In this document: positions 1 through 64,000 of the stretch, in pieces
How positions within the stretch are numbered: position 1 is the first letter of the stretch
Layout: the number at the start of each line of letters is the position of its first letter
Origin: an uncultured Cohaesibacter sp.
Lineage (GTDB): Bacteria > Pseudomonadota > Alphaproteobacteria > Rhizobiales > Cohaesibacteraceae
Assembly: GCF_963676485.1 (NCBI RefSeq)
Contig: NZ_OY781114.1
Coordinates: 3,302,501-3,366,500 of the forward strand
Direction: 5' to 3'
DNA length: 64,000 nucleotides
The notes under the pieces: generated by a model
Seen by the model: the letters and a program-made list of their open reading frames with translations, nothing else
Told to the model about the DNA's origin: nothing
The model's database searches: none
Made by a program: the position numbers and the translations under genes

Positions 1-435
1 CTTTGCGATCTGCTTGAGCTTTTCAAAGCGCGGGAGTGCACGTCGATAGTAGGCGACGCAAAGCTTGCGTCCTGTCTCTTTGGCTGCGGCCTCCATTGTT
101 CGGCATTCTTCAGGATTAAGCGCCATGGGCTTTTCGACCAGAACATCCTTGCCTGCCCGCATCGCCCGGATCGCATAGTCTGCGTGGGTATGGGGCGGCG
201 TTGCGATGTAAATCGCTGTCAAATCCGGATTTTGAATGAGTGCATCCGCATCGGCTGTCCAGTCCGCTACACCGTGTCGTTTGGCATAGTCTGCTGCCTT
301 TTCCGGATCGCGGCGCATCACGCAGCAAAGCTCTGATCTATCGGTCTTTTGCAGGGCCGGGCCGCTTTTCTTCTCGGTGACATCACCGCAGCCAAGAATG
401 CCCCATCGAACGTGTTTTTCACCTTGTGCTGACAT
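1..435 (-). CDS. Gfo/Idh/MocA family oxidoreductase, N-terminal part (cut by window edge)
   Basis: Only the first 145 residues lie in the window; the rest continues past base 1. The protein opens with a Rossmann nucleotide-binding segment (WGILGCGDVTEKKSG, about residues 10–24) and has the family signature EKPMAL about 100 residues in, after the typical IYIATPPHTHADYA stretch. Members oxidise or epimerise sugars and polyols with NAD(P). The start is fixed by a near-perfect Shine-Dalgarno sequence (AGGAGGTGAT) just before the ATG at 435. It is transcribed away from uxaA, so the 483-base gap between them is a divergent control region. The substrate cannot be read from this fragment; the neighbours suggest sugar-acid metabolism. 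Confidence 0.9.
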   Translation of the reverse strand, partial: MSAQGEKHVRWGILGCGDVTEKKSGPALQKTDRSELCCVMRRDPEKAADYAKRHGVADWTADADALIQNPDLTAIYIATPPHTHADYAIRAMRAGKDVLVEKPMALNPEECRTMEAAAKETGRKLCVAYYRRALPRFEKLKQIAK

Positions 436-668
436 ATCACCTCCTGTTGTCTGTTGCCCTCTTTTGATGAGATGGCATCAGTTTCAGAATATACCGCCGG
501 GTATGCGGGAAGCAATGAGAAGGATCGCTTGTGAGTGATGATTGGGTGGTCTATCTGCGAAAAAAACACAAAGTGAAACAAAGACTTTGTGCTGCCTCTT
601 GTTGGAGGGTGGGAAAGGGGAGACCGGTTTTCGGTTGGGGGCAAGATGCGGTTTGACTTCTTGAACAT

Positions 669-679
669 ACATTGGATGT
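669..679. promoter_or_regulatory. candidate operator ACATTGGATGT before uxaA
   Basis: This is an inverted repeat of ACAT/ATGT around three bases. Near-copies lie before dctP (4221–4231) and twice before the gntR gene (8169–8179, 8192–8202). Read in one orientation all four share ATWGGATG. It sits about 35 bases upstream of the best promoter match. Binding by the GntR/FCD protein encoded at 7312–8040 is inferred, not shown. Confidence 0.55.
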
Positions 680-714
680 TTTTTCAATTATCAGGGAATC
701 CAAGGCAATATTCC

Positions 715-744
715 TTGACAAAACTATGGGAAAACCGATATTCA
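715..744 (+). promoter_or_regulatory. candidate promoter for uxaA–uxaB
   Basis: TTGACA (715–720) and TATTCA (739–744) are separated by 18 bases, a good match to a housekeeping sigma promoter. It would give an untranslated leader of about 165 bases before uxaA. Apart from the operator at 669–679, I see no coding signal in the 436–918 gap; the short reading frames there lack ribosome binding sites and family features. Confidence 0.45.
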
Positions 745-918
745 TGGGATGAATTAAGAGTGCGCCTGATGGTCGGTTTCCTGCCTTCAAATGCGTCTTC
801 AGCCCGGGAAAACGGGCATGGATGCGATGAAACGGCGATGTAGGACCAGTCAAATTAGACTTGAAACGGACCCCATATCACGGCGCGGGCAATGAATTTA
901 AGAAAGGACTGCGGGAGA

Positions 919-2457
919 ATGAGCAAGAGACCACCGATTGTTTTGAACCCAATGGACACAATAGCGGTTTTGCCTCATGGAGCGAAGAAGGGGGAAGATC
1001 CCCTCGCGCTTGGTACTGTGCTTGATGGCAACATCATGCCAGGGCACAAGATTGCCCGCAAGGCACATGAGCTGGGCGAGGCAATCATCAAGTTCGGCCA
1101 GATCATCGGGCGTGCCACGCAACCGATTGCCGCTGGTGAACATGTGCATTCCCACAATTGTGCTTTCTCGGATCATGGCCAGAATTACGAGATTGGCTGC
1201 GATTATGAAGCGGCCAAGGCTGCCGTGCCCAATCTGGAAGCGCGCACCTTCATGGGCTACAAACGCGCCAATGGTACAATCGGCACGCGTAACTATGTCG
1301 CCCTCTGCTCAACGGTGAACTGCTCGTCCACGGTTGTGCATCGCGCCGCTCAGGAGCTGCAGATCGAAGGCGCTTTCGATGATTATGAGAATGTCGACGG
1401 CGTGGCGATCTTCACTCATGAATCTGGCTGCGGCATGAATAACAAGGGTTTGGGCTTCGAGATTCTCGATAAGGTCCTTTGGGGCCATGCAACCCACCCG
1501 AATGTTGGCGTGGCTCTGTTTATCGGTCTTGGCTGCGAAGTGATGCAGATTTCCAAGATGCGCGAGAATTTTGACGATCCGAACCAAAGCCTGATGGACC
1601 GTTTCATTTCCATGACCATTCAGGAAGAAGGGGGCACCCGCAAAACCATCGACGCCGTGAAGGCGAAGGTGCGTGAATTGCTGCCAGAGCTGAACAAGGC
1701 CAAGCGCGAACCTTGCCCGGCGTCTGAGCTCAAGATTGCCCTGCAGTGCGGCGCATCCGACGGCTTCTCGGGCATCACCGCCAACCCGGCTCTTGGTGTG
1801 GCCTCCGATATGCTGGTTGGCCTTGGGGCGACCTCGATCCTGTCGGAAACCTCTGAGATCTATGGCGCCGAGCAGCTTCTTCTGCGTCGTGCCGTGAGCA
1901 AGGAAGTGGGCGACAAACTGGTTTCCCAGATTCATTGGTGGGAAGACTATGTGGAGATGCACAAGGGCAGCCTCGACAATAACCCGAGCCCGGGCAACAA
2001 GGCTGGCGGCTTGACCACCATTCTGGAAAAATCCCTCGGCGCAACGGCCAAATCCGGCTCTGCACCGCTGGCGGCGGTCTATGACTATGCCGAACGGGTG
2101 ACCGAGCATGGCTTTGTCTTTATGGATACCCCGGGATATGACCCTGTGTGCGGCACCGGTCAGATTGCTGGTGGTGCGCATATGATCATCTTCACAACCG
2201 GTCGCGGCTCTGCCTATGGGTCCAAACCGGCGCCGACCATCAAGGTGGCTTCCAACGATCATTTGTTTGCCTCCATGCCGGACGATATGGACATCAACTG
2301 CGGTGACATCCTCTCTGAAGGGGTCACGCTTGAGCAGAAGGGTGCCGAGATCGTTGAGGAGATCCTCAAGGTTGCCTCTGGCGCACCGACCAAATCGGAA
2401 GCGCTTGGTCTTGGCGATAACGAGTTTATTCCCTGGCATATTGGCGCGGTGATGTGA
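919..2457 (+). CDS. uxaA: altronate dehydratase UxaA
   Basis: Dehydrates D-altronate to 2-keto-3-deoxy-D-gluconate, a late step of galacturonate and tagaturonate catabolism. The 512-residue protein is close to the usual size of about 495. It has an N-terminal SAF-like domain (residues about 10–90, including LDGNIMPGHKIARKAHELG) followed by the large UxaA/GarD catalytic domain with conserved cysteine-containing segments such as HESGCGMNN and GYDPVCGTGQIAGGA. An upstream ATG at 892 has no ribosome binding site; the ATG at 919 follows AAGGA and GGGAG, so I start there. uxaB follows 72 bases downstream on the same strand and performs the preceding step, so the two probably form an operon. Regulation by the nearby GntR protein is inferred from the operator at 669. 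Confidence 0.93.
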   Translation: MSKRPPIVLNPMDTIAVLPHGAKKGEDPLALGTVLDGNIMPGHKIARKAHELGEAIIKFGQIIGRATQPIAAGEHVHSHNCAFSDHGQNYEIGCDYEAAKAAVPNLEARTFMGYKRANGTIGTRNYVALCSTVNCSSTVVHRAAQELQIEGAFDDYENVDGVAIFTHESGCGMNNKGLGFEILDKVLWGHATHPNVGVALFIGLGCEVMQISKMRENFDDPNQSLMDRFISMTIQEEGGTRKTIDAVKAKVRELLPELNKAKREPCPASELKIALQCGASDGFSGITANPALGVASDMLVGLGATSILSETSEIYGAEQLLLRRAVSKEVGDKLVSQIHWWEDYVEMHKGSLDNNPSPGNKAGGLTTILEKSLGATAKSGSAPLAAVYDYAERVTEHGFVFMDTPGYDPVCGTGQIAGGAHMIIFTTGRGSAYGSKPAPTIKVASNDHLFASMPDDMDINCGDILSEGVTLEQKGAEIVEEILKVASGAPTKSEALGLGDNEFIPWHIGAVM

Positions 2458-2468
2458 TCTCCGCCTCT

Positions 2469-2490
2469 TCGGTGCCCGATTGGGCACCGA
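2469..2490 (+). other. intercistronic hairpin between uxaA and uxaB
   Basis: A perfect 9-bp stem (TCGGTGCCC with GGGCACCGA) closes a 4-base GATT loop. No T-tract follows, so it is not a normal intrinsic terminator. It could stabilise the 3' end of the uxaA message or tune the uxaA:uxaB ratio. Confidence 0.6.
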
Positions 2491-2529
2491 AAGATTATCA
2501 AATTCAAGATCTTAAAAGGAACGAATTCA

Positions 2530-3987
2530 ATGCAACGCGTGAATGAGAGCAATCTTGGCGGTCGGCCTCGTCCGACAGAGCGGATCATTCAGTTTGGCGA
2601 AGGCAACTTCCTCAGAGCCTTCATGGACTGGAAAATTGATCGCATGAACGAGGATTGCAATAGCGATTATGGTGTCGTTATTGTCCGTCCGATCGATGGC
2701 GGTGTACCGATCTCGCTCAATGACAGCGATGGTGTTTACACGGTTCTCTCCCGTGGTGTTGGTCCGGATGGGGAAGCTGTGTCCGATGCGCGGCTGATTT
2801 CGGCTGTGCGCCGCGAACTCAATGCTGTGAAACAGTGGGATGAGGTTCTTGCGCTGGCCCGCAACACTGATTTTGTTGCCGTGGTCTCCAACACTACAGA
2901 AGCCGGTATCGTTTACAATGCCGACTGCAAGGCAACCGATACGCCTCCGGCTTCCTATCCGGCCAAGGTCACCCGCCTGTTGCTCGAGCGCTTCAACAGT
3001 TGCGGCGGTGTGGATGCTCCAGGCTTCCACTTCCTGCCTTGCGAACTGATTGACCACAATGCCGATGAGCTGGAAAAATGCGTGCATCAGCATGCCAAGG
3101 ATTGGGATCTGGGAGCAGATTTCATGAGCTGGCTGGAAAGCAAGAACGCCTTCTTCAACACGTTGGTTGACCGCATCGTGCCGGGCTATCCGCGCGATGA
3201 AGCTGCGGACATCGAGAAGGAACTGGGCTATCTGGATCCTCTGATGGTGACCGGTGAACTGTTCCACTTCCTCGTGATCGAGCAGCGCGAAGGCAAGCCT
3301 GATCTGTGTCTGCCGATGGCAGAAAAGGATGCCGGTACGGTGATCGTGCCCAATGCGGACGGCTACAAGGAACGCAAGGTGGCGATCCTGAATGGCGCCC
3401 ATACCGGTCTTTGCCCTCTGGCGCTTCTGTCAGGCACCAATTCGGTGAAGGAAGCCATGGATAATGAGGCCGCCCGGGGCTTCCTCAATACCATGCTGGA
3501 AACGGAAATCATCCCGTATCTGTCGTTGCCGCGCGAAGAGCTGAACGAGTTCAGCGCAGAGGTTCTGCGCCGGTTTGCCAACCCGTTCATCGTGCATCGC
3601 TGGTACGATATTTCGCTGAATGGTCTGGCCAAGTTCCACACCCGCAATCTGCCACGCTTTGAAAGCGCCATGGCGGCAACGGGCAAAGCACCGCGTTGCA
3701 TGAGCCTTTCGCTGGCTGCCTGGCTGGCCTTCTATACCGGAGCCTTTGAAGGCAGTGCTGAGCTTCCGCCGCGCGATGCCGAAGACGTGATTGCCAAGAT
3801 GGCTGAAATCGGTGCGCTCAAAGAGGCGCAAGGCGTTGAAGCAATGGTCAAGGCCTACCTCGGCGAAGAAAGCATCTGGGGGAAATCTCTGGCGAACGAC
3901 ACACTGGTCGCTGCCGTCTCTGAAGCTTATGCGTTCCTGACGGATGGAAGCTTCTCTCTTGATAGTCTGAAACAATGGGTTCAGTGA
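2530..3987 (+). CDS. uxaB: tagaturonate reductase (altronate oxidoreductase) UxaB
   Basis: Reduces D-tagaturonate to D-altronate with NADH; a member of the mannitol dehydrogenase/polyol-specific long-chain family. The 485 residues match the family length. The dinucleotide-binding segment IIQFGEGNFLRAFMDWK is at about residues 19–35, and the catalytic-region signature KVAILNGAHTGL is at about 282–293. A clear AAAAGGA ribosome binding site precedes the ATG. It lies directly downstream of uxaA, which consumes its product. A fructuronate reductase (UxuB) is the main alternative in this family, but pairing with UxaA rather than UxuA favours UxaB. A strong terminator follows at 4051. Confidence 0.92.
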   Translation: MQRVNESNLGGRPRPTERIIQFGEGNFLRAFMDWKIDRMNEDCNSDYGVVIVRPIDGGVPISLNDSDGVYTVLSRGVGPDGEAVSDARLISAVRRELNAVKQWDEVLALARNTDFVAVVSNTTEAGIVYNADCKATDTPPASYPAKVTRLLLERFNSCGGVDAPGFHFLPCELIDHNADELEKCVHQHAKDWDLGADFMSWLESKNAFFNTLVDRIVPGYPRDEAADIEKELGYLDPLMVTGELFHFLVIEQREGKPDLCLPMAEKDAGTVIVPNADGYKERKVAILNGAHTGLCPLALLSGTNSVKEAMDNEAARGFLNTMLETEIIPYLSLPREELNEFSAEVLRRFANPFIVHRWYDISLNGLAKFHTRNLPRFESAMAATGKAPRCMSLSLAAWLAFYTGAFEGSAELPPRDAEDVIAKMAEIGALKEAQGVEAMVKAYLGEESIWGKSLANDTLVAAVSEAYAFLTDGSFSLDSLKQWVQ

Positions 3988-4050
3988 CCGCGTTTCTCTG
4001 AAGGTCAGAGTAAAACGGGCGCAATTCAGAACTTATAGTTTTGCATTTTT

Positions 4051-4088
4051 GAAGTCTGGCGCCGATCACGGCGGCAGACTTCTTTTTT
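4051..4088 (+). terminator. intrinsic terminator after uxaAB
   Basis: GAAGTCTG (4051–4058) pairs with CAGACTTC (4075–4082), with an inner CGCC/GGCG extension, followed at once by six T. This ends the uxaA–uxaB transcript and makes the downstream transporter a separate unit. Confidence 0.85.
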
Positions 4089-4220
4089 AGGTTTCGTGAT
4101 CCTGATGATGCCGCGCCAAAGGCGGTGTATTTCTGGCTTCTTCTACCCTTGATATTGCTGCGCAAGGCCGATGTCAGATGTCTCTTTCGATATTCTACAA
4201 AAATATACCAATTCTCTAAA

Positions 4221-4231
4221 ACATAGGATGT
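4221..4231. promoter_or_regulatory. candidate operator ACATAGGATGT before the TRAP transporter
   Basis: A perfect ACAT-N3-ATGT inverted repeat with the same AGGATG core as the sites at 669 and 8169–8202. It overlaps a TATATT sequence (4230–4235) that could be a −10 element, which would suit repression. A TTGACA at 4268–4273 is another possible promoter element but has no good −10. Confidence 0.55.
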
Positions 4232-4306
4232 ATATTGCGAAATAGGCAGAAAATAGCCGAATATTTATTGACATAAAGAATAATTATGTGGCAATCATGG
4301 GATGAA

Positions 4307-4341
4307 ATGGCGAGCGATGAGGTCCCCCCTCATCTCGCCAT
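4307..4341 (+). other. long hairpin in the dctP leader
   Basis: ATGGCGAG plus ATGAGG (4307–4322, with a two-base CG bulge) pairs with CCTCATCTCGCCAT (4328–4341) across a 5-base loop: 14 pairs. There is no T-tract after it. It ends 57 bases before the dctP start codon. It could protect the abundant binding-protein mRNA or be a protein-binding site on DNA. Confidence 0.6.
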
Positions 4342-4398
4342 GTAAAGGTCCACATTCAATGGATCTTGCGAACTTCAGGACCCTATATGGGAGGGATT

Positions 4399-5373
4399 AT
4401 GAAAACTCTGCTCAAATACTCCGTTGCAGCTGCCGTCGCATTGACTGCCATGGTTAGCGCTGCAATGGCTGATGTGACCATTAAAGTTGCTTACGAAAAC
4501 AACCCAGGCGAACCTCTTGACATCGTTGTCAATAAATGGGCCAAAGATCTGGAAGCAAAAAGCAACGGGACCATCAAACTGGAACTGTATCCTAGCTCGC
4601 AGCTTGGTTCCAAACAGGACGTGACCGAACAGGCTATGTTCGGCTCTAACGTCATCACCATTAGTGATGTTGGTTTCCTTTCCGATTTCGTTCCTGATCT
4701 GGGTATTCTGTTTGGCCCATATCTGACCGAAGATCCGGCAAAACTTTTCGCTATCTATGAGAGCGACTGGTTCAAGGAAAAAGAAAAAGAGCTGAATGAA
4801 AAAGGCGTTCATCTGGTCATGAAGAACTACCTGTATGGTGTTCGTCAGCTGATTGCCAACAAGCCGGTTCGTACCCCTGAAGATCTCAAAGGTCTGAAGA
4901 TCCGTACGCCAAATAACGTCATGCAGATCAAGGCTATCGAAGCAATGGGCGGTACGCCGACCCCGATGCCTCTTGGTGAAGCTTACACCGCTCTGTCTCA
5001 GGGCATCATTGATGGTGTAGAAAACCCGCTTGCCGTGATCTATGGCGCCAAGTTCCAGGAAGAAGCCAAGTATCTCTCCATGATCAACTATCTGACGAAC
5101 ACCTCCGTGTTCATCGGTGGTGAAGCTTTCTTCCAGACCCTGGACAAGAAAGACCTGGATCTGATCCATGAAACTGCATATGACGCAGGTGTATTCAGCC
5201 AGCAGCTCGCAAAGGAAAGCGAAGCTGACTTCATTGCAAAATTCAAGGAAGCCGGTGTAGAGGTTATCTATCCTGACACAGCTCCTTTCCGCGAAAAAGC
5301 AATGGCTGTTTATAGCCAGTTCCCTGAGTGGAGCGATGGACTTTACGACAAAATCCAGGCCGAACTGAAGTAA
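4399..5373 (+). CDS. TRAP transporter solute-binding protein, DctP type (likely sugar acid)
   Basis: Periplasmic receptor that delivers substrate to the DctQ/DctM membrane proteins encoded just downstream. The 324-residue protein starts with a Sec signal peptide (MKTLLKYSVAAAVALTAMVS, cleavage after AMA) and has the DctP features: an arginine-bearing GLKIRTPNN segment, which in the family binds the substrate carboxylate, and the ALSQGIIDGVENP helix. I start at 4399 because GGGAGGG lies just upstream; the earlier in-frame ATGs have no such site. Uronate or aldonate as ligand is inferred from neighbouring uxaA, uxaB and the GntR regulator. Confidence 0.93.
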   Translation: MKTLLKYSVAAAVALTAMVSAAMADVTIKVAYENNPGEPLDIVVNKWAKDLEAKSNGTIKLELYPSSQLGSKQDVTEQAMFGSNVITISDVGFLSDFVPDLGILFGPYLTEDPAKLFAIYESDWFKEKEKELNEKGVHLVMKNYLYGVRQLIANKPVRTPEDLKGLKIRTPNNVMQIKAIEAMGGTPTPMPLGEAYTALSQGIIDGVENPLAVIYGAKFQEEAKYLSMINYLTNTSVFIGGEAFFQTLDKKDLDLIHETAYDAGVFSQQLAKESEADFIAKFKEAGVEVIYPDTAPFREKAMAVYSQFPEWSDGLYDKIQAELK

Positions 5374-5390
5374 TTCGGCATTCCATTTTA

Positions 5391-5421
5391 GCCTGCCGCA
5401 CATGGTGCGGCAGGCTTTTTT
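5391..5421 (+). terminator. strong terminator between dctP and dctQ
   Basis: A perfect 11-bp GC-rich stem (5391–5401 with 5405–5415) with a 3-base ATG loop is followed by six T. It lies inside what should be one transporter operon, so it probably acts as a partial terminator that makes the binding protein more abundant than the membrane subunits. Confidence 0.9.
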
Positions 5422-5449
5422 CAAAGCTTTGACTTGAAACGGAATTCCA

Positions 5450-5938
5450 ATGTCTATAACGCGTCGAATCTTTACGATTCTGCTGGGCCTACCACTAGCC
5501 TATCTGGTTCTGGCTACCTCCTATTCAGTTTTTATGCGTTACTGGATGGAAGATCCCATTTTGTGGATGGAAGAAACGTCCGGCCTTGCCATGATCTGGG
5601 TTGTCATGATCGGTGCAATGTGCGCAGAGCGTGATGGTGAAAACCTGTCCATCGCATTTCTGACCGAACTGATGGGCGAGAAGACCCGTTTGGTTTGCTC
5701 GGTTTGTGTTTCCCTGATCTCTATCGGACTGCTGCTCTATATCGCCTATCTGGGCCACAGCCTTGCCAACCGTGTCGCTTTCAAGCTGACGGGCGTGCTG
5801 AAGCTTTCCTGGTACTGGATCGATATTGCTGTGCCGGTCGGCATGATCGGATCTGCGGTGTTCGTCGCCATCAACATGGTGAAAAAAATCCGTGGTCTGG
5901 ATCATCAAGAACATAATAAGGAAGGAGAAGCAGCATGA
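5450..5938 (+). CDS. TRAP transporter small membrane subunit, DctQ type
   Basis: Small permease subunit that pairs with DctM in the inner membrane. At 162 residues with four hydrophobic segments (roughly 10–28, 45–62, 82–102 and 125–147) it matches the family, as does the WMEETSGLAMIW segment after helix 1 that corresponds to the usual WxEE motif. The start is 76 bases after the dctP stop and follows the terminator; the ribosome binding site is weak. Its last four bases (ATGA) overlap the dctM start, so the two are translationally coupled. Confidence 0.92.
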   Translation: MSITRRIFTILLGLPLAYLVLATSYSVFMRYWMEDPILWMEETSGLAMIWVVMIGAMCAERDGENLSIAFLTELMGEKTRLVCSVCVSLISIGLLLYIAYLGHSLANRVAFKLTGVLKLSWYWIDIAVPVGMIGSAVFVAINMVKKIRGLDHQEHNKEGEAA

Positions 5939-7218
5939 CATGGCTGTGGATCGTCCCTCTCATGTTGGTCGCCTTTTCGCTCAACATGCGCCTTTATCTC
6001 GGCATTCTTTTGGCCGTGCTTTGCTACTTCACCTTTTTCTCATTTACCCCGCCTGAAATCGCAATCCAGCGTTTCATCGCGCCTGCACTCAATACCTCTC
6101 TGCTGGCAATTCCTTTCTTTGTCATGCTAGGTACGCTTATGGCGCATTCCGGGGTGGCTGAACGCATCATCGACGTTGCCCTGCTTCTGGTTGGCCGTAT
6201 TCGTGGTGGTCTGGCTCTGACCAACATTCTGGTAAGCAGTCTGCTTGGTGGTCTTTCTGCCTCGAACCTCGCCGATAGTGCGATGTTGACCCGCATGATG
6301 GTTCCCGAGATGGAGCGTCATGGCTATGACCGCGGCTTTTCTGCTGCCGTTACGGCTGCAGGCTCTCTGATCACGCCGATCATTCCTCCCGGAATTGCTC
6401 TCATCATTTACGCGCTGATCGCCGACGTGTCTGTTGCTTCGATGTTCATGGCCGGTATCCTGCCCGGATTGCTCTGCGCCGTCCTCTTGATGGTCACCGC
6501 CTATTTCGTGTCGGTCAAGCGTGGCTATCTGCCCAAAAGCATGGAGCGTCCTACAAGACGTGAAGCTGGTATCACCATTCTGCGCTCTTGGCCTGCTTTC
6601 CTGCTGATCATCGTTATCATCGGTGGTATCCGCCTTGGTATCTTCACGCCGACGGAAGCGGGCGCTGTTGCCGTGCTTGCCATCATCCTGATCGGTACTT
6701 TGTTGCACCGCACGATGACCCTTGGTGACATTCTCAACTCCATCTATTCCGCAGGTAAGTCCACGGCATCGGTGCTGTTGATCATCATGGCCAGTGGTGC
6801 GCTTGGCTGGATCTTCTCCAATGAGAAAGCCGGTATCGCATTTGCCGAGTTGATCACGAACTTCACCACCAACAAGTATCTGTTCCTGATCACACTCAAC
6901 GTTGCCCTGTTGTTCTTTGGCATGTTGATCGAGGGTACGGCGCTGATGATCATTCTGGTGCCTCTGCTCAAACCGACCCTTATGAGCATGGGGATCGACC
7001 CGGTCCATTTCGGTATCATTATGATCCTCAACATGTCCATCGGCACGCTGACCCCTCCGGTTGGCACGGTGATGCTGGTTGTTTCCCAGCTTGCCAATGT
7101 TGATGTGATGCGCTTTACCAAAGCCGCAGTGCCTTTCTACATCGCTCTGTTCCTGGCGCTTGGTCTGGTCATCTTTATTCCGGAAATCTCCCTGCTGCTT
7201 CCTCATCTTAGTCAGTAA
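5935..7218 (+). CDS. TRAP transporter large permease subunit, DctM type
   Basis: The ion-coupled permease that moves substrate across the inner membrane using a sodium gradient in characterised members. The 427 residues contain about 12 hydrophobic segments and family motifs: GGLSASNLADSAML near residue 104, ITPIIPPGIALIIYALIADV near 146, and LNMSIGTLTPPVGTVMLV near 365. The start overlaps dctQ by four bases, with GGAGAAG upstream as ribosome binding site. A bidirectional terminator follows, separating it from the convergent gntR gene. Confidence 0.94.
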   Translation: MTWLWIVPLMLVAFSLNMRLYLGILLAVLCYFTFFSFTPPEIAIQRFIAPALNTSLLAIPFFVMLGTLMAHSGVAERIIDVALLLVGRIRGGLALTNILVSSLLGGLSASNLADSAMLTRMMVPEMERHGYDRGFSAAVTAAGSLITPIIPPGIALIIYALIADVSVASMFMAGILPGLLCAVLLMVTAYFVSVKRGYLPKSMERPTRREAGITILRSWPAFLLIIVIIGGIRLGIFTPTEAGAVAVLAIILIGTLLHRTMTLGDILNSIYSAGKSTASVLLIIMASGALGWIFSNEKAGIAFAELITNFTTNKYLFLITLNVALLFFGMLIEGTALMIILVPLLKPTLMSMGIDPVHFGIIMILNMSIGTLTPPVGTVMLVVSQLANVDVMRFTKAAVPFYIALFLALGLVIFIPEISLLLPHLSQ

Positions 7219-7237
7219 GAGATTGATACAGATAAAC

Positions 7238-7268
7238 AAAAGCCCCGCAGTTTGACTGCGGGGCTTTT
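7238..7268. terminator. bidirectional terminator between dctM and gntR
   Basis: AAAAGCCCCGCAG-type arm (7238–7250) pairs with CTGCGGGGCTTTT (7256–7268) across TTTGA. The A-run and T-run on the two sides let it serve both convergent transcripts. Confidence 0.9.
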
Positions 7269-7311
7269 GTGTTTCTTAAAAGAAAGGGAATGAGGAATAT
7301 AGCCTGACAGG

Positions 7312-8040
7312 TTACTTGTCCTGATCGGTTGTCTCGACCGGCTCTTCGTCTAGCGAGAAGAAATCGGGATGCGCCTTGACCCAGCTCTGGACGCCGCTGA
7401 CATGGGTATACATGGCATATTTGGCGCCTTCGACATCCTGAGCTTCAATGCAGTTCAAAACTGCTTCATGTTCGATGCGTAGATTGTTGGTTGCACTATC
7501 CGTCATGCGGTTGCGCCAGATGCGTGCCCTGAGGGCCGGGGCGGAGACCACATTGAGCAGAGAGACCATGATCGGGTTCTGGGTTGTCTCTGCGATGATA
7601 TGGTGGAACTCGGAGTCCTTCTTGAGAAGAGTGCCGGTGTCCTCTGCATTCAGCATGGCCTGATGGCATTGTTTGAGGCGATCGAGGTCTGATTTGGTGC
7701 GTCGCGCGGCTGCAATGGCCGTTGTATGCAGTTCCATCATGATGCGGATTTCCAGAAACCACAAGACAGCTTCCGGACCGGAAACGTCGACGGCGAACCG
7801 CAGGGTTTCGATCATCTGGGTTGGATCAAGGCCCGACACATAGGTGCCATCGCCCTGCCTGGCCTCGAGAATTTTCATGGCGCTCATCGCACGAACCGCT
7901 TCACGCAGGGAATTGCGCGAAACTCCGAGTTGTGTAGAAAACTCGGCCTCGTTTGGAAGGCGATCTCCGGGTTTGATTTTTCCTGTTCGAATCAAATCCT
8001 GAACCAATGAAATAGCCAGATCTACCTTGGGGCTGCTCAT
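7312..8040 (-). CDS. GntR-family regulator, FCD (FadR) subfamily
   Basis: DNA-binding regulator, probably of the sugar-acid locus. The N-terminal winged helix-turn-helix is typical (GKIKPGDRLPNEAEFSTQLG then SRNSLREAVRAM, about residues 17–52), followed by an all-helical FCD effector domain with the expected metal/ligand-binding histidine pattern (EFHHIIAETTQNPIM). I start at the ATG at 8040 (MSSPKVDLA), preceded by GAGG and matching usual family N-termini; the frame is open up to 8187, which would add 49 unlikely residues and run into the operators. In related systems such proteins repress uronate genes and are relieved by an intermediate; this is inferred here. Confidence 0.9.
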   Translation of the reverse strand: MSSPKVDLAISLVQDLIRTGKIKPGDRLPNEAEFSTQLGVSRNSLREAVRAMSAMKILEARQGDGTYVSGLDPTQMIETLRFAVDVSGPEAVLWFLEIRIMMELHTTAIAAARRTKSDLDRLKQCHQAMLNAEDTGTLLKKDSEFHHIIAETTQNPIMVSLLNVVSAPALRARIWRNRMTDSATNNLRIEHEAVLNCIEAQDVEGAKYAMYTHVSGVQSWVKAHPDFFSLDEEPVETTDQDK

Positions 8041-8111
8041 GTGCGTGGGTACCTCATTTGAAAACTGATAAGTTGTAACATGATCAATTTGACCCTTTGA
8101 GTCAATGATCC

Positions 8112-8123
8112 CACCAATTGGTG
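8112..8123. promoter_or_regulatory. 12-bp palindrome in the gntR leader
   Basis: CACCAATTGGTG is a perfect palindrome about 70 bases upstream of the chosen gntR start. Its TGGT/ACCA halves are common in GntR/FadR-family operators, so it may be an autoregulatory site. No second copy is evident near the other genes of the locus. Confidence 0.4.
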
Positions 8124-8168
8124 AAATCATGCGGATTCCATGCCGTTCCTTTGTCTTTATCTTGACAA

Positions 8169-8202
8169 TCATCCTATGATTATGCAATAAAACATCCTAT
8201 CA
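8169..8202. promoter_or_regulatory. tandem candidate operators before gntR
   Basis: Two motif copies, TCATCCTATGA (8169–8179) and ACATCCTATCA (8192–8202), start 23 bases apart, about two helical turns. In the reverse orientation both contain ATAGGATG, as do the sites before uxaA and dctP. A weaker half-match (ACATAGGA) is at 8254–8261, toward the dehydrogenase gene. The position suits autoregulation and perhaps control of the divergent dehydrogenase. Confidence 0.55.
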
Positions 8203-8305
8203 ATTGCACGTAAATCACAAGCTATAGGTGAATTTTCGTGCTTTTAGGAACAAACATAGGAGCTATATGGGGATTTGTCCGAAAAAGAGACTTCGGATAG
8301 CCCAA

Positions 8306-8474
8306 CATGCCTGAGCGGTTGAGACTTGGCCTTGAGTGCTACGCACACTCCTGGCACGAACGCCTCCCAAGACGAAGGGGCCTCCCATCTACCCTCCATG
8401 AGTGAGAGGCCCTCTAAAGGCTCCCGCTCAGGCGTGCAAATCCTCATCGAAATCAAAGAGCAGGCGGCTGCTCT
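8306..8474 (+). ncRNA. candidate structured RNA leader of the dehydrogenase gene (class not recognised)
   Basis: Bases 8306–8318 pair with 8424–8436 in a 13-bp helix (one G·U), enclosing two more elements: CTTGG (8325–8329) with CCAAG (8367–8371) capped by GAGTG/CACTC (8334–8338, 8346–8350), and GGGCCTC (8378–8384) with GAGGCCC (8406–8412). The result is a closed three-way junction. A separate 7-bp hairpin (8457–8463 with 8468–8474, GCGG loop) stands 18 bases before the AAGGAG ribosome binding site. No T-tract follows, so a translational rather than terminator switch would be expected. I could not match it to tRNA, 6S, SRP, tmRNA or a riboswitch I know. A repeat element or a DNA-level structure remains possible. 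Confidence 0.45.
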
Positions 8475-8504
8475 CGAAAAAGAAGATCGCTAAGGAGATC
8501 AGTG

Positions 8505-9521
8505 ATGAAAGCACTTTGCATTGTAGACGCAGAAAAAAGTGAGGTTCGCGATGTCGAACCAATGACAATGGGCCCCGATGACGTTGTTGTCGACATCTCA
8601 TATGTCGGCTTCTGCGGTAGTGACCTGAACACCTATATGGGCAAGAACCCGCTGGTTCAGCTGCCTCGCATTCCTGGTCATGAAGCATCCGGCTTCGTGG
8701 TTGAAAAGGGTGCCAATGTTGGTGACGACATCAAGATTGGCCAGTCTGTTATCCTGTGGCCATATTCTGCTTGCGGTCATTGCAGCAGCTGCCGTGCAGG
8801 TCGTCCGAATGCATGCCGGCATAATGAAACTCTCGGTGTGCAGCGTGATGGCGCTCTGCGTGAGAAAATGGTTATTCGTGCCGATTGTGTTGTGCCGAAT
8901 GAAAGCCTGACGCCGAAACGTCAGGTTCTGGTCGAGCCCCTTTCTGTTGGGTTCCACGCTGTATCGCGTGGCCGCGTTGAAGCATCTGATACGGTTGTTG
9001 TCATGGGCTGTGGCATGATCGGTGTTGGCGCCATCATGGGCGCAGCCGCGCGTGGTGCACGGGTAATTGCTGTCGATCTGAGCCCTGAAAAGGAAGAGAT
9101 TGCCAAACTTGTTGGTGCAAGCGAATTTCTGACCTTGAGCGGCGAAGAGCTCGTCAAGAAAGTCAATGAATTGACCGATGATCATGGCGCGAATGTCGTG
9201 ATCGAAGCGGTTGGGCTGCCAATCACTTTCACCACGGCCATTGATGCTGTCTGCTTTGCTGGTCGCGTGGTTTATGTCGGTTATTCCAAGGCTCCGGTTA
9301 CCTATGAAACCAAGTTCTTCAACCTCAAGGAACTGGACATCATGGGCTCGCGCAACGCAATGCGTCCAGACTTTGATGCCGTGATCGAAGCACTGCTCAA
9401 GATCGGCGACAAGATGGATAGTTTGATCACCAAGACATTCCCGATGGCTGAGGCTGCTGATGTGCTGCCTTATTGGGAAGCCAACAAGAATGATGTTCTC
9501 AAGCTGGTTGTCGAGCTCTAA
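8505..9521 (+). CDS. zinc-binding alcohol dehydrogenase (possibly L-galactonate 5-dehydrogenase type)
   Basis: Medium-chain dehydrogenase of 338 residues. It has the catalytic zinc site (GFCGSDLN near residue 35, GHEASGFVVEKG near 59), four structural-zinc cysteines (CGHCSSCRAGRPNACRH) and a Rossmann motif (VVVMGCGMIGVGAI). The ATG at 8505 follows AAGGAG with good spacing; a GTG three bases upstream is also possible. E. coli relatives in this clade include RspB and LgoD/YjjN, the latter oxidising L-galactonate to D-tagaturonate, the substrate of UxaB. Because uxaA, uxaB and the uptake system are adjacent, that role is attractive but is inference; other polyol or aldonate substrates fit as well. 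Its leader is unusually structured. Confidence 0.85.
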   Translation: MKALCIVDAEKSEVRDVEPMTMGPDDVVVDISYVGFCGSDLNTYMGKNPLVQLPRIPGHEASGFVVEKGANVGDDIKIGQSVILWPYSACGHCSSCRAGRPNACRHNETLGVQRDGALREKMVIRADCVVPNESLTPKRQVLVEPLSVGFHAVSRGRVEASDTVVVMGCGMIGVGAIMGAAARGARVIAVDLSPEKEEIAKLVGASEFLTLSGEELVKKVNELTDDHGANVVIEAVGLPITFTTAIDAVCFAGRVVYVGYSKAPVTYETKFFNLKELDIMGSRNAMRPDFDAVIEALLKIGDKMDSLITKTFPMAEAADVLPYWEANKNDVLKLVVEL

Positions 9522-9566
9522 GGCGCGATCAGTCCCCGCTGAATAATAATAAGCACTTAAACTGCC

Positions 9567-9605
9567 AAAGGCGGGTTGCTCATATGCAATCCGCCTTTCT
9601 TTTTG
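9567..9605 (+). terminator. intrinsic terminator after the dehydrogenase
   Basis: AAAGGCGGGTTGC (9567–9579) pairs with GCAATCCGCCTTT (9586–9598), 13 pairs with one G·U, and is followed by a T-rich tail. Confidence 0.9.
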
Positions 9606-9646
9606 GTTTGATCTTTATGTTTCAGTCGTTGGGAGCTTGGCCCCTG

Positions 9647-10678
9647 TCAGAGGGACAGGAGCATGATTGCCGCGGCGCCAAGTGCACCCAGAAACAGGAT
9701 GGACAATGCTCCGGTTGCCAGTACGCGACCGCTTGATGCAAAGACCGACCTCACATTGACCAGCAATCCCAGTCCCGCCATGGAAAGAATGGTCAGCAGG
9801 GTTGTGACTTCCTTGATCGGAGGCATGATTGCGTCCGGAATCGCTCCTACGGATTGAAGGGCAATCATCAAGAAGAAGCCGATGATGAACCACGGCACCA
9901 GTTGGCTGAATTTGAGGCTTTTGCCTGTGGTCTTTTCGGCGACCAATTCGGCTTTTCGTCCTTCACGGAAACCGAGTACCAGAATGACTGGCCCCAGCAT
10001 TAACACACGCATCAGCTTGACCAGCGTTCCGAAATGGACGCTGATGGTGCTGACCGGAGCGGTCGCCGCCAGAACCTGCGGCACTGCATAGACGGTCATG
10101 CCAGCGAAGATGCCGAAGCGGTGAGGGTCAATGTCAAAGGCATTGGCAAAGGCGGGCAGGGCCAACACCACAATAATGCCCAGCGTTGCAGAAAAAGCGA
10201 TCGCTGAAGCAATATCGTCAGAATCGGCCTCGATGACCGGGGCTACAGCCACAATGGCGGAGTTGCCGCAAATCGAGTTGCCACAGGCCACCAGCAGCGC
10301 CTGCTTCTCTGGCAATCCCAAAAGCCTGCCAATGCTGTAGCTGGAAATGATGGCGATTGTCACGATGACGATAACCACCAGCAACAAAAGCGGGCCGAGG
10401 GTCTTGATGATCGTCAGGCTGACTGAGGCCCCCAGCAGCACGATGGCGAGTTCGAGCAGATATTTGGCAGAAAAGTTGATACCCTTCTTGAACATCGGCT
10501 TGAGGCCGAGAATGGAATGGACGGCTGTGCCCAGTATGATGGAAAAGACCAGGGCGTCCATGAAGCGGTGGCCGGTCAGGTGAATTTCGATCCATTCGGC
10601 CCCGTAGGCCAGAATCGTGATGAAGCCACACAGGAGGAAGCCGGGGAGAACGGATTGAATATAGTGCCAGGTTCGCAT
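9647..10678 (-). CDS. YeiH-type membrane transporter (UPF0324, putative sulfate/anion exporter)
   Basis: Integral membrane protein of 343 residues with about ten hydrophobic segments. It matches the YeiH/UPF0324 family, including the N-terminal MRTWHYIQSVLPGFLLCGF segment, LLGASVSL and LVACGNSICGNSAIVAVAPV. The family is annotated as putative sulfate or sulfonate exporter on weak evidence. The frame is open to 10732, but the family usually begins near MRTWH, so I start at 10678; neither start has a strong ribosome binding site. It is divergent from a LysR gene 107 bases away, the arrangement of yeiH and yeiE in E. coli, which suggests direct control. Confidence 0.85.
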   Translation of the reverse strand: MRTWHYIQSVLPGFLLCGFITILAYGAEWIEIHLTGHRFMDALVFSIILGTAVHSILGLKPMFKKGINFSAKYLLELAIVLLGASVSLTIIKTLGPLLLLVVIVIVTIAIISSYSIGRLLGLPEKQALLVACGNSICGNSAIVAVAPVIEADSDDIASAIAFSATLGIIVVLALPAFANAFDIDPHRFGIFAGMTVYAVPQVLAATAPVSTISVHFGTLVKLMRVLMLGPVILVLGFREGRKAELVAEKTTGKSLKFSQLVPWFIIGFFLMIALQSVGAIPDAIMPPIKEVTTLLTILSMAGLGLLVNVRSVFASSGRVLATGALSILFLGALGAAAIMLLSL

Positions 10679-10785
10679 TGTTTTCTCTTTGGAGGTCTTG
10701 AAAATTCGCGGCACCATCTCATAATAATTCATTCAAAAATATCGAATAATATAGTATATTTCATGAAATTGAATTGGATGGTTTT
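10679..10785. promoter_or_regulatory. divergent promoter region of the yeiH-like and lysR genes
   Basis: A very AT-rich interval with several short inverted repeats: TTC-N9-GAA around 10733–10747, the palindrome TTTCATGAAA at 10759–10768, and ATATAGTATAT between them. LysR proteins bind T-N11-A inverted repeats in exactly this position, so these are candidate binding sites; no single site stands out. Confidence 0.45.
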
Positions 10786-11670
10786 ATGACCCTTGAGCAG
10801 CTTTCCATTTTTGTCGCCGTGGCCGAGCGGCAGCATATTACCCGTGCAGCCGATGCGGTCGGTCTGACGCCCTCAGCGGTGAGCGCTTCGGTCAAGGCAT
10901 TGGAAGGCTTTCACAATGTCAAATTGTTCAATCGCGTGGGGCGCGGTATTGAGCTCACGGAGGCTGGGCGGCTTTTCCTAAAGGAAGCAAAGGCAACTCT
11001 GGCGCGGGCCAATGCGGCAGCTTTGGTGCTCAGCGAGCTTGGCGGCTTGAAGCGCGGTGTGTTGCATATCCATGCCAGCCAGACAATTGCAAGCTACTGG
11101 TTGCCTTCGCGTATGGTGCATTTTCATGATCTCTATCCAGCTATTGACCTGCGTCTGACGGTGGGCAACACGCAAACTGTAACGCGCGCAATCGAAGAAG
11201 GGCAGGCGGAAATTGGCTTCATCGAAGGGGATATCGATGCGCCCTTATTGCGCTCCACCAAGCTGGCTGATGATGAAATTGCCATTGTCGTTGCGCCCGG
11301 TCATCCGCTGGCCAATGCGGGAGAGCGGGAATGGTTGGACCTGATCAAGAGCACGCTGTGGGTCATGCGTGAGCAGGGCTCGGGCACGCGGTCTACCTTC
11401 GAAACCGCCATGCGCAATCTTGGCGTGCCTTCCGAGGAGATCAACATCGCCTTGGAATTTCCCAGCAACGAGGCTGTGTTGTCCGCCTTGGTGGGGAGCG
11501 ATTATGCGGGGGCGGTTTCCAGAATGGCGGCCGGGCCACTGGTTGCGACCGGTCAGATCGTCTTTTCCGACGTGCCGTTTCCACCAAGGGATTTTATGGC
11601 GCTTAGCCATAGGGAACGGGCACTGAGCTTGGCGGCACACGAGTTTTTACAGCTATGCCAAGCGGCCTGA
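10786..11670 (+). CDS. LysR-family transcriptional regulator
   Basis: 294-residue regulator. The N-terminal helix-turn-helix is standard (MTLEQLSIFVAVAERQHITR, then TPSAVSASVKALE), followed by a substrate-binding domain related to the CysB/CbbR type (QTIASYWLPSRM near residue 100; EEGQAEIGFIEGDID). The ATG at 10786 gives the usual N-terminus; a TTG at 10774 would add four residues. Divergent orientation from the YeiH-like gene indicates that this is its probable target. The ligand is unknown. Confidence 0.9.
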   Translation: MTLEQLSIFVAVAERQHITRAADAVGLTPSAVSASVKALEGFHNVKLFNRVGRGIELTEAGRLFLKEAKATLARANAAALVLSELGGLKRGVLHIHASQTIASYWLPSRMVHFHDLYPAIDLRLTVGNTQTVTRAIEEGQAEIGFIEGDIDAPLLRSTKLADDEIAIVVAPGHPLANAGEREWLDLIKSTLWVMREQGSGTRSTFETAMRNLGVPSEEINIALEFPSNEAVLSALVGSDYAGAVSRMAAGPLVATGQIVFSDVPFPPRDFMALSHRERALSLAAHEFLQLCQAA

Positions 11671-11823
11671 CATTGCATTCAGCTGGCCTTGCACGCTTGT
11701 TGTGGCGGCTTTGGCCCCTCTCTGCATGAGGGCGGTATGCGCTTTTACCCGAGGCAAAGGGCAAGGGAGAGAAGCAGGATCGGGCGCATTTGCCCGATCT
11801 TCCAGTGATGGCCTGAAGCTCTT

Positions 11824-12528
11824 TTAAAGAACCACAATAGGCGACGGGGTGGGGACCCGTCTGTAGAGATCGATGATATCGTGGTTCAGCAGGCGCACAC
11901 AGCCTGAAGAAACCGCCCGTCCGATGGACCATGTCTCGGCAGTGCCATGCAGGCGATAGAGAGTGTCGCGGCCGCCTTGGAAAATATAGAGTGCACGCGC
12001 GCCCAGCGGGTTGGTTGGCCCCGGAGGCATGCCGCCATTTTTCCAGCTCCATTTTTCCAGCTCGGGCTGGCGCTGGATCATTTCTTCCGGTGGTGTCCAT
12101 TTGGGCCAGACTGCCTTTCTGGCAACAGTTGCGCGACCGTTCCATTCAAACCCGGCGCGCCCCAAACCGACGCCATAGCGCATTGCCGTTCCATTTTCCT
12201 GAACCAGATAGAGATGGAAATTGCCGGTATCGACGATCAATGTGCCGACCTTCTCGCTGGTGGGGTAATAGACTTCTTTGCGCAGGAATTCTTTGTCTAT
12301 CTTTCGCAAGTCAACGGCTGGCAGCGGAAAGCGTTCATCGGGCAGCGGACCATACAGGGCGCTATAGGGGTTCTCCAGGCCCGGGGGCGAGAGCGGCTGG
12401 CGTGTACGGGGACTACAGGCGCTCAAGAGCCCGGCGGCCAAAATGGCGCTGCCGCCCAAAAACTGTCGGCGAGTGGTCATCCCTTGTTCGGAGGCATGAG
12501 ATGGCGGGGTTTGCTTTTCTTTTAACAT
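11824..12528 (-). CDS. L,D-transpeptidase (YkuD domain) with twin-arginine/lipoprotein signal
   Basis: Periplasmic peptidoglycan cross-linking or lipoprotein-attachment enzyme. The N-terminus carries TTRRQFLGGSAILAAGLLSA followed by C, a Tat-type RR motif with a lipobox. The catalytic YkuD signature HGTAETWSIGRAVSSGCVRL (catalytic histidine and cysteine) is near the C-terminus. Length (234 residues) fits single-domain members common in Rhizobiales, where L,D cross-links dominate the wall. Two starts are possible: 12528 (used) and 12480 (MTTRRQF); neither has a clear ribosome binding site, and the later one gives a more typical Tat peptide. Confidence 0.88.
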   Translation of the reverse strand: MLKEKQTPPSHASEQGMTTRRQFLGGSAILAAGLLSACSPRTRQPLSPPGLENPYSALYGPLPDERFPLPAVDLRKIDKEFLRKEVYYPTSEKVGTLIVDTGNFHLYLVQENGTAMRYGVGLGRAGFEWNGRATVARKAVWPKWTPPEEMIQRQPELEKWSWKNGGMPPGPTNPLGARALYIFQGGRDTLYRLHGTAETWSIGRAVSSGCVRLLNHDIIDLYRRVPTPSPIVVL

Positions 12529-12917
12529 TTCATTTAACTCATTTCGAACCAGGTCTTTGTACTTCTTGCTTGAAGGAAATCGCTTTTTGCAGAATCAGGC
12601 AGCAACAGATGGTTAGTCGCCGCTTTCCGTTATGGGGAAATGGTGGCTAAAAGGTGTTCCTGATTATTTCGTAATAACAATCTCGTCTTTGCGGAAGGGA
12701 CGTCCGGTTAATCAAACAAAGTGTGCGGTGGGCTGTTGAATTCGAGATCTATGATTCTCCGGCGAGGTTCGCAGCTTTTGGTTTTGCGCTCCTTGGGAGA
12801 GCCGATTCTCGGATTGTCTGGATAGTGCCATAAAAACATGGTTGTAGCGGTCACAAAATCGCGAGGAGCTTCGCATCATGCATGGCTTTTCCTTTCCTGT
12901 TTCAAAGCTTGGCCTTT

Positions 12918-12995
12918 GTTGGCCGCAAGGCATTGGCGATCATCGGCACCGATGAAAGGCTCATGGTGGCCGCTGCAAGCATTTCCGAGAGCTGT
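12918..12995 (+). pseudogene. possible fragment of a P-type ATPase (opposite orientation)
   Basis: In one forward frame this stretch reads VGRKALAIIGTDERLMVAAA then SISES, resembling the segment just after the DKTGTLT motif of copper-translocating P-type ATPases (usual form GR/GK..L..I..DE..L..AASLE..SEHPL). The similarity stops abruptly at the point where SEHPL should come. There is no start, ribosome binding site or extended frame. It is short enough to be chance, but a second ATPase-like piece lies next to it. Confidence 0.25.
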
Positions 12996-13188
12996 AAGCA
13001 AAAGACCGGATATAGGATGCTTTCTGAAAAGGCACATCAGGCGAGCTGAAGATGAAAGCGAAGAATAGATTCTGTTTGATGGCACGCAGTGACTTGGTGG
13101 CCAGTTTATGGCCATGGGGTTGGCCACTCATTTGTCTATCATCGTGATGATGGGGGGGATGATTAAGCTCGTGCGTATGACTGGACAT
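12961..13188 (-). pseudogene. His-rich 75-codon ORF, apparent deletion remnant of a copper P-type ATPase
   Basis: A strong AGGAGG ribosome binding site precedes an ATG and a His-rich N-terminus (MSSHTHELNHPPHHHDDRQ), as found in copper/silver P1B ATPases. After about 30 residues it runs into KSLRAIKQNLFFAFIF, which resembles the conserved C-terminal segment of the same ATPases (usual R..RNIRQNLF.AF.YN). The several hundred residues normally between these are absent, and beyond residue 48 the sequence loses resemblance. I read this as an internal deletion remnant; an intact small metal-binding protein is the alternative. A DUF302 gene, common in metal-resistance loci, lies 295 bases away. Confidence 0.4.
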
Positions 13189-13258
13189 TAATGCCTCCTG
13201 TCATTTTGGTTTTGCATTCTGGTTTTTGCGGAGGAGGGCATAGCACGGCCCTTATCAT

Positions 13259-13296
13259 TTTATCCTAGATGGAGACTTTACCTGTTAGAGGATAAA
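13259..13296. repeat. inverted repeat in the gap before the DUF302 gene
   Basis: TTTATCCT (13259–13266) and AGGATAAA (13289–13296) are perfect inverted copies 22 bases apart. Apart from the ATPase-like pieces and this repeat, I see nothing in the 12529–13482 gap that I can support. Confidence 0.35.
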
Positions 13297-13482
13297 TGGC
13301 TGGAGGCGGAATTTGTTCCAAATTTTAGTCTGCTGACAGATTGTTTTCGTGCCTAAAGGCACCGGTTATCCGTGCGCAATGGACTTTACCCGGTCTTGTT
13401 CTTGCCGCTCTTTGGGTGTTTGGTTCCTTGATGACCGGGGGCGTTGTCCCCACATCAAGCGTCATGAAAGGGGAGAAACACT

Positions 13483-13869
13483 ATGAACTATACGATAGAT
13501 AAGTTGCTTGTCGGGGTTACTCTGGAGGAGGCCGAACCTCGCGTTCGCGAAGCTCTCGCTGCCAGGGGCTTTGGTGTGTTGACGGAAATCAACGTCAAGG
13601 AAACGCTGAAGAAAAAACTCGGTGAGGATATAGCGCCCTATAAAATTCTGGGAGCCTGTAAACCGGAAATGGCACATAAGGCCATGATGGCAGAGCCCAA
13701 GATTGGCGCTATGCTGCCGTGCAACGTCATTTTGCGCACCGTGGAAAATGGCACCGAGGTGAGCGCAATCGATCCTTTGGCCTCCATGAGTGCAGTCGAA
13801 AATCCGGCCCTCATGGGAATTGCCACTGACGTAAAGAGCCTGCTCGCCGATGTAATCGCCGATTTATAG
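13483..13869 (+). CDS. DUF302 domain protein
   Basis: Small soluble protein of 128 residues that is a single DUF302 domain: the GFGVLTEINVKETLKKKLG segment (about residues 29–47), then YKILGACKPEMAHKAM and IGAMLPCNVILR, are typical. The function of the family is unknown, but its genes often accompany metal-resistance or sulfur-oxidation loci. A good GGGGAGA ribosome binding site precedes the ATG. No signal peptide is evident. It stands alone and converges on the histidine phosphatase gene. Confidence 0.88.
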   Translation: MNYTIDKLLVGVTLEEAEPRVREALAARGFGVLTEINVKETLKKKLGEDIAPYKILGACKPEMAHKAMMAEPKIGAMLPCNVILRTVENGTEVSAIDPLASMSAVENPALMGIATDVKSLLADVIADL

Positions 13870-13948
13870 GCAAGGGCTGCGCTTAAGGCTTGCCGCTCAC
13901 TGCATCGGGAATGGTCGCTATGGCCTATTCTGTCGCCATTTCCTGAGC

Positions 13949-14551
13949 TTATAGGCTTTTGGCGTTCCAGATTTTCACAACACCGTCTTCAACGAGGCAG
14001 AGAGAGCCGGTGCTTACTTTTGCTTCGTTGGCTGCAATGCCGAATTGCGGTGCAACAATTCTCAGGATGCCATTGCTGGTCACGATAATTGCGGTGGCAT
14101 CTTCGCCGAAGGTTTCGGCTATTTCTGCCACCATGGCATTCCAGCTGGAAAGAATGGTTTCTGGATCCGGTGACCAGTCGTAGCCATCTGGCCAGATGCT
14201 TTTCTGTTGCCAGCCATCGATATCGTCGTCGCCATATTCTGCCCGGATATCGTCGTTGGAACGGGCTTCCCAAAGGCCATAGTCTATTTCCCGCAATGCA
14301 TCGCTGACACACATTTTTACGCCATCCCAACCGGCGGTTTTGAGAGCGATTTCTGCGGTTTGCACTGTGCGTTTGAGCGGGCCGCAATATAGGACATCCG
14401 CTTTTATGCGGCTTTCTTTAAGGGCCATGCCGACGGCTTGGGCCTGTTCTTTGCCCTTTTCCACCAGAGGCAGATCACTGCGGGCGCCAACCCAGACCAC
14501 CTTGTCGCCTTTAGCAAATGTGTTCCCGTGCCTTACCAGTATGAGCTTCAT
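13949..14551 (-). CDS. histidine phosphatase superfamily protein with altered second catalytic histidine
   Basis: A 200-residue protein of the phosphoglycerate-mutase-like superfamily. It has the LVRHGNT motif (residues 4–10) with the nucleophilic histidine, the second arginine in GPLKRTVQTAE, and the acidic LREIDYGLWEA segment. Where the family normally has a second catalytic histidine (SHGG-like), this reads VTSNGILR, so histidine is replaced by asparagine. That would weaken or change catalysis unless this is a subfamily adapted to it. Its AGGAGG ribosome binding site overlaps the stop codon of the upstream kdsB-like gene, so it is translationally coupled to it. A role on a 3-deoxy-sugar phosphate is plausible but inferred. 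Confidence 0.85.
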   Translation of the reverse strand: MKLILVRHGNTFAKGDKVVWVGARSDLPLVEKGKEQAQAVGMALKESRIKADVLYCGPLKRTVQTAEIALKTAGWDGVKMCVSDALREIDYGLWEARSNDDIRAEYGDDDIDGWQQKSIWPDGYDWSPDPETILSSWNAMVAEIAETFGEDATAIIVTSNGILRIVAPQFGIAANEAKVSTGSLCLVEDGVVKIWNAKSL

Positions 14552-14560
14552 GGCATCCTC

Positions 14561-15343
14561 CTAAAGAACCAGTTCGCCTTCGCGGCTGATAATCTCTTCT
14601 GCGATGGTGATATCTTCTTTCGCGTCCACTGATGCATGGGTGCGGTTGCGGTAATCAACGATCACGACGCGGACGGTCATGCCATATTCCAGAGCGCGTA
14701 ATTGCTCCAGACCTTCGGTCAATTCCAGCGGTGAGGGCTCCAGCGCTACATAGCGCTCAAGGGAGGCCTTGCGATAGCCATAGAGGCCGATATGGCGATA
14801 GGTCGGAGAAATGCCCTTGCTTCTGGCGAAGGGCAGGATGTTCTTGGAAAAATAAAGCGCGTTATGCTGCTTGTTGAAGACGACGGTCGTGCCACTGGTT
14901 GGATTGAGTTTTTTGCTCTCCGTCAGGCTTGCAATCGCCGCGTCTGACATTTCCGTTGCCGGAGTTACAATGTCAAACGGATCTTGGGATTTTTCGAATT
15001 CGTCGATCATGGCCTGAATGACCCAAGGGGGTGTTAAAACCGCATCCCCCTGGAAATTGATGATGGCATCTTCGGTGATGTCGGCCGCTTCGATGGTTGC
15101 GTGCGCGCGTTCGGAGCCGTTGCGGCAGCTTTCCGGCGTGAGCACGGCTTCCGCTCCAAAGCTTTTGGCATGCTCGACGATCCGCTTATCTTCGGTGCTG
15201 ATAACGATTCGGGAGCAGCCGCGGGTTGCGCCGGCGATTCGCCAGACCCGTTCAAGCATGCTGGTTCCCAGAATCGGCAACATGGGCTTGCCGGGCAGGC
15301 GGCTTGATCCGTACCGGGCAGGAATGACGATCGCAACGGACAT
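14561..15343 (-). CDS. kdsB: 3-deoxy-manno-octulosonate cytidylyltransferase family protein (KdsB-like)
   Basis: Transfers CMP from CTP to Kdo, or to a related 3-deoxy sugar acid. The 260 residues cover the whole family: PARYGSSRLPGKPM at the nucleotide site, NGSERA in place of the usual SGTER/SGTDR, YRHIGLYGYRKA, PSPLELTEGLEQLRALE, and SVDAKEDI corresponding to GVDTPEDL. The metal-binding aspartates of QGD and SVD are kept, but the strongly conserved QGDEP is QGDAV. It may therefore be a divergent paralogue rather than the housekeeping enzyme. I start at 15343 because GAGGAG precedes this ATG; the frame is open 15 bases further. Forms an operon with the histidine phosphatase. Confidence 0.85.
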   Translation of the reverse strand: MSVAIVIPARYGSSRLPGKPMLPILGTSMLERVWRIAGATRGCSRIVISTEDKRIVEHAKSFGAEAVLTPESCRNGSERAHATIEAADITEDAIINFQGDAVLTPPWVIQAMIDEFEKSQDPFDIVTPATEMSDAAIASLTESKKLNPTSGTTVVFNKQHNALYFSKNILPFARSKGISPTYRHIGLYGYRKASLERYVALEPSPLELTEGLEQLRALEYGMTVRVVIVDYRNRTHASVDAKEDITIAEEIISREGELVL

Positions 15344-15999
15344 GGCAGGACTCCTCAAGAGAAACTATCTGACCCTTGTTAGCTCACCATCCTTACAAGA
15401 AGAAAGAAGGGAGCGGCTCTATTTGCCGGTTTTCCTATGGATAATCGGCGATTGATGCTTTTGCACACAGGCAGGCTCTGTTTGCATTGCAGCAATGGGC
15501 GTGTCAGAGCAAAAAGGCGAATCCCTTGTTGTTTCATTTGTTTGGCGTTGCTTTTTGCTGCCGACATATGTGCGCCAGCCCAGATACTGTCCACATGGTC
15601 AGAGAGAGGCGCGAAGTTGCCTTTAAAATACACAGTGCGAAAGATTGCGCTTTCTGACTGCTCCGTCTATAAGACGCTCGCGCCTAACAAGTGGGCTATA
15701 ATTGTATAGCCTGAGTTGTTGGAAACGCTGGTTGTCTGCCGGGAAGCTCTTGTTGAACTACAACTATAGTGTTACGAGGTGCCTCACCTTAGAGACAACT
15801 TGTCGAATTGGTAGAAGGGACATAATGTCCGCTATCGTGAGCTGTGAAGATCGGGTAGCAGACAGGCTTTAACTTGTTTTTTCAGCCTGCTGTTGGCGAC
15901 ACAACGCATTGTTCTTGGATGTCGCAAATTTCGGGTATAGTCTAAACCCATTAAAATTTGCGGTCTTGCAAACCGCCAGAGAGCATAGGGAGGTGTACC
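15344..15999. other. 656-base gap between kdsB-like and CBS genes
   Basis: This interval must hold the promoters of two divergent transcripts. Short reading frames on both strands here have no ribosome binding sites and no family resemblance, and I see no RNA gene or convincing operator. Confidence 0.5.
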
Positions 16000-16467
16000 G
16001 TGCCCTGCATAGACGCAATGGTCGATAAAGTTGTTAGTTTGACCCCCGATCAAACTGTCGAGGAAGCCATGACGGTCCTCGAAACACGGCAGATAAGAAC
16101 GGCCCCGGTTCTTGATGAAAATAACATTCTTCTTGGAATGTTTGGGTTCGAGTCGCTTTTGAAACAAATGCTTCCCGTCTCCGTCAGGATGCCGTCCGGT
16201 CTCCAACGTCTTGGTTTTGTGCGTGGTGCCAAGCCAGATATTGCGCGTCGCTTGCGCAGTATGAAGGCTCAGTCGCTGACAGACGCCATGAACCGGGACC
16301 CTATTGTCCTTAGCCCTGACCTTTCGGTTTGGGAGGGCATTCGCAAGCTGGCCAAATACGGCAGTCCGCTGCCGGTCGTGGAGAATGATACACACAGGTT
16401 CCTCGGCATCGTGACGGAACAGTCCGCCATCGCCGAATTGGAACGTGACGAGTATTCATCACGTTAG
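16000..16467 (+). CDS. tandem CBS-domain protein
   Basis: A 155-residue protein consisting of two CBS domains, which bind adenine nucleotides as regulatory modules. CBS1 is MVDKVVSLTPDQTVEEAMTV to about residue 60; CBS2 is AMNRDPIVLSPDLSVWEGIR to the end with LPVVEND and FLGIVTEQSAI. I start at the GTG at 16000 because GGGAGGTG sits just upstream; an ATG at 16018 is less well placed and the frame upstream lacks a start signal. The next gene, an anion transporter, begins 92 bases downstream on the same strand, so the CBS protein may sense nucleotide state for it. That link is inferred. Confidence 0.87.
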   Translation: MPCIDAMVDKVVSLTPDQTVEEAMTVLETRQIRTAPVLDENNILLGMFGFESLLKQMLPVSVRMPSGLQRLGFVRGAKPDIARRLRSMKAQSLTDAMNRDPIVLSPDLSVWEGIRKLAKYGSPLPVVENDTHRFLGIVTEQSAIAELERDEYSSR

Positions 16468-16559
16468 ACAGGGCTCAGCGCAGTAGATAACCCTCTATAG
16501 GGTGTGTGCCTAACGGGTTGCACACATCCATAGTTAGTGAGAAGAGCCTTAGTTTATCT

Positions 16560-17903
16560 ATGGAACATGCCAGTGGAATCGCCACGAGCGCTGTCTTCGG
16601 ATGGTCGCCTCTCGTTGTGGCAACGGTAATTCTGATTGCTGCCTACTTCTTCATTATTTCTGAAAAGATCAACCGTGCGATTGTTTCCCTTCTGGGGGCC
16701 GGTTTGCTGGTCTTGCTCGGAGTTCTGAACTTCGAACTGGTCGTTGAAGGCATCGATTTCAATACGATTTTTCTGCTTACGGGCATGATGGTGATTGTTG
16801 CAATCACCAAGGATTCTGGGGTTTTCCAGTTTGTCGCCATTTATACCGCCAAGGCGGTCAAGGCGAACCCGCGTAAGCTTCTGGCCGCTCTGGCCATTGT
16901 GACCGCTATTTTCTCAGCGCTTTTGGATAACGTTACAACGGTTCTGCTAGTTGTTCCGGTGACACTCCTGTTGACCGACCAGCTCAATCTGAAGGCTTAT
17001 CCTTTTCTGTTTTCACAGATTTTCGCGTCCAATATCGGTGGTACGGCAACTCTCATCGGTGACCCGCCGAACATTCTGATCGGCTCGGCTGTTGGCCTTG
17101 GCTTTATGGATTTTGTTGAATGGGTTGGCCCGATCGCTCTGATCATTCTGATCATCTGTCTTATCTTCTTTGATTTCATCTGGGGTCGCAAGATGACCGC
17201 CAGTGAAGAAGACAAAGAAGCGATGATGAAATACAACGCCTTCGAAGCCATCGAAGACAAGGTGTTGCTGGCCAAATCTCTCTTCACTCTTGCGCTCGTT
17301 CTGGCTGGCTTCATCTGGGGCCATGGTCAGGGCTGGGAGCCTGGCACCATTGCGCTGACAGGCGCGGCCTTCCTGCTGCTGCTGCATAGCTTTGGTGGCA
17401 AGCCTGAAGAGCAATCCCATCACGTTCACAGCGCTTTCCAGCAGGTTGAGTGGGAAACCATCTTCTTCTTCCTGGGGCTGTTCGTTCTGGTTTCCGGTGT
17501 CGAGCAGACTGGTCTTCTCAAGATCATGGCAGAGAAGCTTCTCGGGCTGACCGGTACGAATATCGAACTGGCAGGCATGATCATTCTGGGTGCGTCTGCC
17601 GTTCTTTCGGCCATCGTTGATAACATCCCATTTGTTGCCACGATGATCCCGCTGATCAAGGCCATGCAGGCAGATCTTGGTGGGCCTCAGGCTATTGAAC
17701 CTCTGTGGTGGTGTCTGTCGCTGGGCGCATGTCTTGGCGGTAATGGTACGCTGATTGGTGCTAGTGCCAACGTTATGGTGGCAAGCTTTGCTGAGCGTGC
17801 AGGCCAGCGCATTTCCTTCATGGACTTCATGAAGCTGGCATTCCCGCTGATGCTCTTCACAACCTTCCTGTCAGCCATCTTTGCCTACTTCGTCTATTTC
17901 TAA
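16560..17903 (+). CDS. ArsB/NhaD-type (ion transporter superfamily) membrane permease
   Basis: Inner-membrane transporter of 447 residues with about 11–12 hydrophobic segments. Two repeated signature blocks are visible: ALLDNVTTVLLVVPVTLLL followed by NIGGTATLIGDPPNILIG in the first half, and AIVDNIPFVATMIPLIKAM followed by LGGNGTLIGASANVM in the second. This is the ArsB/NhaD/SLC13 fold; substrates range from arsenite to Na+/H+ to dicarboxylates, and no adjacent gene decides which. The ATG at 16560 has a weak GAGAAGAG site; a GTG at 16506 is possible. A 7-bp hairpin (16503–16509 with 16520–16526) separates it from the CBS gene. Confidence 0.9.
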   Translation: MEHASGIATSAVFGWSPLVVATVILIAAYFFIISEKINRAIVSLLGAGLLVLLGVLNFELVVEGIDFNTIFLLTGMMVIVAITKDSGVFQFVAIYTAKAVKANPRKLLAALAIVTAIFSALLDNVTTVLLVVPVTLLLTDQLNLKAYPFLFSQIFASNIGGTATLIGDPPNILIGSAVGLGFMDFVEWVGPIALIILIICLIFFDFIWGRKMTASEEDKEAMMKYNAFEAIEDKVLLAKSLFTLALVLAGFIWGHGQGWEPGTIALTGAAFLLLLHSFGGKPEEQSHHVHSAFQQVEWETIFFFLGLFVLVSGVEQTGLLKIMAEKLLGLTGTNIELAGMIILGASAVLSAIVDNIPFVATMIPLIKAMQADLGGPQAIEPLWWCLSLGACLGGNGTLIGASANVMVASFAERAGQRISFMDFMKLAFPLMLFTTFLSAIFAYFVYF

Positions 17904-17940
17904 GAGACAGTAGCGCATCATCCTCTTGGATTAATTCTGA

Positions 17941-17973
17941 CCCTGTCGCCGTTTGTTCGGCGGCGGGGTTTTC
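17941..17973 (+). terminator. intrinsic terminator after the transporter
   Basis: CCCTGTCGCCG (17941–17951) pairs with CGGCGGCGGGG (17958–17968), 11 pairs including two G·U, with loop TTTGTT and a T-rich tail. Confidence 0.85.
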
Positions 17974-18163
17974 TTTGGGCAGGTCTTGGTGAGGGTGGAT
18001 GGCTGCCCTTGCCAAGGTTGGCAACGCTGGCATGGGCATGGTCTATGCACAAGGGGATACAGAAGTCCCCAAAGCCCAGCCCAAAAGGCGTGTCTTCTCG
18101 CCATATGGCGCCAAGGAACGGCTTTGAGGGGGATGTTTATTCTGATTGTGAGAAGGCTGCTGC

Positions 18164-18370
18164 TCAGGAAACCGTGCTGCTGCTGCTGCTCTTATGCAAG
18201 GAAAGCTGCGCGATTGCATAGGCCTTGGTTTCGCAAGAAAAGCTATAGTCTTGTTCTGATGCCTTTTGCATGATCAATTGCATGCACTTGTCCAGATCCC
18301 CATGGAAGAAGGCTTCGGTGAGGCGCTTGCCTTCAAGTGCGGTTGGGCGTTGTTGGGCTTCATCACGCAA
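18164..18370 (-). CDS. possible small hypothetical protein
   Basis: A 68-codon frame beginning with TTG; no recognised family. It is hydrophilic and ends in a serine run encoded by a short GCT-type triplet repeat on the plus strand (about 18176–18192). The ribosome binding site is poor (AGAGG). An 80-codon frame immediately upstream on the same strand (18374–18616) may be unrelated or part of a broken gene. Evidence for expression is weak. The rest of 17974–18597 holds nothing I can identify. Confidence 0.25.
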   Translation of the reverse strand: MRDEAQQRPTALEGKRLTEAFFHGDLDKCMQLIMQKASEQDYSFSCETKAYAIAQLSLHKSSSSSTVS

Positions 18371-18597
18371 TGGTCAGGCCTCTTTCATGAAGTGGATTTC
18401 GGATCGGGAGCAAGCTGCTCTTAGGAAAATCATCCTAATGAAAGATGGGGTTTTGTCTAGGGGTGTTGCGGATAATTTCAACCAAAAGTTTTGTTTGATT
18501 GTGGTGGCGGGAGCCGCGGTCGGTCGAGCACAGGAAAGTCCTTTCCTGCAAGTCGAGGCAAATGCGGCTCGCATGTCAAAAGAAAAAGGCTGGTCTC

Positions 18598-18912
18598 TTA
18601 GCAGACGATCTGCCATTTGACCGTTCCGGCCGAATGCGGATTGGACTGATTGATCCTTGCGATGAGGCGGTCCTGCTGGTCGAGGCTAACAAGGGCATGG
18701 CCATGTGCGCGGCCTGACACGATCAAGACATCTTCCTTCCGTCCATTGCTTTCACGGGTGAGAATGATTGTTGGGGCTTGGCCCTGATGTTCCTGATCTC
18801 CGAACTGATTCATCTCGACATTGGCGACAATCGTTTTACTGACCCATTTGAGATCGAGCAGAACAATTTCTTTATGATGCCAATTGAGATCACCGGACTT
18901 TTCGAATGGCAT
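18598..18912 (-). CDS. hypothetical protein, 104 residues
   Basis: No family recognised. A GGGGAGA ribosome binding site with good spacing precedes the ATG at 18912, which argues for a real gene. The sequence (MPFEKSGDLNWHHKEIVLLD at the start, then DVLIVSGRAHGHALVSLDQQ) has an even mix of charged and hydrophobic residues consistent with a small soluble beta-rich protein; there is no signal peptide or membrane segment. It stands alone, divergent from rpmJ. Confidence 0.55.
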   Translation of the reverse strand: MPFEKSGDLNWHHKEIVLLDLKWVSKTIVANVEMNQFGDQEHQGQAPTIILTRESNGRKEDVLIVSGRAHGHALVSLDQQDRLIARINQSNPHSAGTVKWQIVC

Positions 18913-19317
18913 AGTCAATTCTCCCCACACTACTTTTCAAAAGAAGCTATACTGGTGTAATAGTTTCTATCGAGTTTAAAAGTGATCCAAACGGCGCTCA
19001 TTGCAAATATTTGTATTTTTTTACCTCTGGATACCGAATCTGTTCCACGGTGTGTGTCTGAATGTTTGCAACTTTTGATTTATGGATTGTGTTTTACGTT
19101 CTGGATCCGTATTTATTTCGCGGACTCTGAGCTGCATTTGCATTTAATTTGGAGGTAAATATACCGCGGATTTGATAAATTTGCAGGAAAGGCGGGATTC
19201 CAGCCACAGGAGTCGTTTTCCCGGTTGACAATGGCCGGTAGGAATCGTAATTTCCGCTCGAATTTGCGCGCCTCGGCGCGCTTTTTGTTTCGCAGATTTT
19301 GGCCGAGGCTTGAGACA
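18913..19317. other. AT-rich gap upstream of rpmJ, with a hairpin
   Basis: The interval holds the promoter region of rpmJ and of the divergent hypothetical gene. Near its end, GCGCGCC (19266–19272) and GGCGCGC (19275–19281) form a GC-rich hairpin followed by five T, which looks like an intrinsic terminator or attenuator about 35 bases before the rpmJ start. Nothing else is recognisable. Confidence 0.5.
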
Positions 19318-19443
19318 ATGAAAATTAAGAATTCGCTGAAAGCACTTGCCAAGCGTCACCGTGACAATCGCATGGTTCGCCGCAAGGGTCGTGTTTACAT
19401 CATCAACAAAAGAAACCCACGTTTTAAAGCTCGTCAGGGCTAA
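19318..19443 (+). CDS. rpmJ: 50S ribosomal protein L36
   Basis: 41-residue ribosomal protein of the large subunit. The sequence [20 protein letters not shown] then [20 protein letters not shown] is the alphaproteobacterial type lacking the zinc-binding cysteines. The start is at 19318; the reading frame extends upstream but the family begins exactly here. Monocistronic, with a hairpin/T-tract just upstream that could attenuate transcription and a strong terminator downstream. Confidence 0.96.
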
Positions 19444-19474
19444 TAGACGTCGGACCTCTTTAGGTTGACGAAAC

Positions 19475-19516
19475 AACAAACGCGCTTGAGAGACTATCTC
19501 AGGCGCGTTTTTTGTT
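19475..19516 (+). terminator. intrinsic terminator after rpmJ
   Basis: CGCGC-T-TGAGA (19481–19491) pairs with TCTCA-G-GCGCG (19497–19507) around one mismatch, flanked by AACAAA and TTTTTTGTT, which extend the stem and give the T-tract. Confidence 0.88.
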
Positions 19517-19805
19517 ATGCGCAATTGAGAGAAAGTCGAGTTTTCTCTATTTCAATTGAAATTTTTAGACCCAACTGACAAATATTGTTTTGCGATAGAA
19601 AACTTCATAGTATCTTTGTTCAATATTAATATGCATTTCTATAATTTTATTGGACAGAAGTGATCTGAATATTTGTTTTAAACTTGTATTTTCGTGTAAA
19701 AATTTTTTGGATAACAGAAATATAATTTCTTTCATGAAATATTCACCTGAATGTTGCTCACTAAAATTAGTGTTAGACTATTCTCGCAACTCAGTAGGGT
19801 GATTT
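19517..19805. other. AT-rich gap upstream of the chemoreceptor gene
   Basis: Very AT-rich, with no coding signal. It presumably holds the chemoreceptor promoter, but no sigma-factor motif is clear enough to mark. Confidence 0.5.
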
Positions 19806-21746
19806 ATGAAACTTAAATATCGTATCTGGGGGCTATTGCTGTTTGGTTTGTTCGGGCTCGGGGTGCTTTCAGGTGCCTTTTACTGGGGTGAAAGCAGAAA
19901 AGCTCAGGTAACACATGCGACAATGCTCGGTGAGGAGAATGTCACTGCTTTTAGTGTTGCCGAAATGGGAATCGGTAGAGTTGCTTCGCTTACAGAGCAG
20001 TTCTTGCAGCAAGGTGATATGGCTCTTGTTGATCGGATGGAGACTGTGGCAGCGGACAGTCGGTCCACCTTTGGTCAGCTGGGTGATCAGACACCTATAT
20101 TGACAAGCTTGATGCAGGATGCCGTGACGGGCGCAAAAGGGATCGTCAAGGCGCGCACTGTTGCCGGGCTTTCCGAGAATGAAGGGCTGAAGGGCGAGCT
20201 CAGGACAGCGGTAAAGACAGTAGAAGCCAAACTGAAAGAGGTGGGCAAGGCCGATGCAGCGGTTTCTATCGATGCCATCATGGTCAAGATGCTGATGCTG
20301 CGCCGGCATGAGAAAGACTATATGCTGCGCCAGAAGGAAAAATACGTCGAGACATTCAACAAGCGGATCAAGGAATTCTACGCGGTCCTTGCTGCTTCCA
20401 ACGTGCCGCAGGGCGTGCAGGACGAGATAGTCCCATTGATGGAAGCCTATCACGACAAATTTCTCAAGTGGACGCAAGCCAATCAAACTGTGTTGGCGCT
20501 GGTGAACGCCTACCGCGATAGGATCAAGGGCATTTCAGGGCAACTCTCCGAGCTGAAAGACGCCGCTGATGCACAACTGGCCTTGGCTGTGGAGGAGCGC
20601 AAGAGCATTGAAGCACAGGTGGATGCCATCGCGATTGGTACTATTATCGCTACAGTCATTCTTCTTATTGGTGGTGGAGCCCTTGTGATCCGGTCGATCA
20701 CCCATCCGATCCGGAATGTGACGGGAGCCATGGATCAGATTGCGAAAGGCAATCTTGATACAACCATTCCTGTCTGTCGGCAGGATGACGAGATCGGGGC
20801 TCTTTGCAAGATCGCGACCATTTTGCATCAGAATGTGAAGATGCAGAAGGAAATGGAGGCTGAGGAGCTGGCCCGTCATCGTCAAGCCGAGCGTGAGAAG
20901 CAATCGATGATGGTGCAGTTGGCCGATGAGTTCGATCGTCATGTGAGTGGCATTGTTGAAGCTGTTTCCCTGTCTTCTCAGCAATTGTCAACGACGGCGC
21001 GGACAATGGCCGACGTTGCCGAGCAGACCGAAGATCAGGCGACATCAGCAGCCGCAGCTTCCAGCCAGACCATGAGCAATGTACAGACCATTGCGTCTGC
21101 TACCGAGGAGATGACCGCCTCCATAGCCGAGATCAGTGAGCAGATCGACATGGCCTCTGGGGCCGCTCAAGAGGCTGTTGGCAAGGTGGGCAGCACCAGC
21201 AAGCAGATGCAATCCCTTGCAGCCACGGCGAGCAAGATCGGCGAGGTGGTTGAGATGATCTCCTCCATTGCCGAGCAGACCAATCTTCTGGCTCTCAACG
21301 CCACGATTGAATCCGCCCGTGCCGGAGAAGCGGGTAAGGGGTTTGCAGTGGTGGCAGGCGAGGTCAAGGCGCTGGCAGGCCAGACGACCAAAGCAACCGA
21401 GCAGATTTCGCAACAGATTGCCGAAATCCAGTCGGCGACGAGCGAGGCGTCCCTGTCAATTGAGGCGGTTAGCAAGGTGATTATGAATGTGGAAGCGATT
21501 TCTTCTGCCATTGCGGGGGCTATTGCCGAGCAGAATGCGACTGCACACGAAATTTCCGGCAATATTCATCAGGCAGCTCAGGGAACCGAGCAGGTGAATG
21601 AAAATGTATCTCAGGTTTCAACTGCCTCCAAGAATGCCGGGCGCACTTCTGATGAGGTTGTCAGTGCTGTGAAGACACTGGGTGAGCAATCTGATCAATT
21701 GAAGGAAAAGGTCTCCAGTTTTATCGAACGGGTTCGTGCAGTATAG
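19806..21746 (+). CDS. methyl-accepting chemotaxis protein
   Basis: Membrane chemoreceptor of 646 residues. TM1 is at about residues 8–27, a helical periplasmic sensor domain at 35–275, TM2 at about 276–298 ([20 protein letters not shown]), a HAMP linker to about 355, then a cytoplasmic coiled-coil signalling domain. The highly conserved hairpin tip is [20 protein letters not shown] (about residue 490) and following residues. The sensor region looks like a helical-bundle (HBM/4HB-like) type that binds small organic acids in characterised cases. No CheR-tethering pentapeptide is present at the C-terminus. AGGGTGA precedes the ATG. The ligand cannot be read from sequence. Confidence 0.95.
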
Positions 21747-21775
21747 GCCGCTGGATCAAGACTGGTATGCATAGC

Positions 21776-21807
21776 AAAAGGGCCGGTGTTTAGACCGGCC
21801 CTTTTTT
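21776..21807. terminator. bidirectional terminator between the chemoreceptor and pyk
   Basis: AAAAGGGCCGGT (21776–21787) pairs perfectly with ACCGGCCCTTTT (21794–21805) across GTTTAG, with A and T runs outside, serving both convergent genes. Confidence 0.92.
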
Positions 21808-21830
21808 ATCGAGAGATGCGCTGCTGCAGC

Positions 21831-23273
21831 TTAGATGCCGCCAAGGCCGTCGCTACCGACAAAGGCGATGCGCAGCATGTTGGTTGCGCCCGGAGTGCCC
21901 AGCGGCACCCCTGCGGTGATGATGACACGCTGGCCGGGCTTGGCCAGTCCAATCTTGTAGGACGTGCTGCAGGCGCGGTCGACCATTTCATCCAGAATGC
22001 CGGTTTCTTCGGAAACCACGCAATGCAGGCCCCATACCAGAGCCAGACGGCGGGCCGTGGCAATGATCGGGCTAATGGCCACAATCGGGGTCTGAGGCCG
22101 TTCACGTGCGGCACGCAGGCCTGTGGTGCCTGAAGAGGTGTAGCAAACGATCGTCGCCAGATTGAGCGTTTCGGCGATCTGACGGGCTGCCGCAGAAATG
22201 GCATCCGCACCGGTTGCTTCAGGTTCGGCGCGTTGTGCATAGATGATGTTGGTGTAGTACGGATCGCGCTCGGCTTCCTCGGCGATGCGGTTCATCATGG
22301 AGACCGCTTCGAACGGGTAGTCCCCTGCCGCAGACTCGGCAGACAGCATCACAGCGTCGGCGCCGTCAAACACTGCGGTTGCAACGTCGGACGCTTCGGC
22401 GCGGGTCGGCATCGGCGAGTTGATCATGGATTCCAGCATCTGGGTTGCCACGACAACCGGCTTGCCGGCCTGACGGGCAGCGCGGGTGATCTGTTTCTGA
22501 ATGCCGGGAACCTTTTCCAGAGGCATTTCAACACCAAGGTCACCACGGGCCACCATGATGGCGTCGGACAGCTCGATGATTTCGTGAATGCGTTCAACAG
22601 CCTGTGGCTTCTCGATTTTAGAGAGAATGCCAGTGCGGCCGCGCGAAAGCTTGCGTACTTCTGCAACGTCTTCAGGGCGCTGAACGAAGGAAAGGGCGAT
22701 CCAGTCCACGTCGGCGTCAACCGCCGCGTCGAGGTCGGCGCGGTCTTTTGGTGTCAGAGCCGAGAAGGAGAGCGTGGAATCAGGGAAGCTGATGCCCTTG
22801 CGGTTGGAGATCGGACCGCCGGTGACCACCTCGGTATGGATGGAATCTGCCGTGGTGGAAATTGTTCTGAGGCGAACCTTGCCATCGTCGAGAAGCAGGA
22901 TGTCGCCTTCTTTGACGGAGCCGAAAATTTCAGGATGAGGCAACTGAACGCGTGATGTGTCGCCGGGCTTGTCCGAGCTATCCAGCGAGAAGCGGGAGCC
23001 GTTGACCAGATCCACTTTCGTGTCGGCGAAAATGCCAAGGCGCAGTTTGGGGCCCTGAAGGTCGGCCAGAATACCGATCGGGCGGCCCACTTCCTTTTCC
23101 ACTTCCCGGATCAGCTTGACGCGTGAGTTCAGCGTTTCATGATCGGAGTGGCTCATGTTGATGCGGAAAACATCGGCGCCAGCCAGGAAGAGTTGTTTGA
23201 TTTGTTCCTTCTTTTCTGAAGCCGGGCCCAATGTGGCCAGGATTTTTACTTTCCGGTTGCGTCTTACAGTCAC
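21831..23273 (-). CDS. pyk: pyruvate kinase
   Basis: Converts phosphoenolpyruvate and ADP to pyruvate and ATP, the last step of lower glycolysis. The 480 residues include the N-terminal KILATLGPAS motif, FRINMSHSDHE, the active-site block GILSKIEKPQAVERIHEI, the MVARGDLGVEMPLEKVP segment and the C-terminal domain. The start is a GTG at 23273 preceded by AGGGA. In Rhizobiales pyk is usually followed by a DUF1036 gene near a DUF2312 gene; here DUF1036 lies 10 bases upstream on the same strand, so the two are probably co-transcribed. Confidence 0.97.
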   Translation of the reverse strand: MTVRRNRKVKILATLGPASEKKEQIKQLFLAGADVFRINMSHSDHETLNSRVKLIREVEKEVGRPIGILADLQGPKLRLGIFADTKVDLVNGSRFSLDSSDKPGDTSRVQLPHPEIFGSVKEGDILLLDDGKVRLRTISTTADSIHTEVVTGGPISNRKGISFPDSTLSFSALTPKDRADLDAAVDADVDWIALSFVQRPEDVAEVRKLSRGRTGILSKIEKPQAVERIHEIIELSDAIMVARGDLGVEMPLEKVPGIQKQITRAARQAGKPVVVATQMLESMINSPMPTRAEASDVATAVFDGADAVMLSAESAAGDYPFEAVSMMNRIAEEAERDPYYTNIIYAQRAEPEATGADAISAAARQIAETLNLATIVCYTSSGTTGLRAARERPQTPIVAISPIIATARRLALVWGLHCVVSEETGILDEMVDRACSTSYKIGLAKPGQRVIITAGVPLGTPGATNMLRIAFVGSDGLGGI

Positions 23274-23283
23274 GACAGTTTCC

Positions 23284-23742
23284 CTATTCTTGATCGGTCA
23301 ATTGAACCGTATAATCTTGTTTACCGGCTGTATCTATTTCGAAGAAGCCGGTGCGTTCAAATCCTCTTGCAACGCATTCCTGTGTGCCTTTGATCTTGAA
23401 CTCAAGATCCTGAGTGCACATGAATGAATCGCCGTTCCACTGACCGCCCTTGTCGTAGTCTATGGCATGAATGAGATAGCGGGTTTTTACGAGTAGGCCC
23501 TTAAGCACTGTCTCGCATTTTTCTGGGTCCAGATTCCACCAGCCTTCGCTGATCCATTCACCTTTCAACTCGTATCCAATAGCCAGCCCGACCGTGCTGC
23601 TTGTTTTGTTGCAAACCCGCAGGTCTGCTGCGGCATCGAGGCTGCTTGCTACCAGGAGCATCGTGGTCAGAGCCAATGTCTTGCCCTTAATAGAAGCAAG
23701 GCATCGAGCGCTAGTCTTTGCGTTTTGTTTCCAGTTAAACAT
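23284..23742 (-). CDS. DUF1036 secreted protein
   Basis: A 152-residue DUF1036 protein with an N-terminal signal segment (LALTTMLLVASSLDAAA) and the family core DLRVCNKTSSTVGLAIGYEL, GWWNLDPEKCETVLKGLL and DSFMCTQDLEFKIKGTQEC, including conserved cysteines that may pair in the periplasm. Function is unknown. I begin at the ATG at 23742 (MFNWKQ); the frame is open to 23802 and a shorter start at MLLVASS is also possible, with no decisive ribosome binding site. Located immediately upstream of pyk on the same strand. Confidence 0.85.
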   Translation of the reverse strand: MFNWKQNAKTSARCLASIKGKTLALTTMLLVASSLDAAADLRVCNKTSSTVGLAIGYELKGEWISEGWWNLDPEKCETVLKGLLVKTRYLIHAIDYDKGGQWNGDSFMCTQDLEFKIKGTQECVARGFERTGFFEIDTAGKQDYTVQLTDQE

Positions 23743-24518
23743 GGGGCTCGGTATCGTCTTTTCTTTTTTGGAGAGCCGCCAACTGTTTCGCGTTTCATGC
23801 ATCTATTGTCAATGTATATATTCTACATTAGTAGAATTTTTCTGACATGATGGACGGGGAGTTATCTAGCTCTTTGTCTGTTGTTCTACTTGAAACCTAT
23901 TTGCTTGCCTGAAGACAGCTCGATGAGACACTGCCCGCTGAATTCCGGTCTTGGCGCTTGGTTGCTTCAATAGGGAGTTTCGATAGGATCCTTGCACGAA
24001 TAACGGTGTATGTTGACGGTATTATGACTTTAACGGTCGCATTATAGTAGGGTCAAAAAGGGATAAGCAATCTCAACCTTTCGTTTAATGCATGGACCGT
24101 TTTGACAAGGCCTGACTATCTGGGGACTTTGTGTTATTTTGGGCGCCGAATAGGGATTTGCTCAAATTGATGCTTGTTCCGGACATGATGCTGACTATTA
24201 TGGGCCCCTGCGAAGGATCGCGCCAGGGACGATGATGGCTTTGGCTGTCAGAGCAGGGCCAATGGCCTTGGGCAAACTGACCAGATGAAAATGGTCCAGT
24301 GGCCTGTTGTTCGGGCTTCTTGGGTTTGCCTTTCAATCCAGATGTTTTCCAGAGTTGGGGACTGGTGTAGGGTCTGGATTTATTTGGCCTTGTTCTCGCC
24401 GCTATGGCGCGGTGTTAATCTTGTCGCAATAGAATTTGGTTAGAGAGCGGTTAATAGAAGTTGCTTGTGGGGTGTAAGCTCAGCAGGCAGGCTTCAGAAC
24501 CCAAATGTGGAGTAGGGA
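23743..24518. other. 776-base gap between DUF1036 and gapR
   Basis: Contains a perfect ATTCTAC/GTAGAAT inverted repeat (23820–23826, 23831–23837) followed by TTTTT, which could be an operator for the DUF1036 promoter or a small terminator on the plus strand. The remaining sequence has no supported gene on either strand; the 83-codon frame at 24085–24336 has no ribosome binding site or family. Confidence 0.45.
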
Positions 24519-24776
24519 ATGTCAAATACTGGTGGTGTCGCCGCTGATCAGTTGCGTGCTTTTGTGGAGCGCATTGAGCGACTTGAAGAAGAAAAGAAGG
24601 CGATCTCGGACGATATCAAAGATGTTTATGCTGAAGCCAAGGGCAACGGCTATGACGTCAAGGTGATGCGGCAGGTTGTCCGCATGCGTAAACAGGACAG
24701 CAATGAGCGTCAGGAAATGGAAGCTTTGCTGGATCTGTATCTGCATGCTTTGGGTATGGCGGCAAGCGCTGAATAA
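24519..24776 (+). CDS. gapR: GapR family nucleoid protein (DUF2312/UPF0335)
   Basis: 85-residue helical DNA-binding protein. The sequence [20 protein letters not shown] then [20 protein letters not shown] and MRKQD closely follows Caulobacter GapR, which binds AT-rich, overtwisted DNA ahead of replication and transcription and supports topoisomerase action. It consists of a coiled coil followed by a lysine/arginine-rich helix, and has the family's usual length. GTAGGGA precedes the ATG. It stands as its own transcript after a long gap. Confidence 0.93.
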
Positions 24777-24861
24777 ACCATGAAATTCTGTGTGGCCGGT
24801 CTGCGTGGCCGGCCATATTCTCAAGAAGTGTCCTCTTGTCCTGTTCTTTGGCGTCTTTCCC

Positions 24862-25317
24862 ATGAATGATAATCAGAAACCAAAGCCACGCGTCGCTGTG
24901 CTCAGTCTGGTGGTCAAGGGGCGCCACATTCTGCTGGTCAGGCGTGCCAATCCGCCAGATGCAGGCAAATGGGGCTTTCCCGGCGGCAAGGTCGAGTTTG
25001 GCGAGACTTTGGAAATGGCAGCCCAGCGGGAGCTGTTTGAGGAAACCGGCATTCGCGCGCGTGCCGATCGCATTCTGACGACCCTTGAGGCCTTTTCTCG
25101 CGATCAGGCCGAGCGCTTGCAATTTCACTATGTAATGGTGGCTGTTCTGTGCGAGTGGCAGGAGGGCGAGGCTGTTGCCGGGGATGATGCTCTTGAGGCT
25201 GCCTGGTACAGTGCCGAAGAGTTGCCATGGTATGATCTGGCAACCAGTGAAGATGTGCCGCGGGTGGCGGAAATGGCCTTTGAGGCCATGAAGAAGCCTG
25301 ATGGCTCAACGGGCTGA
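24862..25317 (+). CDS. NUDIX hydrolase
   Basis: Hydrolyses nucleoside diphosphates linked to another moiety. The 151-residue protein contains the complete Nudix box GKVEFGETLEMAAQRELFEE then TGI, with the GFPGG motif just before it, and starts with MNDNQKPKPRVAVLSLVVKG. The substrate is not predictable; ADP-ribose pyrophosphatase or a MutT-like housecleaning role are the common options. The frame extends to 24790, but residues before MNDNQ look non-coding. No strong ribosome binding site is seen. It lies 85 bases after gapR and may be read from the same message. Confidence 0.9.
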   Translation: MNDNQKPKPRVAVLSLVVKGRHILLVRRANPPDAGKWGFPGGKVEFGETLEMAAQRELFEETGIRARADRILTTLEAFSRDQAERLQFHYVMVAVLCEWQEGEAVAGDDALEAAWYSAEELPWYDLATSEDVPRVAEMAFEAMKKPDGSTG

Positions 25318-25480
25318 TAGCCTGATACCCGGACGCATGCTGCTTTTCTCGCCAGACTTCTGACGCATCTCTTCTTTTGCATTTGAAAGTCTTGTTGAAT
25401 TTGCCTGTTTTGGACTCTCCTGCGGTCTGAAATGGTGGATAGCGCATGCTTGCTGCTCTTGTCTTTTGCATTTTTATGTC

Positions 25481-25496
25481 ATAAAGATATCTTTAT
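25481..25496. promoter_or_regulatory. 16-bp palindromic operator before the ArsR–methyltransferase gene
   Basis: ATAAAGATATCTTTAT is a perfect palindrome ending 17 bases before the start codon, a typical ArsR-family site. It probably mediates autoregulation of the regulator together with metF and metH. No second copy is visible before metF or metH. Confidence 0.7.
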
Positions 25497-25513
25497 ATCT
25501 TTGAGGTGGTTGC

Positions 25514-26506
25514 ATGTTGCTGTTGGATGAAATCGTTGGATTGTTGAAAGCGAGCGGGGAGCCGACCCGTCTGCGCTTGCTGGCGTTGCTTGCTGAAGGG
25601 GATCTTTCGGTCAAGGACCTGACGGCCATCCTGCATCAGAGCCAGCCGCGTATCTCGCGCCATCTGAAGCTTTTGTACGAGTCGGGGCTGGTGGAGCGCT
25701 TGCCGGAAGGGGCATGGGTTTATTATTGCCTGACACGGGACAAGGCCAAGGGTGATCTCATATCGGCGGCTTTGCGTCATCTTGATCAACAGGACGCCAT
25801 GATCCTGCGCGATAAGGACAGGCTCAAGCAGATAAAGCAAGCCAATGCCCAGCAGGCCACGGATTATTTCAAGCAGAATGCGGAGCGTTGGGACGAACTG
25901 CGCGCCCTGCATGTGCCGGAAAGTGCGGTTGAGCGGGCCATTCTTGAGGCGCTGGGGGATCAGGAGATCAACCAGTTGCTTGATCTGGGCACGGGCACAG
26001 GCAGCATTCTGTCTTTGTTGGCTGATCGATGCCGCGATGGGCTGGGACTGGATTCCAACCGCTCGATGCTGGCGATTGCTCGCTCCCGGCTGGACGGGCC
26101 AAACCACGGGCATCTGCATGTTCAACAGGGAGATTTGCTTGATCTGACCACGCTGGATCGCAAATTCGACCTCATCACCATTCATCAGGTCTTGCATTAT
26201 TTGGACGACCCATCGGCGGCGTTGCAGGAAGCGGGTAGGGTGCTGCTCCCCGGAGGGCGCATTCTGGTTGTTGACTTTGCGCCCCATGACCATGAATTTT
26301 TGCGAAAGGATCACGCGCACAGGCGATTGGGCTTCTCCCATGATGCCATGCGCCGCTGGATGCAGGAGGCCGGCTTCACCGTGACGCTGGCCAGAGATCT
26401 TGGACATGAGGGGCGCGATCAGGCATTGGCCGGAGAATCCCTGACCGTTTCGATCTGGTTGGCAGAAAAGGCCGGCGGCTCGGTTGCCGATATAGAAACA
26501 GATTGA
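25514..26506 (+). CDS. ArsR-family regulator fused to a SAM-dependent methyltransferase (SahR-like)
   Basis: 330 residues. The N-terminal 100 residues form a winged helix of the ArsR type (SGEPTRLRLLALLAEGDLSV, then QSQPRISRHLKLLYESGLVE) without the usual metal-binding cysteines. Residues about 140–310 form a Rossmann methyltransferase fold with the SAM-binding motif LLDLGTGTGSILSLLADR. Such fusions sit upstream of metF/metH in many alphaproteobacteria and are proposed to sense S-adenosylhomocysteine or SAM to control the methionine cycle. A GAGGTGG site precedes the ATG and a perfect palindrome lies just upstream. Whether it is catalytically active or uses the domain only as a sensor is not known from sequence. 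Confidence 0.9.
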   Translation: MLLLDEIVGLLKASGEPTRLRLLALLAEGDLSVKDLTAILHQSQPRISRHLKLLYESGLVERLPEGAWVYYCLTRDKAKGDLISAALRHLDQQDAMILRDKDRLKQIKQANAQQATDYFKQNAERWDELRALHVPESAVERAILEALGDQEINQLLDLGTGTGSILSLLADRCRDGLGLDSNRSMLAIARSRLDGPNHGHLHVQQGDLLDLTTLDRKFDLITIHQVLHYLDDPSAALQEAGRVLLPGGRILVVDFAPHDHEFLRKDHAHRRLGFSHDAMRRWMQEAGFTVTLARDLGHEGRDQALAGESLTVSIWLAEKAGGSVADIETD

Positions 26507-26609
26507 GCAGACCCGAAAGACGGGTCTGAAGCCCCAAAGACATTGAATATAATGAAACAACGCGGCGCTCTGCCTCCCGGAGCTGGCCGACGTGACTGAG
26601 AGAAGAATT

Positions 26610-27509
26610 ATGAGCCACAATGCAGAACCAAGCGGCCGCCGCAGCAAGGAAACACATAAACTGAATGTTTCCTTCGAGTTCTTTCCCCCGAAAACGCCGA
26701 AGATGGAAGAGAGCCTTTGGGCCTGTGTCGAGCGGCTCGCACCTTTGCAGCCTGAATTTGTGTCCGTGACCTATGGGGCAGGTGGTTCCACGCGTGAGCG
26801 CACCCATGCCACTGTTGAGCGGATCATCAAGGAAGCCGGTATTCCGGCGGCAGCCCATTTGACCTGTGTGAGCGCTACGCGTGAGGAAGTGGATGCCGTC
26901 GTACGCTCTTATGCCGAGGTGGGGGTGACCCATATTGTTGCCCTGCGCGGCGATCCTGCTGCCGGTGTGGGTGAGAAATATGTGCCTCATGAGGGTGGCT
27001 ACATCAACGCAGCGGACCTTGTGGCAGGCATCAAGCGGGTCGGCGATTTTGAGGTGTCCGTTTCCGCCTATCCGGAAAAACACCCCGAGAGCCCTGACTT
27101 TGCGACGGATATTGAAATGTTGCGTCAGAAGGTGGATGCAGGAGCAACCCGCGCCATCACGCAATTCTTCTTTGATAACGATCATTATGAAGCCTATGTG
27201 GAGCGCGTGAGACGCGCTGGCATTTTCATTCCGATCGTGCCGGGCATTTTACCGATCCATAATTTTGTTCAGATGGCCGGTTTTGCGTCCCGCACCGGAG
27301 CCAGTGTGCCGCAATGGTTGGCGAACCGGTTTGAAGGGTTGGAAGATGATCCGGAAACCCATCGTCTGGTGGCGGCTGCCGTTGCTGCAGAGCAGGTGGA
27401 AAATCTGCGTGCACGTGGGGTGGATGACTTCCATTTCTACACCATGAACCGGGCCAACCTGTCTTATGCTATCTGTCATATGCTTGGCATGCGTCCGGTC
27501 AAGGCATAA
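26610..27509 (+). CDS. metF: 5,10-methylenetetrahydrofolate reductase
   Basis: Flavoprotein that makes 5-methyltetrahydrofolate for methionine synthesis. The 299 residues form the MetF TIM barrel: SFEFFPPKT near the N-terminus, SVTYGAGGSTRERT, IVALRGDPA, SAYPEKHPESPD and AITQFFFDNDHY. I start at 26610 (MSHNAEPSG) after AGAGAAGA rather than the GTG at 26592. It lies 103 bases after the ArsR-fusion gene and 104 before metH, so the three probably form one methionine operon in which MetF supplies the MetH substrate. Confidence 0.96.
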   Translation: MSHNAEPSGRRSKETHKLNVSFEFFPPKTPKMEESLWACVERLAPLQPEFVSVTYGAGGSTRERTHATVERIIKEAGIPAAAHLTCVSATREEVDAVVRSYAEVGVTHIVALRGDPAAGVGEKYVPHEGGYINAADLVAGIKRVGDFEVSVSAYPEKHPESPDFATDIEMLRQKVDAGATRAITQFFFDNDHYEAYVERVRRAGIFIPIVPGILPIHNFVQMAGFASRTGASVPQWLANRFEGLEDDPETHRLVAAAVAAEQVENLRARGVDDFHFYTMNRANLSYAICHMLGMRPVKA

Positions 27510-27563
27510 GACCTCAGCAACATTTCAAGACTAAGCTATCTTTGAGTTCTCCGGGGATCTGTC

Positions 27564-27592
27564 GAGCGGACAGACGGTCCGCTCTTCCCTTT
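27564..27592 (+). terminator. possible attenuator hairpin between metF and metH
   Basis: GAGCGGAC (27564–27571) pairs with GTCCGCTC (27577–27584) across a 5-base loop and is followed by a T/C-rich stretch ending TTTT. It may reduce read-through into metH or mark a processing site. Confidence 0.5.
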
Positions 27593-27613
27593 TGACGTTA
27601 AGGAAATTCGATC

Positions 27614-30600
27614 ATGTCGATCTTGCCATTAAGCCCCTCCTATGATCAGCTGACCCAACTGGCAGCCGAGCGTATTCTGATATTTGATGGCGCCATGGGT
27701 ACGATGATCCAGCGTCTAGCCCTGTCCGAAGATGACTTCAGAGGGGAACGTTTCAAAGATTGGAAACGCGACCTCAAGGGTAACAACGATCTGCTGTCTA
27801 TCACCAAGCCGGACGCCATTCGTGATATCCATCGCCAATATTTCGAAGCGGGTGCGGATTTTGCTGGCACCAACACCTTCTCCTCCACCACCATTGCACA
27901 GGCCGATTATGGCATGGAGCAGTTGGCCTATGAGCTCAATGTCGAGAGCGCCAAGATTGCCAAGGAAGCCGCCCTGGATGTAGAATCGCGTTTTGCTGGC
28001 CGCAAATGCTTTGTGCTTGGCGCCATGGGGCCGACCAACAGGACGGCGTCCATTTCGCCCGATGTGAACAATCCCGGCTACAGGGCGGTCAGCTTTGATG
28101 AGTTGAAGACGGCCTATCGCGAAGCGGCGAAGGGGCTGCTTGATGGCGGGGCGGACGCTCTGACTGTTGAGACGATCTTTGATACGCTGAACGCCAAGGC
28201 GGCCCTTTTTGCCATCGAAGAAGAATTCGAGGCGCGTGGCATGCGCTGGCCGGTGATCATTTCCGGCACCATTACTGATAAGTCGGGCCGTACGCTTTCC
28301 GGCCAGACGGCAGAAGCCTTCTATCACTCCGTACGTCATGTAAAGCCGTTTGCCGTGGGGCTGAACTGCGCGCTCGGTGCGGCCGAATTGCGCCAGCATA
28401 TCGATGCGCTTTCCCGCGTGGCCGAAACGCTGATCTCAACTTATCCGAATGCTGGTCTGCCCAACGAGTTCGGGGAATATGATGAGAGCCCTGAACATAT
28501 GGCCAGCATCATCGATGGTTTTGCCAGGGATGGGCTGATCAATATTGTCGGCGGCTGTTGCGGTACGACGCCCGACCATATTCGCGCCATTGCCGAGACG
28601 GTGAAGAAGTATGACACCCGTCAGGTGCCTGAAATTAAGCCCTATATGCGCCTGTCAGGTCTGGAACCCTTTACGCTGACGCCAGAGACGAATTTCGTCA
28701 ATATTGGCGAGCGAACCAACGTCACCGGATCTGCCAAATTCCGCCGCCTGATCAGGGATGGTGATTATGAAACCGCGCTTGATGTGGCCCGTCAACAGGT
28801 GGAAAGCGGGGCGCAGATCATCGATGTGAATATGGATGAGGGGCTTCTTGATTCAGAAGAAGCGATGGTGACCTTCCTCAATCTCATCGTGTCCGAGCCG
28901 GATATCTCCCGCGTGCCTGTCATGGTGGACAGCTCCAAATGGAGCGTGATTGAAGCTGGTCTCAAATGTTTGCAGGGCAAATCCGTCGTCAACTCGATCT
29001 CCATGAAGGAAGGCAAAGAAGCCTTTATCGAACATGCCAAGACCATTCTGCGCTATGGCGCGGCTGTGGTTGTCATGGCATTTGATGAAGACGGGCAGGC
29101 GGATAGCTACGAGCGCAAGATTGGTATCTGCAAGAAAAGCTATGACATTCTGGTCAATGAAGTGGGCTTCCCGCCCGAGGACATCATCTTCGACCCGAAC
29201 GTGTTTGCTGTCGCCACAGGCATTGAAGAGCATAACAATTACGGTGTTGATTTCATCAACGCGACCCAGTGGATTCGCCAAAATCTACCTGGCGCTCATG
29301 TGTCCGGCGGACTTTCCAACCTCAGCTTCTCCTTCCGTGGCAACAATCTTGTCCGTGAGGCGATGCATTCGGTGTTCCTTTATCATGCCATCAAGGTCGG
29401 TCTTGATATGTCCATCGTCAATGCCGGTCAGCTGATGGTCTATGATCAGATCGACAAGGAACTGCTTGAGCGGATTGAAGATGTGGTGATGAACCGGCGC
29501 GATGACGCGACGGATCGTCTGTTGGAGATTGCCGAGCGCTACCTCAACCAGAAGGGCGAATACAAGGTCGCTGATCTGGCCTGGCGCGAGCTGCCGGTTG
29601 AAAAGCGGCTGGAGCATGCTCTGGTCAAGGGCATCAATGATTATGTCGAGGAAGATGTCGAGGAAGCACGCCAGAAGGCGACCCGTACGCTGGATGTGAT
29701 CGAAGGGCCATTGATGGATGGCATGAATGTGGTTGGCGACCTGTTCGGGGATGGCAAGATGTTCCTGCCGCAGGTAGTCAAGTCGGCGCGCGTGATGAAG
29801 AAGGCTGTTGCCTATCTGATGCCCTATATGGAAGAAGAGCAGGATGGCGATCATCAAAGCGCGGGCAAGGTGCTGATGGCGACCGTGAAGGGGGATGTGC
29901 ATGACATCGGAAAGAATATCGTCGGCGTTGTGCTCCAGTGTAACGGTTACGAGGTGGTTGACCTTGGCGTCATGGTTCCGGCCAATGACATTCTGGAAGC
30001 GGCCCGTCGGGAAAAGGTCGATATCATTGGCCTGTCCGGCCTGATCACGCCTTCGCTTGATGAAATGTGTCATGTGGCGGCCGAGTTGCAGCGCGAGGGT
30101 TTTGACCAGCCGCTCATGATTGGTGGGGCGACCACCTCTCAGGTGCATACGGCGGTCAAGATTGATCCGAACTATGACAATGGTCAGGCCATCTATGTGA
30201 CCGACGCCAGCCGTGCTGTTGGTGTGGCCACGCGGCTCCTGTCGCGGGAAAAATCGGAATATGTAGCCGACATCAAGAACACCTATATTCAGGTGCGCAG
30301 CAAGCATGAGGCTGCACAGGACAAGAAGAACCGCCTAAGCCTTTCCAAGGCGCGTGAGAATGCCTTCAAGATCGATTGGGACGCCTACAAGCCGACCAAG
30401 CCGAACTTTATCGGAACGAAGCTTTTTGAAAGCTATGATCTGGCCTCTCTTGTGCCCTATATCGACTGGACACCTTTCTTCTCCACTTGGGAAATGAAAG
30501 GGCGTTATCCGGCCATTCTGGAAGATGATGTCTATGGCGAGGCAGCAACCAGCCTGTTCAATGATGCGCAGGCCATGCTCACGAAGATCGTCGAGGAACA

Positions 30601-31312
30601 ATGGTTGACGGCGCGGGCTGTGATCGGGTTATGGCCTGCCAACAGTGTGGGTGATGATATCGTTGTCTATACAGATGACAATCGCGTTCAGGAAGCTGCC
30701 CGCTTCTATGGGCTGCGCCAGCAAATGGCCGGACGGTCGGCGCGTGCGCGCGTTGCCATGGGCGATTTCATCGCGCCAGCGGATAGCGGCGTTGCGGATT
30801 ATATCGGTGGCTTTGCTGTTTCCTCGGGCTTTGGTGAGGAAGAATATGCCAAGGCGTTTGATGCTGCAGGCGATGATTATTCCAAGATCCTGCTGCAGGC
30901 TCTGGCAGACCGTTTGGCCGAAGCCCTCGCCGAGGCGATGCATGCAAGAGTTCGAAGGGAATTCTGGGGCTATGCTGGAGATGAAGCGCTTAGCAACGAG
31001 CAAATCATCGAAGAGCGCTATGATGGCATTCGTCCAGCTCCGGGCTATCCTGCGCAGCCGGATCATACTGAAAAGCGGACGCTTTTCACCCTTCTCGACG
31101 CCGAAGCACAGACGGGAATCAAGCTGACAGAAAGCTGCGCCATGATACCCGGTTCGGCTGTGTCGGGGATCTATATTGCCCATCCGGACAGCTACTATTT
31201 CGGTGTTGGCAAGATCGAGAAGGATCAGGTTTCCGACTATGCCGAGCGCAAGGGGTGGACGCTTGAAGAAGCCGAGAAATGGTTGGCTCCCATCCTGAAT
31301 TACAGGACCTGA
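27614..31312 (+). CDS. metH: cobalamin-dependent methionine synthase
   Basis: Transfers the methyl group of methyltetrahydrofolate to homocysteine through cobalamin. The full 1232-residue protein shows all modules: homocysteine domain (1–340) with zinc cysteines in GLNCALGA and [10 protein letters not shown]; pterin-binding domain (about 350–620) with [11 protein letters not shown]; a four-helix cap (about 650–740); the B12 domain with [15 protein letters not shown] (the histidine near residue 763 is the lower cobalt ligand); and the C-terminal reactivation domain with [15 protein letters not shown] that binds SAM. TAAGGAA precedes the ATG. No cobalamin or SAM riboswitch is seen upstream, which leaves control to the ArsR-type fusion protein. 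Confidence 0.98.
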
Positions 31313-31390
31313 CGGGAGGGAACCATGCTGTGCTTATGGGGCAGGTTCCTGATCGGCATATATGGCATTGGGAAAGTATTCGTGAAGTAA

Positions 31391-31417
31391 AAAAAGCCGG
31401 GTTAACCCCGGCTTTTT
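31391..31417 (+). terminator. intrinsic terminator after metH
   Basis: AAAAAGCCGGG (31391–31401) pairs with CCCGGCTTTTT (31407–31417) across TTAAC; a clean terminator that ends the methionine operon. Confidence 0.92.
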
Positions 31418-31505
31418 ACTCGCAGACTGGCGAATAAAAGTGCGTCTTTTCAAGGGTATGTGTGAGACAGCCTTACTGCCTGATGCAATCGTCGTTGCCT
31501 CCTGC

Positions 31506-31583
31506 TTAAATAAGTCCAACGACAATAGCAGCGATGAATACAAAGGCAGCACAAACAAACACGATGTTTAAAGATTTGACCAT
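31506..31583 (-). CDS. 25-residue single-pass membrane protein (small ORF)
   Basis: A very short gene that begins MVKSLNIVFVCAAFVFIAAI and ends VVGLI before a TAA stop. The product is a positively charged cap (one lysine) followed by an unbroken hydrophobic helix of about 20 residues, so it should sit in the inner membrane. GGAGAGG lies at proper spacing before the ATG, strong support for translation. Small proteins of this shape often bind and stabilise larger membrane complexes; no specific partner is indicated here. Its upstream region carries two palindromic elements, and the metH terminator lies beyond its 3' end. Confidence 0.65.
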   Translation of the reverse strand: MVKSLNIVFVCAAFVFIAAIVVGLI

Positions 31584-31640
31584 ATAGCCTCTCCTCCTAG
31601 CCTTTCCTTCATGGTGAGAAGTCTACGGCAACTTTTAGAA

Positions 31641-31797
31641 TTCGCGAAATGAAAAAGTTGGTGCAGCGCCGAGGAGGGGGGTAACTTTGTTACCAAAACA
31701 TGAATAAGTCCTTGAGGCGCCTTGGGTTAAAGTGCGACAATCATGTAACAGAAAAACAGGGGAAAGATCGCATATATTGCGCTGCAGCATTCGCGAA
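31641..31797. promoter_or_regulatory. palindromes in the control region of the 25-residue gene
   Basis: The same ATTCGCGAAAT word occurs twice, with TTCGCGAA at 31641–31648 and 31790–31797, 149 bases apart. Between them GGTAAC-TTT-GTTACC (31680–31694) is a perfect 15-bp inverted repeat. These look like binding sites for regulators of the small gene (or of the distant amidase), with no family assigned. No gene is seen in 31584–31914. Confidence 0.4.
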
Positions 31798-31914
31798 ATT
31801 GTAAAAATTGCCCGTCATTTTGCTGCTTATTGTATGGCCATATGCCTATTTCTTGCTCTTCTGACTGCCTAAATTGCACTCGTGCTATGTGCGGTTGAAG
31901 CCGGAGCTTATGCT

Positions 31915-33213
31915 TCAGCCTCTTAAATGGCGCAGAATGGCACCTTCCAGCCAATGGGCAATCTGGAGCGTGGACTGGTCTTCCCCTTCTGGCCCGATGA
32001 GTTGAACCCCGAGGGGCAGGCCGCTTTCTGTTTCCAGACCGGTGACATTGACACATGGGGTATGAAGCAAGGTCCAGATCCTGTTGAATATGGGGGAACC
32101 GGTGGAGGTGAGGCCTTCAGGAGCCGGCCCCTGAGCGGATAGGCTCAACAGCGCATCCACATCCTCGAATTGTTCGTTGAGTTCCCTTTTGGCAGCACGG
32201 GTGCAAATCAGGGCCTCGTCATAATCGGATGGGGTGATCGTCTGGGCGAAGTCGAGTGTCTGACGGAGCAAGGGACTCAATTGATCGGCATGGTGGGCAT
32301 ATTCCCACGCCAGAGCCTGAGAGGCTTCATAATCCTGAATGATCTGGTGCGCTTTGAAAGCACCGAGGAAATGCTCGCTTGGTTCCAGCTCGATGACTTC
32401 AGTGCCGAAGCGTTTGAGGCTCGTAACCATCGCCTCGAAGCGGGCGACATAATCGGCATCGGCTTCTTGCCAAGTGCGGCATCGGATAATGCCCAGCTTT
32501 GGCTGCTTGAAGTTGGCCTCCGGATCTACCTGAAGATTGCGGCCGGTGATGGCCGAGGCCGCGAAGGCGCAATCGGCGACCTTGGCAGCAAAGAGGCCTG
32601 CGGTGTCCAATGTCCATGAAAAATCCTTGATGCCGACCTTTGGCAGAAGTCCATAGCTTGGTTTGTAGCCGGTGACGCCGCAATAGGCTGCCGGGCGAAT
32701 GATGGAGCCACCCGTCTGCGTACCGAAAGCAAGATGGGCCATGCCAGAGGCTATGGCTGCAGCAGAGCCGGAAGAAGACCCGCCGGGTGTGTGCTTTATA
32801 TTGTGCGGGTTGCGAGTCTGTCCGGGGTCCAGAAAGGCAAATTCTGTCGTGACGGATTTCCCGATCACAGTGCTGCCCGTTTTGTTTGCCATGGTAACAA
32901 GGGCTGCGTCGCGCACTGGCTCGTGGCCACGGTAGATGGGCGAGTTATATTCGGTCGCCAATGAACGGGTCTCGAAGATATCCTTGACGGCGAGGGCGAT
33001 GCCAGCAAGCAGCCCTTTTGCCTCTTTTGCTTCGGCAATGGCGTGGCCGTTTATGGACACAAAAGCATGGATCTGTTGTTCGACAAGGGCGAGGCGCTGA
33101 AGGCAGGCTTCTATAGACTGTGCAGGGGTGAGGGTTCCTGCGTCGATTGCCTTGAGCGTATCGAGAAGGCTGACCGGGGCGACGAGATCTTTAACGTGCG
33201 ATGCTTGAACCAT
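31915..33213 (-). CDS. amidase (amidase signature family)
   Basis: Hydrolyses an amide bond through a Ser-cisSer-Lys triad. The 432-residue protein has the lysine in GIALAVKDIFETRS, the serine-rich block HTPGGSSSGSAAAIASGMAH and the catalytic GTQTGGSIIRPAAYCG. The family includes GatA, but length and the lack of gatB/gatC nearby argue for a metabolic amidase of unknown substrate. AAAGGCAG precedes the ATG. Divergent from the extensin-like gene with a 74-base shared promoter region. Confidence 0.92.
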   Translation of the reverse strand: MVQASHVKDLVAPVSLLDTLKAIDAGTLTPAQSIEACLQRLALVEQQIHAFVSINGHAIAEAKEAKGLLAGIALAVKDIFETRSLATEYNSPIYRGHEPVRDAALVTMANKTGSTVIGKSVTTEFAFLDPGQTRNPHNIKHTPGGSSSGSAAAIASGMAHLAFGTQTGGSIIRPAAYCGVTGYKPSYGLLPKVGIKDFSWTLDTAGLFAAKVADCAFAASAITGRNLQVDPEANFKQPKLGIIRCRTWQEADADYVARFEAMVTSLKRFGTEVIELEPSEHFLGAFKAHQIIQDYEASQALAWEYAHHADQLSPLLRQTLDFAQTITPSDYDEALICTRAAKRELNEQFEDVDALLSLSAQGPAPEGLTSTGSPIFNRIWTLLHTPCVNVTGLETESGLPLGVQLIGPEGEDQSTLQIAHWLEGAILRHLRG

Positions 33214-33287
33214 TGCGCTGCCTTTATGTTAACCTTTTCTCTTCAGGATGCGCTGAATTGAATGTTGCTGCAAGCGGGAATCAAAAT

Positions 33288-33989
33288 ATGAAGAGTGTTA
33301 CGATCAGCAAACGTCCCTTTCTTGCATTCCTGACTGCTTTGACGACCCTGACGGGCTGCGGCGGTTTTCATGACCTTGAAGAGGTTTCGCAATCGGATTT
33401 GCAGAGTGAAGCGATCTGGCCCGACAAGTCTATTTCTGCACAAAACTGTCCAATTGTTGAAAAGGGCTATGTCGACGCAAAAGCCTTGCCTGCGATCAAG
33501 GGAAAATGGGGATGCGGCAGCAAGGCGCCTTTTTCCATTTCATCGCTCGGTGGCCGTTATCCCGTTGCCTTCAACCGGAATGCGACGACCAATTGTGTCA
33601 TGACCTCGCAGCTCTATCGCTATTTTTCTGAAGTCGTGCAACCCATGGCGCGTGACAAGCTGGGCCAGCCGGTCGTCGAGATACGGGTTGCTGCCTCCTA
33701 TTCCTGTCGTCCGCGCAACAACAAGCGCGGAGCAAAACTATCCGAACACGGGCGCGCAAATGCAATCGATATCAGTGCGTTTATCCTGAAGGATGGTACA
33801 GTGCTGACCGTTGAGGATGATTGGTCCAGACGCAACAGCAAGGGTAAGTTTCTGCGCGGGATCAATCGGCAGGCCTGTCGCTACTTCACAACCGTCATCG
33901 GACCTGGCGGCGACAAATATCACCAGAATCACATCCACCTGGATCATGGTCTGCATGGCAGGGCCGGAACATGGCGTGTGTGTCAGTAG
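33288..33989 (+). CDS. extensin-like family lipoprotein
   Basis: 233-residue protein of the extensin-like family common in Rhizobiales. The N-terminus is a lipoprotein signal with lipobox LTGC (MKSVTISKRPFLAFLTALTT then LTGC). The domain shows the conserved cysteines and the metal-peptidase-like pattern: SYSCRPRNN, KLSEHGRANAIDIS (about residue 150) and YHQNHIHLDHG. The SEHG.A.AIDI and HxHLD motifs resemble those of D,D-/L,D-carboxypeptidases, so a peptidoglycan hydrolase role is plausible although the family is formally uncharacterised. I start at 33288; earlier in-frame codons run into the divergent gene's promoter. Confidence 0.87.
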   Translation: MKSVTISKRPFLAFLTALTTLTGCGGFHDLEEVSQSDLQSEAIWPDKSISAQNCPIVEKGYVDAKALPAIKGKWGCGSKAPFSISSLGGRYPVAFNRNATTNCVMTSQLYRYFSEVVQPMARDKLGQPVVEIRVAASYSCRPRNNKRGAKLSEHGRANAIDISAFILKDGTVLTVEDDWSRRNSKGKFLRGINRQACRYFTTVIGPGGDKYHQNHIHLDHGLHGRAGTWRVCQ

Positions 33990-34211
33990 ATCTACTGAAT
34001 TTGATCCGCTGGGTTGGGGTTTCTGCCAATTCATTTGTCCCTAAAGCTTTTCTGGCTTGCCCTTCTGTGCTGTTTTCGGGCACAAAGCTTCCCGATTGTG
34101 GTATAGCGCCTTTTTTTGGCTATCAACGGCTCGTATTTCCGGCGCGTATCACATAAATTGATCGCAAACGCAGGAATGATGCGTGCGAGGAATGGGTGTT
34201 CAGGAGACCTC

Positions 34212-34922
34212 ATGAGCATTTGGAGCCATATTGGCAGTTTGATTGAAGACCTCCGTCAGAGTGAGGCGATTTCCCAGTTTGTGGAAAAGGTCGCTTCCAC
34301 TGTGCGGGGGCTTGGCAGCGGCATTGATCGCAAGCAACTCACCTTTACGGTCGCAGTCATTGCCCTGTCTGCCAAAATGGCCAAGGCTGACGGGGTTGTG
34401 ACGCAGGATGAAATCAACGTCTTTCAGAAGCTCTTTTCTATCCCGCAAGGGGAAGAGCGCAATGTGCAGCGTATGTTCAATCTCGCCAAGCAGGATGTGG
34501 CTGGCTATGAGGCTTACGCCAAGCAGATTGCGGCTCTCTATGAAGATGACATGGAGCCTCTGGCCGATATTCTGGATGGCTTGTTCATGATTGCTGGCGC
34601 TGATGGCGTCATGCATACCAGAGAAATGCTCTATCTGGAGCATGTGGCCGAAATCTTCGGCATTCCCGAGCGCTGTTTTGAACGCATCAAGATGAGCCAT
34701 GTGAAGCCGGACGAGCAGGATCCCTACACGATTCTGGAAGCCGAACGCTCCATGAGTGACAAGGAAATCAAGAGCCACTATCGCAAACTGGTGCGGGAAA
34801 ACCATCCGGACCGGTTGATTGCGCGCGGCGTGCCGGAAGAATTCGTGCGGATCTCCACCGAAAAACTGGCCACGATCAATAACGCATGGTCAATGATTGA
34901 GATTGAGCGCGGCTTGCGCTAA
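34212..34922 (+). CDS. TerB-like / DnaJ-domain protein (DjlA-like)
   Basis: 236 residues. A TerB-like helical domain (about 50–155, with KMAKADGVVTQDEINVFQKL and IAGADGVMHTREM, both carrying acidic metal-binding patterns) is followed by a C-terminal J domain (from DPYTILEAERSMSDKEIKSH, with the essential HPD in RENHPDRL). The J domain should stimulate DnaK. Unlike E. coli DjlA there is no clear N-terminal membrane helix. AGGAG precedes the ATG at 34212; the longer frame from 34116 lacks one. The AmpD-like gene follows 65 bases later on the same strand, perhaps co-transcribed. Confidence 0.9.
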   Translation: MSIWSHIGSLIEDLRQSEAISQFVEKVASTVRGLGSGIDRKQLTFTVAVIALSAKMAKADGVVTQDEINVFQKLFSIPQGEERNVQRMFNLAKQDVAGYEAYAKQIAALYEDDMEPLADILDGLFMIAGADGVMHTREMLYLEHVAEIFGIPERCFERIKMSHVKPDEQDPYTILEAERSMSDKEIKSHYRKLVRENHPDRLIARGVPEEFVRISTEKLATINNAWSMIEIERGLR

Positions 34923-34987
34923 GAAACGGACGGTCTGACGAACCCGCTCAGATCTTTTTTTCTATTTGCGGTTTCATGGAGAGTGTC

Positions 34988-35734
34988 ATGCCGTTCGAAG
35001 CACAGACGAATTGCCCCTGCGAGGAGAAGCCTTCCCCCAATTTCGGTGAGCGTAAAGATGGACGCAAGGTTGATATGCTGTTGCTCCATTATACGGGCAT
35101 GAAAGATGATGCTCAGGCGCTGGACTTGCTCTGCAATCCTGAAAGCAAAGTCTCTGCTCATTATTTCCTGCATCGGGATGGTTCGATTGTTCAACTGGTT
35201 GATGAAACCAAGCGCGCTTGGCATGCTGGGGATGCCTATTGGAAGGGTGACACAGACATAAATAGCTGTTCGATCGGTATTGAAATTGCCAATGCGGGGG
35301 ATGAAGCCTTTGGCGAGAAGCAGCTCGATATCCTGCATATGCTTTGCATGGATATTATCGCACGCAACGAGATTCCGAACTATCGTGTATTGGGCCATTC
35401 AGATGTGTCGCCGGGGCGCAAGGTTGATCCGGGCATTCAATTCCCATGGAAACAGTTGGCGGCTGCCGGCGCAGGTCACTGGGCTGATCCTGACGTGACA
35501 GGCGGCGGGCGGTTTTTCCAGTTGGGCGATGAGGGGCAACCCATTCAGGCGCTGCAATCAATGCTGGCCATTTATGGCTACAATGCGCCGATTACCGGTG
35601 TGTTTGATGAACAGACCGAGAAAGTCGTGCGCGCCTTCCAACTGCATTTCCGACCTGAGCTGGTCGATGGAGTGGCCGATGCCACCACCATCTCCACGCT
35701 TTACAAGCTGAATGCCGGTCTGCCGCAGCTCTAG
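34988..35734 (+). CDS. N-acetylmuramoyl-L-alanine amidase, AmpD/AmiD type with peptidoglycan-binding domain
   Basis: Cleaves the amide between muramic acid and the peptide stem. The zinc amidase_2 domain (about 25–160) contains LLLHYTGM with the first zinc histidine, AWHAGDAYWKG, NSCSIGIEIANAG and the last ligands in GHSDVSPGRKVDPG. Residues about 178–245 form a PG_binding_1 module (GDEGQPIQALQSML, GVFDEQTEKVVRAFQ). No signal peptide is visible, so it is probably a cytoplasmic recycling enzyme like AmpD, although the extra binding domain resembles AmiD. I start at 34988 after GGAG; the in-frame ATG at 34976 has no ribosome binding site. Confidence 0.92.
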   Translation: MPFEAQTNCPCEEKPSPNFGERKDGRKVDMLLLHYTGMKDDAQALDLLCNPESKVSAHYFLHRDGSIVQLVDETKRAWHAGDAYWKGDTDINSCSIGIEIANAGDEAFGEKQLDILHMLCMDIIARNEIPNYRVLGHSDVSPGRKVDPGIQFPWKQLAAAGAGHWADPDVTGGGRFFQLGDEGQPIQALQSMLAIYGYNAPITGVFDEQTEKVVRAFQLHFRPELVDGVADATTISTLYKLNAGLPQL

Positions 35735-35770
35735 AGCGCTTCGATTGACGGTGTTTTTGCTTTTGTATCA

Positions 35771-35801
35771 AGGCGCGAGCAGTGTACTCGCGCCTCTTTT
35801 T
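35771..35801. terminator. terminator between the amidase and the glyoxalase-like gene
   Basis: AGGCGCGAG (35771–35779) pairs perfectly with CTCGCGCCT (35787–35795), 7-base loop, followed by five T. It lies between convergent genes. Confidence 0.85.
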
Positions 35802-35818
35802 ATGCCCTTATCGCAGTC

Positions 35819-36247
35819 TCATATATCGAGGATCATATGCGGGCGACCATCGGAAGTTTTCTCTCTGGTCGTACCATCTGGCCCGATCACCTGCGAGGTG
35901 CGGCTGCGATAGTTGCTCATGCCTTCAAAGGTGATGACATCGACCGGCTGGTCAAACTGGACAGTCAGACGATACCAGCCATCTGAAAGCTTCTTGACCG
36001 CGATGATCTCTGCGTCGAATGCTTGAGAGAGATAGAGCCCTGAGACCCTGTCTCCCTGTTGCCATGCCCGGACAGGACGGTTGCCAAAGCCGGCAAACAT
36101 CGTGTTCCAGTCTCTGAAGCCATGTTGCTGGGCTATCAGTTCCAGCGACTTGCTGTGCGAGATATCGAGCCCGTCTTCCTTCAATTTGTTGCGCAACAGC
36201 TTGGCCTGCTTTTTGGCTTCTTCTGCTGTGGTGGGACTGTTGCTCAT
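35819..36247 (-). CDS. glyoxalase-superfamily related small protein
   Basis: 142 residues. The N-terminal helix pair AKLLRNKLKEDGLDISHSKS then LELIAQQHGFRDWNTM is a conserved module annotated as a glyoxalase-related (Glyoxalase_8-like) domain in many alphaproteobacteria; the C-terminal half (RVSGLYLSQAFDAEIIAVKK) looks like a small beta-barrel. The function is unknown. AGGGAGA gives a good ribosome binding site, and its ATG overlaps the MATE stop codon (ATGA), so the two are translationally coupled. Confidence 0.78.
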   Translation of the reverse strand: MSNSPTTAEEAKKQAKLLRNKLKEDGLDISHSKSLELIAQQHGFRDWNTMFAGFGNRPVRAWQQGDRVSGLYLSQAFDAEIIAVKKLSDGWYRLTVQFDQPVDVITFEGMSNYRSRTSQVIGPDGTTREKTSDGRPHMILDI

Positions 36248-37653
36248 TTCTTTATCTCCCTTGGGGCGGTGAAGAGGCCCCATCTGCGTTTTGTCTGTTG
36301 GGCTGTATGCATGAGTACAAGCGCTGTTGTGCCAAGCAGCAGCAATTCCGCTATTGGATTGGCGAGCCAGATACCCCTTTCCCCCAACAGGAGCGGTAGG
36401 GTGAAGAGCAGTGGCAGCATGAAGATATAGGCCTTCGTCAGGCTGAGCACGGCTGCGCGTTTGGCATCGCCAATTGCCTGAAAATAGGCCGCGATGATGA
36501 GGGTTGGCCCCGCTGCAATGAGCATCAGGGTCATCATCGGCATGATCCGGCCGACCTCGGCAATCACGGCCGCTTCATGGACGAAAAGACCGCCGATGGC
36601 TTCTGGTGCGAACAGGAACAGCAGTTCGGCGATAACGCAATAGAAAAGCGCCAATGACAGCGCAATCCGCAGGCTCGCGTCTGACCTGTGCCATTTTTCC
36701 GCACCATAATTGTTGCCCGTGATGGATTGCATCGCAAAGGACAGACCAAGCAGGGGCAAGAAATAGAAGGTCATGATGCGCGTTGTGATTCCAAAGGCCG
36801 AAATCGTGGCTGCATAATGGGGGCTCGCCATCCATTGGGTTGCCATGATTGTGGCCGTCGAAACGATCGACATGCCGATAAAGCTGAGGCTTTGCGGCGC
36901 ACCGAGGGTCAATATGGCCTTCCAGTCGCTCAAGGGCGAATGCCTGAGAATGTCAACCGAAGTGAGCGTGTTGGATCCCCAATGGCGATAAACCAGAACG
37001 ATGACAAGGGCCACCCCTTGCGCGGCAGCGGTGCCATAGGCCGAGCCTGCAACACCCATGCCCCATTGTGCGATCAGGACATAGTTGAACAGGATGTTGG
37101 CCAGTGTCACGAACAGGCTCATGGCGGCCATGAGCGGAGCATGGCCTTCATTGCGCAAGGCGTCGCCATGCAGCGACAGAATGAAGACAATGGGGGTGGC
37201 CAGAATGGAGATGCGCAGATAGACGTGTCCCATTTGAGCCAATGCGTCATTGCCACTTGCCATGAGCATTGTGATCATATGGCCAAACAGCACGAATGCA
37301 CCGATCAGCAAGAGGCTGATCAGAAGGGCGAGTCCGTGAGAGCCCGAAAAGAGCTGTCTGGCCCTCAGCGTGTTATTGGCGCCCAGATATCGGGCCAGCA
37401 GCGACGACATGCCGCTTGAAACCAGCGTGGAGAGCGCAACGGTGAGCATATAGATGGGAAACATCAGCGTGACGGCTGCAAGGGCATCTGCACCGACATA
37501 GACGCCAAGATATATGGCATCCACGACAGCCAGAAGGCCGTTCATGCTCATCACGAAGATAACGGGTAGGGCATTCTTTGCAAAAAGCGCGGCAAGAGAG
37601 CCTTGGGTAAAGGAATTGCGCGCAGATGATTTGCTTGAGGTGTCTGATGACAT
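36244..37653 (-). CDS. MATE family efflux transporter
   Basis: Inner-membrane multidrug/toxin exporter driven by Na+ or H+. The 469 residues have about 12 hydrophobic segments and the MATE pattern: LPVIFVMSMNGLLAVVDAIY in helix 1, VALSTLVSSGMSSLLARYLG, and the repeat in the second half (APQSLSFIGMSIVSTATIMA). I start at 37653 (MSSDTSSK) because AGGAGG precedes it; the frame is open to 37722. The last bases overlap the start of the glyoxalase-like gene. Substrate unknown. Confidence 0.92.
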   Translation of the reverse strand: MSSDTSSKSSARNSFTQGSLAALFAKNALPVIFVMSMNGLLAVVDAIYLGVYVGADALAAVTLMFPIYMLTVALSTLVSSGMSSLLARYLGANNTLRARQLFSGSHGLALLISLLLIGAFVLFGHMITMLMASGNDALAQMGHVYLRISILATPIVFILSLHGDALRNEGHAPLMAAMSLFVTLANILFNYVLIAQWGMGVAGSAYGTAAAQGVALVIVLVYRHWGSNTLTSVDILRHSPLSDWKAILTLGAPQSLSFIGMSIVSTATIMATQWMASPHYAATISAFGITTRIMTFYFLPLLGLSFAMQSITGNNYGAEKWHRSDASLRIALSLALFYCVIAELLFLFAPEAIGGLFVHEAAVIAEVGRIMPMMTLMLIAAGPTLIIAAYFQAIGDAKRAAVLSLTKAYIFMLPLLFTLPLLLGERGIWLANPIAELLLLGTTALVLMHTAQQTKRRWGLFTAPREIKK

Positions 37654-37973
37654 CTCAGCCTCCTGTAGAACGCATTTCTTAACTTTGGACGGGGCTCGCA
37701 TTGCCACCCGCATGAAATGCATGTGGGGCTGAAACTATCAGAATTTGATAACAGAACTTCACCATGGCCCTAAGGCCTGCGAGCGGCCGGTGTCTGCAAC
37801 CGAGCTGCTCATATAGTCGCATCCCTCGTGGCTGTCAAGGCGCATTTGTTGCTCTGAGCCCATTTGGTCGCGAAGATCTATATGCCTAGACCAAGGTGAG
37901 AGCGCTCGGCGCCTAAGGCTCTCCTGCCTAGGATTCGTTAAGGCAGGGCACGGAAATCTTTTGCGGAAATAGT

Positions 37974-38022
37974 AAACCCGGGCCCCTTTTGCCCGCAAAA
38001 TGCAGGGGTGAGGCCCGGGTTT
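37974..38022 (-). terminator. GC-rich hairpin after the flavin-binding protein gene
   Basis: AAACCCGGGCC (37974–37984) pairs perfectly with GGCCCGGGTTT (38012–38022), with further CCCC/GGGG pairing possible inside. It ends 73 bases past the stop of the minus-strand gene, so it is a likely terminator, although the T-tract is short. The remainder of 37654–38095 holds no supported gene. Confidence 0.6.
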
Positions 38023-38095
38023 GATTGTATCGACAGTGCGGTCTTTAGGCGGATTGCTTAGCGCAGGTCCATGGCCTCACGGGCATTTACTTCGT

Positions 38096-38764
38096 TTAGC
38101 GGCGGCTGGTCAGCTTACGGATGCTTTCGGCGACGGGAATGCCCTCCTTGAGCCGTGCATCATCAATTGCGGGGCCGTAGCTGGTGCTGATGGGGACAAT
38201 GCCCGCCCATAGATCAAGATCATAATCCTCTTCATCATCGATGGGCATACCGCCACGGATCTTGGAGGCTGCTTCTTCAATCGTGACTGCGATTACGGTT
38301 GTGGCGTTGATTTCTTTCTGCGTTGTTTCCCTTGTCTCATCCCAGCGCCCCGGAGCCAGATGGTCGGTGATGGCGACCAGAGCGTCGTATTTTTCCTTTT
38401 CGTCTTCTATCAGACGGGCGGTGCCGTGGATGTTGGCCGAGCGGAAATTCATGGTGTGATGAAAGGCAGAGCGCCCCAATACGAGGCCATCCACCAATGT
38501 CACGTTGAGGCAGACGGGGAGGCCTTCCTTGAGCTTTTTGAGCATTCGGGCGGCTTTTGCTCCGTGGATATAGATCTGGTCGCCAATGCGGCCATAGGCC
38601 ATGGGCAGAACGATGGGCTTGTCATCCAGCACGAAGCCAACCTCGGCTATAAGGCCTTCGTCCAGAATAGCAAACAGGGTGTCTCGGTCATAATTGGCGC
38701 GTTTGGCTACCCGGATCTTGTTGGTCGGGGTAACGGGAAAGCTGTTTTGCGATGATTGGGTCAT
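38096..38764 (-). CDS. pyridoxamine 5'-phosphate oxidase-like flavin-binding protein
   Basis: 222-residue member of the FMN-binding split-barrel group (Pyridox_ox_2 type). Visible features are RANYDRDTLFAILDEGLIAE near the start, VLPMAYGRIGDQIYIHGAKA for the flavin phosphate, and the FHHTMNFRSANIHG strand pair. The members act on flavins, heme or vitamin B6 forms and are often divergent from a MocR regulator, as here. I start at 38764 (MTQSSQNS); the ribosome binding site is weak and the frame is open to 38821. Confidence 0.85.
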   Translation of the reverse strand: MTQSSQNSFPVTPTNKIRVAKRANYDRDTLFAILDEGLIAEVGFVLDDKPIVLPMAYGRIGDQIYIHGAKAARMLKKLKEGLPVCLNVTLVDGLVLGRSAFHHTMNFRSANIHGTARLIEDEKEKYDALVAITDHLAPGRWDETRETTQKEINATTVIAVTIEEAASKIRGGMPIDDEEDYDLDLWAGIVPISTSYGPAIDDARLKEGIPVAESIRKLTSRR

Positions 38765-38873
38765 TGGTCTGTCTTTTGTTTCGTAGGGCTTCTGGTCTAT
38801 CGGGCCGGTTTGCGCCTTCAATAGGGATGCAAAGAGGAGAGGCGCATGGAATGGCTTGATTGGAATGTAGTTT

Positions 38874-38893
38874 TGGCTCTAAATAAAGAGCCA
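38874..38893. promoter_or_regulatory. inverted repeat operator between the divergent pair
   Basis: TGGCTCT (38874–38880) and AGAGCCA (38887–38893) flank six A/T bases. The site ends 25 bases before the MocR-type gene and lies 110 bases from the start of its divergent neighbour, the expected place for a MocR binding site controlling both. Confidence 0.6.
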
Positions 38894-38918
38894 TAGTGCT
38901 AAATTTCAGAGGGCCAAA

Positions 38919-40406
38919 ATGCTGGCAGGACAAATAAAGCTGGACCGGAGCGATACGGAAGGGGTGGCGCGTCAGCTCTTCTTGCGCATCCGGCAATTGA
39001 TTGAGCAAGGGCGATTGAAGCCTGGAACGCGCCTTCCGGCATCCCGCAAGCTGGCCTCTGATTTGTCGGTTGGCCGAAACACTGTGCTGTTTGCTTATGA
39101 GCAATTGGGGCTTGAGGGCTATCTGGAAGCGGATGGACGGCGCGGCACGCGCGTAAGTGAAGCATCACGCGGCTTTGATGGCGTAGAATTTGAGGCGGGG
39201 AACAAGGCCGCGCCAATTCCGCCAGCTAAATTATCTCAAGGTGCAGCGCGGATGATGACGGTTCCCCGACGTGACAAGCCGGGGTCTCTTGTCTTTCTGA
39301 CTGGTATGCCGGACGTGACGGATTTTCCGCATGATGTTTGGGGGCGTCTGCTGCGGCGTGCGGCGCGGCAGGTTGCTTTGCATGAAGAGTTGCTGGGCTA
39401 TGCGCATTATTCCGGTCTTCCTGCGCTCAAAGAAGCAATCATCGAGCATGCGTCGGTGGCGCGCGGCGTTGTGGCAGATGCGGAGCAGGTCATGATCCTG
39501 TCCTCGGCGCAGGCCGCACAGGATCTGGTGGCTCGCCTGCTACTGGATGTCGGGGATGTAGCGCTGCATGAAGAGCCCGGCTATGCAGGCATGACGGCAG
39601 CTTTGCGGGCAGCCGGCGCGCAGTGTTTCCCCATTCGCATTGATGATGAGGCCCCCTATCAGGCGCTGGAGAAAGCGGCTGACATTGCTGCGTCGCCCCG
39701 CCTTATCTACAGTTCCCCCTCGCATCAATTCCCGACTGGTCGGGTGATGGCACTTGAAGAGCGGCTTGCTCTTTTGCGCTATGCTCAGAGGGAAGATTGT
39801 TTCATCCTTGAGGATGATTATGATAGCGAATTTCATTTCTCAGGAGCGCCGATTTCCAGTTTGCAAGGTCTGGATCGCCGTGGTGTCGTTATCTATATGG
39901 GCACCTTTTCCAAGGCGCTCAATCCCGGTCTTCGGGTTGCCTATCTCATTGTTCCCAAAAGACTTGTCGATCCGGTTCAGCGCTGTTTGCGCAATGTCGG
40001 CGCTGTGCCTTCGGTTGTCGTGCAATGGGCCTTAAGCGACTTTTTGCGCGAGGGCCATGTGCGCAGTCATATTGCGCGTATGACACGGGTTTATAAGGAT
40101 CGGCGTGATCGATTGGTGGATCAATTGCAAGAAAGAGTGGGGGCGTGGTTGCGTCCGGCTCTTCCTGATGGAGGGATACAGCTTCCGGCCTATTTTCATG
40201 GAAAGGCAAAGGAACTGGACGATTGCGCTTTGCTGGATGCCATGTTGGCCAAGGGGATGGAGGGGGCGGCGCTGTCTTCTCTTTATTGGTCCGGCACTTG
40301 CTCGCCAAAAGCAGGGGTGCTTTTGGGCTTTGCGGCCAGCGATGAAGCGGCGATTGACAAAGGGGTTGTTCAATTGAAGCGGCTTCTTTGCCAGATGGCC
40401 CCTTGA
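38919..40406 (+). CDS. MocR/PdxR-type transcriptional regulator (GntR helix-turn-helix plus aminotransferase domain)
   Basis: 495 residues. The N-terminal GntR winged helix (RIRQLIEQGRLKPGTRLPAS, then SVGRNTVLFAYEQL, to about residue 80) is joined to a class I aminotransferase-like domain (about 120–495) that binds pyridoxal phosphate; the expected lysine lies in YMGTFSKALNPGLRVAY. Such proteins sense PLP or a PLP–amino acid adduct and regulate vitamin B6 or amino-acid genes. The divergent flavin protein is related to PNP oxidase, which fits a B6-linked role. The gene ends 32 bases before the RNase P RNA. Confidence 0.93.
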   Translation: MLAGQIKLDRSDTEGVARQLFLRIRQLIEQGRLKPGTRLPASRKLASDLSVGRNTVLFAYEQLGLEGYLEADGRRGTRVSEASRGFDGVEFEAGNKAAPIPPAKLSQGAARMMTVPRRDKPGSLVFLTGMPDVTDFPHDVWGRLLRRAARQVALHEELLGYAHYSGLPALKEAIIEHASVARGVVADAEQVMILSSAQAAQDLVARLLLDVGDVALHEEPGYAGMTAALRAAGAQCFPIRIDDEAPYQALEKAADIAASPRLIYSSPSHQFPTGRVMALEERLALLRYAQREDCFILEDDYDSEFHFSGAPISSLQGLDRRGVVIYMGTFSKALNPGLRVAYLIVPKRLVDPVQRCLRNVGAVPSVVVQWALSDFLREGHVRSHIARMTRVYKDRRDRLVDQLQERVGAWLRPALPDGGIQLPAYFHGKAKELDDCALLDAMLAKGMEGAALSSLYWSGTCSPKAGVLLGFAASDEAAIDKGVVQLKRLLCQMAP

Positions 40407-40438
40407 CCTTGGGGCGTTTAGGGCTTAGTTCCCATCGC

Positions 40439-40825
40439 ACCAGTCGGTCGGGCAGCCGCACCGGTCGCGCGAAAGCAATCCGGTGAGGAAAGTCCGGGCT
40501 CCATGAAAGCACGGTGCCGGGTAACGCCCGGCGGAGGCGACTCCAGGGAAAGTGCCACAGAAAGCAAACCGCCTGACTTCGGTCAGGTAAGGGTGAAAGG
40601 GTGAGGCAAGAGCTCACCGCGCCTTCAGTAATGAAGGTGGCAGGGTAAACCCCACCGGGAGCAAAACCGAATAGGAATGATGCGGGTTTCGGCCCAGCCG
40701 GCTTTCAGGCCAGTCATTCGGGTGGGTTGCTAGAGGCATTCAGCAATGGATGCCGCAGATGAATGGTTGCCGCGCAAGGCTTTAGGCTTTGCCGTACAAA
40801 ACCCGGCTTACAGACCGACTGGTAT
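40439..40825 (+). ncRNA. rnpB: RNase P RNA, bacterial class A
   Basis: Catalytic RNA that trims tRNA 5' leaders. The ends are set by the P1 helix: ACCAGTCGGTC (40439–40449) pairs with GACCGACTGGT (40813–40823). Universally conserved segments are present in order: GAGGAAAGTCCGGGCTCC, ACAGAAAGCAAACCGCC, GGTAAACCCCACCGGGAGCA, AGATGAATGGTTGCC and ACAAAACCCGGCTTA. The length of about 387 is normal for alphaproteobacteria. It lies upstream of mraZ, as in other Rhizobiales. Confidence 0.97.
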
Positions 40826-41024
40826 TTCTCTTCTTTAAAATTTGGCGACAATAAAGCCCTTGCTCATGAATATCTGCATCGCGAACGGTTGGCAGATTGG
40901 ATTTTTGCAATTTTCTACATGTGATTTTGCACGTGTGAGCCGCCGCTATTTGTCATTTTCATCAAAATACTTATCCCGATATTATTTTTGTTGCCTCCGT
41001 TTTTCTGGTTTTTGGCAACCCTTT

Positions 41025-41036
41025 GTTAACGTTAAC
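41025..41036. promoter_or_regulatory. palindrome GTTAACGTTAAC upstream of the dcw cluster
   Basis: A perfect 12-bp palindrome about 40 bases before the MraZ boxes. The GTTAAC halves resemble CtrA half-sites (TTAAC) but the spacing does not match the CtrA consensus. It could be a regulator site for the dcw promoter. Confidence 0.35.
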
Positions 41037-41073
41037 TTTCTTAGACTATATCTCTTAAGAGGTGCATTCTGAA

Positions 41074-41117
41074 TCCATCAGAATCCATTGACGCCCATAA
41101 GATCCCATGGTATCCCA
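41074..41117 (-). promoter_or_regulatory. MraZ operator: five boxes at exact 10-base spacing
   Basis: On the minus strand five units (TGGGA, TGGGA, TGGGC, TGGAT, TGGAT) are each separated by five bases, with box positions at 41113–41117, 41103–41107, 41093–41097, 41083–41087 and 41073–41077. MraZ of E. coli and Mycoplasma binds TGGGN repeats with N5 spacers upstream of its own gene. Two outer boxes are degenerate. The array lies 118 bases before mraZ. Confidence 0.85.
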
Positions 41118-41234
41118 TTAAGGGTGATGCTCAGACCACATCGTTCGTAATGACCTAACCAAGTAAAAATTCGGTCCAACGACTGTGTCAGCGAGCAGAC
41201 AAGCGGCGGTGTAGGCTTTCTGAAGGCAGTGCGT

Positions 41235-41720
41235 ATGGACGATTTCGTGTCCAATTATGTGAATCGGCTGGATTCAAAGGGGCGGGTGTCTATCCCGGCG
41301 CCTTATCGGCAGATTCTTGCCCGAGAAGGCACCGAAGGACTGTTTTGCAGTCCGTCTATGGACCGTGCTGCAGTCGATGCTGGCGGCCATGGTTTGCGCA
41401 AGGCAATTGATGAATATCTCGAGCCCTTTGATGTCTTCACAGAAGAGCGCGAGATACTTGCAACAGCTCTCTTGGGTGAAAGCGAGAGCCTGAAGATCGA
41501 CAAGGATGGACGCGTGGTATTGAGCGAAAAAATCAAGGCGCATACCGGTATCACGGACTCTGTGGTCTTCGTGGGGCATGGCTATAAATTCCAGATTTGG
41601 CAGCCCGAACAATATGAAGCTTTCAAGGTGGAAGCCGCCAAGGAAGCAATCGCGCTTCGCAAATCCCTGAGCGCGCGCCGTCAGGCGCTGCGGCAAGCAG
41701 GGGGAGAGAGCGCAATATGA
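41235..41720 (+). CDS. mraZ: transcriptional regulator MraZ
   Basis: First gene of the dcw cluster; a ring-forming DNA-binding protein that represses its own operon in E. coli. The 161 residues contain two AbrB-like halves: NRLDSKGRVSIPAPYRQIL near the N-terminus and LKIDKDGRVVLSEKIKAH in the middle, each with the conserved D.(K/R)GR pattern. I start at the ATG at 41235, spaced well from GAAGGC; a GTG six bases upstream is possible. Its stop overlaps the rsmH start (ATGA). The five-box operator upstream is its likely target. Confidence 0.96.
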   Translation: MDDFVSNYVNRLDSKGRVSIPAPYRQILAREGTEGLFCSPSMDRAAVDAGGHGLRKAIDEYLEPFDVFTEEREILATALLGESESLKIDKDGRVVLSEKIKAHTGITDSVVFVGHGYKFQIWQPEQYEAFKVEAAKEAIALRKSLSARRQALRQAGGESAI

Positions 41721-42751
41721 CATCTTCCGCACACCTGCATATGGATGGCACGGCTGCACGACATGTGCCGGTTTTGCTCAAGCCCGTAATTGCTGCGCTC
41801 GCGCCTGAAGAGGGCCAATGGGTTCTGGATGGAACCTTCGGGTTTGGTGGCTATTCCGAGGCTATTCTGAAATGCGGGGCCAACGTTCTTGGTGTGGACC
41901 GTGACCCGGAAGCGGCGGAGCGCGCTGCCGTGCTTCAAGAACGCTATGATGAAAAACTGAAATTCGTTGCAGGTTGTTTTGGCGAGCTGGCTGATATCGC
42001 TGAGGAGGCTGGATGTGCGCCGCTAGATGCGGTGGTGCTGGATATTGGCGTGTCTTCCATGCAGCTCGATGAGGCTGAACGCGGCTTTTCCTTTATGAAT
42101 GACGGGCCTCTGGATATGCGGATGTCTCAGAGCGGGCCGACTGCGGCAGATGTCGTGAATGACTATGCAGAGGCTGAGCTGGTGCGGATTTTTCGCGAAC
42201 TTGGCGAGGAAAAGCAGGGACGTCGTATTGCCGCTGCGATTGTGGCGCGTCGCGGCTCTGTTCCCTTTTCGCGTACGCTGGATCTGGCCAATGTGATCGA
42301 ACGGACGGTCGGGCGTAAGCCGCAACAGAAAATTCACCCTGCGACCCGCGTGTTTCAGGCGCTGCGCATTTTTGTGAATGGCGAGCTGGACGAGTTGGTA
42401 GACGGGCTTGTTGCGGCGGAGCGGAGCCTCAAGCCGGGCGGTAAGTTGGTTGTTGTTACCTTCCATTCTCTGGAAGACCGGATCGTGAAGCGCTTTTTTC
42501 AGGAGCGCTCGAAAACCCATGCAGGCGGATCTCGCCATTTGCCCGAGCAGGATTTGGCTGCTCCCAGCTTTGAAATGCTGGTCAAGGGCGGGGTTGGGCC
42601 TGATGACGAAGAACTGGAGCGTAATCCTCGTGCGCGTTCGGCCAAGATGCGGGCCGGAGTGCGGACGGATGCAGCTCCTCATGCGTTGGATGCGAGCGGG
42701 CTTGGATTGCCCCGAATGTTGGCGGAGAGCCGCTCTGGAGGCCTTTCATGA
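41717..42751 (+). CDS. rsmH: 16S rRNA (cytosine-1402-N4)-methyltransferase RsmH (MraW)
   Basis: Methylates N4 of C1402 in the ribosomal P site using SAM. 344 residues with HVPVLLKPVIAAL near the start, the SAM-binding DGTFGFGGYSEAIL, the catalytic-region DIGVSSMQLDEAERGFSF, and IHPATRVFQALRIFVN plus VVTFHSLEDRIVKRFF. Starts inside the mraZ stop codon and ends inside the ftsL start (ATGA at 42748–42751), so it is coupled on both sides. Confidence 0.97.
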   Translation: MTSSAHLHMDGTAARHVPVLLKPVIAALAPEEGQWVLDGTFGFGGYSEAILKCGANVLGVDRDPEAAERAAVLQERYDEKLKFVAGCFGELADIAEEAGCAPLDAVVLDIGVSSMQLDEAERGFSFMNDGPLDMRMSQSGPTAADVVNDYAEAELVRIFRELGEEKQGRRIAAAIVARRGSVPFSRTLDLANVIERTVGRKPQQKIHPATRVFQALRIFVNGELDELVDGLVAAERSLKPGGKLVVVTFHSLEDRIVKRFFQERSKTHAGGSRHLPEQDLAAPSFEMLVKGGVGPDDEELERNPRARSAKMRAGVRTDAAPHALDASGLGLPRMLAESRSGGLS

Positions 42752-43119
42752 GCAGACTCATCAATCTTCTTCTCATTCTTTTTGTTTTGATGGGAGCTTT
42801 TTGGCTCTTTCAGGTGAAACATCAAGCCAAAGAGGAAGGGGGAAAAATCGCCATCTTGAGGGGGCAGATCCAGGAAGAGAAAGACGCTCTCCTTCTGTTG
42901 AAGGCTGAATGGAGCTATCTCAATCGCCCCCAGCGCATCCAGCGGCTGACGAACGAGTTTTCCAATCAATTGGGGCTCAAGGCAATCGAACCCTATCAGA
43001 TCGGTGATATCAACGATGTGCCTGATCGCGCGGGGGATGCAACACTGCCTGGTGCCGTGGTCGATGATCTGGAAGGGCTGCTCGAACATGCTCATCCCGC
43101 TTCGGCGAAAACGGAATAG
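42748..43119 (+). CDS. ftsL: cell division protein FtsL
   Basis: Small bitopic divisome protein of 123 residues that joins FtsB and FtsQ and activates FtsWI. One N-terminal membrane helix (INLLLILFVLMGAFWLF, about 5–21) is followed by a periplasmic coiled coil (residues about 28–58) and a conserved W/L-N-R motif (AEWSYLNRPQRIQRLTNEF). Identification rests on this topology and on position between rsmH and ftsI; the sequence itself is poorly conserved across bacteria. Overlaps rsmH by four bases. Confidence 0.92.
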   Translation: MSRLINLLLILFVLMGAFWLFQVKHQAKEEGGKIAILRGQIQEEKDALLLLKAEWSYLNRPQRIQRLTNEFSNQLGLKAIEPYQIGDINDVPDRAGDATLPGAVVDDLEGLLEHAHPASAKTE

Positions 43120-43128
43120 GGGGCGGTT

Positions 43129-44862
43129 ATGGTTGATACTTCAAGCGAATTCAACATAGCAAGTTCGATCGATCACCGCTTCGATTTCGAAGGTGCGAAC
43201 AAAGCGCGCTCGCGGGCTACGCATGGTCGTATCCTGATGGCCATGGCTGTTTTCAGTCTGTGCTTCATGGCGATGTTTGCCCGTCTTATCATGCTCGGGA
43301 TTGATAGTCCCGCCATGGCGCAGATGGGCTCTGTCCAGAGTGCTATCGCCACTGTGCGTCCGGATCTGGTTGACCGCAACGGGGAAATTCTGGCGACGGA
43401 TATCAAGACGGCTTCCATTTACGCCGAACCCAACCGCATCATTGACGTGGAAGAAGCGCTTGATGCGATCACCGGTGTGTTCCCGGATCTGGATTCCCAA
43501 TCCCTGCGTCGACGCCTTTCCAACAAGAAACTGGGCTTTACCTGGATCAAGCGAGAGGTTACGCCCAGACAGCAGCAGGCCATACACGAAAAGGGTATTC
43601 CGGGGCTGGGATACAAGAGCGAGAACAAACGCTTTTATCCGGCGGGGCCAACAGCCTCCCATATTCTGGGGATCGTTAATGTCGATAATGTCGGCATTGC
43701 CGGCATGGAGAAATATATCGACTCCTCAGGACTGGCGAAGGCAGATGGCGGGCCGTCCGGTGGCGCGATGGATCCTGATCCGGTCAGGCTTTCCATCGAC
43801 CTGCGTGTCCAGCATGCTTTGCGTGATGAATTGTACAAGAGCATGACCAAGTTCAAGGCGATTGCCGCCGCTGGTGTCGTTCTGGATGTCAAGGATGGCG
43901 AAGTGCTGGGTATGGTTTCCTTGCCTGACTTTGATCCCAACAATCCTGTCAATGTCAACAAGCCGGATCGTCTGAACCGCATGACCGCAGGGGTCTATGA
44001 GATGGGATCCGTCTTCAAGACCATGACCATGGCTATGGCTCTGGATTCCGGTTCGGTTCATCTCAATGACAGCTTTGATGCGCGCCAGCCGATCCGTGTG
44101 CGTGGCAGCACCATCAGCGACTTTCATGCGAAAAAGCGGATCCTGTCGGTTCCGGAAATCTATATCTACTCGTCCAACGTCGGGTCTGCCAAAATGGCGC
44201 TCAAGGTTGGCAAGGAAAAACATCGGGCTTTCCTGCGCAAGGCGCATTTGCTGGACCGCGTCAGAACCGAACTGCCTGAGACGGCAGCGCCGGTCTATCC
44301 CTCTTCCAAGCGCTGGACTGATCTTTCCACCATGACCATCAGTTTTGGCCATGGCTTGCAGGTTACGCCTTTGCAATTCGCAGCCTCTGCGGCCGCTCTT
44401 GTGAATGGTGGCTATTATGTCAAACCCACTTTCCTCAAGATGGGCGACAAGGAAAAAGCCAACATTGATCACTCAGACCGCATCGTCAGCGAACAAACCA
44501 GCGCGGAAGTGCGCTACTTGATGCGCCTGAACGCGGTGAAGGGCTCAGGCAGGCGCAGCCGTGTGGATGGTTATCTCGTTGGAGGCAAAACAGGGACCGC
44601 CGAAAAGGTTGTCGATGGCAAATATGATAGCCACAAATTGCGTAACTCATTTCTCGCAGCGTTCCCCATTGACAATCCTCGCTATATTGTTCTGGTTATG
44701 CTGGATGAGCCCAAGGGCCTCAAGGAAACCTACGGATATGCGACCGCAGGTGTGAATACTGCCCCCACTGCTGGCGCAGTTATCCGCAGAGTCGGTTCAA
44801 TATTGGGGGTTAAACCACGATTTGGACAAAAGATAGTTCCAACAGTCGAGGCATCCTTTTAA
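43129..44862 (+). CDS. ftsI: septal peptidoglycan transpeptidase FtsI (PBP3)
   Basis: Cross-links septal peptidoglycan as partner of FtsW. 577 residues: an N-terminal cytoplasmic tail and single membrane helix (about 32–55), a dimerisation domain with RPDLVDRNGEILATD, then the transpeptidase domain with active-site SVFKTM (serine of SxxK, near residue 294), SSN in the IYSSNVGSAKM stretch, and GGKTGTAEK near residue 486. Length is normal for alphaproteobacteria. It begins 9 bases after ftsL with a GGCGG-type ribosome binding site. Confidence 0.97.
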   Translation: MVDTSSEFNIASSIDHRFDFEGANKARSRATHGRILMAMAVFSLCFMAMFARLIMLGIDSPAMAQMGSVQSAIATVRPDLVDRNGEILATDIKTASIYAEPNRIIDVEEALDAITGVFPDLDSQSLRRRLSNKKLGFTWIKREVTPRQQQAIHEKGIPGLGYKSENKRFYPAGPTASHILGIVNVDNVGIAGMEKYIDSSGLAKADGGPSGGAMDPDPVRLSIDLRVQHALRDELYKSMTKFKAIAAAGVVLDVKDGEVLGMVSLPDFDPNNPVNVNKPDRLNRMTAGVYEMGSVFKTMTMAMALDSGSVHLNDSFDARQPIRVRGSTISDFHAKKRILSVPEIYIYSSNVGSAKMALKVGKEKHRAFLRKAHLLDRVRTELPETAAPVYPSSKRWTDLSTMTISFGHGLQVTPLQFAASAAALVNGGYYVKPTFLKMGDKEKANIDHSDRIVSEQTSAEVRYLMRLNAVKGSGRRSRVDGYLVGGKTGTAEKVVDGKYDSHKLRNSFLAAFPIDNPRYIVLVMLDEPKGLKETYGYATAGVNTAPTAGAVIRRVGSILGVKPRFGQKIVPTVEASF

Positions 44863-44906
44863 ACCTTGGGATAAGGTTGGTAAGAATCGGGCCGGAGTGC
44901 TGTTGG

Positions 44907-46403
44907 ATGAAAGTGGTGGAATTGCTGGGCGGACTAGAAGAGCCCATTGCTGATTTTCTTCTGGTTAATTTGGGCGAGAAGGATGTGACCGGTGTCACCG
45001 GAGACAGTCGTCTCGTTGAAAGCGGGTTTATCTTTGTCGGGGTGCCCGGCTCACAGGTTGATGGGGCGCAATTTGTTCCCAAGGCCCTGGAGCAGGGAGC
45101 GATATTGGCGATCATATCCGATCAGTCGAAACTGCCCCGGGATTTCGACCCCAGCGGCAAGCCGATTTTCCGCCTGCAAGATCCTCATTTGGCTCTGGCC
45201 AATCTGGCTGGTGCATTCCATGGGGTGGCGCTTGAAAAAGTCGCTGCCGTAACCGGCACCAACGGGAAAACGTCCATCGCTTCCTTCCTGCGTCAGATCT
45301 GGGCGGCGAGCGGAAAATGCGCAGCCAATATCGGCACCATCGGCATTGAAGGGCCTTCGGGCAGTTCCTACGGCGGCCTGACGACCCCTGACCCTGTCGG
45401 CTTGATGAAAAGTGTGAGTGCACTGGCTGCAGAAGGGGTAACTCATCTGGCTCTTGAAGCGTCCAGTCATGGTCTGGAGCAAAAGCGCCTTGATTGTCTG
45501 CCGGTCGATATCGGCGCTTTTACCAATCTCACCCGCGATCATCTGGATTATCACTGCACCTTTGAAAATTACCGTGATGCCAAGAGCCAGCTTTTCAGCC
45601 GATTGGTCAAAGCCGATGGCACAGCAGTCATCAATCTTGATGATGCCAGCGGCGCGCATTTTCTGGAGGTGGCCAAAAAGCGTGGGCTAACATGCCTCAC
45701 GGTTGGTCATGACAGCAAAGCAGATCTTGTTATTCAATCCATTGCCGTTGAAGGACTGGATCAGATTGTGACGCTCTCCGGGCTTTGGGGCGATGTTTCC
45801 TGCAAGGTGCCGCTTGTTGGGGCATTTCAGGTTTCCAATGTGCTGGTTGCTGGTCTGATGGCTTATGCCAGCGGTGTTGATGTCGCTGATATTCTTGAAG
45901 CTATTCCGGCACTCAAGGGTGCTTGCGGTCGCATGGAGCTTGTTGGGCATGCGGGCGAGGATACCGCGATCTATGTCGACTATTCCCACACGCCGGATTC
46001 GCTGGAAGTGGCGCTCAAGGCTTTGAGACCATTCGTCAAAGGGCGTCTGATTGTCGTTTTTGGCGCAGGTGGCGACCGCGATACGGGCAAACGTCCGATG
46101 ATGGGCCAGGTTGCCAATGACTTTGCCGATTATGCCATCGTTACCGATGACAATCCTCGTTCAGAAGATCCTGCCTTTATCCGTGCTGCCGTTATGGAGC
46201 CTGTAGAAAACGGGGTGGAAATCGGCGGTCGTCAGGATGCTGTTTCATATGGCGTAGACATGATGAAGCCGGGTGACATTCTGCTGATTGCAGGCAAGGG
46301 CCATGAGCGCGGGCAGACCGTTCTGGGCGAAACGCTTCCATTCTCCGATCATGATGCCGTGGCCAAAGCGTTGGCCGAGAGCGGCAAGGGAGAGATGGTG
46401 TGA
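44907..46403 (+). CDS. murE: UDP-MurNAc-L-Ala-D-Glu:meso-diaminopimelate ligase MurE
   Basis: Adds the third residue of the peptidoglycan stem. 498 residues with the ATP-binding AVTGTNGKTSIASFL (about residue 112), the TTPDPV substrate loop, the carbamylated-lysine region and the DNPR motif in VTDDNPRSEDP, which marks meso-diaminopimelate rather than lysine as the added amino acid. The start at 44907 (MKVVELLGG) has GGAG at about 10 bases; the frame opens 30 bases earlier. Overlaps murF by four bases (GTGA). Confidence 0.97.
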   Translation: MKVVELLGGLEEPIADFLLVNLGEKDVTGVTGDSRLVESGFIFVGVPGSQVDGAQFVPKALEQGAILAIISDQSKLPRDFDPSGKPIFRLQDPHLALANLAGAFHGVALEKVAAVTGTNGKTSIASFLRQIWAASGKCAANIGTIGIEGPSGSSYGGLTTPDPVGLMKSVSALAAEGVTHLALEASSHGLEQKRLDCLPVDIGAFTNLTRDHLDYHCTFENYRDAKSQLFSRLVKADGTAVINLDDASGAHFLEVAKKRGLTCLTVGHDSKADLVIQSIAVEGLDQIVTLSGLWGDVSCKVPLVGAFQVSNVLVAGLMAYASGVDVADILEAIPALKGACGRMELVGHAGEDTAIYVDYSHTPDSLEVALKALRPFVKGRLIVVFGAGGDRDTGKRPMMGQVANDFADYAIVTDDNPRSEDPAFIRAAVMEPVENGVEIGGRQDAVSYGVDMMKPGDILLIAGKGHERGQTVLGETLPFSDHDAVAKALAESGKGEMV

Positions 46404-47803
46404 CCGCACTTTGGCCATCGGGGGAGTTCGTTGAAGCCATAGAGCCGCTTGGTCAGCCCGGGGTGATTGGCGATGTATCGGGAATCTCCATCGATAGCCG
46501 TACGGTGAGCGCTGGCGATGCTTTTTTTGCTATCAGGGGCGAACGCTTTGACGGCCATGCTTTTGCACGGGTCGCTCTGGATGCCGGAGCCGCTGTTGTC
46601 GTGCTGGAAGAGGCCCAAAGGGGTGCTTTCTGCGATCTTGAGGACCGGGTTCTGTTCGTGGATGACGTGCTCAAGGCGCTGGAGCGGCTTGGTCGCGCGG
46701 CGCGGGCGCGTGTGTCTGGCAAGGTTATCGCCATCACCGGTAGCGTCGGCAAGACGAGCACAAAAGATGCGCTGTGGTCAGCGCTCAAACCAAGCGGCAA
46801 GGTACATGCCGCCCTATCGTCCTTCAATAATCACTGGGGTGTTCCCCTGACCCTTGCGCGCATGCCGCGCGATACCGAATTCGGTATTTTTGAAGTGGGG
46901 ATGAACCATTCCGGAGAAATCCGGCATCTGATCGGCATGGTGCAACCGGATTTGGCCGTGATCACCACCATAGTGGCTGCGCATATCGGCAATTTTTCGA
47001 GCATCGATGATATAGCGGCAGCGAAGGCAGAGATATTCGAGGGCGTGGTTCCCGGTGGGGCTGCGCTTTTTAATGGTGACATTCCTTTCGCCAATTTTCT
47101 TGCTGAGAGGGCCAAGGCAGAGGGCGTTGAGAGCATTTTTTGTTTCGGTCGCTCCGCGGGTGCGGATGTGCATCTCTCGGCGTTTGATCTTCAAGCCGAT
47201 GGCTCGGATCTGTCTGTCGATCTGTTTGGTCGCACTGTGCAATGCCATGTCGGAGCACCCGGGGAGCATCTTGCACTCAATGCGCTGGCTGTTCTTGGGG
47301 CTGTGTCTCTGGTGGGGGGCAATGTCGAGGCGGCATGTGCGGCTTTGTCCGATCATGGGGCCAGCAAAGGGCGCGGACAGCGCCACAGCTTGGCTTTGAA
47401 CGGGGGCGACCTCCTGCTGATCGATGAAAGCTACAACGCCAATCCGTCATCTGTTGCCGCCGCGCTCGCGGCGCTGGGGCTGGTAAAGAAGTCCGGCCGC
47501 AAGATCGCCGTATTGGGCGATATGTTGGAGCTTGGTGATGATAGCAAAGCCATGCATGAAGGCGTGCTTGAGCCTCTGTTGGCGGCTGATGTTGATCTTG
47601 TGTTTCTGTGTGGGCCGGAGATGGCCCATCTATGGGAAAAACTACCTATGACACGGCGCGGTGCCTATGCTAAAGCGTCGTCGGAACTGATTGCCCCTGT
47701 TCTTGCTGCTATCAAGGGCGGGGATGCGATTATGGTCAAAGGGTCCCTTGGTTCCAGAATGGCTCCGATTGTGGCGGCCATACTGGAAGAATTTAAGAAA
47801 TAA
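46400..47803 (+). CDS. murF: UDP-MurNAc-tripeptide:D-Ala-D-Ala ligase MurF
   Basis: Adds D-alanyl-D-alanine to complete the stem pentapeptide. 467 residues: substrate-binding N-domain with ISIDSRTVSAGDAFFAIRGE, ATP loop AITGSVGKTSTKDAL (about residue 113), FGIFEVGMNHSGEI, and C-domain with IDESYNANPSSV. Begins with GTG inside the murE stop, giving translational coupling. The next gene, mraY, follows after 46 bases. Confidence 0.97.
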   Translation: MTALWPSGEFVEAIEPLGQPGVIGDVSGISIDSRTVSAGDAFFAIRGERFDGHAFARVALDAGAAVVVLEEAQRGAFCDLEDRVLFVDDVLKALERLGRAARARVSGKVIAITGSVGKTSTKDALWSALKPSGKVHAALSSFNNHWGVPLTLARMPRDTEFGIFEVGMNHSGEIRHLIGMVQPDLAVITTIVAAHIGNFSSIDDIAAAKAEIFEGVVPGGAALFNGDIPFANFLAERAKAEGVESIFCFGRSAGADVHLSAFDLQADGSDLSVDLFGRTVQCHVGAPGEHLALNALAVLGAVSLVGGNVEAACAALSDHGASKGRGQRHSLALNGGDLLLIDESYNANPSSVAAALAALGLVKKSGRKIAVLGDMLELGDDSKAMHEGVLEPLLAADVDLVFLCGPEMAHLWEKLPMTRRGAYAKASSELIAPVLAAIKGGDAIMVKGSLGSRMAPIVAAILEEFKK

Positions 47804-47849
47804 ACCGGAAGCTTAAACCGGTAGCGTATGTGAAAGGCCTGTATCTAAG

Positions 47850-48935
47850 ATGCTGATGTATCTTGTCCAAATATCCGATCAGATTTCCGGATTCAACGTG
47901 TTTCGTTACCTCACGTTTCGAACGGCCGGAGCCATTATCACTGCGCTCTTGTTTGTGTTTCTGTTCGGTCCTGCCATCATTCGCGGTTTGCGGGTGCGCC
48001 AAGGCAAAGGCCAGCCAATTCGCGAGGATGGGCCGCAAAGTCATCTGTTGACGAAAAAGGGCACGCCGACCATGGGGGGGCTGATGATCCTGACAGGGAT
48101 GATCATGGCGACCCTGCTTTGGGCAAACTGGGCGAACCCTTACGTCTGGATCGTGTTGTTCGTGACGGTCGGTTTTGCGCTGATCGGGTTTTATGACGAC
48201 TATCTCAAGGTTGCCCGCTCTTCGCACAAGGGCTTTTCCAGCCGAATGCGATTGGCGATTGAAGCTGTTATTGCCGGTGTGGCCTGCTTTGCCGTTGCCC
48301 AGCTTGGCGAGGATACCTTTTCCACGTCGGTTACCTTCCCGTTCTTCAAGGATATCTTGCTGGATCTGGGCTGGTTCTTCGTGCCCTTCGGCCTGTTTGT
48401 GATCGTCGGGGCTGGCAATGCGGTCAACCTCACGGATGGTCTAGACGGTTTGGCCATTGTGCCGGTGATGATCGCGAGCGCCACCTTCGGCGTGATCGCC
48501 TATCTTTCCGGTAACGAGATTTTCGCTGAATATCTTCAGATCCATTATGTGCCAGGTACCGGTGAATTGCTGGTGCTCTGCGGTGCCATGGTTGGTGCCG
48601 GGCTCGGCTTCCTATGGTTCAACGCCCCGCCAGCGGCTATCTTTATGGGCGATACCGGGTCGCTCGCGCTTGGCGGTATGCTGGGCTCGATTTCCGTTGT
48701 CACCAAGCATGAGCTGGTTCTGGCCATTGTTGGCGGTCTGTTCGTTCTGGAAGCGGTGTCCGTGATTATTCAGGTGGCGTCCTTCAAGCTGACCGGTCGG
48801 CGCGTTTTCCGCATGGCACCCATCCATCACCATTTCGAGCATAAGGGATGGACGGAAGCCCAGGTGGTTATCCGTTTCTGGATCATTGCCGTTGTTCTGG
48901 CCCTGATCGGCCTGTCGACGCTCAAGTTGCGGTAA
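47850..48935 (+). CDS. mraY: phospho-MurNAc-pentapeptide transferase MraY
   Basis: Integral membrane enzyme that makes lipid I from UDP-MurNAc-pentapeptide and undecaprenyl phosphate. 361 residues, about ten membrane helices, with the catalytic aspartates in [11 protein letters not shown] and in [13 protein letters not shown], the [11 protein letters not shown] loop, and the HHHFEHKGW motif near the C-terminus. Length equals that of the E. coli enzyme. An AAAGG lies somewhat far upstream of the ATG. Confidence 0.98.
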
Positions 48936-49014
48936 TCAGGCAACAGGCAAATGCGGAGCGAGGCTCCGGTTATGATGACGGCATTGGTGCCTAGATTCTG
49001 TTAGGGGAAGAGAC

Positions 49015-50478
49015 ATGATCCCGATTACCATATTTGAAGGCAAAAAAGTTGCGGTATTCGGGCTCGGCGGAAGCGGCTTGGTGACGCTGGAAGCCTTGAC
49101 GGCGGGCGGAGCGGATGTTTTCGCCTATGATGACAAGGAAGCAAGCCGCGAGAAGGCCGCCCTGATTGACGGTGTCCAGATTTGCGATCTGCAAAGCGCT
49201 GATTGGTCCGAATTTGCCGTGCTGGTGCTCGCACCCGGTGTGCCGCTTACCCATCCCGAACCGCATTGGAGTGTCAAAAAGGCCGAGGCTGCAGGCGTTG
49301 AGGTAATAGGTGATATCGAACTGTTCTGCCGCCAACGAAGAGCAACCGGCATAGATGCGCCTTTCATTGCCATCACGGGCACCAATGGCAAGTCGACCAC
49401 CACGGCGCTCATCTCCCATTTGCTCTCCGTGGAGGGGCTTGATGTGCAGATGGGCGGCAATATCGGCACACCCATTCTGGCGCTTGAGCCAATCGCGCCC
49501 GATCGCATCTATGTGATCGAGGTTTCTTCTTACCAGATCGATCTTGCGCCCAGCATAGACCCGTCTATCGGGGTGTTGTTGAATATCTCTGCCGATCATC
49601 TGGATCGGCATGGTGATCTTCTCAATTACGCTCGTATCAAGAGCCGTATGGTCACTTCGGCTGATCTCTCTGTTGTGGCCCTTGATGACAGGCTCTGTGC
49701 CAATGTGGCTTCAAACCTACGTTTGAAGGGGCATCCGGTTATCACCATTTCCGGCTTTGGCAATGAGCGTGCGATGGTTGCCGCGCCTGATGGTGTGCTT
49801 CAGAGCATGGAAGGGGATTTCCTCTTCAATCTCGATCAGGCCCGTGCGTTGCGCGGCACGCATAATGCGCAGAATGCGGCCGCAGCAGTGGCTGTTGCAC
49901 GTCAGCTGGATCTGCCGCCTTCGGTTCTGGTCGCCGGCCTTAAATCTTTTGGTGGGCTTGAGCATCGCATGGAAGAAGTTGGTGCGGCAGACGGGCTTTT
50001 GTTCATTAACGATTCAAAGGCCACCAATGCGGACGCGACCTCGCGTGCACTGGCATCCTTCCCCAAGGTGCACTGGATTCTGGGCGGGCTTCCAAAGTCT
50101 GGCGGAATCAGCTCGCTTGTGGACTATTTCGATCGTATCGAGCATGCCTATCTGATCGGGGAGGCCTCGGAAGAGTTTGCCGCGACCCTTTCCCGGCATG
50201 GGGTGGCCTTCAGCTTTTGCGGTCATATGGATGTCGCGCTTGAGCGTGCCATCGCGGATAGCAAACAGCGTTTGGCAAAGGGCAGCAAAATGGAGCAGGT
50301 CATTCTTCTATCACCTGCCTGTGCATCCTTTGATCAGTTTCCCAATTTCATGAAACGTGGGGATGTTTTCCGCACCGCAGTAGATCATTATCTTGAGACA
50401 GGGCAGGTCGAGGTTGACCCTAGCCATCTTGCCTGTCAGGAAGCGCATTCGGACACTCTGGTCAGTGAGGGGCATTGA
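49015..50478 (+). CDS. murD: UDP-MurNAc-L-alanine:D-glutamate ligase MurD
   Basis: Adds D-glutamate to UDP-MurNAc-L-alanine. 487 residues: N-terminal Rossmann segment KVAVFGLGGSGLVTLEAL, ATP loop ITGTNGKSTTTALI (about residue 120), and LLNISADHLDRHG followed by INDSKATNADATSRAL. About 50 residues longer than the E. coli protein, as is usual in alphaproteobacteria. AGGGGAAG precedes the ATG. Its TGA stop overlaps the ftsW ATG by one base. The 79-base gap after mraY contains no obvious terminator. Confidence 0.97.
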   Translation: MIPITIFEGKKVAVFGLGGSGLVTLEALTAGGADVFAYDDKEASREKAALIDGVQICDLQSADWSEFAVLVLAPGVPLTHPEPHWSVKKAEAAGVEVIGDIELFCRQRRATGIDAPFIAITGTNGKSTTTALISHLLSVEGLDVQMGGNIGTPILALEPIAPDRIYVIEVSSYQIDLAPSIDPSIGVLLNISADHLDRHGDLLNYARIKSRMVTSADLSVVALDDRLCANVASNLRLKGHPVITISGFGNERAMVAAPDGVLQSMEGDFLFNLDQARALRGTHNAQNAAAAVAVARQLDLPPSVLVAGLKSFGGLEHRMEEVGAADGLLFINDSKATNADATSRALASFPKVHWILGGLPKSGGISSLVDYFDRIEHAYLIGEASEEFAATLSRHGVAFSFCGHMDVALERAIADSKQRLAKGSKMEQVILLSPACASFDQFPNFMKRGDVFRTAVDHYLETGQVEVDPSHLACQEAHSDTLVSEGH

Positions 50479-51617
50479 TGCACCGAACACGGAAAAATAT
50501 GCTGACAGAATGGTGGTGGACAATCGACCGCCCGATGCTTGTTGCGCTTATTCTGCTGTTGTTCTTTGGTCTGGTGCTTTCCATGGCGGCCAGTCCGGCC
50601 ATCGCCATGAAGCTCAATCTTGATGCGTTCCATTTTGTCAAACGTCACGCGATGTTTGTGCCCGTGGCCCTGTGCATCATGATTGGCGTTACCTTTCTCA
50701 GTCCGCGCGGCGCAAGGCGACTGGCGCTTTTCGTATTGGTATGCGCCTTTGCGGGCATGGTGTTGACGCTTTTGGTCGGGGGGTCGGTGAAGGGGGCACA
50801 GCGCTGGATTTCCATTGCCGGATTCTCGGTGCAGCCATCAGAATTCATGAAGCCCGCATTCGTGGTCATTGCGGCATGGCTCTTTGCAGAGAATGACCGC
50901 AGGCCGGAGATACCGGGCAACCTCTTTTCCATCGTCATATTCATGATTGCCGTGGCGCTTCTGGTCGCCCAGCCGGATATTGGGCAAACCGTGCTGTTGG
51001 CCATGGTCTGGTCGGGGCTGTTCTTTATGGCGGGTATGCCGATTTTCTGGATTTTCCTCTTGATGGGGCTCGGGGTTGGCGGTTTGACTATGGCCTATTT
51101 CTTCGTGCCGCACGTGACTGGTCGTATCAACCGCTTTCTTGATCCTGCGTCAGGGGACACCTTTCAGGTGGATACGGCGATGGATGCGATTATTCGTGGT
51201 GGCTGGCTGGGCGTCGGGCCGGGTGAGGGCACCGTCAAGCGCACATTGCCCGACTCACATACGGACTTCATCTTCGCCGTTCTGGCAGAAGAATTCGGTA
51301 TCATCGCCTGTATGGTGTTGATTTCAGTTTATCTGTTCATCGTGGTGCGGGCCTTGCGGCTGGCGCTGCAAACGCAGGATCTGTTCAAACGGCTTGCCAT
51401 TTCTGGTCTTGCGTTGTTGTTCGGACTTCAGGCCGTGATCAATATCGCGGTGAACCTGAAGCTGATGCCCGCCAAGGGCATGACGCTGCCTTTCATTTCC
51501 TATGGTGGTTCGTCGCTTCTCTCAGTTGCCCTCACTATGGGGCTGCTTTTGGCCCTGACGCGCAAGCGGCCCGAAGTCGGGCTGGAAAAACGGCAGTTTT
51601 TCAAACCCTACGATTGA
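50478..51617 (+). CDS. ftsW: septal peptidoglycan glycosyltransferase FtsW
   Basis: SEDS-family glycosyltransferase that polymerises septal glycan together with FtsI. 379 residues with ten membrane helices and family signatures: GAQRWISIAGFSVQPSEFMK, VAQPDIGQTVLL, LGVGPGEGTVKRTLPDSHTD, and FISYGGSSLLS near the C-terminus. The ATG at 50478 is reached directly from the murD stop (TGATG), with GAGGGG just upstream; a TTG three bases earlier is also in frame. Confidence 0.97.
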   Translation: MHRTRKNMLTEWWWTIDRPMLVALILLLFFGLVLSMAASPAIAMKLNLDAFHFVKRHAMFVPVALCIMIGVTFLSPRGARRLALFVLVCAFAGMVLTLLVGGSVKGAQRWISIAGFSVQPSEFMKPAFVVIAAWLFAENDRRPEIPGNLFSIVIFMIAVALLVAQPDIGQTVLLAMVWSGLFFMAGMPIFWIFLLMGLGVGGLTMAYFFVPHVTGRINRFLDPASGDTFQVDTAMDAIIRGGWLGVGPGEGTVKRTLPDSHTDFIFAVLAEEFGIIACMVLISVYLFIVVRALRLALQTQDLFKRLAISGLALLFGLQAVINIAVNLKLMPAKGMTLPFISYGGSSLLSVALTMGLLLALTRKRPEVGLEKRQFFKPYD

Positions 51618-51763
51618 GGTCGCTTTTCTCAAAGTTGACAGACTTTGCGGATAGGACTATGCGGAAGACCGCGTTAGGAGCAGGCATCCAGCCCTGACGG
51701 AATTGCCCAAAAGCTGCCTTTATATAGCGGCATGCAAGGAGCCACCCGAGGGTGGATGAGTGA

Positions 51764-52870
51764 ATGACAAAAACTGTTTTGCTTACGGCAGGTGGAACTG
51801 GCGGTCATCTGTTTCCAGCCCAGGCTCTGGCCCATGCGCTGATCGCGCGCGGCTGGACGGTGCATCTGGCGACCGATGGGCGGGCGACGCGCTATGGTCA
51901 GGATTTTCCGGCTGAAAGCATACAGATCATTCCTTCTGCAACGCCGTCGGTCAAAAATCCCGTCAAGATGGCCAAGGCTGCGCTCAAGCTGGCCAAAGGT
52001 TATATGGCTGCGCGCAAGGTGATCAAGACGCTGAACCCTGATGTCGTGGTTGGCTTTGGCGGGTATCCCACCGTGCCGCCGATGCTGGCTGCCCGTTCTC
52101 TCGGGGTGCCGACCTGTCTGCATGAACAGAATGGGGTCATGGGGCGGGCGAACCGCTTTTTGGGCAAGGGGGCGAGTGCCATCGCCGCCAGTTTCCCGAT
52201 CCTCAAGGGGATTGAAGGGCTTGAAGACAAGGTGACGCTGACGGGCAACCCGGTGCGTCCTGCTGTAGCGCTTGCTGCTGAAACCGCTTATGCGCCATTG
52301 GGAGCGGAGAGAGACTTCCGGCTTGTGGTGTTTGGTGGCTCGCAAGGGGCACGCTTCTTTTCTGAATATATGCCCGGAGCACTCGGGCGTTTGCCTCAGG
52401 AAATCCGGGAGCGCATTTCCCTTCTGCAGCAGTGTCGCCCTGAAGATCTGATGAAGGTCAAGGTTGGCTATCGTGAACTGGGGCTTAAGGCTGAGCTGGC
52501 GCCTTTCTTCTCTGATATGCCTGCCGAGATTGCCAAGGCCCATCTGGTGATTTGTCGCTCGGGGGCTTCCTCGGTCAGCGAGTTGGCGGCCATTGGCAGA
52601 CCCTCCATTCTCGTGCCGTTGCCCGGCACGCTCGATCAGGATCAACATGCCAACGCCAAGGTGCTGGAAGAGGCGGGTGGTGCATGGGTTCTGCAGCAGC
52701 GCGGTATGCGCCCGAATGATATTTCCGATTTGCTTGAAGATTTGATTGCCAATCCCGAAAAACTCACTGCAGCAGCTGAGGCTGCGCGTGGACAGGGCAA
52801 ACTGGACGCCGCCGACAGGCTGGCTGATCTGGTGGAAAAATTGGCTGGTGATACAGGAGTTGCCAAATGA
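51764..52870 (+). CDS. murG: UDP-GlcNAc–lipid I N-acetylglucosaminyl transferase MurG
   Basis: Peripheral membrane enzyme that turns lipid I into lipid II. 368 residues in two Rossmann halves: [20 protein letters not shown] at the start, [38 protein letters not shown] and the UDP-binding [21 protein letters not shown] 146-base gap separates it from ftsW. Its stop overlaps the murC start (ATGA). Confidence 0.97.
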
Positions 52871-54276
52871 AGATGCCTCAGAATATTGGTCCGATCCATT
52901 TTGTCGGGATCGGCGGGATCGGCATGTCCGGTATTGCCGAAGTGTTGCTCAAACTCGGCTATATAGTGCAGGGCAGCGACATTGCCGAAGGGGCCAATGT
53001 GGTGCGGTTGCGCGAGAAGGGCATCAAGGTCATGGTCGGGCACGCTGCCGAGAATATCGGTGATGCTCAGGTGGTTGTTGTTTCATCAGCCATCCAGTCC
53101 GATAATCCCGAACTCAAGGAAGCCCGTGCGCGGCTTCTGCCCGTTGTGCGACGCGCCGAAATGCTGGCCGAGTTGATGCGCTTCAAGTCGGCCATTGCCG
53201 TTGGAGGCACGCATGGCAAAACCACAACCACATCTCTTGTGGCAGCGCTGCTGGATGCCGGAGGCATGGACCCGACGGTTATCAATGGCGGTATCATCAA
53301 TGCCTATGGAACCAATGCGCGCATGGGGGATGGAGATTGGATGGTGGTGGAAGCGGACGAGTCCGATGGCACCTTCGTCAAGCTGCCCGCGGATGTTGCG
53401 ATCGTCACCAACATCGATCCCGAGCATCTGGATCACTATCACACCTATGATGCGGTGAAAGAGGCGTTCCGGGCTTTCGTTGAGAATGTGCCTTTCTATG
53501 GCTTTGCGGCCATGTGTCTTGATCACCCCATGGTGCAAACCCTCGTGGGGCAGATAGAGGACCGGAGGATTGTGACCTATGGTGCCAACCCGCAGGCCGA
53601 TGTGCGCTACAAGGATTTGCGATCTGATGGCGGCATCAGCCGCTTCACTGTCGAGATCCGTGATCGGCGAAGCGGTGCGGTCGAGGAGATTTCTGGTCTC
53701 ACGCTCCCGATGCCCGGCGAGCATAATGTTGCCAATGCCACAGCGGCGATTGCCGTGGTGCATGAATTGGAGATTCCTGCAGATGCCATCCGCAAGGGGC
53801 TGTCGGCCTTTGGTGGCGTTAAACGGCGCTTTACCCGCGTTGGAAGCTGGAACGGCATCGAGATTATTGATGATTATGCCCATCATCCGGTTGAAATCAG
53901 CGCGGTCATGCGGGCCGCGCGTCAGGCATCTCAAGGCAAGGTGATTGCCGTCATGCAACCGCATCGCTATTCGCGCCTGCAGAACCATTTCGAGGATTTC
54001 TGCACTTGCATGAATATCGCCGACCATGTGCTGGTGGCAGATGTTTATCCGGCAGGGGAAAAGCCCATTGAAGGCGTGAATGCCGAGGCTCTGGTCGAAG
54101 GGCTGAAGAGCCATGGCCATCGCGGCGCTTCGCTGCTTGGTCCTGCCGATGGGCTGGCCCTGCGGGTCAAGGATCTGGCTGAGCCGGGCGACTATGTGGT
54201 TTGTCTGGGGGCTGGCAGTATCACGACCTGGGCCAACGGCCTTGCCGATACGCTCAAAACATTGGCAGGAGAGTAG
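52867..54276 (+). CDS. murC: UDP-N-acetylmuramate:L-alanine ligase MurC
   Basis: Adds the first amino acid of the peptidoglycan stem. 469 residues: [17 protein letters not shown] at the N-terminus, the ATP loop [17 protein letters not shown] (about residue 115), [24 protein letters not shown] and [12 protein letters not shown]. Four-base overlap with murG. The murB ATG begins 8 bases after its stop. Confidence 0.98.
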
Positions 54277-54284
54277 GCTGTAGG

Positions 54285-55238
54285 ATGTTCAAGGATCTGC
54301 TAGACGAATTGGGAGGCTGGACAGATAAGGTGCGCGGGCGCCTTTCCAGCAATTTTGATGTTGCCAGCTTCACCTGGTTTCGGGTGGGGGGACCGGCACA
54401 ATTATTCTTCAATCCGGCCGATGAAGCAGATCTTTCCTATTTTCTGAAAAACCTGCCCGCAGATATTCTCGTAACCACCATCGGGTTGGGCTCGAATCTG
54501 CTTGTGCGGGATGGCGGTATCGAAGGGGTTGTCATTCGGCTGTCCGGGCGGGCTTTCAGTTCTGTCGAGGTCGATGATGACTATGTCGTCAAAGTCGGCG
54601 CTGCGATGCCTGACATGCGCTTTGCTCAGCAGATGGCGCGGCAGGGCGTGGCTGGCTTTGCCTTCTATAAAGGCATTCCGGGTTCGATTGGTGGTGCCTT
54701 GCGCATGAATGCGGGGGCCCATGGGGATGAAACCAAAAGGCGTTTGCTTGGGGCGCGAGCGATGGATCGGCAAGGTGTGATTCACATGCTGAACCCAGCC
54801 GATCTGGGCCATGGCTATCGCTCCTGTTCTGTGCCTTCGGACTATATTTTTACCGAGGCGAGTTATCAGGGCGAGGCGGGCGACCCGGAGGCTTTGAAAG
54901 CCGAAATGAATGATGTGGCTGCCTATCGCGAAGAAAACCAGCCAACCAAGGAGCGCACTGGTGGCTCCACGTTCCGTAATCCCGAGGGCATGAGTGCCTG
55001 GAAGCTGGTGGATGAGGCCGGCTTTCGGGGATACACCCTTGGTGGAGCTCAGGTTTCGCCCAAACACACCAACTTCCTGATCAACACGGGGGACGCCTCC
55101 GCTGAAGATATTGAGCGCCTCGGTGAGCGGATCCGTGGCAAGGTGCGGGACATGACCGGCCTTGAGCTGCATTGGGAAATTAAGCGTATCGGTTCCTTTG
55201 CCGATGGTGTGCGTATCGACCCATTTCAGCAGGACTGA
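54285..55238 (+). CDS. murB: UDP-N-acetylenolpyruvoylglucosamine reductase MurB
   Basis: FAD enzyme that reduces the enolpyruvyl group to form UDP-MurNAc. 317 residues of the type seen in alphaproteobacteria: TWFRVGGPAQLFFNPADEAD, the FAD-binding LGSNLLVRDGGIEGVVIRLS, GIPGSIGGALRMNAGAHG, and the catalytic serine in GGSTFRNPEG. The start at 54285 (MFKDLLDE) is preceded by GGAGAG somewhat far upstream; the longer frame from 54201 overlaps murC and is rejected. It ends the tightly packed block; a 416-base gap follows. Confidence 0.96.
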   Translation: MFKDLLDELGGWTDKVRGRLSSNFDVASFTWFRVGGPAQLFFNPADEADLSYFLKNLPADILVTTIGLGSNLLVRDGGIEGVVIRLSGRAFSSVEVDDDYVVKVGAAMPDMRFAQQMARQGVAGFAFYKGIPGSIGGALRMNAGAHGDETKRRLLGARAMDRQGVIHMLNPADLGHGYRSCSVPSDYIFTEASYQGEAGDPEALKAEMNDVAAYREENQPTKERTGGSTFRNPEGMSAWKLVDEAGFRGYTLGGAQVSPKHTNFLINTGDASAEDIERLGERIRGKVRDMTGLELHWEIKRIGSFADGVRIDPFQQD

Positions 55239-55654
55239 TTTGCTCGCTTTTCCCACCTCTTCTTCTGCTGACTTCAACCAGCCTCATGCTTGACGATTTT
55301 TCAGGTGATGTGCTTTTGCACAAAAAATTCTGACTGTGGCGAGAGCCTTTCTCTTAACGCAGTGGGCCGGTGAATTTGTTAATTTTTTCGAGACAATTTG
55401 CCTGATCTGGGCGGTCTTTTTGCCTTGTGATTGGTGAATTTACCCATCTTTAGCGCCTCTCTGCTCCTCCCTTGGGTCAAATAAGTGATTTCCGCTTATG
55501 ATTTGTTAGGGATTTTTAACCATAAATAGATGGATCAAGTGCAAATTGCATGACCTGCAAGAGTGCCAAGCTTTGGCCTCGCTGTCATGTAAGGGTCCAG
55601 ACCAGAGTAAAGAGCGGCCTGTGGGCTTCAATTCTGGTAGGAAAGGTGTGGTTA
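55239..55654. other. 416-base gap between murB and ddl
   Basis: No gene or terminator is clear. A TTAACCAT word at 55516–55523, with TTAG six bases before it, resembles a CtrA half-site but lacks the exact TTAA-N7-TTAA spacing. The length and AT-richness suggest a separate promoter for ddl–ftsQ–ftsA. Confidence 0.4.
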
Positions 55655-56578
55655 ATGACAAAGCATGTAGCCGTGTTGATGGGAGGCTGGTCTTCCGAGC
55701 GTCCTGTTTCGCTGAGTTCTGGTAAGGACTGTGCAGATGCACTGGAAGCTGCCGGATACAAGGTGACGCGTGTTGATGTGCAAAGAGACATATCCACTGT
55801 TTTGTCAGAGTTGAAACCGGACGTGGCATTTAATGCGCTGCATGGCCCGTTTGGCGAAGACGGCTGCATTCAAGGCGTGCTTGAAGTTTTGGGAATTCCC
55901 TACACACATAGTGGTGTGCTGTCTTCTTCCCTTGCGATGAATAAGGAAAAAGCCAAGGAAATCATGCGTGCTGCGGGGGTCCCCGTGGCTGAATCCCGCG
56001 TGGTTCACAGGCTGGAAGCGGCCAAGGCGCATGTGTTGCCCCCTCCCTATGTTATCAAACCGGTGAATGAAGGCTCCAGTTTTGGTGTGCTGATTGTCGG
56101 GCAGGACCAACAGCACCCGCCTCAGGAGCTCTATTCGGCTGATTGGCCCTATGGCGACATCGTCATGGTGGAACGCTACGTGGCCGGACGTGAGCTTACC
56201 TGCGCAGCAATGGGCGACAAGGCTCTCGATATCATCGATATCGTTTCCAACAACGACACCTTCTATGACTTCGATGCAAAATATGCACCGGGTGGTTCGA
56301 GACATATTTTACCGGCGGATCTTAAACCGAATATTTACCAATATATTCAATCGTTAACCATAAAGGCTCATCAAGCGCTCGGCTGTAAGGGAATTTCTCG
56401 CGCCGATTTTCGCTATGACGAGACCGCTGGAGAGGATGGCGACCTGATTTGTCTGGAGGTGAATACCCAGCCAGGCATGACGCCGACCTCATTGGTTCCC
56501 GATATGGCAAGACATGCGGGAATGGAATTTGAACAACTGGTTAGTTGGATGGTGGAGGACGCTTCGTGCGACCGATAA
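55655..56578 (+). CDS. ddl: D-alanine–D-alanine ligase
   Basis: Makes the D-Ala-D-Ala dipeptide used by MurF. 307 residues of the DdlB type: [19 protein letters not shown] at the N-terminus, [38 protein letters not shown], the ATP-grasp loop [13 protein letters not shown] and the metal-binding end [19 protein letters not shown] start at 55655 (MTKHVAVL) after AAGGTG; upstream codons in frame look non-coding. The end overlaps the ftsQ start by 13 bases. Confidence 0.97.
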
Positions 56579-57498
56579 AGGGCAAAGCAAAGGATGGCAG
56601 AAAGGCTGGTGTGAGCAAGCGCGCGAAAAGCGCTGCGCTTGATCCGCGCGCCTATGCCTACGAGCAGCGTCGATTGCCGCTATACCGCCGGATTATTCCA
56701 CTTGCAGAAGCGTGGATTCCGCGTGGGTTCGGCTGGGGGCTGTCCGTTGGGTTTCTTGGCATCACCATCCTTTATGGCGCCACGATTGGTGGCGAGAACC
56801 AGACAACTCTCGAAAAGGCTTCTTCTGTCTTTGGCCTTAAGGTCGAAGCTGTGCTGATTTCCGGCCAGAAGGAAGTATCCGAAACGGACATTCTGCGTGT
56901 GCTCGGCATAACCGAAGACAGTTCTTTGCTGACTTTCAATGCCTATGATGCCCGCAAGAAGCTGGAAAGCATGAGCTGGATCGAAGAAGCTACGGTCCAG
57001 AAGCTCTATCCAAACAAGCTGCAGGTGGTTATTCGAGAGCAGAAGCCTTTTGCCCTGTGGCAGCGTGGGGAATTTGTGTCCGTCATTTCCTATGACGGCT
57101 CAGTGTTGACCGACCATATCACACCGGAATTTGCCAAACTGCCTCTGGTTGTTGGCCATGGCGCGCAGCGTCAGGCGGCATCCATATTCGAGCTGTTGGC
57201 CCAGTTCCCCTCGATCGCCCGGAAGACCCGCGCCGTGGTCTATGTTTCCGAGCGCCGCTGGGATCTGTATTTCAAGAATGGTGTGCAGGCCAAACTGCCT
57301 GAAGTCGGTGTGGTCAATGCCCTTGATAAGCTGCTGGCCTTTGATGAAAAGGGTGCGCTTTCGCGCAAGGATATTACTACGGTCGATATGCGGCTTGCAG
57401 ACAGGACCTTCGTTCGCATGAGCAAGGATGCAGCAGCCAAACGGCGCGCAACGCTTAGAACGCTGGGCGCAGACATACCTCAAGAGGTGGAGACATGA
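56566..57498 (+). CDS. ftsQ: cell division protein FtsQ
   Basis: Bitopic divisome protein of 310 residues. A positively charged cytoplasmic tail is followed by one membrane helix (about 59–77, [20 protein letters not shown]), a POTRA domain ([20 protein letters not shown]) and the beta domain ([20 protein letters not shown]). I choose the GTG at 56566 because GGAGG lies seven bases before it; the ATG at 56545 within ddl has no such site. Ends in the ftsA start (ATGA). Confidence 0.95.
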
Positions 57499-58814
57499 TG
57501 GGTTCTTCCTGGGGTAGACGTGATGCCCGCAGTCTCATTCACAAACGTTCGCAGATCGTCACGATTCTTGATGTGGGATCGACCAAGATCTGCTGCATGA
57601 TTGCACGGCTTGTGCCGCGGCCGCAGAGCGAGGCTCTGCCGCATCGCACCCATACCGTTCAGGTGCTCGGCTTCGGATTGCATCAGGCCCGCGGCATCAA
57701 GTCCGGTGTGGTGATCGATCTTGATCAGGCTGAGAATTCCATTCGTCTGGCCGTAGGGGCTGCCGAAACGCAGGCCGACATGACGGTGCAGTCGCTGGTG
57801 GTTAACGTGTCCTGTGGGCGTATCAAGAGCGATACGCTGAGCGCATCTGTGTCTCTCAGCGGGCACGAAGTGGACGAAGTCGATATTCGTCGCGTGCTTC
57901 AGGCCGGGGCCAGCCATCTGCTGACGATCGACCGCACGGTGGTTCACTCCATGCCGATTGGCTACTCGCTGGATGGTGGCAAGGGGATTCGTGATCCGCG
58001 CGGCATGGTTGGCGATGATCTGGCCGTTGATATGCATGTGGTGACGGCTCAAACCGCGCCGTTGAAGAATCTGGAACTTTGCATCAATCGTTGCCATCTG
58101 GATGTGGCGGCCATGGTTGCAACGCCATATGCTTCGGGGCTGTCCTGCCTCGTTGATGATGAATCCGAACTTGGGGTGGCCTGTGTCGACCTCGGGGGCG
58201 GAACCACATCGATATCGATTTTCGTCAACGGGCAGTTTGTGCATTCAGACGCCGTGGCGATGGGCGGCCATCATGTCACCATGGATCTGGCGCGGGGCCT
58301 TTCGACAAGGTTGGCTGACGCCGAACGGATCAAGACCCTTTATGGCAGTGCGCTTCTGTCGCTGTCTGATGATCAGGAGCTGGTTGCGGTGCCGCCTGTT
58401 GGCGATGATGACCGTGATTTGCTCAATCAGGTGCCCAAGGCATCCCTCACGCGCATCATCAAGCCGCGGGTTGAGGAAATTCTGGAAGTCGTTCGGGATC
58501 GGATTGAAGCCTCCGGTTTCTCCGGACATGTAGGGCGGCGTGTGGTGCTGACCGGTGGGGGAAGCCAGCTTACGGGCATGGCCGAAACCGCAAGACGCAT
58601 CATGGGGCGCAACGTAAGGCTTGGCCGACCACTTGGCGTGGCCGGTTTGCCCGATATAGGCAAGGGGCCTGCTTTCGCTACAGCAGTTGGCCTTATGATC
58701 TATCCGCAGGTTGCCCAGATCGAGCAATTTGAAAAAGTACCGGTCAAACCAAAACTGACCGGAACCGACGGCTACTTGTCCCGAATGGGGCAATGGTTGA
58801 AGGAGAGTTTCTGA
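57495..58814 (+). CDS. ftsA: cell division protein FtsA
   Basis: Actin-like ATPase that tethers FtsZ to the membrane. 439 residues: phosphate-binding loops ILDVGSTKICCMIARL and VDLGGGTTSISIFVNG, the 1C subdomain (about residues 90–180), adenosine motif VVLTGGGSQLTGM, and a C-terminal amphipathic helix (LSRMGQWLKESF) for membrane binding. It has a short basic N-terminal extension before the first beta strand. Two adjacent ATG codons (57495, 57498) are both possible. Confidence 0.97.
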   Translation: MMGSSWGRRDARSLIHKRSQIVTILDVGSTKICCMIARLVPRPQSEALPHRTHTVQVLGFGLHQARGIKSGVVIDLDQAENSIRLAVGAAETQADMTVQSLVVNVSCGRIKSDTLSASVSLSGHEVDEVDIRRVLQAGASHLLTIDRTVVHSMPIGYSLDGGKGIRDPRGMVGDDLAVDMHVVTAQTAPLKNLELCINRCHLDVAAMVATPYASGLSCLVDDESELGVACVDLGGGTTSISIFVNGQFVHSDAVAMGGHHVTMDLARGLSTRLADAERIKTLYGSALLSLSDDQELVAVPPVGDDDRDLLNQVPKASLTRIIKPRVEEILEVVRDRIEASGFSGHVGRRVVLTGGGSQLTGMAETARRIMGRNVRLGRPLGVAGLPDIGKGPAFATAVGLMIYPQVAQIEQFEKVPVKPKLTGTDGYLSRMGQWLKESF

Positions 58815-59015
58815 TTTCGATGGAAAGTCGCGTGAAACACGCGTGAATCGTTGATCGGAATCAAGGGCTTGAGGTATATTGGATGAATGATTCGTCTGAC
58901 TGCCTCAAATGAAAGAATAAGAAGAGTAATTGGAGCAGTATGGGAATGCGTTGCTCCACAGTTTGACGGATTGAGATCGGTAGCAATTCGATCCATGCAG
59001 TGAGATGAGGGTACT
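58815..59015. promoter_or_regulatory. ftsA–ftsZ gap with hairpin
   Basis: CGCGTG-AAA-CACGCG (58829–58843) forms a compact hairpin just after ftsA without a T-tract. The 200-base space probably holds a dedicated ftsZ promoter, but no clear −35/−10 pair or CtrA box is visible. Confidence 0.35.
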
Positions 59016-60911
59016 ATGACCATCAATTTGAAGATGCCCGATATTACCGAATTGAAACCGAGAATCACGGTCTTCGGTGTCGGTGGTGCAGGCGGAAACG
59101 CAGTAAACAACATGATCGAGACCGGTTTGATGGGCGTCGATTTTGTGGTGGCCAACACGGATGCGCAGGCTTTGAGCCTTTCCAGGGCTGAACGTCTCGT
59201 TCAGATGGGCGTGGCCGTAACGGAAGGCCTCGGCGCTGGATCGCAACCCGAAGTCGGGCGCGCTGCTGCCGAAGAAGTGATCGATGAGATCAATGATCAT
59301 CTTGATGGCTCTCACATGGTGTTCATCACTGCCGGCATGGGCGGTGGTACAGGCACCGGTGCTGCCCCCGTGATTGCGCGCGCTGCTCGCGAGCAGGGTA
59401 TACTTACGGTAGGTGTGGTCACCAAGCCGTTTCATTTTGAAGGTCAGCGTCGTATGCGTCTCGCAGAGAGCGGCATCGAGGATCTTCAGAAAAATGTCGA
59501 TACACTGATCGTCATTCCGAACCAGAATTTGTTCCGCATTGCAAATGAGAAAACGACCTTCGCTGACGCCTTCTCCATGGCCGACGAAGTGCTCTATTCC
59601 GGTGTTGCCTGCATTACCGACCTGATGGTCAAGGAAGGTCTCATCAACCTCGACTTTGCTGATGTGCGTTCGGTCATGCGTGCAATGGGCAAAGCGATGA
59701 TGGGTACTGGCGAAGCCTCTGGTGAGGGCCGTGCTTTGGCCGCTGCCGAAGCTGCCATTGCCAACCCGCTTCTGGATGATATCTCCATGAAAGGGGCGCA
59801 GGGCCTGTTGATCTCCATCACCGGTGGCAAGGATCTGACCCTGTTTGAAGTGGATGAAGCCGCGACCCGTATTCGTGAAGAAGTTGACGAAGACGCCAAC
59901 ATCATTCTTGGTGCGACGTTCGATGAAAATATGGAAGGCATGATCCGCGTTTCCGTTGTTGCCACCGGCATCGATCAGATCCTGACCGAAACGGTTGTGC
60001 CAGCCGATCAGCGCATGAAGGAACTGTCTGATCGTTTGCGTTCTGTAGGAAATGCCGCTCAAATCGAAGCGCCTCAGCAGGAAGAAGCGCCAACGCGCGA
60101 AGAGCAACCTTCAGAAATGTCTGCTCCTGAAGCAGCTCTCCAACAGCCGGAATCGCTTTCTGCAGAGTTTGAAATGCGCGAACAGTCTTTCGCTCGTCCT
60201 TCTGAGCAGGACCCCGCTGTTTCCATCTCTCCTTTCAAGCCGGAAGCCGCGCGTGATCCTGTTGTCGAGGAAGAATTCGATGCGCCTAAGGCCGTGATTG
60301 AAGAAACCGTCGATGCTGCAACACCTTTCATTCCGCCTGCAGCTGAAGTGCCGGAAAATCTGCATCGTGCGATGCCGAATGTTGATGAACTGCCGCCAAT
60401 GATCCAGCGTGAGCTGGCCGCTCTGCGCAACCGCGAAGGCGGTTTGGAACATCAGGAAGATGACAATCGTCCGATGAGCCTTCTCAAGCGTTTGGCCGCT
60501 GTCGGTCTTGGCCGTCGCGAAGACGAACTGGAAGGCGAGCATCATCACGATGGTCACCAAGCGCAGTCTGCTCCGCAGCCTCAGCAGGCCCGGATGGCTC
60601 CGCAGCAGCAGGCACCACAGCATCACATGAATGCTTCTGAAGCCCCCGTCATGCCACGCATGAGCGCACCGGCAGCTCCTCAGGCTCCGATGTCTTCAGG
60701 GCAGGGCATGCCAGCATCAGGCTCGCCGCTGAATGAATTTGCTCCACGTCCGCAACAGCAGCGTCCGATGCCGAATGCCGGTTATCAGCCGCAACAGGGG
60801 CAGCTGGATGCGCAGGGTCGTGCTGTTCCCAACCAGGGCCAGCAGGCTCCGAGAATCAGCGAAGAAGACCAGGTGGAAATTCCTGCATTCCTGCGTCGTC
60901 AGTCTCGGTAA
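59016..60911 (+). CDS. ftsZ: cell division protein FtsZ with long C-terminal linker
   Basis: Tubulin-like GTPase that forms the Z ring. Residues 1–320 are the globular domain: [27 protein letters not shown], the GTP signature [17 protein letters not shown] (about residue 108), [20 protein letters not shown]. Residues about 330–615 form an unusually long linker rich in Gln, Pro, Glu, Ala and Met. The C-terminal peptide [14 protein letters not shown] is the conserved FtsA/membrane-anchor binding tail. At 631 residues it is far longer than E. coli FtsZ (383) but in the range of rhizobial FtsZ. GAGGGT precedes the ATG. Confidence 0.97.
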
Positions 60912-60948
60912 CAGTTTGTTACAAAGACACGAAACGTGAAGTTATCAA

Positions 60949-60986
60949 AAGGCCGATACCCTCCGGGTGTCGGCCTTAAGTTTTTG
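60949..60986 (+). terminator. intrinsic terminator after ftsZ
   Basis: AAGGCCGATACC (60949–60960) pairs with GGTGTCGGCCTT (60966–60977), 12 pairs with one G·U, followed by AAG and five T. Confidence 0.85.
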
Positions 60987-61207
60987 GAATACATATATTT
61001 ATTTAAATGCCGAGAGTGGCATCTTCCCCGTGCGTCAAGCGTAACAATGGGTAAGAAAGCGTGATTTGGTAAACGGAACCCTGCCAAGTTATGTTGACAT
61101 CGAAATAAAAGAAAAGCGTACCGGTATTGGTCGGGCGGATGATGCGATAAAGCGCACAATAGCCGCCAAATCTGGCAATAAGATGGATACGATTAGGGGC
61201 AATATAA

Positions 61208-62173
61208 ATGGCCAAACTGCTAAACGCCAAGCAAACCACTTTGAAAGAACGCGTTGTGGTTTCCGGTGTCGGTGTACATAGCGGCAAACCTGTCGAAATG
61301 ATCTTGCATCCCGCTGACGCAAACTCTGGCATTACCTTCCTGCGCGTTGATCGCGATAAGAAGACCGAGTTTGAGATCAAGGGCAATTATTCTTCCGTTA
61401 TTGATACCAGACTGTGCACCATCGTCGGGCATCCCGAAAAGGGTATGGTTGCTACCATTGAGCATCTCATGGCGGCCTTCCGCGGCTATGGCGTTGATAA
61501 TGTTCTGGTTGAGATAGACGGCGACGAAGTGCCTGTCATGGATGGCAGTGCGCGGGCCTATATCGATGCAGTTGATCAGGTGGGCTTGAAAGAGCTGCCA
61601 TACTCGCGCCGCTATATTCGCGTGCTCAAGCCGGTTCGTGTGCAGAATGGCGAGTCCGTTGGAGAGTTGCTGCCTTACGAAGGACAGCGTTTCGATGTGA
61701 CGATCGACTTTGAAAGCGACGCCATTGGTGTTCAGCATTTTGATGATGAAATGACGCCTGATGTCTTCAAGCGTGATATCAGCCTTGCGCGTACCTTCGG
61801 CTTTATGTCCGATGTCGAGCGGCTTTGGGCTGCCGGATATGCGTTGGGGTCGTCGCTTGAGAATTCCGTTGTCATCAATGACGAGCAGAAAATCGTCAAT
61901 CCTGATGGCCTGCGCTATAAGGACGAATTCGTCCGCCACAAGACGCTGGATGCTGTTGGCGATCTGTCGCTGGCTGGCGCACCTCTTCTGGCGCATTACC
62001 GCTCCTTCAAAGGTGGTCACAAGCTGAATTTCAATATGCTTGAAGCGCTGTTTTCGGATGACAGTAACTGGGAGTGGGTCGATGCGGTGCCTGTCTTTCG
62101 CAATGCGGCGCATGTTGGAGCTCCAGTAGATAAAGCCTCTGTGCGGATCGCTTTGGGGCCTGAAACCAACTAG
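61208..62173 (+). CDS. lpxC: UDP-3-O-acyl-N-acetylglucosamine deacetylase
   Basis: Zinc enzyme for the committed step of lipid A synthesis. 321 residues: VSGVGVHSGKPVEMILHPAD near the start, the zinc-binding EHLMAAFRGYGVDN (about residue 79), NPDGLRYKDEFVRHKTLDAV followed by GD with the remaining zinc ligands, and the catalytic histidine in SFKGGHKLNFN. AGGGG lies about ten bases before the ATG. It has its own unit: a terminator before it (after ftsZ) and one after it. Its presence implies a lipid A-containing outer membrane. Confidence 0.98.
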   Translation: MAKLLNAKQTTLKERVVVSGVGVHSGKPVEMILHPADANSGITFLRVDRDKKTEFEIKGNYSSVIDTRLCTIVGHPEKGMVATIEHLMAAFRGYGVDNVLVEIDGDEVPVMDGSARAYIDAVDQVGLKELPYSRRYIRVLKPVRVQNGESVGELLPYEGQRFDVTIDFESDAIGVQHFDDEMTPDVFKRDISLARTFGFMSDVERLWAAGYALGSSLENSVVINDEQKIVNPDGLRYKDEFVRHKTLDAVGDLSLAGAPLLAHYRSFKGGHKLNFNMLEALFSDDSNWEWVDAVPVFRNAAHVGAPVDKASVRIALGPETN

Positions 62174-62199
62174 GCAACCATGTGCAATGGATAAGAAAC

Positions 62200-62226
62200 A
62201 GGGTGGCGTTGGTCACCCTTTTTTGT
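62200..62226 (+). terminator. intrinsic terminator after lpxC
   Basis: AGGGTGGC (62200–62207) pairs with GTCACCCT (62212–62219), one G·U, loop GTTG, followed by TTTTT. Confidence 0.88.
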
Positions 62227-62546
62227 GTCCGATGAGCGCCGACTTACCTGATTGATCGTGGATTTGCTTGCATTGGCCTGTTTGCTGTGTAGATTTGGGT
62301 AGGCATTTGGCATTCAGACACAATTTTTCCCCAATTGTGATTTCTGTGATGGTAAGGGCGTGCGCTTTATTGTTAAGACAAGGAGTTCAGCAAAGTCAAA
62401 ATCGTTTGCCGGAAGGATGAGCGCTTTTGTCTTTGCTGATCAAGCCATGGGCCACAGCCTTTTCATCAGGGCGGGGCTGGTTGTTCGGGGCAATTTGGCA
62501 GTGAGTGCCGATAGAGATTTGTTCCAGTTAAAGGATATAAGTATCG
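62227..62546. other. gap upstream of bamD
   Basis: About 320 bases with no supported gene; presumably the bamD promoter. A 96-codon frame beginning at 62360 lacks a ribosome binding site and family features and overlaps bamD, so it is not annotated. Confidence 0.5.
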
Positions 62547-63365
62547 ATGGATTTTCTTTTCGCGAAACGGATCTGGTTCGGGCTCGCTCTCATTGCATTG
62601 TCCGGTTTGGGCGCATGCGCCAGCAAAGATCCATCGGATCTGGCCTTTGAGGAAGTTCCTGCAGAGAAACTCTATGCGGAAGGGCTTCTTGCGATGGAAA
62701 ATGGCGATCGCAAGGAAGCCAAACAGAAATTTGACGAGCTGGACCGGCAGCACCCCTATTCAAACTATGCTCGCCGCTCGATGATCCTGAATGCCTATAC
62801 CCATTATAAAAGCGGGCAATATACCGAGTGTATTTCTGCGGCGAAGCGCTTTATCACGCTGTTTCCGGGCGACGAAGATGTGCCTTATGCCTACTATCTG
62901 ATTGGACAGTCCTATTTCAACCAGATTCCGGACGTGACCCGCGATCAGGACACAACCAAAAAGGCGCTGCAGGCGATGAACGAGCTGGTTCAGAATTATC
63001 CTGATTCTGAATATACCAGTGATGCACGCCGCAAAATCCGCGTGACGATGGATCAGTTGGCTGGCAAGGAAATGCAGGTTGGGCGCTATTATCTCGAGCG
63101 CAAGGAATATATCGCTGCCATCAATCGATTCAAGGTTGTTGTGACGGACTATCAGACAACCCGTCAGGTGGAAGAAGCCCTGATGCGTCTGGCTGAAGCC
63201 TATCTTGCTCTTGGCATTACCCATGAGGCCCAAACCGCTGTTGCCGTTCTGGGGCATAACTATCCAGATAGCAAGTGGTACAAGATGGCCTACAGCATGC
63301 TGAACAAGGGTGGCTATGAGCCTGAAATCAACAAAGGTTCCTGGATGGCCCGAATTCTGGGCTAG
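62547..63365 (+). CDS. bamD: outer membrane assembly lipoprotein BamD
   Basis: Essential lipoprotein of the BAM complex that inserts outer-membrane beta-barrels. 272 residues with a lipoprotein signal (FGLALIALSGLGAC, lipid on the cysteine) and five TPR-like repeats (for example AEGLLAMENGDRKEAKQKFD, TECISAAKRFITLFPGDEDV, YYLERKEYIAAINRFK). AAAGGA precedes the ATG at about 11 bases. It sits next to lpxC and recN, a common alphaproteobacterial order. Confidence 0.96.
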   Translation: MDFLFAKRIWFGLALIALSGLGACASKDPSDLAFEEVPAEKLYAEGLLAMENGDRKEAKQKFDELDRQHPYSNYARRSMILNAYTHYKSGQYTECISAAKRFITLFPGDEDVPYAYYLIGQSYFNQIPDVTRDQDTTKKALQAMNELVQNYPDSEYTSDARRKIRVTMDQLAGKEMQVGRYYLERKEYIAAINRFKVVVTDYQTTRQVEEALMRLAEAYLALGITHEAQTAVAVLGHNYPDSKWYKMAYSMLNKGGYEPEINKGSWMARILG

Positions 63366-63535
63366 GGGCTGGCATTTTCAGCCTCTATTCCTATATACCT
63401 GTTGAAATGATCATGTTTTGTTCATGCTAACCATGCATTGCCCGATTGCTTTTGATGAGGCAGTTGGCATAGCATGGCGCGCAAATCGAGTCAGCTTTGC
63501 GATTGCCTGATGCTGTCTGCTCTTATGAGGAAACC

Positions 63536-64000
63536 ATGCTCGCCTCGCTTTCAATTCGCGATATAGTTTTGATTGATCGTCTGGATCTTGAATTCGGCGA
63601 CGGCATGACCGTTTTGACCGGTGAGACCGGCGCAGGGAAGTCGATTCTGCTGGATTCCCTGTCACTTGCCCTTGGTGGGCGTGGCGATGGCGGTTTGGTG
63701 CGCGCCGGTCAAAAGCAGGGGCAGATTGTCGCCATGTTCGACATTGCGCCCAGCCATCCGGTTTTTGCTTTTCTGGAAGAACAAGGCCTTGACCATGATG
63801 GGGATCTCATCCTCAGACGTGTTCAGAATGCTGATGGACGGACGCGGGCTTATGTGAATGATCAGCCTGTAAGCGCTGGTATGCTGCGCAGGGTCGGTGA
63901 AGGGCTTGTTGAAATTCATGGTCAGCATGATGATAGGGCGCTGGTGGATGCATCCGAACATCGGGTGCTTCTGGATGCCTTCGGGGGCTTGCAGAGCGAG
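63536..64000 (+). CDS. recN: DNA repair protein RecN, N-terminal part (cut by window edge)
   Basis: SMC-like ATPase that helps repair double-strand breaks. The 155 residues present begin MLASLSIRDIVLIDRLDLEF, with the Walker A motif TGETGAGKSILLDSLSLALG at about residues 28–47 and the Q-loop region EIHGQHDDRALVDASEHRVL, both diagnostic of RecN. The coiled coil and C-terminal half lie beyond the window. GAGG is spaced correctly before the ATG at 63536; the gene is 170 bases after bamD on the same strand. Confidence 0.96.
   Translation, partial: MLASLSIRDIVLIDRLDLEFGDGMTVLTGETGAGKSILLDSLSLALGGRGDGGLVRAGQKQGQIVAMFDIAPSHPVFAFLEEQGLDHDGDLILRRVQNADGRTRAYVNDQPVSAGMLRRVGEGLVEIHGQHDDRALVDASEHRVLLDAFGGLQSE

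Follow-up and report, generated by a model that had tools for sequence, protein, structure and literature searches.

Genes and features of the locus

The region under study lies in a 64,000-nt stretch of DNA, hereafter the window, from an uncultured member of Cohaesibacter, a marine bacterium. One of its genes encodes a zinc-dependent dehydrogenase of the medium-chain type, whose substrate is probably a sugar acid. The protein carries the Pfam domains ADH_N and ADH_zinc_N, has RspB as its nearest solved structure and reaches the cut-off of none of the 25 NCBIfam families listed. A divergently transcribed GntR/FCD regulator gene is located upstream. The neighbourhood also encodes a tagaturonate reductase, which scores above its NCBIfam cut-off, and a dehydratase that is called by Pfam and whose NCBIfam match is below cut-off. 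From this neighbourhood we infer that the substrate of the dehydrogenase is L-galactonate or a similar sugar acid. The features of the locus are as follows.

7312..8040, minus strand: gene of the divergent GntR/FCD regulator (Pfam)
8162..8191, plus strand: possible promoter, TTGACA (8162-8167), 18-nt spacer and AATAAA (8186-8191), from orthologous loci
8170..8181, plus strand: likely GntR operator CATCCTATGATT between -35 and -10, from a motif scan; presumed binding site
8193..8204, plus strand: likely GntR operator CATCCTATCAAT at the putative transcription start, from its motif; presumed binding site
8255..8266, minus strand: likely third operator CATAGGAGCTAT, the inverted motif inside the leader; presumed binding site
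8277..8298, plus strand: hairpin H1 (GTCCGAA/TTCGGAT), 5' of the junction
8306..8318, plus strand: P1, 5' strand
8319..8320, plus strand: 2-nt bulge, T followed by T or C in all nine sequences
8321..8325, plus strand: P1 extension, 5' strand GAGAC, partner 8419-8423
8329..8355, plus strand: P2 hairpin, from folding
8363..8374, plus strand: junction strand J2/3, CCTCCCAAGACG, unpaired, between P2 and P3
8377..8413, plus strand: P3 hairpin, loop rich in C (CCCTCC, 8392-8397), from folding
8419..8436, plus strand: P1 extension and P1, 3' strands
8457..8474, plus strand: hairpin H4 (AGAGCAG/CTGCTCT) ahead of the Shine-Dalgarno sequence, from folding
8484..8507, plus strand: conserved translation start region, AAGGAG (8492-8497) and ATG (8505)
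8505..9521, plus strand: gene of the zinc-dependent medium-chain dehydrogenase (Pfam)

Orthologues of the dehydrogenase (80-100% identity) were found in 10 of 18 Cohaesibacter genomes, one of which also encodes a 54% identical paralogue. The same GntR-type regulator, 68-100% identical, is present upstream in all ten orthologous loci.

Possible promoter and likely operators

Inspection by eye revealed the arrangement TTGACA-N18-NATAAA in all ten orthologous loci, with TTGACA located 343-364 nt ahead of the ATG. The putative -10 element, AATAAA, has four of the six consensus bases. A consensus promoter scan, which demands T as the last base of the -10 element, omitted this site and returned two others, against 1.2 expected by chance. 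With this promoter, transcription would start near 8197 and give a leader of about 310 nt that contains the structured element described below. The sequence-only reading had taken the element for the leader of a single gene in a catabolic locus, and the data support it as a probable 5' leader read from the plus strand.

Since the ATCCYAT motifs of this promoter recur before the transporter and dehydratase genes and, in relatives, before the regulator gene, GntR probably controls initiation at the dehydrogenase promoter. The operator-like copies at 4304, 4230 and 751 (minus strand) lie before TRAP transporter genes and the dehydratase gene, which suggests one GntR regulon. The operator-like site at 8255..8266 has a mean identity of 92% over 13 alignment columns. 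It contains CATRGGAG, an inverted copy of the CATCCYAT found about 60 nt earlier at 8193-8204, and in most of the nine species that carry the element a change in the Y of one goes with a change in the R of the other. The simpler explanation is that GntR recognizes both; RNA pairing between the two could also account for it.

Architecture of the probable leader

The principal helix, P1, is formed by 8306-8318 (CATGCCTGAGCGG) and 8424-8436 (CCGCTCAGGCGTG), with 12 Watson-Crick pairs and one G-U pair around two hairpins, P2 and P3. Beyond the 2-nt bulge it runs on as GAGAC paired with 8419-8423, where there is one A x G mismatch (A8324 x G8420); this position is mismatched in four of the nine sequences, including the one in the window, and is A-U in three and G-C in two. 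A 181-nt fold of the element region has a predicted energy of -69.3 kcal/mol (z -3.47), equalled by none of 200 shuffles, and only 1 of 60 dinucleotide shuffles of the 310-nt leader contained a long-range helix as long as its longest.

The junction is flanked by two hairpins. H1 varies in sequence among species and is weak in three loci (L024, L026 and L027), while the H4 site folds into a hairpin in all nine sequences, in L022 within a larger hairpin. Both the 13-bp helix around two hairpins and the hairpin just before the Shine-Dalgarno sequence had been proposed from the sequence alone, and both were recovered at the coordinates given above; the structure is larger than it was described then, H1 and the P1 extension having been missed, as had the conserved strand J2/3. 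A further candidate pairing, 8267-8277 with 8437-8447, was rejected since it is lost in relatives, as judged from the alignment by eye.

Distribution of the element

A covariance model (R1) detected the element once in each of nine of the ten genomes that carry the dehydrogenase orthologue, always before the dehydrogenase gene; the model was built from these nine sequences, which therefore match by construction. The proposed check of conservation upstream of the same dehydrogenase thus gave a positive answer in nine of ten orthologous loci in the genus. The eight Cohaesibacter genomes without the gene yielded no match, leaving aside one of 37 nt (E 0.75, in G009), which was taken as chance and stands outside the count of nine.

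At the level of the order, R1 matched 9 of 397 genomes, all of them among the 18 of Cohaesibacter, and at the level of the class it matched one of 385, the genome under study itself. No member outside the genus was found in these searches, which used stricter filters and at most eight scored candidates per genome among the matches listed, so that diverged members could be missed. The pattern GAGRC-N25-48-CCTCCCAAGACG occurred in two of the 385 class genomes (our own and G405), and a reversed control pattern likewise occurred in two.

The tenth locus (L028, from C. celericrescens) is the most diverged of the orthologous loci, with the gene 80% and the regulator 68% identical, and gave no match to the model. 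Its longest long-range helix, TTGGATTGATG/CATCAATCCAA, consists of 11 Watson-Crick pairs and spans positions -203 to -78 from the ATG, about the same position as the P1 helices of the nine (-197 to -205 through -65 to -70), with a sequence unrelated to P1. Shuffles reached the L028 helix in 0 of 60 cases with Watson-Crick pairs and in 14 of 60 with G-U pairs allowed; the corresponding figures for the nine P1 helices are 0-14 and 0-5 of 60. The predicted interior of the L028 helix is not a three-way junction, and the fold of its leader as a whole is only slightly more stable than those of shuffles (z -1.19). With its unrelated long helix, this locus may be an example of how leader RNAs change while they are young.

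Conservation, covariation and strand

Nine Cohaesibacter leaders were aligned with MAFFT and scored against a structure that was itself derived from the same sequences. Paired cells made up 85.0% of 306, compared with 77.0% in shuffles (as high in none of 500), and 15 of 34 pairs were changed on both sides, compared with 9.2 in shuffles (1 of 500). The covariation score was 0.331; shuffles gave 0.214 (0 of 500) and slid controls no more than 0.208. Further standard pair types showed no excess in this alignment (34 vs 31.9 in shuffles; 130 of 500). Since MAFFT misaligns parts of P2 and P3 across the nine leaders, counts there are rough and P3 is left without a clean covariation count. In the four closest species, where P2 is free of gaps, 4 of 11 P2 pairs were changed on both sides and 93.3% of 120 cells were paired across P1, its extension and P2, with further pair types again not above shuffles (13 vs 11.9; 166 of 500).

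In P1 proper two pairs were changed on both sides, U-A to C-G and A-U to G-C, and in the P1 extension two more, while 9 of the 19 pairs of P1 and the extension together are invariant across the nine leaders. The compensating changes that the sequence-only reading had proposed to look for in homologous leaders are thus present in P1 and P2 of these nine. Because the 171 cells of P1 and its extension contain 13 G-U and no A-C combinations, the RNA is assigned to the plus strand. In all nine sequences the plus-strand core folded better than shuffles (z -2.60 to -7.05). Energy by itself leaves the strand undecided, since good folds were also obtained from the minus strand in several species (z values ranging from -0.57 to -3.95).

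The constant nucleotides, namely the TY bulge, GAGRC and CCTCCCAAGACG, are concentrated at the junction. J2/3 is identical in eight of nine sequences, with a mean identity of 98%, and the GAGRC strand has 96%, whereas identity falls to 58% in the region of P2 and 67% in that of P3. Constant unpaired bases at a junction with diverged arms look like a binding core, as far as can be judged from conservation. The results support an RNA structure under selection, read from the plus strand and with covarying helices, on an evidence base of one genus, one gene and few independent lineages. The element kept its shape while its letters changed.

Comparison with known RNA families and tRNA

Covariance models of Rfam 15 gave no match over the element at the gathering threshold, and up to E 10 only four, all far below gathering scores; in five relatives, eight weak matches were found, all outside the element. 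The element, whose class the sequence-only reading could not name, thus matches no Rfam family. The only match at gathering level in the window is RNase P, a class A bacterial RNase P RNA at 40440-40826.

The segment GCCTGAGCGGTTGA at 8309-8322 resembles the D-arm of tRNA-Ser; the string common to the two is GCCYGAGYGGTYGA, which has one occurrence in the genome. The element lacks a tRNA fold. A tRNA-derived element was rejected, as ARAGORN found no tRNA in 11 loci and the tRNA models of Rfam gave no match up to E 10.

Possible mode of action

A terminator scan of 8000-9600 returned three sites, all downstream of 8540, and none after the element within the leader. The Shine-Dalgarno sequence is predicted to be 63-87% unpaired. 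Pairing of J2/3 with the start region was no better than in shuffles (p 0.05-0.71), and sequestration of the Shine-Dalgarno sequence by J2/3, for which no conserved pairing was seen, is unsupported. Duplexes of the P3 loop with the Shine-Dalgarno sequence have energies of -3.8 to -10.0 kcal/mol, values calculated without a shuffled control. Since J2/3 pairing is at shuffle level, the Shine-Dalgarno sequence is mostly unpaired and the leader has no terminator, no expression platform is evident. It had been argued that the element, having no T-tract, would control translation rather than termination: the leader indeed contains neither T-tract nor terminator, while translational control, which is possible, is not evident from the sequence.

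A riboswitch would be expected in the transcribed 5' leader of a metabolic gene: the element is located before the dehydrogenase gene and on its sense strand, in a leader that would be transcribed from the possible promoter. In nine sequences of one genus it has the features that characterize the folded domain of riboswitches, a conserved structure whose core is invariant and whose helices covary. It is best read as a cis-acting leader that resembles a riboswitch, is restricted to the genus and contains an aptamer-like three-way junction. That the dehydrogenase mRNA has a cis-acting structured 5' leader RNA with a binding core we consider slightly more likely than not. Transcription would begin at the promoter, probably controlled by GntR, and the leader would then fold into H1, the three-way junction of P1 with its extension, P2 and P3, and finally H4, which would leave the Shine-Dalgarno sequence open. 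Most likely, the junction core would bind either a protein or a metabolite from the sugar-acid pathway, and binding would alter translation or stability of the dehydrogenase mRNA alone. The transcription, the bound partner and the output of the leader are inferred; the element is probably a small, genus-specific gene switch. We are more doubtful of the narrower proposal of a new Cohaesibacter riboswitch class, whose core would bind a pathway sugar acid (e.g., L-galactonate, tagaturonate or altronate) and tune the dehydrogenase post-transcriptionally, atop control by GntR; it is put forward tentatively.

Alternative explanations

A passive structured 5' untranslated region, whose hairpins shield the mRNA or insulate the start without sensing anything while GntR alone regulates, would be in keeping with the turnover in sequence of helices H1, H4, P2 and P3, with the C. 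celericrescens locus, which has just a long helix, different in sequence and similar in position, and with the promoter's GntR-like operators. Pure protection, however, would call for neither constant nucleotides at the junction nor an unpaired strand of 12 nt that hardly varies, and we consider this explanation unlikely. Less likely still is an autogenous site in the leader to which the dehydrogenase, or some other protein dedicated to it, would bind; this is a special case of the preferred cis-acting leader, with which its probability overlaps. Such a site would explain the restriction to one gene and one genus, and the element is indeed present in nine of ten genomes with the gene and, the 37-nt match aside, in none of the eight without it; yet Pfam finds no RNA-binding domain in the dehydrogenase.

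Similarly improbable is a trans-acting small RNA derived from the leader, in which the stable P1-P3 domain would be cut out and its C-rich strands would pair with the Shine-Dalgarno sequences of other mRNAs. CCTCCC in J2/3 and CCCTCC in the P3 loop do resemble anti-Shine-Dalgarno (aSD) seeds and are predicted to be 54-70% and 53-99% unpaired, respectively, and the aSD RNAs of alpha-rhizobia also keep CCUCCUCCC loops on diverged stems (PMC3927594, PMC10746234). Against this, CCTCCTCCC is absent from the nine aligned cores, the P3 loop is CCCCTC in three species, the leader has no terminator, and the conserved string extends into AAGACG, with GAGRC in P1 kept as well, neither of which a seed would call for. 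The main alternative of the sequence-only reading, a repeated or mobile element bounded by inverted ends, was suggested by the long inverted arms and is rejected, with hardly any probability left to it: the genome of 5.08 Mb contains a single copy (eight further matches cover 15-24 bases each, E 0.8-5.5), the element occupies the orthologous position in nine species, its G-U pairs are strand-specific and its interior constant, and a distant BLAST search of a plasmid collection gave no match.

Comparison with known systems

Among the titles and abstract openings covered, none was found on this element, nor any on a riboswitch for L-galactonate. Comparative genomics has produced rare riboswitch candidates such as the ldh2, icd-II, gcsH, aceE-II and idnO motifs, several of which precede dehydrogenase genes; ldh2 and icd-II are three-stem junctions, aceE-II is confined to Thioalkalivibrio and gcsH has six representatives (PMC8632094, PMC11109978). 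The Cohaesibacter element is likewise a structured leader of a metabolic gene, whereas the genes and hosts differ, and icd-II, as described there, pairs the ribosome-binding site in P1, which the Cohaesibacter element does not. The alpha-r14/cuckoo aSD small RNAs of alphaproteobacteria (NfeR1, SmelA075; PMC10746234, PMC3927594) resemble it in their C-rich unpaired segments and diverged stems. Unlike them, the Cohaesibacter element is a three-way junction in an mRNA leader with extra conserved junction bases; in place of several hairpins with unpaired CCUCCUCCC, a sequence that it lacks, it has only CCTCCC in J2/3 and CCCTCC or CCCCTC in the P3 loop. The element is thus an orphan leader RNA of an already known kind, that of single-gene leader motifs, some of them genus-confined or three-stem. 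If it senses a sugar acid, it would be an unusual riboswitch. In any case it adds to these motifs an orphan leader RNA that lends itself to testing, having a clear core at its junction, a single gene and few candidate ligands.
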